NCBI GenBank assembly: GCA_947476215.1
Contig: CANJQI010000023.1
Coordinates: forward strand, 1 to 43,017
DNA length: 43,017 bases
From: Betaproteobacteria bacterium
GTDB taxonomy: Bacteria; Pseudomonadota; Gammaproteobacteria; Burkholderiales; SG8-41
Reading direction: 5' to 3'
Shown here: positions 1-43,017 of the stretch, piece after piece
How positions within the stretch are numbered: the first letter of the stretch is position 1
Layout of the letters: the number at the start of each line of letters is the position of its first letter
Notes under the pieces: model-generated
What the model saw: only the letters and a program-made list of their open reading frames with translations
Databases searched by the model: none
Told to the model about the DNA's origin: nothing
Translations under genes and position numbers: made by a program

Positions 1-36
1 CCGCCCTACATGAAATTCAAATGAAAGGTATCAACC

Positions 37-564
37 ATGACAGGATCCGTACTGCTGTATGACCCCACCGCCCCGTGTGAACGCGAGTCGGAAAAGTTGT
101 GGCATGCGCTGGGGGGCTTGACTGGCAAGGCTGTCGGCTTCATAGACAACGCCAAGACCAATTTCTCGTTTCTGGTGGAAGACCTGTCGGCGCTCCTCAA
201 GGCGCGGCACGGCGTGAATACCATAATCGTAAGGCGCAAACGCGGTGCATCCATGCCGGCTTCGGATGCCGTCATAGAAGAACTGGCGGCGCAATGCGAT
301 TTGGTCATCTGCGGCTCTGGCGATTGAGGCGGTTGCACGTCGTGGAGTGTCCACGACAGCATAGCCGTTGCAAAGCATGGACGTGCCGCTATCACCATAT
401 GTTCGTCTGCTTTTACCAATCTCGGTCATGCCCAGGCGAAAGCGCTGGGCTACCCGGATTTGCCGATTGCGGTCATTTCACATCCGTTCGGAGCATGCAG
501 CCGCGACGAGGTCAATAAAATGGCCGCGCCGTGCATGGATGAAATCGAGCGCCTCGTTGGTTAA
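37..564 (+). CDS. UGSC-family protein, candidate selenoprotein (in-frame UGA read as Sec)
   Basis: Read through one in-frame TGA at 325-327, this frame is open from ATG 37 to TAA 562-564 and gives 175 residues with U at position 97. A GAAAGGT ribosome site lies about 7 nt before the ATG. The residues around the TGA are GD-U-GGCTSWSVHDS, which matches the motif region of the UGSC (seleno)protein family, where U or C occupies this place. The N-terminus (LLYDPTAP, then GKAVGFIDNAKTN) and the tail (LGYPDLPIAVISHPFG) also fit that family, and the usual length is about 170-180 residues. U97 and C100 form a UxxC pair resembling a redox CxxC. A hairpin just after the UGA supports Sec insertion. The biochemical role is unknown to me. 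The alternative is a Cys-to-stop mutation (TGC to TGA) giving a 96-residue fragment, but the intact downstream half argues against decay. It is followed after 19 nt by another + strand gene. Confidence 0.8.
325..327 (+). other. Recoded UGA, probable selenocysteine codon
   Basis: TGA is in frame with the ATG at 37 and is the only stop before 562. It falls exactly at the position that is Sec or Cys in the UGSC family, three residues before a cysteine (C100). Reading it as Sec requires SelA/SelB/tRNA-Sec, none of which is encoded in this window. Confidence 0.75.
339..357 (+). promoter_or_regulatory. Bacterial SECIS-like hairpin
   Basis: GTCGTGGA (339-346) and TCCACGAC (350-357) are perfect inverted repeats around a GTG loop; a 7-bp stem with AGTGT loop is equally possible. 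The stem begins 11 nt after the UGA and the loop 19 nt after it, with G and U in the loop. Bacterial SECIS elements lie inside the coding region immediately after the UGA, have a short apical stem-loop with a G near the loop start, and in E. coli fdhF the minimal stem also begins about 11 nt downstream. It would recruit SelB. No SelB binding can be shown from sequence alone. Confidence 0.7.
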
Positions 565-583
565 CGTAAGCCCATCAAAATAA

Positions 584-1666
584 ATGACCAATAGCTCAAC
601 TACCGGTGGCGCGGCTGGAACAACGCGCAGGCGCGCCGTACTGTTCGAAGCGCTGGATGATCTGGATGCCATCAACGAGATGTATCACGAGCGCCGTTGG
701 ACCGACGGGCTGCCTATCATTCCGCCCACCGAGGAACGCGTATTACGCATGTTGAAGCACAGTCGACGCTCACCTGATGACGTCGTGGCGATACTGGCAC
801 CGGCATTCGGCGCGGCCACCGTAGAGCGGATTGCGATCAATGCCGTCATGGCGGGATGCCCTGATGCGCTGCTGCCGGTGCTGGTCGCCGCCGTCGAGGC
901 CGTTGCGGAAAAGGGGTTTAATCTGCAGGCTATCCAGTGCACCACACATCCGGCGGCGGTGTGGATCATCGTCAACGGGCCCGTGGCGCAGCGGCTGCAG
1001 ATTAACGGGACGTTTAATTGCCTGGGACAGGGAACGCGGGCCAACGGCGCGCTGGGACGCGCACTGCGACTCATACTGCAAAACGTCGGCGGTGCATTGC
1101 CGGCGGAAATGGATCGCTCCACACAGGGACAGCCGGGAAAATACTCGTTCTGCTGTGCGGAAAATGAAGGCGACAGCCCGTGGGAAGCATTGCACGTCGA
1201 ACGCGGGTTTGCGCCCGAGGCCAGTACTGTCACAGTCGTCGCCGCCGGCGGCACCCTGAACATGAACACTCATACCAAGGATGGAGACGAGCTGTTGCGC
1301 GTCATTGCGCGATCGATGGCGTATCCCCCCAGCAACGACTACTGGATTGCCGGCGAGCCGTGGCTCGCGTTGAGTCCGGAGCACGCAGAGATTTTGAAGA
1401 AAAGCGGATACACCAAGGCAGAAGTAAAACGCAGGCTATGGGAAGGGTCCAAGCTGGCAGGACGCGAAATGGCGGCGCGAGATCTGGTGCGCATCAACAC
1501 CGCGCGCTCCGCCGAGCTCGGCGAAATAGGTCCGGACTCCATGATTCCAATCTCGTCCAGTGCGGAGACTATGGGCATCATCGTCGCCGGCGGACCAGGC
1601 ACGCATTCGGTCTATGTGCCGTGTTTCGGCGATTCGCGGGCCGTTACCAAGCAGGTCGTCGAATAG
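584..1666 (+). CDS. Conserved protein of unknown function, partner of the UGSC gene
   Basis: This 360-residue protein starts at ATG 584, 19 nt after the UGSC gene, so the two are probably co-transcribed. I do not recognise a characterised function. It has no signal peptide or obvious membrane segment. Visible features are RRWTDGLPIIPPTEERV near residues 38-53, an alpha/beta-looking middle with glycine-rich stretches (GQGTRANGALGRAL, about 148-161), and a C-terminal GIIVAGGPGTHSVYVPCFGD segment at 331-350. Cysteines are at 92, 119, 146, 190, 191 and 347, several in conserved-looking settings (QCTTHPA, FNCLGQG, FCCAENEG), so a thiol or metal role is possible. The association with a Sec/Cys redox protein suggests the pair acts on one substrate; that is inference. 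The stop lies 14 bp from the convergent Bug gene. Confidence 0.75.
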   Translation: MTNSSTTGGAAGTTRRRAVLFEALDDLDAINEMYHERRWTDGLPIIPPTEERVLRMLKHSRRSPDDVVAILAPAFGAATVERIAINAVMAGCPDALLPVLVAAVEAVAEKGFNLQAIQCTTHPAAVWIIVNGPVAQRLQINGTFNCLGQGTRANGALGRALRLILQNVGGALPAEMDRSTQGQPGKYSFCCAENEGDSPWEALHVERGFAPEASTVTVVAAGGTLNMNTHTKDGDELLRVIARSMAYPPSNDYWIAGEPWLALSPEHAEILKKSGYTKAEVKRRLWEGSKLAGREMAARDLVRINTARSAELGEIGPDSMIPISSSAETMGIIVAGGPGTHSVYVPCFGDSRAVTKQVVE

Positions 1667-1680
1667 GGGGCGGCGCGCGC

Positions 1681-2637
1681 TTACTGCCCCTTCATGCCGG
1701 TATCCTTGATCAGTTTTCCCAGTCTGCTCATTTCCGATTTTATGGTCGCAGACAGTACCTCGGGCGAACTGGCAACTGACTCGACACCTGAGTTCAGCAG
1801 TTTTTCCCGCGTCTCGGGCAAGGACAAGTGGCGCGCGACTTCCTGATTGAGCCGCGCGATGATGGGAGACGGAGTACCGGCAGGCGTAAACAGGACTTGT
1901 ATTGAGGAAGCTTCGTAGCCCGGCAGGCCCGACGCGGTGGCGGTCGGCAAGCCTGGCGCCAGGACCGAAGATTGGGCAGTGGTAACCGCCAGTGCACGCA
2001 ACCGACCCGACCTTAGATGCGCGGTGACACTCGACGCCGTGGGAAACATCAGTTGCACATGGCCGCCGACCAGGCTGTTGACCGCCGGGCCGGTGCCCTT
2101 GTAAGGGATACGCACGATATTGACCCCGGCCATGCTTTTGAACAGCTCGGCGGCGATATGCGGCGTGCCGCCCGTTCCTCCCGCTGCGTAATTGAGTTCT
2201 CCGGGGCGCGCCTTGGCCAATGCAACTAACTCGCGCACACTATGTACAGGCAGTGACGGATGGACGACGATCAAACAGGGAGATCTCATCGCCAGCGTGA
2301 CCGGTGCAAAATCCCGCACCGGGTCGTATGGCACGTTGTCTTCGAGGAAGGGGATCAGCCAGATGTTGCTGCCATAGGACAGTAGCGTATGTCCGTCCGG
2401 CGGTGATTTCGCCACCAGTTCCGCTGCAATAACGCCGGTGCCGCCACGATTTTCAACCACCGTGGAGCCCAGCCCGGCGCTCAGGCCCTGTGCCATGATG
2501 CGCGCGGAAAAGTCGCCGGCGCCGCCCGGCTCAGACGTGATCAAACGTATAGTCTTGCTCGGATAACTCTGTGACCAGGCGGTGGCGTTCAGTATCGCTA
2601 AAGCCGTCGCCAGTATCATACGAACCACGCGTGTCAT
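1681..2637 (-). CDS. Bug/TctC-family periplasmic solute-binding protein
   Basis: The product is 318 residues and begins with a signal peptide (MTRVVRMILATALAILNATA, cleavage likely near residues 20-23), followed by the family opening YPSKTIRLITSEPGGAGD. The segments VVENRGGTGVIAAELVAKSPPDGHT and LNYAAGGTGGTPHIAAELF are typical of tripartite tricarboxylate transporter receptors of the Bug family. These capture carboxylates or related small anions in the periplasm. No TctA/TctB membrane partners are present here, which is common because Bug receptors are often orphans. It lies 42 bp downstream of the flavoprotein gene on the same strand and is probably the third gene of that unit, so its ligand may be the substrate of the two enzymes. 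Confidence 0.92.
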   Translation of the reverse strand: MTRVVRMILATALAILNATAWSQSYPSKTIRLITSEPGGAGDFSARIMAQGLSAGLGSTVVENRGGTGVIAAELVAKSPPDGHTLLSYGSNIWLIPFLEDNVPYDPVRDFAPVTLAMRSPCLIVVHPSLPVHSVRELVALAKARPGELNYAAGGTGGTPHIAAELFKSMAGVNIVRIPYKGTGPAVNSLVGGHVQLMFPTASSVTAHLRSGRLRALAVTTAQSSVLAPGLPTATASGLPGYEASSIQVLFTPAGTPSPIIARLNQEVARHLSLPETREKLLNSGVESVASSPEVLSATIKSEMSRLGKLIKDTGMKGQ

Positions 2638-2679
2638 GCTTGCCTCCGATGATAGAAAGGTGCGCGGGTCGGATCTGTC

Positions 2680-4140
2680 TCAGCCGCGTACCAGCCGCGC
2701 CGCATTGCGCCCAGCCTTGCGTCCGAAAACCGCGCCTTGAGTCAATCCCGATCCTCCCGGGTAGTTATCGTAGAACAGGCCGCCGACGATTTCGCCGCAC
2801 GCGTACAGTCCTGGAATGGCGGCTTCCCACGTGCTCAGAACCTCAGCCTCGGTGTTGATACGCAGTCCTCCAAACGTGAACGTAATGCCGCAACATACGC
2901 CGTAACCGTGATACGGCGGCGTATCGATGAGCTGCGACCAGTTCGACTTGTTCACTCGCAGACCCTGCGTGCGTTTGCCGTCGAGTATGCGGTGATTGAA
3001 ATCGCCGGGCTGGACCGCTTGGTTGTATTCCTGGACCGTGCGCACCAGCGCGACGGGGTCCAGTCCCAGCATTTGCGCCAGTTTTTCCAGCGTATCGGCC
3101 TTGGCCCCGGTGGGATTGACGTAGCGATGCAGCAAGGGGGCGATCTTGTTGTCCATGATCTGAAAAGCCACGCCCTGCGGCTGGCTCAGCATGGCACGGC
3201 CTATCTTGGCATAGGTGTACGGACGCAGATCCGAGCCTTCATCAATAAAGCGCTCGCAGTTGTTGTTGACCATGATGCACCATGGGTAAGAATAGCGGTT
3301 GTACTCCCAGGTCGGCTGTATGCGCACGCTATAGGGAGGACGGTTGATGTCCTGGGCGGAGGCGTGGCAACCGCTGAGCTGCCCGTAAGACTGGGCGCCG
3401 ATATCCCACGCCATGCGCAGCCCATCGCCGGTGTTGAATGGCACGCCGCGAATCTTGACGGTATCCCAGCCCGCTCCGAGGTAGGTGGCGCGCATCGCCG
3501 GATTGGCTTCAAATCCGCCGCACGCGAGAATGACCGCTTTGGCATTTAATCGTACGAATCCCTGCGGCGTAAGCACCTTTACGCCGACTACATTGCCGCG
3601 CGCGCCACGCAGCAGTTCCATCGCGACATTCTGATAACGGATGTCCACACCCCTGGCGGCGGCAATGTCGAATCCACGGTCCGAAAGGCGTGCACCGCCG
3701 CCATTGAGGTCCGCCACCATGCTCTTTCCGGGCGACTTGTAGTCCTCGTACCATTCATGGCCCATGGCGCGCAGCCACTTCATGGCCGGCAGCGCCTCAC
3801 TGACCATGGTGTGCAGCAGTTCCGGGTCCGAGCGGCCGCCGCTGATGCGCATTGCGTCATCGTAAAACTGCTCCGGCGTATACGGCTTTACGGTCTCGCG
3901 CATCTGCGCGATGGCGTCGGCGGAAATGTTCGGTATCAGCGGAATGATGTCTTCGTCGAGCGAGTTCCAACCGAACCGGTAGTCGGTGGTGAAGTAGGTG
4001 TTGCCGCCGCGCAAATCCTTGGGGGCTTTTTCCAGCATGGCAACCTTCGCGCCGTTTTCAGCCGCCGATATGGCTGCCGCCAGTCCTGCATTGCCGGCTC
4101 CGACGACCACAACTTCATAATTGGCTTCCAGATCTGCCAT
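2680..4140 (-). CDS. FAD-dependent dehydrogenase, TcuA/fumarate-reductase flavoprotein type
   Basis: A 486-residue flavoprotein. I place the start at ATG 4140 (MADLEANYEVVVVGAGNAGL) because it sits one base after the upstream stop codon and directly before the FAD-binding strand; an in-frame start at 4212 would add 24 residues inside the upstream gene. GAGNAG (about 14-19) is the dinucleotide-binding motif, followed by EKAPKDLRGGNTYFT, which resembles tricarballylate dehydrogenase TcuA. The C-terminus has GLYACGEIVGG and NYPGGSGLTQGAVFGRKAGR, the second FAD-binding part of the succinate dehydrogenase/fumarate reductase flavoprotein superfamily. It likely oxidises or reduces a C-C bond of a carboxylic acid. 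The exact substrate is unknown. Tricarballylate is only one family option, and no TcuB electron-transfer partner is present. Confidence 0.88.
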   Translation of the reverse strand: MADLEANYEVVVVGAGNAGLAAAISAAENGAKVAMLEKAPKDLRGGNTYFTTDYRFGWNSLDEDIIPLIPNISADAIAQMRETVKPYTPEQFYDDAMRISGGRSDPELLHTMVSEALPAMKWLRAMGHEWYEDYKSPGKSMVADLNGGGARLSDRGFDIAAARGVDIRYQNVAMELLRGARGNVVGVKVLTPQGFVRLNAKAVILACGGFEANPAMRATYLGAGWDTVKIRGVPFNTGDGLRMAWDIGAQSYGQLSGCHASAQDINRPPYSVRIQPTWEYNRYSYPWCIMVNNNCERFIDEGSDLRPYTYAKIGRAMLSQPQGVAFQIMDNKIAPLLHRYVNPTGAKADTLEKLAQMLGLDPVALVRTVQEYNQAVQPGDFNHRILDGKRTQGLRVNKSNWSQLIDTPPYHGYGVCCGITFTFGGLRINTEAEVLSTWEAAIPGLYACGEIVGGLFYDNYPGGSGLTQGAVFGRKAGRNAARLVRG

Positions 4141-4141
4141 G

Positions 4142-5515
4142 CTAGTGCACTCCCGTATGGTCCAATAAAATCTCCACGTTCTCGACGTTTTCCAGGTTCC
4201 ACAAAACGTCAAGAAGTGCGCGTTGTTGCAGTGGACGCAACATGCGTTGCGTGAGACGGTTAAATTTGCTCTCGATGTCGGCGTCGCTCGGTCCGCTTGC
4301 CATGTCCTCGGCGGTCAATTTTAAATGCGATGCCACGCTTGCGCCACCACTGAGCGTCGCTTGCATCGCGCAATTGCGCACCCCGATTTCATAATCACGG
4401 TCAAATGCATTATCAATGTCCAGTCGGGTGTTCTTGATGAGCCCATGGATATCGTGGTCTAGGTAGCGCCGCCGGTCATAGGAGTCCGGCGTCAAGCTGC
4501 CATCAAGCAAGGTCGCGGCAACCGCGAACAATACCGAATGGTCCGCTGTTTCGCGACTGGTCGCGGCCCACGCCTGTGGGCATTCGACGTCCTTACTTTT
4601 GAATGCGGACCGAAAAGTGCGGATACGCAATGCCGTGATATTGCGCCTGGCGAGCTTGTCATGCAGATCGAGTGCGGTATCCACCATCAGTTGTCCGGCG
4701 TTTCTGACTGGATGTTTTTTGATGACCGTGCGGGTGATAAACAAACGTTCAGTATTTGATACATAAGGTCTAATCTGCCGCATTTCTCCTGTCGTCAACG
4801 CCCATAGCCCGAATTTGCCGCTGATCGGATCGGCAGGCCCGGTCATGCCCTTGGCCGCCAGCACGGCGGCGAAAACGCCCTGTCGTGCGCCGTGCGCGCC
4901 GGCACAGGCTTTCCACATTGAAATATCACCTATGCGGGTTTGATAGGACGAAAAGCTGGGCGTGAGCGCCAGGGCAACCGCTTCGCGCAGCTGATCTCGA
5001 GTCAGGTTCAGCAGTTTGCCGCAAGCGGCTGCCGCGGCAATACCGCCCGCGATCGGCTGATCCCAGCCGCGCAGGTTGAACGGCGCGCTATCGACGATGC
5101 GGCATTGGACCTGGTAGCTTATGGTCAGTGCGCGGATGAAGTCTATCCCGCTGGCGCCCATAGCTTCGGCCACGGCAAGCACCGCCGGGAAATTATCGGA
5201 CGGGTGGGCGCCGCTGCCGGGCAATCCGCTGTCGTCGTTCATGTCCAGATATCGGACCATGACGCCGTTTGCGAAGGCAGCCAGATCCGGTGTCGTACGC
5301 GCAAGATCGCCTATCACGCGTGCCGTGAATGCATCGCAAACAGGTATTGCCAATTCACGCGCAATCCGTGCCGGCGGCGCGTCCACCGCGGCAAGGGCGC
5401 ACCCCATGGTGTCTATCACACGCCGTTTCGCCTGGTGTATGACGGCACAGCTCAGGTCCGTAGCCGCACCCGAAGTAACATAATCGACCAGTTGTTCCAC
5501 CGCGGCATCGGCCAA
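4142..5515 (-). CDS. MmgE/PrpD family protein
   Basis: The product is 457 residues, the usual size for MmgE/PrpD, a family that includes 2-methylcitrate dehydratase and cis-aconitate decarboxylase. Family features include RRVIDTMGCALAAVDAPPAR near residues 31-50, FANGVMVRYLDMNDDSG and GAHPSDNFPAVLAVAEAMGASG (about 80-124), and SMWKACAGAHGARQGVFAA near 200. The start is TTG at 5515, chosen because GGAGG lies 10 nt upstream and no in-frame ATG is near. The gene ends one base before the flavoprotein start, so the two are translationally close. It would dehydrate, isomerise or decarboxylate a carboxylic acid in the same pathway; the substrate cannot be assigned. Confidence 0.9.
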   Translation of the reverse strand: MADAAVEQLVDYVTSGAATDLSCAVIHQAKRRVIDTMGCALAAVDAPPARIARELAIPVCDAFTARVIGDLARTTPDLAAFANGVMVRYLDMNDDSGLPGSGAHPSDNFPAVLAVAEAMGASGIDFIRALTISYQVQCRIVDSAPFNLRGWDQPIAGGIAAAAACGKLLNLTRDQLREAVALALTPSFSSYQTRIGDISMWKACAGAHGARQGVFAAVLAAKGMTGPADPISGKFGLWALTTGEMRQIRPYVSNTERLFITRTVIKKHPVRNAGQLMVDTALDLHDKLARRNITALRIRTFRSAFKSKDVECPQAWAATSRETADHSVLFAVAATLLDGSLTPDSYDRRRYLDHDIHGLIKNTRLDIDNAFDRDYEIGVRNCAMQATLSGGASVASHLKLTAEDMASGPSDADIESKFNRLTQRMLRPLQQRALLDVLWNLENVENVEILLDHTGVH

Positions 5516-5617
5516 GGTTCGTCATCCTCCGTGTTTAAAGGGCTTCAATCGGCCCGATTACAAACAGACCGAACGGACGACCTATGCTGACAGCAGCATT
5601 CATGGGCACGAACACGC

Positions 5618-8212
5618 CTAGGTTTGCAACTGCCGCGTCAGGTCGTGTTCGAATTGGAGTAATGTTTGGGGTGAATTGAGCGCCTCGCCGTTGATCAGGA
5701 ATACGTCCTCGGCGCGATCACCCAGTGTATTGATTTTGGCAGTGTGCAGGTTGATCCCATACTGGATCAGCGTACGCGCCACTCGGGAAAGCAAACCGGG
5801 ACGGTCGCCGGCGAGGATTTGCATGACCTTGTAGGCGCCGCGCTCGTCGGACTCTATGCTGATTTCGGGCGAGATCGGGAAGTGCCTGAGTTGCCGGCTG
5901 ACACGTCCGTCGGATGCCGGTTCGATAACGGTCGGGATCAACAGGCGGCGGACGAGGTCGGTTTCTATGTGGTTGATCAACTCACTGTCCTGTTGGCGTT
6001 TGCCGCCGGCGTCGAGTATCTGAAAGCTGTCGAGCGCATACCCATGACGGGTGGTGTATATCTTGGCTTCAACGATGGAATGATTGATACGTTCGAAAAA
6101 GTTGCAAATGCGCGCGAACAAGTCTTTCTGGTCGCGTACGTATATCGTAACCTGCAGTCCTTCGCCGGCGGGTGAAAACCGCGCCTTGACGACTGGAACA
6201 GCCGTGTCGACGCGAAAGTACAGCAGCCGCGCATGCCATGCGATCTCATCGACGTCGTGGCGCAGAAAATAGGCGACATCCAGCTGCGTCCAGAATCTCT
6301 CCAGCACCTGCTCCTCAATGTCATAGAGCCTGAGTTTTGCCTTTGCCGCTTCCTGACGCTGTTGCAGGCTGCTTGCAATGGAATGCTGGTCGCCGCTCAG
6401 ATGCCGGCGCGTCAGCATGAACAGGTCTTCCAGTAGTTTGCCTTTCCATGCGTTCCATACCTTGGGGCTGGTGCCGCGTATGTCGGCGACGGTGAGTAGA
6501 TAGAGCGCGACCAGATGCCGCTCGTCACCGACCCGTGACGCAAAGCTGGCGATGATTTCCGGATCAGTCAAGTCCTGCTTTTGCGCGGTCGCGGACATGA
6601 CGAGGTGATTTTCCACCAACCAGGCGACGAGCTCGGCGTCGCTTGATGCGAGACCGTGGTCACGGCAGAATCGCAGTGCATCGCTTTTTCCCAGCACGGA
6701 GTGGTCGCCGCCGCGTCCCTTGGCGATGTCATGGAATAGCCCTGCCACGTAGAGCAGTTCGGGTTTGTCGAAGTCGCTCATGATGCGGCTGCACAGTGGA
6801 AATTCGTGCGCGAGTTCGGGGACCGTAAAGCGGCACAGGTTGCGTATGACCTTGAGGATGTGTTCGTCTACGGTGTAGACGTGAAACAGATCATGCTGCA
6901 TTTGGCCTACGATACGGCCGAACGCCGGTATGTAATGACCGAGCACGCTGTAATCGTTCATCTGATGTAATGCGTTGATAACGCGCGTCGGGCTGCGCAG
7001 GATACTCATGAAAAGTTCACGATGGGCGGGATTCCGCCTGAACGCCGGGTTGATTTGATTGCTTGCGCGCCACAACGCGCGCAGCGTTTCAGCCGTCATG
7101 CCTTTGAGTTGATGGTGTTGCTGTAACAGGACAAACGCTTCCAGCATGGCGCCGGGATCACGGCGAAACAGCGTTTCGTCGCACGCCTCCAGAAGTTCAT
7201 TTCGTATGTGGAACCGCTCGTTCAACGGCTGAACAGCTCGTTGGCGCGTTGGATATATCAAATTGCGCAGGTTTTGCAGAACTATCGTGTTTAACTGGCC
7301 GATTTCTATGGCTGTGCGATAGAAACGCTGCATCAAATGCTCGCTCGCTCGGCGGTGCGCCGTGTCCCGAAACCCCATAAGCCCGGCGAGCTCGGTTTGC
7401 ACGTCGAACACCAGGCGCTCCTCGCGCCGCCGCGCGAGATAGTGGAGCCGGATGCGTAGATTCTGCAGAAACGATTCGTTCTTGGTGAGCAGCGTGGCCT
7501 CGCGCCTGGTAATGACTTCACGGCGGGACAGATCGGACCACTTCAATCCGATGCCCGCGGCCTTGCTGATCCACAGTATGTTGTGCAAATCGCGCAACCC
7601 ACCTGCGACTTCCTTGAGATTCGGTTCGAGATTGGTATCATGGTAGCGCGCGTGGCGTTGTTCCTGTTCCAGCTGTTTTGCCTTGTAAAATTGTTTCGGA
7701 TCGAGATGACGCAGGAACTCCTTGTCAAAGCGGGAATACAGTTTCTGGTTACCATACAGAAAGCGTGCTTCCAGCAGATTGGTTTGCACGGTAACGTCGC
7801 GCGCTGAAAGCGCTATGCATTCGTCTATCGTTCTTACGCTCGGCCCCACTTCCAAACCTATGTCCCAAAGCATGCCGATGAACTGCTCGAGCTTGCCGGT
7901 CAGGTCCGCATCCGCGGCGCCGGGCAACAGTACCAGCAGGTCGACGTCGGAATAGGGGAAAAGCTGACCTCGACCATAACCTCCTACCGCCACCAGCGTA
8001 ATGAGGGGCGGCATTTTGATGTGCTGCCACACGGCCTTCAGTTGGCTGTCTATCAGCGCGCGATGCGTGCGCAGTAGCGCGGGGGCGGACTTACTTTCCA
8101 GGTAACGTCGTTGCAACTGGACGCGCTGCTCGGCCAGCTTTTGCTTCCAGCGTACGGTTTGTGACTGAGGCGGCGCGACGTTCGCGCCGGACCCCAGTCC
8201 AATGTTAGCCAT
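5618..8212 (-). CDS. glnD: Bifunctional PII uridylyltransferase/uridylyl-removing enzyme
   Basis: GlnD senses glutamine and adds or removes UMP on PII proteins, controlling glutamine synthetase and nitrogen regulation. The 864-residue product has the nucleotidyltransferase motif GGYGRGQLFPYSDVDLL (about 77-93), an HD hydrolase domain with LFHDIAKGRGGDHS near residue 490, and two C-terminal ACT-like regions (VTIYVRDQKDLFARICNFF and VMQILAGDRPGLLSRVARTL). The start ATG 8212 gives MANIGLGSG and overlaps the map stop by 8 bp; a TTG at 8227 is less likely. Length compares with about 860-890 in relatives. It follows map on the - strand, as in other betaproteobacteria. Confidence 0.97.
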   Translation of the reverse strand: MANIGLGSGANVAPPQSQTVRWKQKLAEQRVQLQRRYLESKSAPALLRTHRALIDSQLKAVWQHIKMPPLITLVAVGGYGRGQLFPYSDVDLLVLLPGAADADLTGKLEQFIGMLWDIGLEVGPSVRTIDECIALSARDVTVQTNLLEARFLYGNQKLYSRFDKEFLRHLDPKQFYKAKQLEQEQRHARYHDTNLEPNLKEVAGGLRDLHNILWISKAAGIGLKWSDLSRREVITRREATLLTKNESFLQNLRIRLHYLARRREERLVFDVQTELAGLMGFRDTAHRRASEHLMQRFYRTAIEIGQLNTIVLQNLRNLIYPTRQRAVQPLNERFHIRNELLEACDETLFRRDPGAMLEAFVLLQQHHQLKGMTAETLRALWRASNQINPAFRRNPAHRELFMSILRSPTRVINALHQMNDYSVLGHYIPAFGRIVGQMQHDLFHVYTVDEHILKVIRNLCRFTVPELAHEFPLCSRIMSDFDKPELLYVAGLFHDIAKGRGGDHSVLGKSDALRFCRDHGLASSDAELVAWLVENHLVMSATAQKQDLTDPEIIASFASRVGDERHLVALYLLTVADIRGTSPKVWNAWKGKLLEDLFMLTRRHLSGDQHSIASSLQQRQEAAKAKLRLYDIEEQVLERFWTQLDVAYFLRHDVDEIAWHARLLYFRVDTAVPVVKARFSPAGEGLQVTIYVRDQKDLFARICNFFERINHSIVEAKIYTTRHGYALDSFQILDAGGKRQQDSELINHIETDLVRRLLIPTVIEPASDGRVSRQLRHFPISPEISIESDERGAYKVMQILAGDRPGLLSRVARTLIQYGINLHTAKINTLGDRAEDVFLINGEALNSPQTLLQFEHDLTRQLQT

Positions 8213-9017
8213 GCGGTCGAGCCACAAAGTCGGGCCGGGCGGGGGTTCCTGCGGATACCGTCAGGACATCAAATCCATCGGCTGTGACCAGCACCGTGTG
8301 CTCCCATTGCGCGGACAAACTGTGATCCTTGGTGACTATGGTCCATCCGTCCGCCAGGCCGCGAATTTCGGCCCGTCCGGCATTGATCATGGGCTCTATC
8401 GTAAAGGTCATCCCATCCATCAGGGTCAGGCCCGTGCCGGGTCTCCCGTAATGCAATACCTGGGGTTCCTCATGAAACTTGCGGCCTATGCCGTGACCAC
8501 AAAATTCGCGCACGACGCTGCAGCCCTTTTCCTCGGCGTGTCGTTGTATAGCGCAGCCGATATCTCCGAGTTGCACGCCGGGACGCACGCGGGCTATGCC
8601 GTGCCACATGCAGTCGTAGGTGATTTCGCACAATCTGCGCGCCTGAACCGACGGCTGGCCCACATAAAACATGCGGCTGGTGTCGCCATGAAAACCATCC
8701 TTGATGACGGTTATGTCGACATTGACGATATCGCCGGATTTGAGTTTCTTGTCGCCAGGAACGCCATGGCAGACTACATGATTGACGGACGTGCAGATGG
8801 ACTTGGGGTAGGGGGTGTAGCCGGGCGGCGCATAATTCAGCGGCGCCGGTATGGTCTGTTGCACGTTGACCATGTATTCATGGCATATCCTGTCGATATC
8901 CTCGGTGGTAATCCCCGGCTTGATATGTGGCGTGACGAAGTCGAGGACTTCCGATGCGAGACGGCCGGCCACGCGCATCTTGGCGATTTCATCGGCGGTC
9001 TTGGGGGCGACGCTCAT
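8205..9017 (-). CDS. map: Methionine aminopeptidase, type I
   Basis: The enzyme removes N-terminal methionine from nascent proteins. This 270-residue protein shows the metal ligands in NVDITVIKDGFHGDTSRMF (two Asp), CGHGIGRKFHEEP (His), FTIEPM (Glu) and WEHTVLVT (Glu), and the substrate-pocket CHGVPGDKKL. ATG 9017 (MSVAPKTADEIAKMRVAGRLA) is preferred over a GTG at 9038 that would add seven residues; no clear ribosome site precedes either. It is divergent from rpsB, the usual arrangement in betaproteobacteria, and overlaps glnD, so the two are probably co-transcribed. Confidence 0.97.
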   Translation of the reverse strand: MSVAPKTADEIAKMRVAGRLASEVLDFVTPHIKPGITTEDIDRICHEYMVNVQQTIPAPLNYAPPGYTPYPKSICTSVNHVVCHGVPGDKKLKSGDIVNVDITVIKDGFHGDTSRMFYVGQPSVQARRLCEITYDCMWHGIARVRPGVQLGDIGCAIQRHAEEKGCSVVREFCGHGIGRKFHEEPQVLHYGRPGTGLTLMDGMTFTIEPMINAGRAEIRGLADGWTIVTKDHSLSAQWEHTVLVTADGFDVLTVSAGTPARPDFVARPHG

Positions 9018-9231
9018 GGAAGGAGGGCGACGATACACGATGGGCTGTCCGCTATTGTTGGAGAAGATGCAGATTTTATTCCACTTTTCGACAGCCCACG
9101 CGGCGCGGACACGATAAGCATCAAATGGACGGTGCGTAAGCGATCGCGGTACGCGGTGGCGTTTACACTGGCCACATCACCTCCACGCCAGCGGATTGCA
9201 CGTAATGCAGCCGATTGATGCCTGGGGAAAA

Positions 9232-9260
9232 TTATCAAAAATCATTAAATATGATACAAT
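9232..9260 (+). promoter_or_regulatory. Candidate sigma-70 promoter of rpsB-tsf
   Basis: TTATCA (9232-9237) and TACAAT (9255-9260) are separated by 17 bp in an AT-rich patch. The matches are 4/6 and 5/6 to the consensus. Transcription would begin near 9267, just ahead of the leader hairpin, leaving a leader of about 110 nt. Confidence 0.55.
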
Positions 9261-9268
9261 TCTCAAAT

Positions 9269-9349
9269 GGTCGAGAAGCTTTTCTCGGCCATAAACTCAT
9301 ACATCCGCGATAGTCAGGGTGCTCGGCGACGAGTTTACATCGGCGGATG
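9269..9349 (+). promoter_or_regulatory. Structured rpsB 5' leader, possible S2 autoregulation site
   Basis: Two hairpins are visible. The first pairs 9269-9277 with 9282-9290 (9 bp, one G-U, loop GCTT). The second pairs CATCCGC (9302-9308) with GCGGATG (9343-9349) and encloses CTCG-GCGA-CGAG (9322-9333). In E. coli the rpsB leader mediates S2 feedback on rpsB-tsf, so a similar role is plausible. I cannot match it to a defined motif. Confidence 0.45.
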
Positions 9350-9375
9350 GAGGCTTAACCCTAACTGGAGATTTT

Positions 9376-10128
9376 ATGGCAACTAGCATGCGCGAAATGC
9401 TGGAATGCGGGGTCCATTTCGGACACCAAACCCGCTACTGGCACCCGAAAATGGCCCAATACATATTCGGCCACCGTAGCAAGATACACATCATCAACCT
9501 CGAAAAGACGCTGGCGCTTTATCAGGATGCGTTGAAATTCGTGCGTCAGTTGACTGCAAATAAAGGGGTCATCATGTTTGTCGGCACCAAGCGGCAGGCG
9601 CGCGAGATCGTCAAGGAAGAAGCGCAGCGGAGCATGTCCCCTTACGTGGATCATCGCTGGTTGGGGGGGATGCTGACCAATTACAAGACCGTGAAACTGT
9701 CGATCAAGCGCCTCAAGGACATGGAAGCAATGGTCGAGGACGGCTCGATTAACAAGCTCGCCAAGAAGGAAGCTTTGAACTATCAGCGCGAGATGGAAAA
9801 ACTCGATCGTAGCCTGGGCGGGATCAAGGATATGAACGGACTGCCGGACGCCTTGTTCGTGATCGATGTCGGCTATCACAAAGGCTCTATCGCAGAGGCG
9901 AAAAAACTGGGCATCCCCATCATCGCGGTTGTCGATACCAATCACAATCCGGAAGGCGTCGATTACGTTATTCCGGGCAATGACGATTCGAGCCGTGCCA
10001 TCCGCCTGTATGCGCGGGGCATGGCTGACGCGGTACTGGAAGGTCGCAATCAGGTGATTCAGGAGATAATCAGCGACGAGGAATTCATCGAAGTTGAAGA
10101 CGGCGCCGAAGCGGCGCCGGCCAAGTAA
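9376..10128 (+). CDS. rpsB: 30S ribosomal protein S2
   Basis: The product is 250 residues, starting [26 protein letters not shown], which is diagnostic of S2. Further family segments are [29 protein letters not shown], and [20 protein letters not shown] with [23 protein letters not shown] 9376 is chosen over an upstream GTG at 9319 because CTGGAG lies 5 nt before it and the S2 N-terminus starts here. S2 joins the small subunit late and is needed for S1 binding. It is followed by tsf after a terminator-like hairpin. Confidence 0.98.
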
Positions 10129-10134
10129 GACGGT

Positions 10135-10183
10135 TACCCCCATCAAAAAAAAGGGGCGTCAGCCCCTTTTTTTGATGGGGGTA
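10135..10183 (+). terminator. Long hairpin between rpsB and tsf, intrinsic terminator/attenuator
   Basis: The arms 10135-10157 and 10162-10183 are complementary over more than 20 bp around a GTCA loop, with one extra A on the left (8 A against 7 T). The core GGGGC-GTCA-GCCCC followed by seven T is a classic Rho-independent terminator, and the A-tract makes it work in both directions. As tsf has no obvious promoter of its own, it probably acts as a partial terminator that sets the S2:EF-Ts ratio, and the stem may be an RNase site. Confidence 0.8.
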
Positions 10184-10210
10184 TGAACAGAACCAGCAAT
10201 CGAGGTCGAA

Positions 10211-11092
10211 ATGGCGGAAATCACCGCAGGTATGGTAAAGGAATTGCGCGAGACGACCGGTCTCGGCATGATGGAATGCAAAAAGGCGCTTACAGAAGTC
10301 GGCGGCGACTTGAAGAAGGCCGAGGAACTGCTGCGTATCAAGAGCGGCGCCAAAGCCAGCAAGGTTGCCGGACGCATTGCGGCGGAAGGCGCTGTCGGCA
10401 TATACTTCAGCGCTGATGCAAAATGCGGTGCGTTGGTAGAGGTCAACTGTGAAACGGACTTTGTCGCCAAGGATGGCAATTTCACCGGCTTCGTAAAACA
10501 GGTGGCGGAAGCGGTTTCCAGCGCAAATCCCGCAGGACTGGACACGCTCGCGAGTATTACCGGCAATGACAACCAGACCGTGGAGGTTGTACGCCAGGGG
10601 CTGGTCATGAAACTGGGAGAAAACATCAGTATCCGGCGCTACGTGCGTGTCGCGGCGGCCGGCCGGCTTGCGTATTATCTGCACGGCACGAAAATTGGCG
10701 TGTTGATCGATTACGAGGGCGGTGACGAACAACTCGGTAAGGACCTTGCGATGCACATCGCGGCCAGCAAGCCGGTGTGCGTCTCAAGCGCGCAGGTTCC
10801 GGAAGAACTGATTGCGAAAGAACGTCAGATTTATTCGGCGCAGGCGAAAGAAAGCGGAAAACCGGATAACATCGTGGCTAAAATGGTCGACGGGCGTATT
10901 GCCAAGTACCTTGCCGAAGTGGCGCTGCTGGGGCAACCTTTCGTCAAAAATCCGGATGAAACGGTCGAAAAACTTCTCAAGAGCAAGGGCGCGAAAGTGC
11001 ATGCCTTCCATATGTACGTGGTTGGAGAAGGCATAGAGAAAAAGAAGGAAGACTTTGTCGCGGACGTGATGGCCACCGCGGGGAACAAGTAA
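10211..11092 (+). CDS. tsf: Elongation factor Ts
   Basis: EF-Ts exchanges GDP for GTP on EF-Tu. The 293-residue product begins [20 protein letters not shown] and has the UBA-like N-terminal helices, then [10 protein letters not shown] with the conserved TDFVAKD at residues 82-88, which contacts EF-Tu. The core and C-terminal module ([17 protein letters not shown]) are complete; E. coli EF-Ts is 283 residues. GAGGT precedes the ATG. The stop is immediately followed by the pyrH ATG. Confidence 0.98.
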
Positions 11093-11812
11093 ATGCCGGA
11101 CATTCCTGTCCACAAGCGGGTATTGCTCAAGCTCAGCGGCGAGGCGCTGATGGGCGACGACAGTTATGGCATCAACCGGCCGACCATAGAACGCATAATC
11201 TCCGAAATTGCCGAGGTCGTGGCGCTGGGTGTGGAGGTCGCCGTGGTGATCGGCGGCGGAAACATTTTTCGCGGCATGGCACCGGCGGCGGCTGGCATGG
11301 ACCGGGCCACCGCCGACTACATGGGCATGTTGGCTACCGTCATGAACGCGCTGGCGCTGCAGGATGCGATGCGCCGCCTGAATCTGGTGAGTCGCGTACA
11401 GTCCGCGCTGAACATCGAGCAAGTCGTGGAACCGTATATACGCGGCAAGGCGATACGCTACCTTGAAGAAGGGAAAATCGTTATTTTTGCCGCTGGCACC
11501 GGCAATCCGTTTTTCACCACCGATACTGCCGCCGCCCTGCGCGGCATGGAGATGAACGTCAATCTGGTGCTGAAGGCGACCATGGTGGACGGTGTCTATA
11601 CCGACGACCCCAAGACACATCCCGATGCAATGCGTTATAAAAGCATTACGTTCGACGAAGCCATCATCAAGAATCTGAAGGTGATGGACGCAACCGCATT
11701 GACTCTTTGTCGTGACCAGAAATTGCCCATCAACGTTTTCAGCATATTCAAACCCGGCGCATTCAAGCGGATAATTACCGGGGGAGACGAAGGTACGCTG
11801 GTCCATTGTTAG
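11093..11812 (+). CDS. pyrH: Uridylate kinase (UMP kinase)
   Basis: This kinase phosphorylates UMP to UDP for pyrimidine nucleotides and is a hexameric member of the amino-acid kinase fold. The 239-residue protein shows [13 protein letters not shown] (9-21), [11 protein letters not shown], the family segment [20 protein letters not shown], and [15 protein letters not shown]. Translation begins directly after the tsf stop with no intervening base, so coupling is likely. The gene order tsf-pyrH-frr is highly conserved. Confidence 0.98.
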
Positions 11813-11824
11813 CGGAGGAGCAAC

Positions 11825-12382
11825 ATGATTCCGGAAGTAAAGAAATCCGCCGAAGAAAAAATGAAGAAAACGCTCGAAACGTTGAAAAACGATTTGGGCA
11901 AGGTGCGCACCGGTAGAGCTCATACCGGCATACTCGACCACCTCATGGTCGACTACTATGGAACGCCGACGCCCATTACTGGGGTGGCGAATGTCATATT
12001 GCTGGACGCGCGCACCATAGGTGTAACCCCATGGGAGAAGAAAATGGGGAGCGCGATCGAGAAAGCAATACGCGATTCCAACCTCGGCCTCAATCCGTCG
12101 ACGGTCGGCGATACTGTGCGTGTGCCGATGCCGGCATTGACGGAAGAACGCCGCCGCGACCTTATCAAAATCGTGCACAAGGAAGCCGAGGCTGCGCGCG
12201 TCGCGATACGGAACATACGGCGCGACGCCAACAATCAATTCAAGGATTCCCTCAAACACAAAAAGATCGCCGAGGACGAAGAAAGACGCGCGCAGGACGA
12301 CATTCAGAAGTTGACCGACAGGCACATCGCCGAAGTCGACAAGGCGCTTGCGGCCAAGGAAACGGATTTGTTGAGTGTTTGA
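11825..12382 (+). CDS. frr: Ribosome recycling factor
   Basis: RRF splits post-termination ribosomes together with EF-G. The product is 185 residues, the standard size, with the three-helix-bundle sequence: [20 protein letters not shown] near residues 13-32, the beta domain segment [16 protein letters not shown], and the C-terminal helices with [12 protein letters not shown] and [27 protein letters not shown] gives a strong ribosome site. It lies 12 bp after pyrH. Confidence 0.98.
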
Positions 12383-12534
12383 TTCTGATGGGCGGTTGGT
12401 AACGAACGTCGCTTCGGGGCTTCCGGTGACGGTGGGATGCGGGATGTTTCGTTCTCTCGGCGACGAATGTTGTTCGAGCAGCTGTTTGTTTTCGCGAGAT
12501 TGAGGGACATGCAAATGGTTTTACGCAAACGCGC

Positions 12535-13323
12535 GTGGCAGATATCAGTTCGACGATAGAAATTCCCGATGCGCGGAATATTCCGCGGCATATCGCCATC
12601 ATCATGGATGGTAATGGGCGATGGGCCAAGAAACGATTCCTGCCTCGTATCGCGGGCCATCGGCGTGGCGTGGACAATGTCCGAAGTACGGTGCGCGCCT
12701 GCGCGGAAAAGGGCGTCGAGTTTCTGACCATTTTTGCATTTAGCAGCGAAAACTGGCGGCGCCCTCCCGAAGAAGTGTCGTTTCTGATGCAGTTGTTCAT
12801 CGTGGCGCTTGAGCAGGAAATCGCCAAATTGCATGCCAATGGGATTCGGTTTCGCGCGATAGGCAACCTTTCCCGATTCGAGCCGCGATTAACAAAATTG
12901 ATCGCAGACGCCGAGGAGTTGACGCGCGACAACAAGAGACTGGCCTTGACGGTGGCAGTCAATTACGGCGGGAGATGGGATCTGATTCAGGGCGTCTCGC
13001 GCATGCTGAAGTGTAATCCGCAACTGGCAAACGGTTTTGCGGAAACGGATTTGCTCCCGTATCTGTCCATGTCGTACGCCCCGGAGCCCGATTTGTTCAT
13101 ACGTACCGGTGGCGAGCAGCGCATCAGCAATTTTCTGTTGTGGCAGATAGCGTATACCGAACTGTACTTCACGGATACCTTATGGCCGGATTTTGACGCG
13201 ACTGAATTCGAACTAGCGTTAGCTTCTTACCAGCGGCGTGAACGCCGTTTTGGTCGTACCAGCGAACAACTGCAGGAGGCGACAGGTGAGGAGGCGACGA
13301 ACGCATTGTCCGGCAATGCCTGA
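12535..13323 (+). CDS. uppS: Isoprenyl (undecaprenyl) diphosphate synthase
   Basis: UppS condenses isopentenyl diphosphate units into the C55 carrier for peptidoglycan and O-antigen. The 262-residue protein has the catalytic loop [16 protein letters not shown] (Asp25), the [11 protein letters not shown] segment, and [18 protein letters not shown] for substrate binding, all in family order. The start is GTG 12535; the nearby ATGs at 12509 and 12515 are out of frame and no strong ribosome site is visible. A 152-bp gap separates it from frr and shows nothing recognisable, so a promoter there is possible. Confidence 0.96.
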
Positions 13324-13346
13324 CCGAGTTTTTCGAGCTAGTCCCC

Positions 13347-14153
13347 ATGCTTAAATTACGCGTGCTGACGGCGGCCACTGTCCTGCCGCTATTTTTGGCA
13401 GCCATGTTTGCGCTACCCAACACGTGGTGGAGCGTGCTCTTGATTGCGCCGTTGCTGGTTGGAGGGCACGAATGGGCGAAGCTCTCCGGATATGGACGTG
13501 TGTCTGGCCAAGCTTTTCTGTGGGTCTTGGCCGGGAGTTGCGGCCTGATATGGGTATTCGCAAGTCAGGGGGGGGGGGGCGCACCCGATACCCTGACCCT
13601 TGCGGAGCAATGCGTATTCGGACTTAGCGTGGCTTTCTGGTGTTTAGTTGCGCCATGTTGTTTGTGGTTGAAAATCGTGTTTCGCCATGCCATCGTTCGC
13701 GCAATGGTGGGATTGATCATGCTGGTGCCGACCTGGCTTTCCCTGTCGCTCCTGCAGGGCAGGCCGGGCTTGCTGCTCTCACTTCTCATGGTGATATGGA
13801 TAGCGGACATTGCGGCCTATTTCGCCGGTCGTGCCATCGGCCGACACAAACTTGCGCCGACCATCAGTCCCGGTAAGACCTGGGAGGGGGTAGGCGGTGC
13901 ATTAACGGCCGTCACGGTGTATGCTGTCACCATGCATTTTTTCTATTTTTCCGGATATGCGCTTTCGGTAATTGTCGTCGCGTTTCTCGCCATCGGATGT
14001 TTCAGCGTGATCGGCGATTTATACGAGTCGTGGATCAAACGAAATGCCGGCGTCAAAGACAGCGGTACCATATTTCCCGGGCACGGCGGCATGCTCGATC
14101 GTATCGATGCGATCACCGCGGCGTTGCCGCTCGCGACACTTATATTTTTCTAG
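13347..14153 (+). CDS. cdsA: Phosphatidate cytidylyltransferase
   Basis: CdsA makes CDP-diacylglycerol from phosphatidate and CTP in the inner membrane, the branch point for phospholipids. The 268-residue protein is strongly hydrophobic with about 7-8 membrane segments. The CdsA signature occupies residues 228-254 ([19 protein letters not shown]). It is 23 bp after uppS and just before dxr, as in many proteobacteria. Codons near residues 75-78 form a 12-G tract encoding four glycines in a loop between membrane segments. A slip there would shift the frame, so the tract deserves a check. Confidence 0.96.
13568..13579 (+). repeat. 12-base G homopolymer inside cdsA
   Basis: Twelve consecutive G encode part of Q-GGGG-A in a predicted loop of CdsA. 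The frame is intact as given. Runs of this length are prone to slippage in cells and to miscalls in sequencing. Confidence 0.9.
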
Positions 14154-14157
14154 GCAA

Positions 14158-15384
14158 ATGATGGATACCGCGAGGAATATTGTAATTCTGGGGTCCACCG
14201 GTAGTGTAGGTGCAAGTACCCTGGACGTGATTGCACTGCATCCTCTGCGGTTCAAGGTCGTGGCTCTTACTGCTTTTGGGCAGGTGGATGCGTTATTTGA
14301 TCAATGCATCAAATTCACACCTCTTTATGCTGTCATGGTGGCTGAATCCGGCGCGGAACAGTTGTCCGTGCGCTTGAAGGCAGCCGGGAGTTCGACTGAA
14401 GTTCTCTGCGGAGAGCAGGCACTCGAGCGTGTTGCTGCGTTGGAGCAAGCCGACACGGTCATGGCTGCGATCGTCGGCATTGCCGGACTGCGAGCTACCT
14501 ACGCCGCGGTTCGGGCGGGCAAGCGGGTACTGCTGGCAAACAAGGAAGCATTGGTCACGGCAGGCCCCGTTTTCATGGGCGCGGTGCGAAGCAGCGGTGC
14601 CTTGTTGCTGCCCATAGACAGTGAGCATAATGCGGTATTTCAAGTGCTGCCAGCGAATTTCAACGGCGATCTCGGGCGTTCAGGCGTTCGACGCATTTTG
14701 TTGACGGCTTCCGGCGGTCCTTTTCGAGATATGCCATCTGAGAAATTTGCAACCATCACACCGGATCAGGCGTGCGCGCACCCCAATTGGGTCATGGGGC
14801 GAAAAATCTCGGTGGACTCTGCGACCATGATGAACAAGGGACTGGAAATCATCGAGGCCAGCTGGTTGTTCAATGCGGACGAGAAAAGTATTGAAGTCGT
14901 GATTCATCCGGAGAGTGTGATTCATTCGTTGGTGGAGTACCTGGATGGGTCGGTGCTAGCGCAATTGGGCAATCCCGACATGCGCACGCCGATCGCTTAC
15001 GCCCTGGACTATCCGCGGCGTATCGATTCGGGGGTAAGCTTTCTGGATCTTGCTGCGATTGGTGGTCTGCATTTCTCATTACCCGACTGTGCTCGTTTTC
15101 CATGCCTGAAGCTCGCGCGCGAAGCATTGCGAGCCGGCGGCAGTGCCCCGGCAGTGCTCAATGCTGCCAATGAGATTGCCGTCGCTGCGTTTCTGACATC
15201 GAACCTTCCTTTTGACCGGATTCCGGATTTGATTGAAGACGCGCTCGAATCCGCTGCATTCGGCCCCGTGGAAAGCATTAACGACGTGTTCCGCGCGGAC
15301 CGGACGGCGCGCGATTTTGCGACCCAGTGGTTGACGGATCAAAAATTGGGTTTCAGAAATCGCTCCATGCAGGTGCATGCTTGA
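14158..15384 (+). CDS. dxr: 1-deoxy-D-xylulose 5-phosphate reductoisomerase
   Basis: Dxr converts DXP to MEP using NADPH, the second step of the non-mevalonate isoprenoid pathway. The product is about 408 residues: NADPH-binding [18 protein letters not shown] at the start, [12 protein letters not shown], metal and substrate residues in [13 protein letters not shown], and the conserved [19 protein letters not shown] and [14 protein letters not shown] segments. Two adjacent ATGs (14158, 14161) follow the cdsA stop; either could start. A longer frame from 14044 lies inside cdsA and is not supported. The end overlaps the first possible rseP start. Confidence 0.97.
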
Positions 15385-15400
15385 TGTGGCTCTGTCCGTG

Positions 15401-16747
15401 ATGAGCAATTTTTTCATTACTGCCGCTGCGTTCATCTTTGCCCTGGGCGCGTTGATCGTTGTGCATGAACTTGGGCACTACCTGGTTGCACGCATGTGCG
15501 ATGTCAAGGTACTGCGATTCGCAGTCGGCTTCGGCAAAAGCTTGTTCACGCGCCGGTTTGGACGCGATCAGACCGAATGGGCGCTTTGCGTCGTGCCTTT
15601 GGGCGGTTACGTGAAAATGTTGGATGAGCGTGAGGGGGAGGTTGCCGTGCACGAGCTCGGGCGCGCATTTAACCGGAAATCGGTTGCACGCCGATTCGCC
15701 ATTGTGGCTGCAGGACCGGTGGCGAACTTTCTCCTGGCGATCGTCCTGTACTGGGTGATATTCATGAGCGGAATGCCGGGCATGAAACCAGTGATCGGTG
15801 ACGTCAAACACGGAAGCGCCGCAGCCCTGGCGGGTTTTTTACCGGGCGAGGTCATCGACAGCATAGCGGACGAGAAGGTAGCGACATGGCAGGACGCGCG
15901 ATGGAAGCTGCTGCAGCATGCGGTTACACATCGGCCTGTAAAAATAGAGGTTCACAACGTGCGTCGTGATATCACGATTCGGCTGCTCGACGCCAGCGCG
16001 ATCAAACCCGATGAACTAGATGCCGATTTTGTTGAGACGCTGGGATTCACTCGGGAAAACCTGACGGTACCGTCTCTTTTGGGCGACGTGACGGTGGGTG
16101 GTGCGGCGGATCGTGCGGGGCTGCGCGAAGGGGATGAGGTGGTTGCTGCGAACGGAAAGCCACTGCGGACTTGGGACGATCTGGTCAAAGTCATACGCGT
16201 CTATCCCGGTGTGCCCATAGCGATGGAAATCCGCCGTGGCGAAACCATGGTTCCGCACATCATGTTGACGCCGGACGCTGTGGACGAACGTGGCCTCACC
16301 GTGGGTCGGGCCGGAATCAGAAATCCGTACTTTGTCGAAGTAAGGTACGGCGCATTGGCAAGCGCGAGTCTTGCACTGGCTCGAACGTGGGATACATCGC
16401 TATTCAGTCTGCGGATGCTAGGAAAAATGTTAGTTGGCGAGGTGTCCCTCAAGAATTTGAGCGGGCCGATTACGATTGCCGACTATGCAGGACAATCCGC
16501 CCAGGTTGGATGGATTCAGTACTTGACATTTCTCGCACTGATCAGCATCAGCCTGGGGGTACTCAACTTACTCCCGATCCCCTTATTGGACGGCGGACAT
16601 TTGATGTATTATATGCTTGAAATTTTTAAAGGAAGTCCGGTTTCGGACAGAGTTATGGAGTATGGCCAGCGACTAGGAATGGGGGTACTGTTGATGCTGA
16701 TGGCGTTCGCACTGTTTAACGACATTTCGCGCCTGATCAACGGCTGA
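15401..16747 (+). CDS. rseP: RIP metalloprotease RseP (site-2 protease)
   Basis: RseP cuts membrane-embedded anti-sigma factor RseA to release sigma-E; rpoE-rseA-rseB are in this same window. The protein has the zinc motif HELGH and, near the C-terminus, LLPIPLLDGGH, the second catalytic segment, with two PDZ-like domains between (GDVKHGSAAALAGFLPGEVI and GGAADRAGLREGDEVVAANG). I prefer ATG 15401 (MSNFFITAAAFIFALGALIV) because it puts the HELGH histidine at residue 22, as in E. coli. ATG 15377 would add eight residues and overlap dxr. Length is 448, close to E. coli's 450. Confidence 0.95.
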   Translation: MSNFFITAAAFIFALGALIVVHELGHYLVARMCDVKVLRFAVGFGKSLFTRRFGRDQTEWALCVVPLGGYVKMLDEREGEVAVHELGRAFNRKSVARRFAIVAAGPVANFLLAIVLYWVIFMSGMPGMKPVIGDVKHGSAAALAGFLPGEVIDSIADEKVATWQDARWKLLQHAVTHRPVKIEVHNVRRDITIRLLDASAIKPDELDADFVETLGFTRENLTVPSLLGDVTVGGAADRAGLREGDEVVAANGKPLRTWDDLVKVIRVYPGVPIAMEIRRGETMVPHIMLTPDAVDERGLTVGRAGIRNPYFVEVRYGALASASLALARTWDTSLFSLRMLGKMLVGEVSLKNLSGPITIADYAGQSAQVGWIQYLTFLALISISLGVLNLLPIPLLDGGHLMYYMLEIFKGSPVSDRVMEYGQRLGMGVLLMLMAFALFNDISRLING

Positions 16748-16750
16748 AAT

Positions 16751-19021
16751 ATGTGGAGACATCTTAAGTTTTTGTTCTTGCTGGGCGCCTTGCAGGCCGC
16801 GGGGGCTTACGCGTTCGATCCGTTTGTGGTCAAGGATATCCGCATCGAAGGGATACAGCGCACCGAAGCAGGAACGGTATTCAGCTACCTGCCCGTCAAG
16901 GTGGGCGAAACAATGACGGACGACAAAGCGGCGCAGGCTATTCGGTCATTGTTTGCGACAGGTTTCTTCCAGGATGTCACGTTGGAAGTAGACGGCGGAG
17001 TACTGATAGTTACTGTGCAGGAACGCCCCTCGATTTCGCAGATTGAAATCAACGGCGCGAAGGAGTTCAACAAGGATGATTTGCTCAAGGGCTTGAGATC
17101 GATAGGCCTTTCGGAAGGCCGGATTTTTGACCGCGGGCTGATCGAAAAGGCAGAGCAGGAATTAAAACGTCAGTACATCAGCCGTGGCAGATACTCCGCA
17201 AATGTGACCACTACGTCAACGCCTCAAGAACGGAATCGCGTGGCGGTGAAGATAGACATCGTCGAAGGAGATGTCGCAAAAATCCGCCAAATCAGCATTA
17301 TCGGCAGTCAGGTGTTCAAGGAGAAGGAGTTACTGAGCCTATTCAAGCTGGAAACACCGGGAATCATGTCCTGGTTGAACGGCAACGATCAATACTCGAG
17401 ACAAAAGTTAAGCGCTGATCTGGAAACGATGCGTTCGCATTATCTGGATAGAGGGTATCTTGAATTCACCCTGGATTCCACGCAAGTTTCGATAACTCCG
17501 GACAAGCGGGACGTCTACATTACGATAGGCATCACCGAGGGACCTCAGTTCATCGTTTCGGATGTGAAGGTCGCGGGCGAGATGCTGATTTCCGAAGCAG
17601 AAGTTCTCAAACTGGTAAAAATAAAGTCCGGTGATATATTTTCCCGCACGCGTCTTAATGAGTCCAGCAAGGCGATCAGCGACCGCCTCGGAAACGAAGG
17701 TTATGCATTTGCGAACATCAATGCGGTACCGGAGGTCGACAAGGAAAAGCGGCGCGTGGCCTTCACGTTTTTTCTGGATCCGGGCCGCCGGGTTTATGTG
17801 CGCCGCATCAACGTATCAGGAAATACGCGGACGCGCGATGAAGTGATCCGTCGTGAAATGCGCCAGCTTGAAGGGGGGTGGTACTCCGCGGACAGAATAA
17901 CAAAGTCGAAGCAGCGCGTGGACAGACTGGGATACTTCACGGACGTCAACGTCGAAACGCCGTCCGTTCCGGAATCGACGGACCAGGTGGATGTCAATAT
18001 TGACGTCAAGGAAAAACCAACCGGAAATATCGTGTTCGGCGCCGGGTATGGACAGGCTGAAGGCGTGATCCTGACTACCGGCGTTTCGCAGCAGAATGTA
18101 TTCGGATCCGGAAATCATCTTGCCCTGCAGCTCAATACGAGCAAGCTGAACCGGGTTGTGTCGCTGTCGTTTACCCAGCCATACTGGACAGTGGATGGTG
18201 TAAGCCGCGGCTTTGACGTCTATAAACGCACGCTCGACCCATCTGCCCTGAGCATAGGTCAATACCAAACGTCCACTCTCGGCGGACAGCTGCGTTTTGG
18301 CGTGCCTATCACCGAATCTGACACCGTGCTTTTCGGGCTGGGTTACGAAAGCACGAGCATAACCACGCTGGCTGATACGCCGCTCAGAATCCTGGACTAC
18401 GTAAACACATTTGGAACACAGAATACCGCGCTGCTGGGAACGATAGGTTGGGCACGTGACAGTCGCGACAGCGCGATCTACCCGACTCGGGGGGGCATAC
18501 AACGCTTCAACGTCGAATCAGGTCTTCCCGGTGGAACCCTGCAGTTTTACAAGATTGGATATGAAAATCAGAGATTTTTCCCGCTCACTTCTGATTTCGT
18601 GATTCTCCTCTCGGGCGACATCGGCTATGGCGCGGGACTTGACGGGAAACCTTTGCCGTTCTTCAGAAACTACTATGCGGGGGGCGTCAGCTCAGTCCGC
18701 GGGTTCAGGACTTCGACATTGACGCCTAAGGACAGCAATGGCGCTCCGGTTGGCGGCAGCAAGAAGATGATCGGTAAATCGGAAATTCTTTTTCCGATAC
18801 CAGGCATGAGAAACGACAAGTCAATCCGCGGAAGTGCGTTCCTTGACACGGGCATGACTGGCGAAGCCTATACGTTCGGTGAATTCCGTGCGTCGGCCGG
18901 TCTGGCCCTCGCGTGGGTATCGCCGATGGGGCCATTTAAAATTAGTATTGCTCAACCATTCCGGTCTCAGTTCGGGGATGTGAAAGAGCGTTTTCAGTTT
19001 CAGTTTGGTTCGCAATTTTGA
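16751..19021 (+). CDS. bamA: Outer membrane protein assembly factor BamA
   Basis: BamA is the central Omp85 barrel that inserts proteins into the outer membrane. The 756-residue precursor has a signal peptide (MWRHLKFLFLLGALQAAGAYA), then five POTRA domains from about 22 to 425 (the first begins FVVKDIRIEGIQRTEAGTVF), and a C-terminal barrel. The barrel carries the conserved VRGF motif in YAGGVSSVRGFRTSTL near residue 645, and the chain ends in phenylalanine (FQFGSQF), the signal for Bam recognition. It starts 3 bp after rseP and is followed by skp, the usual order. Confidence 0.97.
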   Translation: MWRHLKFLFLLGALQAAGAYAFDPFVVKDIRIEGIQRTEAGTVFSYLPVKVGETMTDDKAAQAIRSLFATGFFQDVTLEVDGGVLIVTVQERPSISQIEINGAKEFNKDDLLKGLRSIGLSEGRIFDRGLIEKAEQELKRQYISRGRYSANVTTTSTPQERNRVAVKIDIVEGDVAKIRQISIIGSQVFKEKELLSLFKLETPGIMSWLNGNDQYSRQKLSADLETMRSHYLDRGYLEFTLDSTQVSITPDKRDVYITIGITEGPQFIVSDVKVAGEMLISEAEVLKLVKIKSGDIFSRTRLNESSKAISDRLGNEGYAFANINAVPEVDKEKRRVAFTFFLDPGRRVYVRRINVSGNTRTRDEVIRREMRQLEGGWYSADRITKSKQRVDRLGYFTDVNVETPSVPESTDQVDVNIDVKEKPTGNIVFGAGYGQAEGVILTTGVSQQNVFGSGNHLALQLNTSKLNRVVSLSFTQPYWTVDGVSRGFDVYKRTLDPSALSIGQYQTSTLGGQLRFGVPITESDTVLFGLGYESTSITTLADTPLRILDYVNTFGTQNTALLGTIGWARDSRDSAIYPTRGGIQRFNVESGLPGGTLQFYKIGYENQRFFPLTSDFVILLSGDIGYGAGLDGKPLPFFRNYYAGGVSSVRGFRTSTLTPKDSNGAPVGGSKKMIGKSEILFPIPGMRNDKSIRGSAFLDTGMTGEAYTFGEFRASAGLALAWVSPMGPFKISIAQPFRSQFGDVKERFQFQFGSQF

Positions 19022-19070
19022 TTTACTGTCCCATGTTTGTTTGGGCACAGACCAGATTATGGAGGTAACC

Positions 19071-19580
19071 TTGAAGTTCTGTCGTTTCCTCATAGGTGCA
19101 ATTGTTGTCGCCGCATCCTGTTTTGCCGCTCCAGTGTTTGCCGCGGAGGTGAAGATCGGTTTTATCGACCTCGATCGGCTGACGCGGGAGTCGGCGCAGG
19201 CGGATCGGGCGACCAAAAAACTGGAAAAAGATTTTGCCCCTCGCGAGCAGGAATTGCGCAGGCTAGAGCAGCAGGTTAAAAACTTGCAGGGTCAACTGGA
19301 AAAAGATGCGTTGACCATGAGCGAGAGCGATAGGCGCGGCAAGGAGCAGGAACTTGGCCGCCAGACCCGTGATTTTCAGCGCCTGCAGCGCGAGTACAGG
19401 GAAGATTTAAATCTACGTCGCAATGAAGAGATGGCGGCTCTGTTTGAGCGCGCCAATCGCGTAATTAGACAGATTGCCGAGGCGGAGAAGTTCGATCTAG
19501 TGTTACAGGAGGCTGTTTATCGCAGCCCGCGCATCGATATTACGGACAAAGTGCTAAAGTCGCTGGCGGCGGAAAAATAG
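19071..19580 (+). CDS. skp: OmpH/Skp family periplasmic chaperone
   Basis: Skp holds unfolded outer-membrane proteins in the periplasm for BamA, encoded just upstream. The TTG at 19071 is chosen as start because GGAGGT ends 4 nt before it; an ATG at 19059 overlaps that ribosome site and a GTG at 19005 overlaps bamA. The result is a 169-residue precursor with signal peptide (KFCRFLIGAIVVAASCFAAP, cleavage after VFA) and mature start AEVKIGFIDLDRL. The rest is a long coiled coil (about residues 45-130, rich in Lys, Glu, Gln and Arg) forming Skp tentacles, ending ITDKVLKSLA. Confidence 0.93.
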   Translation: MKFCRFLIGAIVVAASCFAAPVFAAEVKIGFIDLDRLTRESAQADRATKKLEKDFAPREQELRRLEQQVKNLQGQLEKDALTMSESDRRGKEQELGRQTRDFQRLQREYREDLNLRRNEEMAALFERANRVIRQIAEAEKFDLVLQEAVYRSPRIDITDKVLKSLAAEK

Positions 19581-19664
19581 TCGCACCAAACCAAGTCTGC
19601 GTGATTTTCTCCGGCGTATCGAGCGGCGCACGGCGCCGGATTCCGCGCGGAATGTCATCGGGGC

Positions 19665-20717
19665 GTGATTGTGTCCAGGCGCAAATCATATAAGTTGAAA
19701 AGCATAGTCGACCGGTTCGGAGGAGAACTGATTGGCGATCCCGATACCGCAATTATTCAGGTCGCGACTTTACAATCGGCGGGGCCTGGAGAGATCAGTT
19801 TTCTGGCGCATGGCCGATACCTATCAGAACTGAGAAAGACTAGGGCCGCCGCGGTCATACTCGGAGCGGATGCTCGAGATGCGTGCGCATTGCCGTGCAT
19901 CGTCTGCGACAATCCTTATGTGTATTTCGCAAAGGTATCGACGCTGTTAAACCCGCCCACCCGCTCCAAACCCGGTCGCCATAAGTCCGCGGTCGTGGAC
20001 CAGACTGCCCGCATAGCAAAGTCCGCGACCATAGGCGCGTGTGCGGTAGTCAGCCAGGGGGCGAATATTGCGGCATACGCAGAAATCGGGGCGGGGTCCT
20101 ACATCGGCATGGGAGTCAGCATAGGGCCGTCCACGCGTTTGCACGCCAACGTCACGATTTACGACCAGTGCAGGGTAGGCGCGCGCTGCGTCCTGCACTC
20201 CGGAGCGGTGATCGGTGCGGACGGATTTGGGCTGGCCCATGAAGATGGTAAGTGGAGCAGGATCCCGCAGATTGGGAAAGTGGTGATAGGAGACGATGTC
20301 GATGTCGGAGCAAATACCACGATAGATCGGGGGGCACTTGACGATACCGTCATCGAGGACGGCGTCAAGCTCGACAACCAGATTCAGATTGCACATAACG
20401 TTCATATAGGTGCTCACACGGCGATTGCAGGATGCGTAGGCATCGCTGGCAGTGCCAGAATCGGCAGCCATTGCACGATAGGCGGCGGCGCGGCTATCGT
20501 GGGTCACATCAAAATTGCGGATAATGTCAACATTTCAGCACGCACGCTGATCACGAAATCGCTGACGGAACCCGGCACGTATACCGGCGTGTATCCGTTT
20601 TCGGGTCACAAAGCATGGCTGAGGAACGCCTCGCATCTGCGAGAACTTGATCAGCTGGCTACGCGGGTGCGCAATCTTGAAAGTGCGCAGACCCATACAA
20701 AGAAAGGCACAACATGA
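19665..20717 (+). CDS. lpxD: UDP-3-O-(3-hydroxyacyl)glucosamine N-acyltransferase
   Basis: LpxD adds the second acyl chain in lipid A synthesis. The protein has an N-terminal uridine-binding domain ([23 protein letters not shown]) and a left-handed beta-helix of hexapeptide repeats from about residue 105 to 320, with IAHNVHIG containing the probable catalytic His244, and a C-terminal helix. The start is uncertain: GTG 19665 gives 350 residues; GTG 19671 and TTG 19695 are in frame, and TTG 19695 would match the usual short N-terminus. An 84-bp gap follows skp. The stop overlaps the fabZ start by 4 bp. Confidence 0.95.
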
Positions 20718-21187
20718 GTTCCATGGACATACATCAGATACTCAAATACCTGCCGCATCGCTATCCGTTCCTGTTGCTCGATCGGGTATCCTCATGCGAG
20801 CCCGGCAAGAGCATAATTGCAATCAAGAACGTGACGATAAACGAACAGTTTTTCACCGGTCACTTTCCCCGTCATCCCGTCATGCCCGGGGTGCTGATCA
20901 TCGAAGCACTCGCGCAGGCGGCGGCAGTACTGGCATATCAGACCGATGGTCACAGGGTTAACGACGACTCGATTTTCTATTTTGTCGGCATCGACAATGC
21001 CCGTTTCAAAAAACCCGTGGTCCCCGGTGATACCTTGGAACTCAAGGTCGAGTTCAAGCGATTCGTTCGCGGCATCTGGTGGTTTTCCGCGGTCGCGCAG
21101 GTGGCCGGTCAGCTGGTTGCAAAGGCTGATCTCATGTGCACTTTGCGATCCTCACAAACGTCCGATCAACCAGATACCCATTCGTGA
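20714..21187 (+). CDS. fabZ: 3-hydroxyacyl-ACP dehydratase FabZ
   Basis: FabZ removes water from 3-hydroxyacyl-ACP in fatty-acid elongation and competes with lipid A enzymes for the same substrate, which explains its place between lpxD and lpxA. The 157-residue hot-dog protein has [13 protein letters not shown] and the catalytic segment [22 protein letters not shown], with His54 and Glu64 as active-site residues. The ATG overlaps the lpxD stop (ATGA) and the stop overlaps the lpxA GTG, so translation is coupled on both sides. Confidence 0.97.
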
Positions 21188-21954
21188 TACATCCCACGGC
21201 CATCATCCATCCCGGCGCTCGCCTCGCCGAGGGCATAGAGGTCGGCGCCTATGCGCTGATCGGCGAACATGTGGAAATAGATGCTGGCAGCAGTGTGGGC
21301 GCGCACGCGGTTATCACCGGCCATACGCGTATCGGACGCGATAACCGGATATTTCAGTTTGTCTCGTTGGGAGAAGTGCCACAGGACAAGAAATACGCAG
21401 GCGAGCCCACGCGACTGGAAATCGGCCACGGAAATACGATACGGGAGTATTGCACGTTCAATTGCGGAACTGTTCAGGACCATGGTGTTACCCAGATCGG
21501 TGACAACAACTGGATCATGGCCTATGTACACGTGGCGCATGATTGCGAGGTGGGAAACGATACGATATTCGCCAATGGCGTACAGCTGGCTGGGCATGTG
21601 CAGGTAGGAAACTTCGCCATTCTCGGCGGTTTCACCATGGTGCATCAATTCTGCCGGATAGGCGCGCATAGCATGACGGCCATCAGCACCGTGGTTCTGC
21701 AGGATGTTCCCCCATTTGTGACCGCTGCCGGAAATACGGCACGACCATTTGGAATCAACTCCGAAGGGCTAAAGAGGCGCTCATTTTCTCCGGCAACGAT
21801 AGCCTCAATCAAACGAGCCTACAAAACGCTTTACAAGTCTGGTCAGTCGTTGGAGGAGGCGAAGGGCGAAATTGCCCATCAGGCACGGGATTGTCCGGAA
21901 CTGCAACCACTCCTCGAATTTCTCGCACTTTGCAAACGTGGCATTGTCCGCTGA
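21184..21954 (+). CDS. lpxA: UDP-N-acetylglucosamine acyltransferase
   Basis: LpxA performs the first lipid A step, acylating UDP-GlcNAc at O3. The start is GTG 21184, overlapping the fabZ stop (GTGA) and giving the canonical [20 protein letters not shown] opening; a frame from 21136 would add residues translated from inside fabZ. The 256-residue product has hexapeptide beta-helix repeats up to about 190. [12 protein letters not shown] contains His119, equivalent to E. coli His125. A C-terminal helical domain starts near [12 protein letters not shown]. Confidence 0.97.
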
Positions 21955-23110
21955 GCCTGCTGCTCGTCGCTATACCGTCGGTATAGTGGCAGGCGAGGCA
22001 TCCGGAGACCTGCTCGGCGCGCAACTCATCAGGTCTCTGCGCGAACTTGTACCGAACATCGTATTTCAGGGCATAGGCGGACCGCGCATGGAGGCCGCGG
22101 GCATGGATGTGTGGTTTCCGCTAGAAAAGCTTGCTGTGCGCGGCTACGCCGAGGTACTCAGGCACTTTTGCGAGATTCTGCTCATACGGCGCCAATTGCG
22201 TCAGCGTTTCCTGGCTACGCCACCTGACCTTTTCATAGGAATAGACGCGCCTGATTTCAATTTGGACCTTGAGCTGGCGCTCAAGACGCGCGGTATACCC
22301 ACCGCCCACTACGTAAGTCCCGCAATCTGGATGTGGCGCAGTGAGAGACTGCACAAGATCAAGCGCGCCGTAACGAAAATGTTGACTGTTTTTCCTTTTG
22401 AATCAGTGATCTATCAACAGGCCGGCGTTGATGTTGAGTTCGTGGGACATCCCTTGACCGACATTCTCGAACGCATCCCGGCGCGCGCAGGGGCACGCGA
22501 GCAGCTTAAACTGCCACCGGCGGTGACGGTGGTAACTTTGCTGCCAGGTAGCCGTCAAAGCGAACTAAGACATCTTGCCGATCTGTTTATCCAGACCGCA
22601 CAGAGGATTAACGCGAAAATGGCGCAAGCTGTGTTCCTGGTGCCTCTCGTCAGTCGCGAGACGCGAGAGATGTTTGAACTGGCGCTGTACAACAACCAGG
22701 CCTCCGGGCTCCCGCTTACGGTTTTGTTTGGACATGCGCACGATGCACTGGCCGCCTCCAATGTCGCACTGGTTGCCTCCGGAACGGCGACGCTTGAAGC
22801 GGCACTGCTTGGCTGCCCGATGGTCATCAGTTACAAGATGCCCGCATTGAGTCATTGGATACTTCGACGCAAGAAAAAATCGCTGCCCTACTATGGGTTG
22901 CCGAATATTCTGTCGGGTGAGTTCGTGGTGCCGGAACTTATTCAGCATGACGCAACTGCCGAGAACCTGAGCCAGGCCATGCTTAATATTCTGGGAGACG
23001 AGTCGGTGCGCACCGGTCTCGACCGCAAGTTCACGCAGATACGCGACAGCCTGTCGCATGGTGCGGCGCGCCGTGCGGCGCGTGCCGTATTACCGCTGTT
23101 GCGAATCTGA
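21938..23110 (+). CDS. lpxB: Lipid-A-disaccharide synthase
   Basis: LpxB joins UDP-diacylglucosamine and lipid X to make the lipid A disaccharide. The protein is about 390 residues with [20 protein letters not shown] at the start, [11 protein letters not shown] in the middle, [10 protein letters not shown] and the C-terminal nucleotide-sugar region [25 protein letters not shown] 21938 is the best start near the domain; TTG 21944 is close and a longer frame from 21872 lies inside lpxA. It overlaps lpxA by 17 bp, so translation is probably coupled. Confidence 0.95.
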
Positions 23111-23117
23111 AGGAACG

Positions 23118-23705
23118 ATGGCAATGATCTGCGGGGTTGATGAAGCAGGGCGTGGCCCGCTGGCAGGCCCTGTGACGGCAGCTGCCGTAATTCTGGGGCC
23201 GTGCCACGGTATCGATGGGCTCGCAGACTCCAAGAAGCTGAGCGAGCGGCACAGAGTCTTTCTTGCAAAGCAGATTAAACAGCATGCGATCGCATGGTCC
23301 GTGGCGCACGCCAGTGTCGCGGAAATTGACAACCTTAACATCCTTCAGGCAACGCTATTGGCCATGCAACGCGCCGTCGTGGGGTTGGCAAGCACGCCAG
23401 ACGAGGTGTTGATAGACGGACTGCATTGCCCGATGCTGCCCATGCCGACGCGCGCAATAGTACGGGGAGACAGTACCGTAGCGGAAATTTCGGCGGCTTC
23501 CATACTTGCCAAGACCGCGCGGGATGCTCTGATGCTCGAATTGCATAGTCTGCTTCCACAGTATGGGTTCGACCACCATAAGGGTTACCCGACCTCTTTC
23601 CATCTGAACGCACTGCGCCTGCATGGAATATCCGCTGTGCACCGGCGCTCCTTCGGACCGGTACGGTTATTGTTGCAAGATACTGCGGCTGATGAAAAGC
23701 ATTAG
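23118..23705 (+). CDS. rnhB: Ribonuclease HII
   Basis: RNase HII removes ribonucleotides embedded in DNA. The 195-residue protein has the catalytic [16 protein letters not shown] with Asp8-Glu9, the [12 protein letters not shown] segment, [21 protein letters not shown] with a further catalytic Asp, and FDHHKGYPT near the end. AAGGA lies just before ATG 23118. The gene sits 7 bp after lpxB, the common order, and overlaps the next gene by 14 bp. Confidence 0.97.
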
Positions 23706-24477
23706 CTCCGCGGACAATGCGCGCTACAAGGCAATGCTGAAGCTCGCGCATTCTTCCCGCGAACGGCGCAAGGCAGGCATGTCGGTACTCGATGGCGAGC
23801 ATTTGATCACCGCTTACCTGAAACATATGGGCAAACCGGCGCAACTGGTGGTAAGCAGCACCGCATCGGAGCGTGACGGGACCCAGGCATTGCTCCGATC
23901 CCTTGCGCCGCAAACGCCGCTGGTTCTAAGTGATACCTTGTTCGGAGAACTATCCACCGTGGAATCTCCGACCGGGTTGATGGCAATTGTGCCTACCCCG
24001 CGTCCGCTCGCTATTCCATCATGCTTGGGCACGTGCTTCATGCTCGAGGACATTCAGGATCCGGGTAATCTGGGATCGATTCTGCGCTCCGCCGCCGCGT
24101 CTGGCATCAAGAGCGTGCTGCTTTCCAGAAATTCTGTTCATGCATGGTCGCCACGCGTACTGCGTGCCGGCATGGGCGCGCACTTTGTGCTGAGTATTCA
24201 CGAGAATGTCGATCTGCTGGAGGTTGCTTGCGCGTTCCGGGGAAAAATAATAGTAACGGACGGACACGCCACGCGGTACATATACGATGCCGACCTGACC
24301 GGTGATATCGCGATCGTGCTGGGCAACGAAGGCAGCGGAGTGTCCGGCGTACTGCGGACGGTGGCATCCGAACAGGTGTCTATACCGATGGCTGCGGGAA
24401 TCGAATCCCTGAATGTCGCGGCTGCGGCCGCGGTTTGCGCGTTCGAGCGTGTACGCCAGCTCCGCCACGCGACTTAG
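23692..24477 (+). CDS. TrmH/SpoU-family RNA 2'-O-ribose methyltransferase
   Basis: This family methylates ribose 2'-OH in rRNA or tRNA using S-adenosylmethionine and a trefoil-knot (SPOUT) fold. The 261-residue protein has an N-terminal RNA-binding SpoU substrate domain ([20 protein letters not shown]) and the three SPOUT motifs: [32 protein letters not shown] and [21 protein letters not shown] 23692 overlaps the rnhB stop. The exact target base is not predictable here; an RlmB-like role is possible. It is the last gene before the pyrG promoter. Confidence 0.93.
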
Positions 24478-24610
24478 TGGATGGCGGGTGTTGAACTTTT
24501 CTCTCCTTCAACCGTGGAATTGCGTCCCTGGTTTGTGTTGCCGATCTGGCAAACTGTGGTACGAGGCATACATGGGGGATACCCGTCAGTCTTCGAAGTG
24601 AATTTACCCA

Positions 24611-26328
<1,718 letters not shown>

Positions 26329-26336
26329 CGCCGCGC

Positions 26337-28479
<2,143 letters not shown>

Positions 28480-28490
28480 TTTCAACTCGG

Positions 28491-28790
28491 ATGAAACTCC
28501 TTACCCTAGCGCTGGCAGGTTTGATTGCCGTTCTTCAGTACCCGCTTTGGATGGGCAAGGGCAGTTGGATGCAGGTGTTTGAAGTCGACAGACAACTGAG
28601 CGCGCAGCTGGAAGCAAACGTGAAGCAGCGGTCGCGCAACGCCGCGCTGGACGCGGAGGTGCGCGATCTGAAACGTGGCATGGATGCTATCGAGGAGCGG
28701 GCACGCAGCGAACTCGGAATGATTAAGCAGGACGAGGTGTTTTTTCAGATCATGGAAGATCAACGTCCAGGGCGCCTGCCAGCACGTTAG
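28491..28790 (+). CDS. ftsB: Cell division protein FtsB
   Basis: FtsB joins FtsL and FtsQ in the divisome. The 99-residue protein has one N-terminal membrane segment (about residues 3-20, ending YPLWMGKGSW, a family mark), then a periplasmic coiled coil (about 30-75) and the conserved ARSELGMIKQDEVFFQ end. It lies directly after eno, its usual place in proteobacteria. The 84 bp that follow show only a T-rich stretch before folD. Confidence 0.95.
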   Translation: MKLLTLALAGLIAVLQYPLWMGKGSWMQVFEVDRQLSAQLEANVKQRSRNAALDAEVRDLKRGMDAIEERARSELGMIKQDEVFFQIMEDQRPGRLPAR

Positions 28791-28874
28791 CCATTGCTGC
28801 CATGTGTTGTCCGGTGCGCGATGGCACAGTCTTTGTAACCAGGAAAACAGTGTGTTCCCTTTTTTTGGAAATTT

Positions 28875-29735
28875 ATGTCGGCCGAGTTGATAGATGGTGC
28901 AGCCATTGCCAGTCAAGTACTTGATGAGCAAAAACAAAGGGTTGCGGTGTTATGGCGGAAAAAAGTGCGGCCCGGGCTGGCGGCTATACTGGTGGGCGAA
29001 AATCCTGCGTCCGAGGTGTACGTCAGGAACAAGGCGCGTGCGTGCGAAGAAGTAGGGTTGCATTCGGAATTGCATCGGCTCCCGGCCAACTGTTCCGAAT
29101 CCGACGTCTTGGCGCTGATCAGCCGGTTGAACGGCAATGCGCAAGTGCACGGGATACTGGTGCAACTGCCGTTGCCATCACACCTCGATTCCGAGCGGAT
29201 TTTGCAATCCGTCAGGCCTGATAAGGATATAGACGGATTCAGTTGGCACAATCTGGGCGCGTTGGTCGCGGGAAATACGCGTCTCGCGCCCTGTACCCCT
29301 ACGGGCGTAATGGTCATGCTGGATCGTGTAGGCATCGAAATCGAAGGGCGCAACGCGGTGGTGATAGGACGGAGCGTTATCGTCGGTAAGCCCATGGCTT
29401 TGATGTTGATCGGCAGGGGAGCGACAGTCACCGTTTGTACGTCAAAAACGCGCGACTTGCGGGAACACACATCACGCGCCGACATTTTGGTCGTCGCCGT
29501 GGGTAAGCCAGGCTTGGTGGATGGAACCATGATCAAGCCGGGTGCCGTGGTCTTCGACGTCGGCATCAACCGGATGCCGGACGGCAAACTCGCCGGCGAC
29601 GTGGATTTTGCTTCAGCTCGCGAAGTGGCATCGCACATTACGCCCGTGCCCGGCGGCGTCGGGCGTATGACAGTGGCGATGCTAATTGCAAACACCGTAT
29701 CCGCCGCGGAAAGGCTGATCCAGCCCAAGAGCTGA
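28875..29735 (+). CDS. folD: Bifunctional methylenetetrahydrofolate dehydrogenase/cyclohydrolase
   Basis: FolD interconverts 5,10-methylene-, methenyl- and 10-formyl-tetrahydrofolate with NADP. The 286-residue protein has YVRNKARACEEVG with catalytic Lys53, HGILVQLPLPSHLD, DIDGFSWHNLG, GRSVIVGKPMALML for the dinucleotide, and the ending TPVPGGVGRMTVAMLIANT. All FolD signatures are intact. It follows ftsB by 84 bp and is separated from the next gene by two inverted repeats. Confidence 0.97.
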   Translation: MSAELIDGAAIASQVLDEQKQRVAVLWRKKVRPGLAAILVGENPASEVYVRNKARACEEVGLHSELHRLPANCSESDVLALISRLNGNAQVHGILVQLPLPSHLDSERILQSVRPDKDIDGFSWHNLGALVAGNTRLAPCTPTGVMVMLDRVGIEIEGRNAVVIGRSVIVGKPMALMLIGRGATVTVCTSKTRDLREHTSRADILVVAVGKPGLVDGTMIKPGAVVFDVGINRMPDGKLAGDVDFASAREVASHITPVPGGVGRMTVAMLIANTVSAAERLIQPKS

Positions 29736-29803
29736 TTGATCCTGAGCATGACGCGTTGCGTGCCCGGAGGGGGCCGCGAAACGTTTGCAAGTCTCGGGAT
29801 CAA
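29736..29803 (+). repeat. 11-bp inverted repeat downstream of folD
   Basis: TTGATCCTGAG (29736-29746), starting directly after the folD stop, is complementary to CTCGGGATCAA (29793-29803) with one G-U pair and 46 nt between. It could close a long hairpin in the folD transcript end. There is no T-run after it, so it is not a clear intrinsic terminator. Confidence 0.4.
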
Positions 29804-29816
29804 TCGCCATTTACGC

Positions 29817-29855
29817 CGCGAACAGCATGCCCGTTTTTTTTATGCTATGTTCGCG
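29817..29855 (+). repeat. Imperfect palindrome with T8 loop before the 1171-residue oxidoreductase
   Basis: CGCGAACA-GCAT (29817-29828) pairs with ATGC-TA-TGTTCGCG (29842-29855), leaving a two-base bulge. The 13-nt loop contains eight T. It ends 37 bp before the next start codon, so it may be a transcription signal for that gene (operator or leader hairpin). Confidence 0.45.
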
Positions 29856-29892
29856 CGCTTCCCATCAATGCAATTATTGGAACTGAATTCTG

Positions 29893-32800
29893 ATGCTTAG
29901 TCCCGCTTTTGGCGTCGCATTTGCGGATCTTTACCAGCGTGCAGGGCTGTTGCGGCTCGACGCCGCATTCCTGCGCGAACTGGAACAATCCGACGATATA
30001 TTGAGCCAGCGGCTCGCGCAGGCGCGTGCTGATCCTTTCGCACTGTCTTCCAAGCAGGAATCGGAACTCCTGATAGCCTTGGCACCGCATCTTGATGACT
30101 TCATCGCGGATCTCTTCGGCATCAAGGAAGAAGTCATGCAGTTGTCGGCGCGGCACCAGGCGCTGGCGCCCCTCTACCGGTGCAAGCGTCTGTTTGTGCA
30201 ACGCAAGGCCATGCACAAGTTCAAGCCCCCCGAGGCCGTGCAATTCGACGGTGCCGCAATGCGCGACGAGATTGCGTCTTTGATAGCGACGGAATTCAGT
30301 GAACTCGTATTTGCGCAATGGGTGGCGAGACTCCAGAAAGACGAAACAAATCATCTCCGCGAACTCGATCTTGCACTGCGCTACGCGGCTTGGGCGGCAC
30401 ATACGCCTGCCGGTCAGTCGCATCATGCATCCGGGGTGCTTTTCAAGTCTCCTCACAAACTCGATTATCAGCATCTCGTTCCGACAGTGAAAACCGATGC
30501 GGCGGGTTACCGAACGCACACGCTGGCGTCGCAACATTTGCGGCGGCGCGATGGATTCCACCTCACCGATCACGGTACCGATCTCACGGGGGCGCTGGAT
30601 CACGCGAACTATTGCATCTGGTGCCACGAACAGGGCAAGGATTCCTGCTCCAAGGGCCTGAAGGAAAAAGGTGGGAGCGGGAAAGGCGTCTCGTCGTTCA
30701 AGAAAAGTCCGTTCGGCGTAACGCTCGCCGGATGTCCGCTCGAGGAGAAAATCTCCGAGTTCCACAAGGTCAAGTCCGAAGGACTGGCGATCGGCGCATT
30801 GGCGATGATCATCGTGGACAACCCCATGGTCGCTGCAACCGGTCACCGAATATGCAATGACTGCATGAAAGCCTGCATTTACCAGAAACAGGAGCCGGTG
30901 GATATCCCGCAGGCGGAAACCCGCACGCTGAAGGACGTCCTCAATTTGCCGTGGGGATTTGAAATCTACTCGCTGCTCACACGCTGGAATCCGCTCAATC
31001 TGCGTACGCCCTATCCGCGGGCGGCGACGGGCAAACGCATACTGGTGGCCGGCATGGGGCCGGCAGGATTCTCGCTGGCGCACTTTCTGATGAATGAAGG
31101 CCATACCGTGGTCGGGATAGATGGCCTCAAGATCGAACCGCTGCCATCCCAGGTTGCCGGGGTTGATGCCCGGGGCACGCGCGTGGCGTTTGAGGCGATA
31201 CACGATGTCAAGTCGCTGTACGAGGCCCTCAGTGAACGTGTCATGGCCGGATTCGGCGGTGTGGCGGAGTACGGAATCACCATCCGATGGGACAAGAACT
31301 TTCTTAAGCTGATTCGATTGCTGCTTGAACGCCGCAGCCAGTTCGCGTTATTCGGCGGGGTGCGTTTTGGTGGTGCGCTGACGGCGGACAGTGCTTTTGA
31401 ACTCGGTTTTGATCATATTGCCCTTGCGATAGGCGCGGGACGGCCTACCGTACTCGACATGCCCCATGGGCTCGCGCGCGGCGTGCGCACGGCGTCCGAC
31501 TTTTTGATGGCATTGCAACTAACGGGAGCCGCCAAGACAGACTCCATTGCCAATATGCAGATACGGCTGCCGGTTGTGGTGGTGGGCGGGGGGCTCACGG
31601 CGATCGATACCGCAACGGAGTCTCTCGCATATTACCCGTTGCAGGTCGAGAAATTTCTGGGCCGTTATGAATTACTGGCACGCGAGCACGGCGAGACTGC
31701 AGCACGTTTGTCATGGAATGAGGAAGAGCGTGCGATTGCCGATGAGTTTCTTGCGCATGGAGGGGCGATTCGGGATGAACGCCGGTTAGCTCGACAGGAG
31801 GGCCGGGCGCCGCGCATCCTTGAATTGCTGCATTCCTGGGGCGGCGTGACCATCGCTTATCGGCGCCGCCTGATCGATAGCCCGTCCTATACGCTGAATC
31901 ATGAGGAAGTGCAGAAAGCGCTGGAGGAAGGCATACGGTTTGCAGAAGGCCTTACGCCGCTCAGCGTCGAAGTCGACAACCATGGCCACGCTCATACCCT
32001 GCGCGTTATGGCGCAGGCGCTGGGCGAGGACGGCAAATGGCGTGAGACGGGTCAATCCGCCTTGCCGGCAAGGACTGTACTTATCGCCGCCGGAACGCAG
32101 CCGAATACGGTGCTGGCGCGCGAAGATGCAACTCACTTTGTGCTCGATGGCAAGTACTTCCGTGCCTGTGATGAAGAAGGGCACCCCGTTACCGTTGAGC
32201 GTTCGATTTCCAAACCTGACCTGGTTCGGGTGCTGCTCTCGCGGCGCGCGGATGGACGCTTTGTCAGTTATTTCGGTGATGTGCATCCATCGTTTTTTGG
32301 CAACGTGGTCAAGGCCATCGGCAGCGCCAAGCAGGGGTATCCGCTGGTGAGCCGGGTGCTGCAGCAGGTGGCACCAGCTGCTGCCGGTAGCGACGAAGAG
32401 TTTCTCGGACATTTCAACCGCGAGTTGCGTGCCACCGTGCACCAGGTCAATCGGCTTACGCCCACGATCGTTGAAGTGGTGGTGCACGCGCCGCTGGCTG
32501 CGCGGCGCTTTCGCCCGGGGCAGTTTTACCGACTGCAGAATTATGAAACCAACGCCCTAAACACCGATCAGACCCGGCTTGCCATGGAAGGTTTGGCCAT
32601 GACCGGTGCCTGGGTTGATCCTGAAAAGGGACTGATATCCACTATCGTGCTCGAGATGGGGGGCTCTTCGGACATGTGCGTACTGCTGGCACCCGGTACG
32701 CCTGTCATCCTGATGGGGCCGACCGGCAGTCCGACGGAGATAGTGCCCGGCGAAACCGTGGTGCTGGCTGGCGGGGGGCTCGGCAACGCCGTGCTGTTCT

Positions 32801-33408
32801 CGATTGGACAGGCGATGCGCAAAGCCGGTGGCAAGGTTCTGTATTTTGCCGCGTACAAGCACATGAACGACCGCTACAAGATCGCCGAGATCGAGGCAGC
32901 CGCCGACGTCGTGGTATGGTGCTGCGACGAAGAACCCGGTTTTACACCCGACCGCCCGAATGACCGTTCCTTTGTCGGCAATATCGTGCAGGCCATGCAT
33001 GCCTACGCCATCGGCAACATGGGCAACCCGGAGATTTCGCTCAAGGCGGCCGATAGACTCATCGCGATAGGATCTGACCGGATGATGGCCGCGGTCGCGC
33101 GTGCGCGGCATGAGTCTCTCAAGCCGTTCCTCAAACCACACCATTTTGCGATCGGTTCGATCAATTCGCCCATGCAGTGCATGATGAAAGAAATCTGCGC
33201 GCAATGCCTGCAACCACAGATCGATCCGGAAACGGGAAAGACGAGCGTCGTTTTTTCGTGTTTCAATCAGGATCAGCGTCTGGATTGTGTCGACTGGAAA
33301 GCACTGGAGCAACGCCTGAAGCAGAATTCAGTGCAGGAAAAACTCACCGCCGAATGGGTCGATCATTGTTTGGTCAGGCTCGGAAAACGCGAAATGCAGC
33401 GCGTATAA
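29893..33408 (+). CDS. Large multidomain FAD/Fe-S oxidoreductase (GltD-like plus PyrK/FNR-like fusion)
   Basis: This 1171-residue protein joins two electron-transfer modules. An N-terminal region of about 230 residues matches no domain I know. Cysteines C241, C244, C252, C281, C321, C324 and C328 then look like a GltD-type double Fe-S domain. FAD binding begins at GMGPAG (387-392) and a second nucleotide site at VVVVGGGLTAIDTATE (G565). From about 840 a ferredoxin-reductase fold follows, with FRPGQFYRLQNYE (about 873) and the nucleotide site LAGGGLGNAVLFS (about 960). C1102, C1105, C1123 and perhaps C1096 or C1132 resemble the PyrK [2Fe-2S] site. It probably moves electrons between NAD(P)H and an unidentified acceptor. 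Similar long proteins are common in proteobacteria, but I know no assigned function. Confidence 0.88.
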   Translation: MLSPAFGVAFADLYQRAGLLRLDAAFLRELEQSDDILSQRLAQARADPFALSSKQESELLIALAPHLDDFIADLFGIKEEVMQLSARHQALAPLYRCKRLFVQRKAMHKFKPPEAVQFDGAAMRDEIASLIATEFSELVFAQWVARLQKDETNHLRELDLALRYAAWAAHTPAGQSHHASGVLFKSPHKLDYQHLVPTVKTDAAGYRTHTLASQHLRRRDGFHLTDHGTDLTGALDHANYCIWCHEQGKDSCSKGLKEKGGSGKGVSSFKKSPFGVTLAGCPLEEKISEFHKVKSEGLAIGALAMIIVDNPMVAATGHRICNDCMKACIYQKQEPVDIPQAETRTLKDVLNLPWGFEIYSLLTRWNPLNLRTPYPRAATGKRILVAGMGPAGFSLAHFLMNEGHTVVGIDGLKIEPLPSQVAGVDARGTRVAFEAIHDVKSLYEALSERVMAGFGGVAEYGITIRWDKNFLKLIRLLLERRSQFALFGGVRFGGALTADSAFELGFDHIALAIGAGRPTVLDMPHGLARGVRTASDFLMALQLTGAAKTDSIANMQIRLPVVVVGGGLTAIDTATESLAYYPLQVEKFLGRYELLAREHGETAARLSWNEEERAIADEFLAHGGAIRDERRLARQEGRAPRILELLHSWGGVTIAYRRRLIDSPSYTLNHEEVQKALEEGIRFAEGLTPLSVEVDNHGHAHTLRVMAQALGEDGKWRETGQSALPARTVLIAAGTQPNTVLAREDATHFVLDGKYFRACDEEGHPVTVERSISKPDLVRVLLSRRADGRFVSYFGDVHPSFFGNVVKAIGSAKQGYPLVSRVLQQVAPAAAGSDEEFLGHFNRELRATVHQVNRLTPTIVEVVVHAPLAARRFRPGQFYRLQNYETNALNTDQTRLAMEGLAMTGAWVDPEKGLISTIVLEMGGSSDMCVLLAPGTPVILMGPTGSPTEIVPGETVVLAGGGLGNAVLFSIGQAMRKAGGKVLYFAAYKHMNDRYKIAEIEAAADVVVWCCDEEPGFTPDRPNDRSFVGNIVQAMHAYAIGNMGNPEISLKAADRLIAIGSDRMMAAVARARHESLKPFLKPHHFAIGSINSPMQCMMKEICAQCLQPQIDPETGKTSVVFSCFNQDQRLDCVDWKALEQRLKQNSVQEKLTAEWVDHCLVRLGKREMQRV

Positions 33409-33458
33409 CCAAGGACTCATTGAGTACGATAAATTTTTATTATCAAAGGCTTAACAGG

Positions 33459-34784
33459 CTAGTGCGATAGTGCGCGCAAGACCTCCTTCAAACCATCAAC
33501 CAGCTCGTCTATCTGCGCCTTGCTGATGATGAGTGGCGGTGACAACGCCACAATGTCGCCGGTCGTGCGCACGAGTATTCCCTTTTCGTAGCAGCGCTGG
33601 AAGACTTCAAAGGCACGTGCCGCGGGTTTTTGCGGAATCGGTTCCAGTTCAATGCCGGCCACCATGCCGAGGTTGCGCACGTCGATCACGAACGGCAGTT
33701 CGCGCAACGAGTGCACCGCATGCTCGAAATAGGGCGCGAGTTCAGCCGCGCGCGCGAACAATCCTTCCTCCGCATATACGTCCAGTGTGGCGAGAGCGGC
33801 GGCCACCGCGAGCGGATGGCCGGAATACGTGTAACCGTGAAACAATTCAATGGCGTTGGCGGGCGCTGCGCCCATGATCGTGTCATAGACACCCTGACGA
33901 ACAGTGACCGCACCCATCGGAACAGCGCCGTTGGTCAGCCCTTTGGCAAGGCACACGAGGTCAGGCAATACACCGAATTTCTCACATGCAAACGATGAAC
34001 CGAGGCGCCCGAAACCGGTAATAACCTCGTCGAAGATCAGCAATATGCCATGCTGGTCGCAGATTTCGCGCAATCGTTCAAGATAACCGCGCGGCGGAAT
34101 AAGCACACCGGTTGAGCCGGCCACCGGCTCAACGATGACCGCCGCGATGTTGGATGCATCGTGCAGCGCAATGATGCGCGATTCGAGATCATCCGCGAGA
34201 TGCGCGCCCCATGACGGTTGTCCGCGCGAGTATGAATTGTGAGCGATGCTATGTGTATGGGGCAGATGATCGACGCAGGTGAGCAGGTTGCCAAACGCTT
34301 TGCGATTCGCAGCTATGCCCCCCACGGAGACTCCGCCCATGTTGCTGCCATGGTATCCACGCTCACGACCGATCAGCCAGCGCCTGCTGCCCTCACCGCG
34401 CGCGCGATGGTAGGCAAGCGCAATCTTGAGTGCGGTATCCACCGACTCCGAACCGGAGTTTGTAAAAAAAGTCTGGTTTAGATCCCCGGGCAACAACAAC
34501 TGGAGCCGCTTGGCTAATTCGAACTGCAGCGGATGCCCCATCTGGAACGGCGGTGCGAAATCCAATTCGCCGGCCTGTTGCCGGATGGCGTTGACTATCT
34601 TGTCCCGCCCATGGCCAGCATTGACGCACCACAGCCCGGCAACGCCATCGAGAACTTTGCGGCCGTCGTGCGTCGTGAAATGCATGTCACGGGCCGAGAC
34701 CAGCAAGCGTGGCGCGACCTTAAATTGACGGTTCGCGGTGAACGGCATCCAGTATGAGCCTAGATCGGAATCGCCGGCATACAT
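33459..34784 (-). CDS. Class III aminotransferase, beta-alanine/omega-amino acid:pyruvate type
   Basis: A PLP enzyme of 441 residues. It starts YWMPFTANRQFK, characteristic of omega-amino acid-pyruvate transaminases, and carries GLWCVNAGHG, FFTNSGSESVDTALKIA, RGYHGSNMGGVSVGG, the PLP-phosphate acid region IFDEVITGFGRLG and the PLP lysine K281 in LAKGLTNGAVPMG. It would transfer amino groups from beta-alanine or other omega-amines to pyruvate. It is divergent from the OpuC-like transporter with only 69 bp between, and convergent with the large oxidoreductase. A link with the transporter (amine uptake) is possible but only inferred. Confidence 0.92.
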   Translation of the reverse strand: MYAGDSDLGSYWMPFTANRQFKVAPRLLVSARDMHFTTHDGRKVLDGVAGLWCVNAGHGRDKIVNAIRQQAGELDFAPPFQMGHPLQFELAKRLQLLLPGDLNQTFFTNSGSESVDTALKIALAYHRARGEGSRRWLIGRERGYHGSNMGGVSVGGIAANRKAFGNLLTCVDHLPHTHSIAHNSYSRGQPSWGAHLADDLESRIIALHDASNIAAVIVEPVAGSTGVLIPPRGYLERLREICDQHGILLIFDEVITGFGRLGSSFACEKFGVLPDLVCLAKGLTNGAVPMGAVTVRQGVYDTIMGAAPANAIELFHGYTYSGHPLAVAAALATLDVYAEEGLFARAAELAPYFEHAVHSLRELPFVIDVRNLGMVAGIELEPIPQKPAARAFEVFQRCYEKGILVRTTGDIVALSPPLIISKAQIDELVDGLKEVLRALSH

Positions 34785-34853
34785 AGCTGCTCCACAGATT
34801 GATTTAGCTCGTATTTTGCCGGATCTAGCCCGACTAGGCTACTATGATGATCT

Positions 34854-36515
34854 ATGAACAGATTCAGGCGACAGGCGAGGGCAGCGGGGAAACAGCATCC
34901 AATGCCGAGCTTACTTTTTCGCGGCCTGTCTGCCTGTCGGTTGTGGTCCGGGCTATGCGCGGCAATGGGGCGTGCACTGGAGTGCGGCCATGGCCGCGGC
35001 TGGTTCGCCTGCATGGCAGCATTGGCGTGGTGCATGGCAAGCAGCAGTCCAGCGGCGGAGTTCACGGTCGGATCCAAGCGCTTTACCGAGTCCTACATAC
35101 TCGGTGAAATTGTAGCGTATGCGGCGCGTGAGGCCGGCGAAGCACAGGTCATCATCAAGCCGGGACTCGGTAATACGGCCGTCGTGTTCACCGCGCTGAA
35201 AAACGGCGCCATTGATGTCTATCCCGAATATACCGGCACCATCGTTCAGGAATTGATGAAAAACAAATCGGGGACCGCGCTAATCGACATCAATCGAGAG
35301 TTGTCGGTCGTCGGTCTGGCGGCATCGGTGCTGTTGGGTTTCGGCAACTCGTATGCACTGGCATTGACCGAAGAGAAGGCGCAAAAACTGGGAATACGAA
35401 CGATAAGCGATCTTGCGCGTCATCCCGAACTGACTCTCGGTCTGTCTCAGGAGTTTCTCAATAGGACGGATGGCTGGCCTGCGCTGAAACACGCCTACGG
35501 CATGCCTTACTCGCCGCGCGGCATCGATCACGGCCTCGCGTATGACGCCCTGGCGGCAGGGCACATCGATGTCATGGATATCTACAGCACCGACGCCAAG
35601 ATCGCCCACCTTCGATTGCGCGTATTGGCTGACGATCGCGCTTTTTTTCCGGAATATGCTGCACTACTGCTATATCGCGCCGACTTGCCGCAACGACTGC
35701 CCAAAACCTGGGCGCGGCTTCGTATGCTGGAAGGCAGCATTCCGGTCGAGCGCATGATTGCGATGAATGCCGCCGCCGAACTGCGGTCGCAGCCGTTTTC
35801 CGAGATTGCCGCCGAATTTCATGGTGCAGCGACCGCGGGGGAGGGTGGCAAACGCAGTTTCATCGAGGTTCTGTTCGGCAACGACTTTCTGCGCTTGACT
35901 CATCAGCACCTGCTGCTGGTATTCGCATCGCTTGCGCTGAGCATGACCGTGGGCATTCCACTCGGCATCTGTGCTGCACGGTCGAGTACCGCACGTGCGG
36001 TGATTTTTCCCGCGGTCGGTGTGTTGCAGACCATTCCGGCGCTCGCGTTGCTTGCATTCCTGATTGCGCTGTTGCAGCAGATTGGAACGCTGCCCACGTT
36101 GGTAGCCCTGTTTCTATATGGGTTGTTGCCGATAGTGCGCAATACGGCGGCCGGGCTCGACGAAGTCAAGTCGGGAGTGACGCAAGCCGGCTCTGCCTTG
36201 GGATTACGCGCGGGCGAGATCCTGCGATTGATAGAACTGCCGCTTGCAATGCGCACCATACTTGCTGGCATAAAAACGTCGGCGGTCATTAACGTCGGGA
36301 CCGCGACCATCGCCGCGTTCATCGGTGCCGGTGGTTATGGGGAGCGCATCGTGGCTGGGTTGGCGGTCAATGACAGTCGGGTGCTGCTCGCCGGCGCGAT
36401 CCCAGCGGCGCTGCTGGCCATTCTGATCGAAGCGGGATTTGGATGCCTGGAACGCTGGCTGATACCACGTGGAATGCGGCTAGGCTCAAGAGCCGTTAAC
36501 GGGGAACGCGGTTAA
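34854..36515 (+). CDS. Osmoprotectant/glycine-betaine-type ABC transporter, fused binding protein and permease
   Basis: The 553-residue protein has a secreted binding domain followed by a membrane permease. The start is uncertain: ATG 34854 gives a long N-terminus, and ATG 34902 or 34965 would give a more usual signal (RGWFACMAALAWCMASSSPA). The mature part FTVGSKRFTESYILGEI (about 70-86) and NTAVVFTALKNGAIDVYPEYTG match OpuC/EgtU-type receptors. From about residue 345, LLLVFASLALSMTVGIPLGI and the loop SALGLRAGEILRLIELPLAM form the permease (five or six membrane segments). The binding-first order contrasts with the permease-first fusions I know from Gram-positive bacteria. No ATPase gene is in the window, so it must be encoded elsewhere. 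A MITE-like element follows the stop. Confidence 0.9.
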   Translation: MNRFRRQARAAGKQHPMPSLLFRGLSACRLWSGLCAAMGRALECGHGRGWFACMAALAWCMASSSPAAEFTVGSKRFTESYILGEIVAYAAREAGEAQVIIKPGLGNTAVVFTALKNGAIDVYPEYTGTIVQELMKNKSGTALIDINRELSVVGLAASVLLGFGNSYALALTEEKAQKLGIRTISDLARHPELTLGLSQEFLNRTDGWPALKHAYGMPYSPRGIDHGLAYDALAAGHIDVMDIYSTDAKIAHLRLRVLADDRAFFPEYAALLLYRADLPQRLPKTWARLRMLEGSIPVERMIAMNAAAELRSQPFSEIAAEFHGAATAGEGGKRSFIEVLFGNDFLRLTHQHLLLVFASLALSMTVGIPLGICAARSSTARAVIFPAVGVLQTIPALALLAFLIALLQQIGTLPTLVALFLYGLLPIVRNTAAGLDEVKSGVTQAGSALGLRAGEILRLIELPLAMRTILAGIKTSAVINVGTATIAAFIGAGGYGERIVAGLAVNDSRVLLAGAIPAALLAILIEAGFGCLERWLIPRGMRLGSRAVNGERG

Positions 36516-36520
36516 GGCGA
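36509..36520 (+). repeat. Direct repeat CGGTTAAGGCGA, left copy (likely target duplication)
   Basis: Identical to 36706-36717 and abutting the left inverted terminus. It contains the transporter stop codon TAA (36513-36515), so insertion duplicated the gene's last bases without breaking it. Confidence 0.75.
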
Positions 36521-36704
36521 ATGGCACTTACTTAAGGATTGGACATGTACATTGCGCGACATATTTTCCCCCATCCTGTCCTTCCCCCACTCTCGCAGAG
36601 GAAGGGACCTTGGGACAAAGTGCTGCGCCTAAACTCCCTCCCTTGCGCATGAAATGCGCGGGGGAGGTGCTGGGGTGGGGGCATTTGCTTAAGTAAGTGC
36701 CATT
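36520..36704. mobile_element. MITE-like non-autonomous element
   Basis: AATGGCACTTACTTAAG (36520-36536) is the perfect 17-bp inverted repeat of CTTAAGTAAGTGCCATT (36688-36704). The 185-bp unit is flanked by a 12-bp direct repeat, consistent with target-site duplication, and has no coding capacity. Inside are GCGCAT-GAA-ATGCGC flanked by CTCCC/GGGAG (about 36636-36665), CTCT-CGC-AGAG, and C-rich and G-rich tracts near each end that are roughly complementary, so the whole unit can fold as one long hairpin. It sits between two convergent genes. A duplication this long fits IS4-type transposition better than most families, but the parent element is unknown. Confidence 0.75.
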
Positions 36705-36705
36705 C

Positions 36706-36717
36706 CGGTTAAGGCGA
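36706..36717 (+). repeat. Direct repeat CGGTTAAGGCGA, right copy
   Basis: Exact copy of 36509-36520 placed just outside the right inverted terminus (one extra C at 36705). It supports a duplication on insertion of the element between. Confidence 0.75.
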
Positions 36718-36735
36718 CTGTCGAGACCTTTTGAA

Positions 36736-38310
36736 CTATCGAACCAGTACCGTATGCCGCGCTTCCGGCAGCATCCCCGGATAGTCCCTGCTGAAGTGCA
36801 GGCCACGGCTCTCACGACGCAACTGCGCACTACGCACGATCAGGTCCGCGGTCTGCACCAGATTGCGCAATTCAAGCAGATCGCTGCTGACCCGGAAATT
36901 GCGGTAATAGTCGATAATTTCGTCCTGCAGCAGTTTTATGCGATGCAGTGCCCGTTCCAGTCGCTTGTTGGTTCTTACGATGCCGACGTAGTCCCACATA
37001 AAGCGCCGCAATTCGTCCCAATTGTGCGCAATCACTATCTCTTCATCCGCGTCTGTCACGCGGCTCTCGTCCCATTCCGGCAAAGTCGGTGAAGTCAGCA
37101 CCGGTTTTTCGAGGATGTCACGAGCCGCCGCCATGCCAAACACCAGACATTCGAGCAACGAGTTGCTGGCAAGCCGGTTGGCGCCATGCAGTCCGGTATG
37201 CGCGGATTCGCCGATCGCGTACAACCCGGGGATATCGGTACGTCCGTGCAGGTCGGTCATGAGCCCGCCACAGGTGTAATGCTCGGCAGGCACCACGGGT
37301 ATGCGTTGCCTGGTAATGTCTATACCCAAATCCTTGCAATGAATGTAGATATTGGGAAAGTGCTGCTTGATGAAATCGGCGGACTTGTGGGTAATGTCCA
37401 AATAGACGCAGTCCAAACCGCGTTTTTTCATTTCAAAGTCGATGGCGCGGGCGACAATGTCGCGCGGAGCGAGCTCGGCACGCTCATCGTGGTCCGGCAT
37501 GAAGCGCTTGCCGTCTGGAAGTATGAGAAGTCCACCTTCGCCGCGGACGGCTTCTGAAATCAGGAATGGCTTGGCGTGAGCATGATAAAGGCAGGTAGGG
37601 TGAAACTGTACGAATTCCATATTGGCGACCCGGCACCCGGCACGCCAACCCATCGCAACACCGTCTCCGGTCGAAGTGTCCGGATTGGTTGTATAAAGGT
37701 AGACTTTTCCGGCCCCGCCGGTTGCCAGGATGACGTGTTGCGCGGCAACGGTAAGCACCCGGCCGCTGGATGAGTCAAGAACATAACAGCCATAGCATCG
37801 GTTGTCCGCCAACCCTAATTTGGCGCCGGTGATCAGATCGATGGCGTTATGCTGCTCAAGCAGCGTGATGTTGGGGTGACTCCGGATTTTCGATTCGAGC
37901 GTGGTTTGGACGGCGTGGCCGGTAGCGTCATCCACATGGATCACACGCCGATGGCTATGCCCGCCCTCGGTCGTCAGGTGATAGCCGGTTACGCTGGCGG
38001 CGTCCGGCGTAAACGGCACGCCCTGGCCGATCAACCACTCAACGCATTCCCGGCCTCGCTCTATGACAAAACGTGTGGCTTGCTCGTCGCACAGGCCTGC
38101 GCCTGCAATCTGCGTATCACGGACATGGCTCTCCGTGGTATCGTCACCCGCCAATACGGCGGCGATACCGCCCTGCGCCCAATTGCTGGCGCCATCCAGC
38201 AATTGTTTTTTCGTCACCAGGCCCACGCTGCGTTTCTCCGCAAGGTGCAGGGCCAGGGTAAGGCCGGCCAAGCCGCTGCCTATGATCAGTATGTCGAAAC
38301 GATGTGCCAT
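36736..38310 (-). CDS. nadB: L-aspartate oxidase
   Basis: NadB oxidises aspartate to iminoaspartate, the first step of de novo NAD synthesis. The 524-residue flavoprotein starts [20 protein letters not shown] with GSGLAG at 11-16, continues with [33 protein letters not shown], and the signature [21 protein letters not shown] helical C-terminal domain ([20 protein letters not shown]) completes it. It is divergent from rpoE, as in E. coli. No nadA or nadC is in the window. Confidence 0.97.
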
Positions 38311-38461
38311 GGCGATAGGGAAAACTCGTGATTGTATAGTAAAGCGGGTGGCTCATTGGCGCGGTGGCGGGTATTTCCTTTACCGCACTGAACTAATTCG
38401 CACCGGTGCTTGTCACTGTGGGAGTGGTTGTATTGATCGCTCCGGAAAATGCCGTCTGAGG

Positions 38462-38509
38462 TATACTTAGCGCTTTGTTTTCGTGGGTTTACCCCCGTCA
38501 AGAACAAAG
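38462..38509 (+). promoter_or_regulatory. rpoE upstream region: candidate -10 and leader hairpin
   Basis: TATACT (38462-38467) is a good -10 but no matching -35 is visible 16-18 bp upstream. Just after it CTTTGTT (38473-38479) pairs with AACAAAG (38503-38509), enclosing GTGGG-TTTA-CCCCC. I found no clear sigma-E consensus (GGAACTT with TCTGA at proper spacing). Confidence 0.35.
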
Positions 38510-38526
38510 ACTCAAGGACCGGTTTC

Positions 38527-39126
38527 ATGGGCGATCGTGAAGTCGACCATCAACTGGTCGAACGTGCGCAGCGCGGCGACAAGCGGGCATTCGAGCTGCT
38601 GGTAGTCAAGTATCAACGCAAGCTTGCACGGTTGCTGTCGCGCTTTGTCCGCGATTCCAGCGAGGTCGAGGATGTCACGCAGGAGGCGTTTATCAAAGCC
38701 TACCGCGCATTGCCATCGTTTCGCGGTGAAAGCGCATTTTACACATGGCTGTACCGGATAGGCATCAACACCGCCAAGAATTACCTGGTTTCCATGGGGC
38801 GCCGCGCACCGACATCCACTGGCATCGACAGCGAAGAGGCGGAAAGTATCGAAGAAGGCGATCAGCTCAAGGATTTGAACACGCCGGAGAGTCAGATGAT
38901 GAGCTGGCAGATCGTCGAAACGGTGAACCAAACGCTGGACGTGCTGCCAGAGGAACTGAGGACCGCAATTACATTGCGCGAGATCGACGGATTGAGTTAT
39001 GAAGAAATTGCACAGATCATGAATTGCCCGATAGGTACTGTGCGATCAAGAATATTTCGGGCGCGCGAAGCAATTGCCGAAAAGCTGCGGCCGCAGCTTG
39101 ACACTCGCAAGGACAGGAGATGGTAA
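38527..39126 (+). CDS. rpoE: RNA polymerase sigma-E factor
   Basis: Sigma-E directs the envelope-stress response. The 199-residue protein is very close to E. coli RpoE: LVERAQRGDKRAFELLVVKY, EDVTQEAFIKAYRALPSFRG (region 2, -10 recognition) and ITLREIDGLSYEEIAQIM with GTVRSRIFRAREAI (region 4, -35 recognition). The ATG 38527 is preferred over a frame from 38449 because AAGGA lies upstream and the family starts here. It overlaps rseA by one base, and rseB and mucD follow, the standard stress operon. RseP in this window would free it from RseA. Confidence 0.97.
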   Translation: MGDREVDHQLVERAQRGDKRAFELLVVKYQRKLARLLSRFVRDSSEVEDVTQEAFIKAYRALPSFRGESAFYTWLYRIGINTAKNYLVSMGRRAPTSTGIDSEEAESIEEGDQLKDLNTPESQMMSWQIVETVNQTLDVLPEELRTAITLREIDGLSYEEIAQIMNCPIGTVRSRIFRAREAIAEKLRPQLDTRKDRRW

Positions 39127-39653
39127 TGGACAGGATTTCCGCATTCATGGATGGTGAAGCAAACTCGGCCGAATCGACCCACACGATGCTTATTCTCAAG
39201 AAAAGTGAAGAGTGCCGGGAAACCTGGCAGACCTTTCATCTGATCGGAGACGTCATGCGCGGTGAATCGGCTTTGCGCGAGGATTTTGCGACGCGACTGC
39301 ATGCGCGCATGGAGGATGAGCCGCTGTTTCTTGCACCTCGTTTGAGGTGGAGGAAATCCGCGCGGTTCGCGCTGTCTGCCGCGGCGTCTCTCGCCGCCGT
39401 TGCAGTCGTTGTATCTCTCGTTTTGACGGACAACCCATTGCAGCCTCAACCACAGCTTGCCGTGGCGCCAAAGTCCGAGACTTCCGAGCCGGTCCAAGTG
39501 CTGGCGTCGCCACGACCGGCACCAGCGGCCAATTCGTCCGGCGTCAACGAATACTTGATGGCGCACCAGGAGTTTTCGCCGAGCACCGCGTTGCAAGGCG
39601 TGGCACCCTATGTAAGAACCGTGTCGGCGACACGGGATGGCAGCGGTCATTAA
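39126..39653 (+). CDS. rseA: Anti-sigma-E factor RseA
   Basis: RseA holds sigma-E at the membrane until DegS and RseP cut it. The 175-residue protein has the N-terminal sigma-binding domain (DRISAFMDGEANSAESTHTM, CRETWQTFHLIGDVMRGES), one membrane segment at about 80-101 (FALSAAASLAAVAVVVSLVL) and a periplasmic Pro/Ala-rich tail. ATG 39126 is chosen because AGGAG ends 6 nt upstream; ATG 39120 overlaps that site. The start overlaps the rpoE stop (TAATG), so translation is coupled, which suits a one-to-one sigma/anti-sigma ratio. Confidence 0.93.
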   Translation: MDRISAFMDGEANSAESTHTMLILKKSEECRETWQTFHLIGDVMRGESALREDFATRLHARMEDEPLFLAPRLRWRKSARFALSAAASLAAVAVVVSLVLTDNPLQPQPQLAVAPKSETSEPVQVLASPRPAPAANSSGVNEYLMAHQEFSPSTALQGVAPYVRTVSATRDGSGH

Positions 39654-39664
39654 CGAGGATGCGT

Positions 39665-40639
39665 ATGATGCGGGTAGCTGTACCGGCCCTGTTGATATTG
39701 CTGAGCTGCATTGGATGCGCGGGCGCGGAGAGCCGCAGTGGCCCCGATGCTATGACCTGGCTGAAGAAAATCGCCGCGGCATCGCGCCAGCTCAATTATC
39801 GAGGGACTTTTGTGTACCAGCATGGCAGCCAGGTCGAAACGTCGAGCATTTCCCATTTTGTCGACAGTAGCGGTGAGTACGAGCGTTTGGAAACGCTCGA
39901 TGGTCCGCCACGAGAGGTCATACGCAATAACAATAACGTTACGTGCTACCTGCCAGACAGCAAGACGGTGGTGATCGAGAAGCGCGGTGCACGCAGATTT
40001 CCGACGCTGCTGCCCGAGCAGATTTCCGGGATCGCGGACAACTATTTGATTAAGACCGCGGAGCAGGGAAGGGTCGCCGGCCATGACTGTCAGATCGTAT
40101 CTCTGGAGCCGCGTGATAACCTGCGCTATGGCCACAAGTTTTGCGCGGAACTGGTGACGGGTCTGCCGCTTCGGGCCCGCACCTATGACGACAGAAGCCA
40201 GATGGTAGAGTCCTTTGCGTTCACCCAGCTTACGATCGGGGCCGGCGTAGCCAAAGAAATGCTCAAGTCCCGCTACGCCGCCAAGAGCCAAGGCTGGCGC
40301 GTTGACAGGTCCGCACTGGAGCAAAAAGAAGTATCGTCGGACACGGGTTGGCTTGTCGACCCTCAGCCCACGGGATTCAAAAAACTGATGGAAATGAAAC
40401 GCTTGATTTCCGGCCGACCGCATCCGGTATCGCATATCGTGTATTCCGACGGATTCGCGGCGATCTCCGTTTTCGTGGAAGCTATGCCCAAAGCAATGCC
40501 GACACTGGGAGCATCGAATCAGGGGGCTGTCAACATATTCATCAGATCACAGGATGACCAGATGGTCACCGTTGTGGGGGAGACGCCCGCCCGTACCGTT
40601 AAAATAATCGCGGAATCGCTCAGCACCAGGGGAAAATAG
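39665..40639 (+). CDS. rseB: Sigma-E regulatory protein RseB/MucB
   Basis: RseB binds periplasmic RseA, shields it from DegS, and senses mislocalised lipids. The 324-residue precursor has a signal peptide (MRVAVPALLILLSCIGCAGA), then the LolA/LolB-like fold with AWLKKIAAAS-type start (WLKKIAAASRQLNYRGTFVY), and a C-terminal domain with GRPHPVSHIVYSDGFAAISV. ATG 39665 is chosen because GAGG is 6 nt upstream; ATG 39659 and 39668 are alternatives, and the long frame from 39347 lies within rseA. It is 11 bp after rseA. Confidence 0.95.
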   Translation: MMRVAVPALLILLSCIGCAGAESRSGPDAMTWLKKIAAASRQLNYRGTFVYQHGSQVETSSISHFVDSSGEYERLETLDGPPREVIRNNNNVTCYLPDSKTVVIEKRGARRFPTLLPEQISGIADNYLIKTAEQGRVAGHDCQIVSLEPRDNLRYGHKFCAELVTGLPLRARTYDDRSQMVESFAFTQLTIGAGVAKEMLKSRYAAKSQGWRVDRSALEQKEVSSDTGWLVDPQPTGFKKLMEMKRLISGRPHPVSHIVYSDGFAAISVFVEAMPKAMPTLGASNQGAVNIFIRSQDDQMVTVVGETPARTVKIIAESLSTRGK

Positions 40640-40735
40640 TAATCCGGCCAGATGGCGTATTCCGGTGCGGATGATAAAAATAAGAGTTGCACCATCAGCG
40701 TACATTTGTAGTAACAGGGAAAAAGGAAACGTCAG

Positions 40736-42133
40736 ATGTTAGGCAGAATCATTCTTTGCTTGTCCATGCTGTTGCCGCTTGCGGTCGTTGCACAATTGCC
40801 GGATTTCACGGAACTCGTTGAAAAACAAGGGCCTACCGTGGTCAATATCAGTACGACGCAGACCGCACGCAACCCGCTGAGTGCGCCGCAAACGCCGCAA
40901 TTGCAAGAGGACGATCCGTTTTACGAGTTTTTCCGGCGCTTCATTCCCAATCCCGGACCACGCGAATTTCAGTCGAACTCACTGGGCTCGGGATTCATCA
41001 TCAGCAGCGACGGTTTCATATTGACGAACTCCCACGTGGTGGAAGCGGCGGACGAAATCACCGTCAAGCTCAACGACAAGCGCGAATACAAGGCCAAAGT
41101 CATCGGCAGCGATAAACGAACTGACATCGCATTACTCAAGATCGAGGCGACGGGTTTGCCGGCAGTGAAGTTTGGCGATCCAGCCAGACTCAAAGTCGGC
41201 GAGTGGGTGATCGCCATTGGATCACCTTTCGGGTTTGACAATACGGTAACGGCGGGCATAGTGAGTGCCAAGGGCCGCTCGTTGCCACAGGAAAACTTCG
41301 TGCCGTTCTTGCAGACCGACGTGGCGGTCAATCCAGGCAACTCCGGCGGACCGCTGTTCAACATGAAAGGTGAAGTCGTCGGCATCAATTCCCAGATTTA
41401 CAGCCGCACCGGTGGATACATGGGGTTGTCATTTGCGGTGCCCATCGACGTTGCCAACGACATCGCAAGTCAACTGAAAACCTCAGGCAGAGTGACGCGT
41501 GGCCGCATGGGCGTCGTCATACAACCGGTGACCAAGGAACTCGCTGAATCATTCGGACTGCCCAAACCTGCCGGGGCGCTGGTCAGTTCCGTCGAAAAGG
41601 GCAGCGCCGCCGAAAAGGCGGGTATAGAGGCAGGAGACGTCATACTCCGGTTCGACGGAAAAGTCGTCAATTCTTCCGAGGACCTGCCGCGCTTGGTGGG
41701 AAACACCAAGCCCGGTTCCAAAGTGGTCGCTCAGGTGATGCGCAACAAAGCGACGCGCGACCTGACAGTCGTGGTCGGCGAAATGCCGGACGAAGCGAGA
41801 ACCACGCAGCGTCAGCAGCAACAGCGACGCGCACCCAGCGGCAAGCCTGCACCCGAGGCCGTCACGCGTCTCGGAATGACACTCTCCGAGCCAACTACCG
41901 AACAGCGCAATCAGCTCAAGATCAGCGGCGGCGTGCTGGTCGAGGATGCACAGGGGGCGGCGGCACGCGCGGGTATACACCGCGGTGACATCATCCTTGC
42001 GGTGAACAACCAAGACATCAAGTCTCTTGAGCAGTTTGGTCAGATGATCGCGCAATTCGAGAAGGGGCGCGTGGTTGCAATGCTGGTGCGTCGCGGCGCC
42101 AATGCGCTCTATATCCCGTTCAGAATTGAATAA
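40736..42133 (+). CDS. mucD: Periplasmic serine protease MucD/DegP (HtrA family)
   Basis: A DegP-type protease/chaperone that removes misfolded envelope proteins, the last core member of the sigma-E operon. The 465-residue precursor has a signal peptide (GRIILCLSMLLPLAVVA, mature start near QLPDF). Its catalytic triad is His100 (TNSHVVEA), Asp130 (RTDIALL) and Ser203 (NPGNSGGPLF). Two PDZ domains follow (GALVSSVEKGSAAEKAGIEA and GGVLVEDAQGAAARAGIHRG), joined by a Gln/Arg/Pro-rich linker (RQQQQRRAPSG). AAGGA precedes ATG 40736. A 96-bp gap after rseB may hold an extra promoter, not identified. The end overlaps the glutaredoxin-like gene. Confidence 0.96.
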   Translation: MLGRIILCLSMLLPLAVVAQLPDFTELVEKQGPTVVNISTTQTARNPLSAPQTPQLQEDDPFYEFFRRFIPNPGPREFQSNSLGSGFIISSDGFILTNSHVVEAADEITVKLNDKREYKAKVIGSDKRTDIALLKIEATGLPAVKFGDPARLKVGEWVIAIGSPFGFDNTVTAGIVSAKGRSLPQENFVPFLQTDVAVNPGNSGGPLFNMKGEVVGINSQIYSRTGGYMGLSFAVPIDVANDIASQLKTSGRVTRGRMGVVIQPVTKELAESFGLPKPAGALVSSVEKGSAAEKAGIEAGDVILRFDGKVVNSSEDLPRLVGNTKPGSKVVAQVMRNKATRDLTVVVGEMPDEARTTQRQQQQRRAPSGKPAPEAVTRLGMTLSEPTTEQRNQLKISGGVLVEDAQGAAARAGIHRGDIILAVNNQDIKSLEQFGQMIAQFEKGRVVAMLVRRGANALYIPFRIE

Positions 42134-42380
42134 GATCGTCCCTACGCTGACAGTCTATAGCCGGAGCTGGTGTCACCTGTGCGATGAGATGATTTCCGGA
42201 TTGCGCGATTTGCAGTCTCATCATCGATTCGAACTGGAAATAGTCGATGTCGATAGCGACCCCGCGTTTGAAGGTCGTTATGGCGAGATGGTACCGGTTC
42301 TGATCGCTTCCGGTACCGAGTTATGTCATTACCGCCTGGATATCGGCAAAGTTAATGATTATTTGAGCGAAAACCGATAA
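42126..42380 (+). CDS. Glutaredoxin-like (DUF836) protein
   Basis: A small thioredoxin-fold protein of 84 residues with TLTVYSRSWCHLCDEM (Cys16-x-x-Cys19) and VDSDPAFEGRYGEMVPVLI, the cis-proline side of the fold. The TTG at 42126 overlaps the mucD stop and is the only start near the domain; the frame from 42075 would translate mucD codons. It normally follows mucD and precedes lepA in betaproteobacteria; lepA is absent here. A terminator follows, so this is the end of the operon. Confidence 0.9.
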   Translation: MNKIVPTLTVYSRSWCHLCDEMISGLRDLQSHHRFELEIVDVDSDPAFEGRYGEMVPVLIASGTELCHYRLDIGKVNDYLSENR

Positions 42381-42399
42381 AATCCCGTTTTGTTTATTC

Positions 42400-42427
42400 A
42401 AAGGGCATTTCATACGTGCCCTTTTTT
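42400..42427 (+). terminator. Rho-independent terminator of the sigma-E operon
   Basis: AAAGGGCA (42400-42407) pairs with TGCCCTTT (42417-42424) around a 9-nt loop, and the stem runs into a T-tract. It is about 20 bp after the glutaredoxin-like stop. Confidence 0.8.
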
Positions 42428-42450
42428 GCAGCATGTTCGCAAGTATTTTT

Positions 42451-42476
42451 TAAGGTCTTTATCTAACAAGACCTTA
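42451..42476. repeat. 9-bp perfect inverted repeat
   Basis: TAAGGTCTT (42451-42459) and AAGACCTTA (42468-42476) are exact inverted repeats around TATCTAAC. It lies between the + strand terminator and the radC gene and has no T-run, so it is not a clear terminator. Confidence 0.6.
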
Positions 42477-42503
42477 CCGGTGGTTAGCCGGTGGCGGTTG
42501 CGG

Positions 42504-42527
42504 TTCCTACCCGCATTCCTACCCGCA
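42504..42527. repeat. Two tandem copies of TTCCTACCCGCA
   Basis: An exact 12-bp unit is repeated twice without spacer. It lies in the gene-free 220 bp between the glutaredoxin-like gene and radC, just before the radC terminator, and may mark a junction of integrated DNA. Confidence 0.7.
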
Positions 42528-42537
42528 TTTTCAGAAG

Positions 42538-42568
42538 CCATGAAGAAAGAACCCGCCGCATGGCGGGT
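42538..42568 (-). terminator. Terminator of radC (minus strand)
   Basis: On the - strand ACCCGCC (from 42568) pairs with GGCGGGT (to 42551) around loop ATGC, then TCTTTCTTC follows. The hairpin plus pyrimidine-rich tail suits an intrinsic terminator 34 bp after the radC stop. Confidence 0.65.
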
Positions 42569-42601
42569 CGATCTTGTTGCCCCGCCCCAAGTTTCCGCCT
42601 T

Positions 42602-43017
42602 CTACAACAATCCCCGCTCAGCGAACGACAGCACACCACTGCCGGCGACGATGAAGTGGTCGAGAACCCTTATATCCACTAGCGCCAGCGCCTGCTTTAG
42701 GGCCTGTGTAAGAGCCTCGTCGGCGTGGCTAGGTTCCGAGACGCCTGACGGGTGGTTATGGGCGAAGATAACCGCCCCCGCGTTATGAGCCAGACAGGCC
42801 TTCACGACCTCCCTCGGATAAACGCTAGTTTGTGTGAGCGTGCCGGAAAACAGCGATTCGAAGGCAATGACCTTGTTCTGTGCGTCCAGGTAAACGCACC
42901 AGAATTCCTCCCGCTCCTTTCCGGCCAAAGCCAAGCGTAAGTAGTCGCGCACGGCACCGGGGGAGTTTAGGGCGCATTGATGCCTGGCCCGCTCGCCCAA
43001 TACGCACATCGCTGCCC
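42602..43017 (-). CDS. RadC-like JAB-domain protein, 5' end outside the window
   Basis: The visible 138 residues carry the complete RadC/MPN core: [40 protein letters not shown], the metal motif HNHPSG in [20 protein letters not shown], and the ending [21 protein letters not shown]. The first in-frame ATG is at 43009, but the frame stays open to the window edge and short accessory RadC proteins (YkfG-like, about 158 residues) start 15-30 residues earlier, so the true start is probably beyond 43017. It lacks the helix-hairpin-helix part of chromosomal RadC, at least in what is visible. Such short forms are common in plasmids and genomic islands. The molecular role is not established. Confidence 0.9.

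Follow-up and report, generated by a model that had tools for sequence, protein, structure and literature searches.

A UGSC-family selenoprotein gene with a constant partner: 52 Sec-encoding paralogues in one bacterial genome and a tentative link to the reductive cleavage of carboxylic acids

The window analysed here, a stretch of 43,017 nucleotides, opens on the plus strand with a gene of the UGSC family (37-564) whose frame contains an in-frame UGA at 325-327. With TGA translated as Sec, the gene runs from an ATG at 37 through the TGA at codon 97 and a further 78 codons to a TAA, and would encode 175 residues with Sec97 in a UGGC motif and a Cys at residue 100. This is the open 175-codon frame broken by one TGA that the first-pass annotation had described, and the two minus-strand ORFs that it had listed across the gene (6-419 and 31-429) both exist. 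Past the UGA lies a SECIS-like hairpin (339-357, +), and 19 bases past the UGSC stop begins a 360-residue protein (584-1666, +) that is the counterpart of the C-terminal portion in 33 fused paralogues and carries an invariant Cys92. The convergent neighbour on the minus strand is a TctC-type solute-binding protein of a tripartite tricarboxylate transporter (1681-2637; PF03401, E 3.7e-59), which possibly represents the uptake side of the locus. It is followed on the same strand by an FAD-dependent tricarballylate dehydrogenase-like gene (2680-4212; NF006130, 500.7 bits) and an MmgE/PrpD-family gene (4142-5515; PF03972, E 6.1e-66), for both of which a shared pathway is only putative.

Membership of the UGSC family, already proposed from the sequence around the TGA, is borne out by a single PF24696 match that spans the TGA (E 1.5e-46; 159.1 bits against a Pfam whole-protein cut-off of 25 bits; residues 8-173, profile positions 3-169 of 172). 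The NCBIfam equivalog NF041046 aligns over positions 2-145 of its 147, but at 122.4 bits the protein falls 2.6 below the cut-off of 125 bits; it is therefore filed under PF24696 and not under the equivalog. As for the motif, U does stand at the family site, but the window copy reads UGGC, not UGSC. The open frame by itself is weak evidence, since 16 of the 1368 TGA codons examined in the six frames of the window, codon 97 among them, are preceded by at least 90 open codons and followed by at least 75. What raises this frame above chance is the profile match through the TGA, taken together with the Sec machinery of the genome and a covarying hairpin past the UGA. On this sequence evidence, we consider it well supported that the window gene encodes a real selenoprotein and that its UGA is decoded as Sec.

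The first-pass annotation had proposed a search for selA, selB, selC and selD, and had held that a genome without selABC would speak against Sec decoding. All four genes are present in the assembly to which the window belongs (G000; 5.75 Mb, 326 contigs, 98.46% complete, 1.17% contamination): matches to selA and selB exceed their cut-offs, tRNA-Sec reaches 74.1 bits, where the gathering score is 47, and has the anticodon TCA according to ARAGORN, and selD, on contig C41, itself contains one in-frame TGA and reads GGGUGCK. Another candidate for selD, a PF02769 match on C70, was rejected, as its sequence reads as PurM. Between selB and selC lies a gene for a Pyr_redox_2 protein with a CADC motif (L077, G000:C221, 434-1351), which by its sequence appears to be thioredoxin-reductase-like and could possibly provide a dedicated electron supply.

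The same genome contains 58 matches to PF24696, 57 of them above the cut-off, and in 52 of these genes a UGA stands at the first position of U-G-x-C. U, G and C are invariant across all 52 Sec copies, the window copy included. Three of the 52 can be set aside as cut, partial or carrying a second stop (C104, C37:36241 and C307), which leaves 49, with start codons checked in part. The six matches without the UGA comprise degraded copies on C45 and C7 (the latter in two pieces), a fragment (C158:2894) and long open proteins on C76 and C80. These last two (L075, G000:C76; L076, G000:C80) are long fused UGSC-partner proteins that, as read from the sequence, have neither U-G-x-C nor C-G-x-C at the site.

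The hairpin at 339-357 starts 14 nt past the U of the UGA, inside the coding region, and consists of a stem of seven pairs (339-345 with 351-357) around a loop with GU (346-350). In the window copy, the RNA fold of the stretch after the UGA reaches a z of -3.62. For covariation, we aligned 64 sequences, 40 of them distinct, made up of 29 of the 52 own copies and 35 stretches from relatives. The own copies were those with TSW, ASW or SSG past the motif, with the 23 copies of other stem types left out, and the relatives' stretches, mostly from one orthologous group, came from 36 loci, from which L097 was dropped as off pattern. Within this alignment, 98.2% of 280 cells are paired in the stem, compared with 17.5-51.4% for slid versions; double-changed cells number 23 where shuffles give 5.3, and covariation scores 0.277, compared with 0.086 in shuffles. 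None of 500 shuffles reaches the observed value for paired cells, double-changed cells or covariation score, while the other two of the five measures, pairs changed on both sides and further pair types, show no excess over shuffles (203 of 500 each).

The codons of the stem point in the same direction. In the 28 own copies with TSW or ASW, the outermost pair is G-C in 22, A-U in five and G-U in one, with both partners at silent third codon positions. The Ser at +5 is written TCG in all 28 of these copies, against 32% of the Ser codons in the same genes, and the His at +9 is CAC in all 28, against 43% over the same genes. This codon bias is a silent-site constraint on the stem, and we count it in favour of Sec decoding; the hairpin as such we regard as well supported. 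The 16 PAV-like copies have a different stem of six pairs at nearly the same distance, each position of which is paired in 15 or 16 of the 16. Compared with synonymous recodings, 31 of the 52 copies fold beyond a z of -1.64 and 21 do not; in this test, C136, C104, C36 and C158 give no signal. A search of window positions 1-1200 against Rfam matched no family. That the stem alone is no proof of Sec is evident from a homologue with a Cys codon (TGC) at the site, L108, in which six of the seven pairs can still form, as read from its sequence; in L109, the stem is not kept. The site in L108 (422-454), a Cys codon followed by most of the stem, may be a relic of an earlier Sec codon.

Every one of the 52 Sec copies is linked to the partner domain: 33 are fused to it, and 19 (the partial copy C37:36241 counted among them) are unfused with a partner match at most 79 bases away on the same strand, before or after the UGSC gene. 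The domain is absent from 20 stretches of control DNA (240 kb) on contigs picked for having no UGSC match. We thus regard the constant pairing of UGSC and partner as well supported. Among the 33 fused partners, 14 are 53-62% identical to the partner of the window gene and the remaining 19 are 25-35% identical (alignment A2, 34 sequences), and 20 columns of this alignment are invariant, including Cys92, Asn86, Asn154, Arg159, Glu193 and Trp200. What, then, is this domain? Pfam gives no match to the partner in the window copy or in a fused protein from Asanoa iriomotensis, NCBIfam contains nothing significant for the 34 members (best E 0.034), and profile searches against the sequences in the PDB found nothing significant (best E 0.13 and 0.06, the latter for the partner). 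The available text of the GOS study describes a fusion of UGSC to a conserved domain named Unknown_1 (PMC2398784), which is probably the same domain. The best explanation of the arrangement is that the window gene encodes the Sec-bearing half of a two-part enzyme, of which the protein at 584-1666 is the other half.

The Sec half can be placed by profile comparison beside GrdB and PrdB, which carry the Sec of the glycine/sarcosine/betaine and D-proline reductases. Aligned with hhalign, the 52 UGSC domains match five GrdB/PrdB-like Sec domains with a probability of 88.4 (E 2.8e-6 for this one pair) over 84 columns, with Sec on Sec and UGxC on UGxC. Twelve other alignments were used as controls, namely those of the partner, of TctC and of ten groups of neighbours, some of which are probably not real genes; none exceeded 1.4, and the maximum for 30 column-shuffled versions was 0.5. 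An additional neighbour group reached 99.6 because its members are N-terminal halves of UGSC proteins. The probability is 75.8 with GrdB alone and 27.5 with the PrdB-like domains alone. The GrdB/PrdB family profile PF07355 does not match the window protein at E up to 1, where PF24696 is the only match, and in the genome it finds three other genes and no UGSC gene, so we do not file UGSC as a member of that family. A distant relationship between the Sec half and the Sec domain of GrdB/PrdB is nevertheless supported by these sequence comparisons. The two systems would have in common the position of Sec, the UGxC motif (UGTC in the genome's own GrdB) and a two-part layout; they differ in that UGSC is without the N-terminal part of GrdB and its partner is unlike GrdE. 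A GrdE-like origin of the partner was considered and rejected, as it shows no similarity to the GrdE of this genome (probability 0.1, one sequence), and the two-part analogy is therefore one of layout, not of descent. In GrdB/PrdB complexes, the place of the partner is taken by a GrdE/PrdA-type protein with a pyruvoyl group derived from Cys.

The GrdB of this genome is part of a cluster (L161, G000:C148, 3266-7554) in which a Sec GrdB (UGTC) adjoins a GrdE-type gene (PF09338) and DUF5940, in the manner of glycine/betaine reductases, and it is the only full-length PF07355 match among the 299 genomes of the phylum that were sampled, own included. Two PrdB-like genes (L153, G000:C52; L154, G000:C99) have a TGA at a UPNCTC motif and are candidate selenoproteins; on C52, a UGSC gene is found at a distance of about 3 kb. 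Counting only these families, the genome holds at least 56 Sec candidates: 52 UGSC, SelD, GrdB and the two PrdB-like genes. The largest bacterial selenoproteomes cited in the accessible part of a recent paper are those of Olavius algarvensis Delta 1, with 57 genes, and of a Methylomirabilota MAG, with 63 (PMC13188914), and in view of these sets we claim no record for the total number. The total here is similar, but nearly all Sec genes found belong to one family.

For the fold, an AF2 model of the fused Asanoa protein, built from four sequences, predicts five strand-helix repeats in the UGSC domain and places the Cys motif where the third helix begins; block means of pLDDT lie at about 58-86 within this domain, most of the rest has a pLDDT below 50, and the partner part of the model is unusable. 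The best PDB matches by Foldseek are a flavodiiron protein, WrbA and a TIR domain (E 2.9e-4), and no thioredoxin occurs in the best 50 rows. With moderate confidence, the model thus suggests that the Sec half adopts a flavodoxin-like alpha/beta fold with UGxC at a helix start and, at the same confidence, speaks against the published guess of a thioredoxin-like fold.

Which substrates might such an enzyme act on? The gene neighbourhoods offer hints, with an important reservation about TctC. TctC genes number 134 in 463 kb of UGSC loci and 38 in 240 kb of control contigs, a density 1.8 times higher, where the control contigs were chosen for having no UGSC match and some of the UGSC loci overlap. 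A TctC gene lies within 1.5 kb of 42 of the 52 UGSC genes, compared with about 50% of random 1.6-kb segments, which may themselves overlap a TctC gene, and within 400 b of 33 of the 52, compared with about 37% at random. The genome as a whole is very rich in TctC for its 5.75 Mb: a first look gave 995 candidates for PF03401, and all 150 of the 150 scored exceed the cut-off. Since TctC is so common, its proximity to UGSC is only a modest argument, and we no longer treat the adjacency as strong evidence. Neighbour groups with guessed labels (CoA-transferase-like, FAD and others) are few, occurring 12, 10, 10, 7 and 5 times in 506 kb of UGSC loci, against 2, 3, 1, 1 and 0 times in 240 kb of control DNA. 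Homologues with Cys in place of Sec provide two further settings. In Asanoa iriomotensis, the homologue is fused to its partner, has Ldh_2 on one side and TctB-TctA-TctC directly downstream, and shares its strand with all of these and with a 2-hydroxyacid dehydrogenase that comes next. In a Streptosporangiales MAG, the genes next to it, on the opposite strand, encode a luciferase-like monooxygenase and a cyclase, and an ABC importer is present, as read from the ORFs. In both, UGSC appears from the sequence to sit among uptake and breakdown genes.

Putting these observations together, we propose a two-part Sec enzyme, decoded through SelB and the hairpin, with a GrdB-related Sec half, that carries out reductive cleavage of carboxylic acids; we hold this overall reading tentatively, at a little under even chance. 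SelB and tRNA-Sec would decode the UGA at 325-327 using the hairpin at 339-357. The partner would bind and activate a small substituted carboxylate, whereupon the selenolate could attack the substituted carbon and expel an amine, a halide or a similar group. Cys100, three residues past Sec, would then cleave the selenoether to give the reduced product and an Se-S bond, and a thioredoxin-type reductase, such as the one encoded between selB and selC, might restore the selenol. The 52 Sec genes could plausibly serve different substrates imported through TctC-type uptake. The proposal builds on the glycine and proline reductase chemistry of Sec attack, selenoether formation and thiolate cleavage to a selenenyl-sulfide, as set out in the available portion of a review (PMC10298544), and on the fluoroacetate reductase for which, in the available text, GrdB-like Sec proteins are proposed and protein B complexes are described as substrate-specific (PMC10838667). 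The substrates, the bond cleaved and the electron donor are what we infer by analogy. As that text presents them, FarB and FarE, the proposed fluoroacetate reductase, share with UGSC the combination of a Sec protein and a partner, substrate specificity, a transporter of their own and a proposed carbon-halogen cleavage (PMC10838667). However, they are GrdB-family proteins of Synergistota, and we liken them to UGSC by description only. It is a more speculative thought, possible but doubtful in our view, that within a bacterial family one selenoprotein fold gave rise to two-component selenoenzymes, as many as about 50 and each specific to a substrate, which would extend reductive cleavage of the glycine-reductase type to many imported organic acids beyond the amino-acid-fermenting anaerobes known for this chemistry.

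Two other functions compete with reductive cleavage. UGSC proteins could be general thiol-disulfide or peroxide oxidoreductases with the thioredoxin-like fold suggested in the literature, their copy number reflecting redox defence. UxxC is indeed a classical redox motif, but the five predicted strand-helix repeats, flavodoxin-like and with no thioredoxin in the best 50 Foldseek rows (one model, four sequences), argue against such a protein, and a constant partner together with transport and breakdown genes beside both named homologues fits a general reductase poorly; we judge this function unlikely. Somewhat less likely again is that UxxC handles a soft metal or organometal, or belongs to a lyase or isomerase that reduces no carbon-heteroatom bond. 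The accessible part of one paper (PMC13188914) considers a role as metal ligands for other selenoprotein families, and the partner brings its own invariant Cys92; against this, kinship with GrdB/PrdB favours reductive cleavage, with the neighbours annotated in part.

The size of the family itself calls for scrutiny, as the genome is a metagenome bin and mixed strains might inflate the copy number. The assembly is broken into 326 contigs, and in a relative (G055) contigs have N gaps at the repeated UGA-hairpin stretch. However, the identity of each copy to its best in-genome paralogue has a median of 62.7% and a maximum of 73.3%, with none above 90%, so the copies are not strain duplicates, and contamination is only 1.17%. 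Moreover, a relative with about 30 contigs and 100% completeness (G021) has 21 matches, and the counts for G055, G046 and G040 are 35, 21 and 40, where some matches are parts of a single gene. An assembly artefact is thus very improbable, and the copy number is well supported. From the split matches in G055, we had considered a repeated element of about 300 b inserted at the Sec codon, and rejected it: the gaps are runs of N. At six loci of that genome (L138-L143), gaps and contig ends coincide with the UGA-hairpin stretch repeated among UGSC genes, and short-read assemblies may therefore undercount the family. In the literature searched, which does not include Haft and Tolstoy 2025 or Deng 2026 (the source of the 63-gene set), we found no single selenoprotein family with 52 copies. 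Near full-length matching, Sec at UxxC and the occurrence of both short stand-alone and fused forms agree with the UGSC family as known (PF24696, NF041046); what differs here is that a single genome holds 52 Sec copies, none of which lacks the partner. Finally, that the UGA at 325-327 is a true stop and the half after it a decaying remnant can be dismissed almost entirely, for although degraded copies exist in the same genome (C7, C45), 52 copies retain the UGA at an invariant site and continue past it, the stem covaries and the sel genes are present.

How widely is the family distributed? PF24696 occurs in all 60 genomes sampled from the same GTDB family, own included, but in only three of 40 genomes from other families of the order. 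Matches per genome range from 1 to at least 31 in the GTDB family, with at most 31 candidates scored in each, and five fully scored genomes, one from another family, have 21, 35, 21, 40 and 19, again with some matches being pieces of one gene. A sample across the phylum, with at most eight candidates scored per genome, found UGSC in five of 398 genomes, own included, that is, in four of the 397 others, with TGA in three of those four. The first-pass annotation had also regarded Cys in close relatives, together with a lost downstream half in the window gene, as an argument against Sec; TGA stands at the site in the 52 in-genome paralogues and in 35 of 36 relatives' loci, a set without the direct orthologue of the window copy, the 36th locus being off pattern. 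The two confirmed Cys (TGC) homologues are distant, actinobacterial proteins with 37% and 34% identity. At L144 (G021:C18:330000-341000), adjoining UGSC variants without the resolving Cys read UGSS and CGTS, the latter with Cys in place of Sec. A Schlesneria locus (L110) was rejected as a homologue, being only a short pattern match, and scans of viral contigs found no UGSC relatives. A tree was built from 85 UGSC domains, 35 of them from relatives and 50 from the own genome, whose two remaining Sec copies were too short. The window copy belongs to a clade formed by 14 own copies (99/99), and another own copy, C106, to one that holds 27 relatives' copies (100/99). The leaning of the relatives to one group is partly a matter of selection, because loci were taken by best profile scores.

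A selB match (E up to 1e-80) is found in 54 of the 60 genomes of the GTDB family and in 12 of the 40 others, including all three UGSC carriers outside the family. Among the SelD matches listed above the cut-off outside the family, a TGA occurs only in G064 and G071, which both carry UGSC, and the third carrier, G061, has no SelD above the cut-off.

The UGSC family was listed in 2008 (PMC2398784) and again in 2026 (PMC13188914), and the available parts of both papers give it no assigned function. The combination of 52 paralogues, a constant partner and a link to glycine and proline reductases now provides a testable enzyme hypothesis for it. Because of the UGA, UGSC genes are liable to be split in ordinary gene calling. 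The picture that emerges is of a bacterial family investing heavily in selenium through one protein family, and if reductive cleavage proves true, these genes would amount to a large store of selenoenzymes that deaminate, dehalogenate or similarly convert organic acids.
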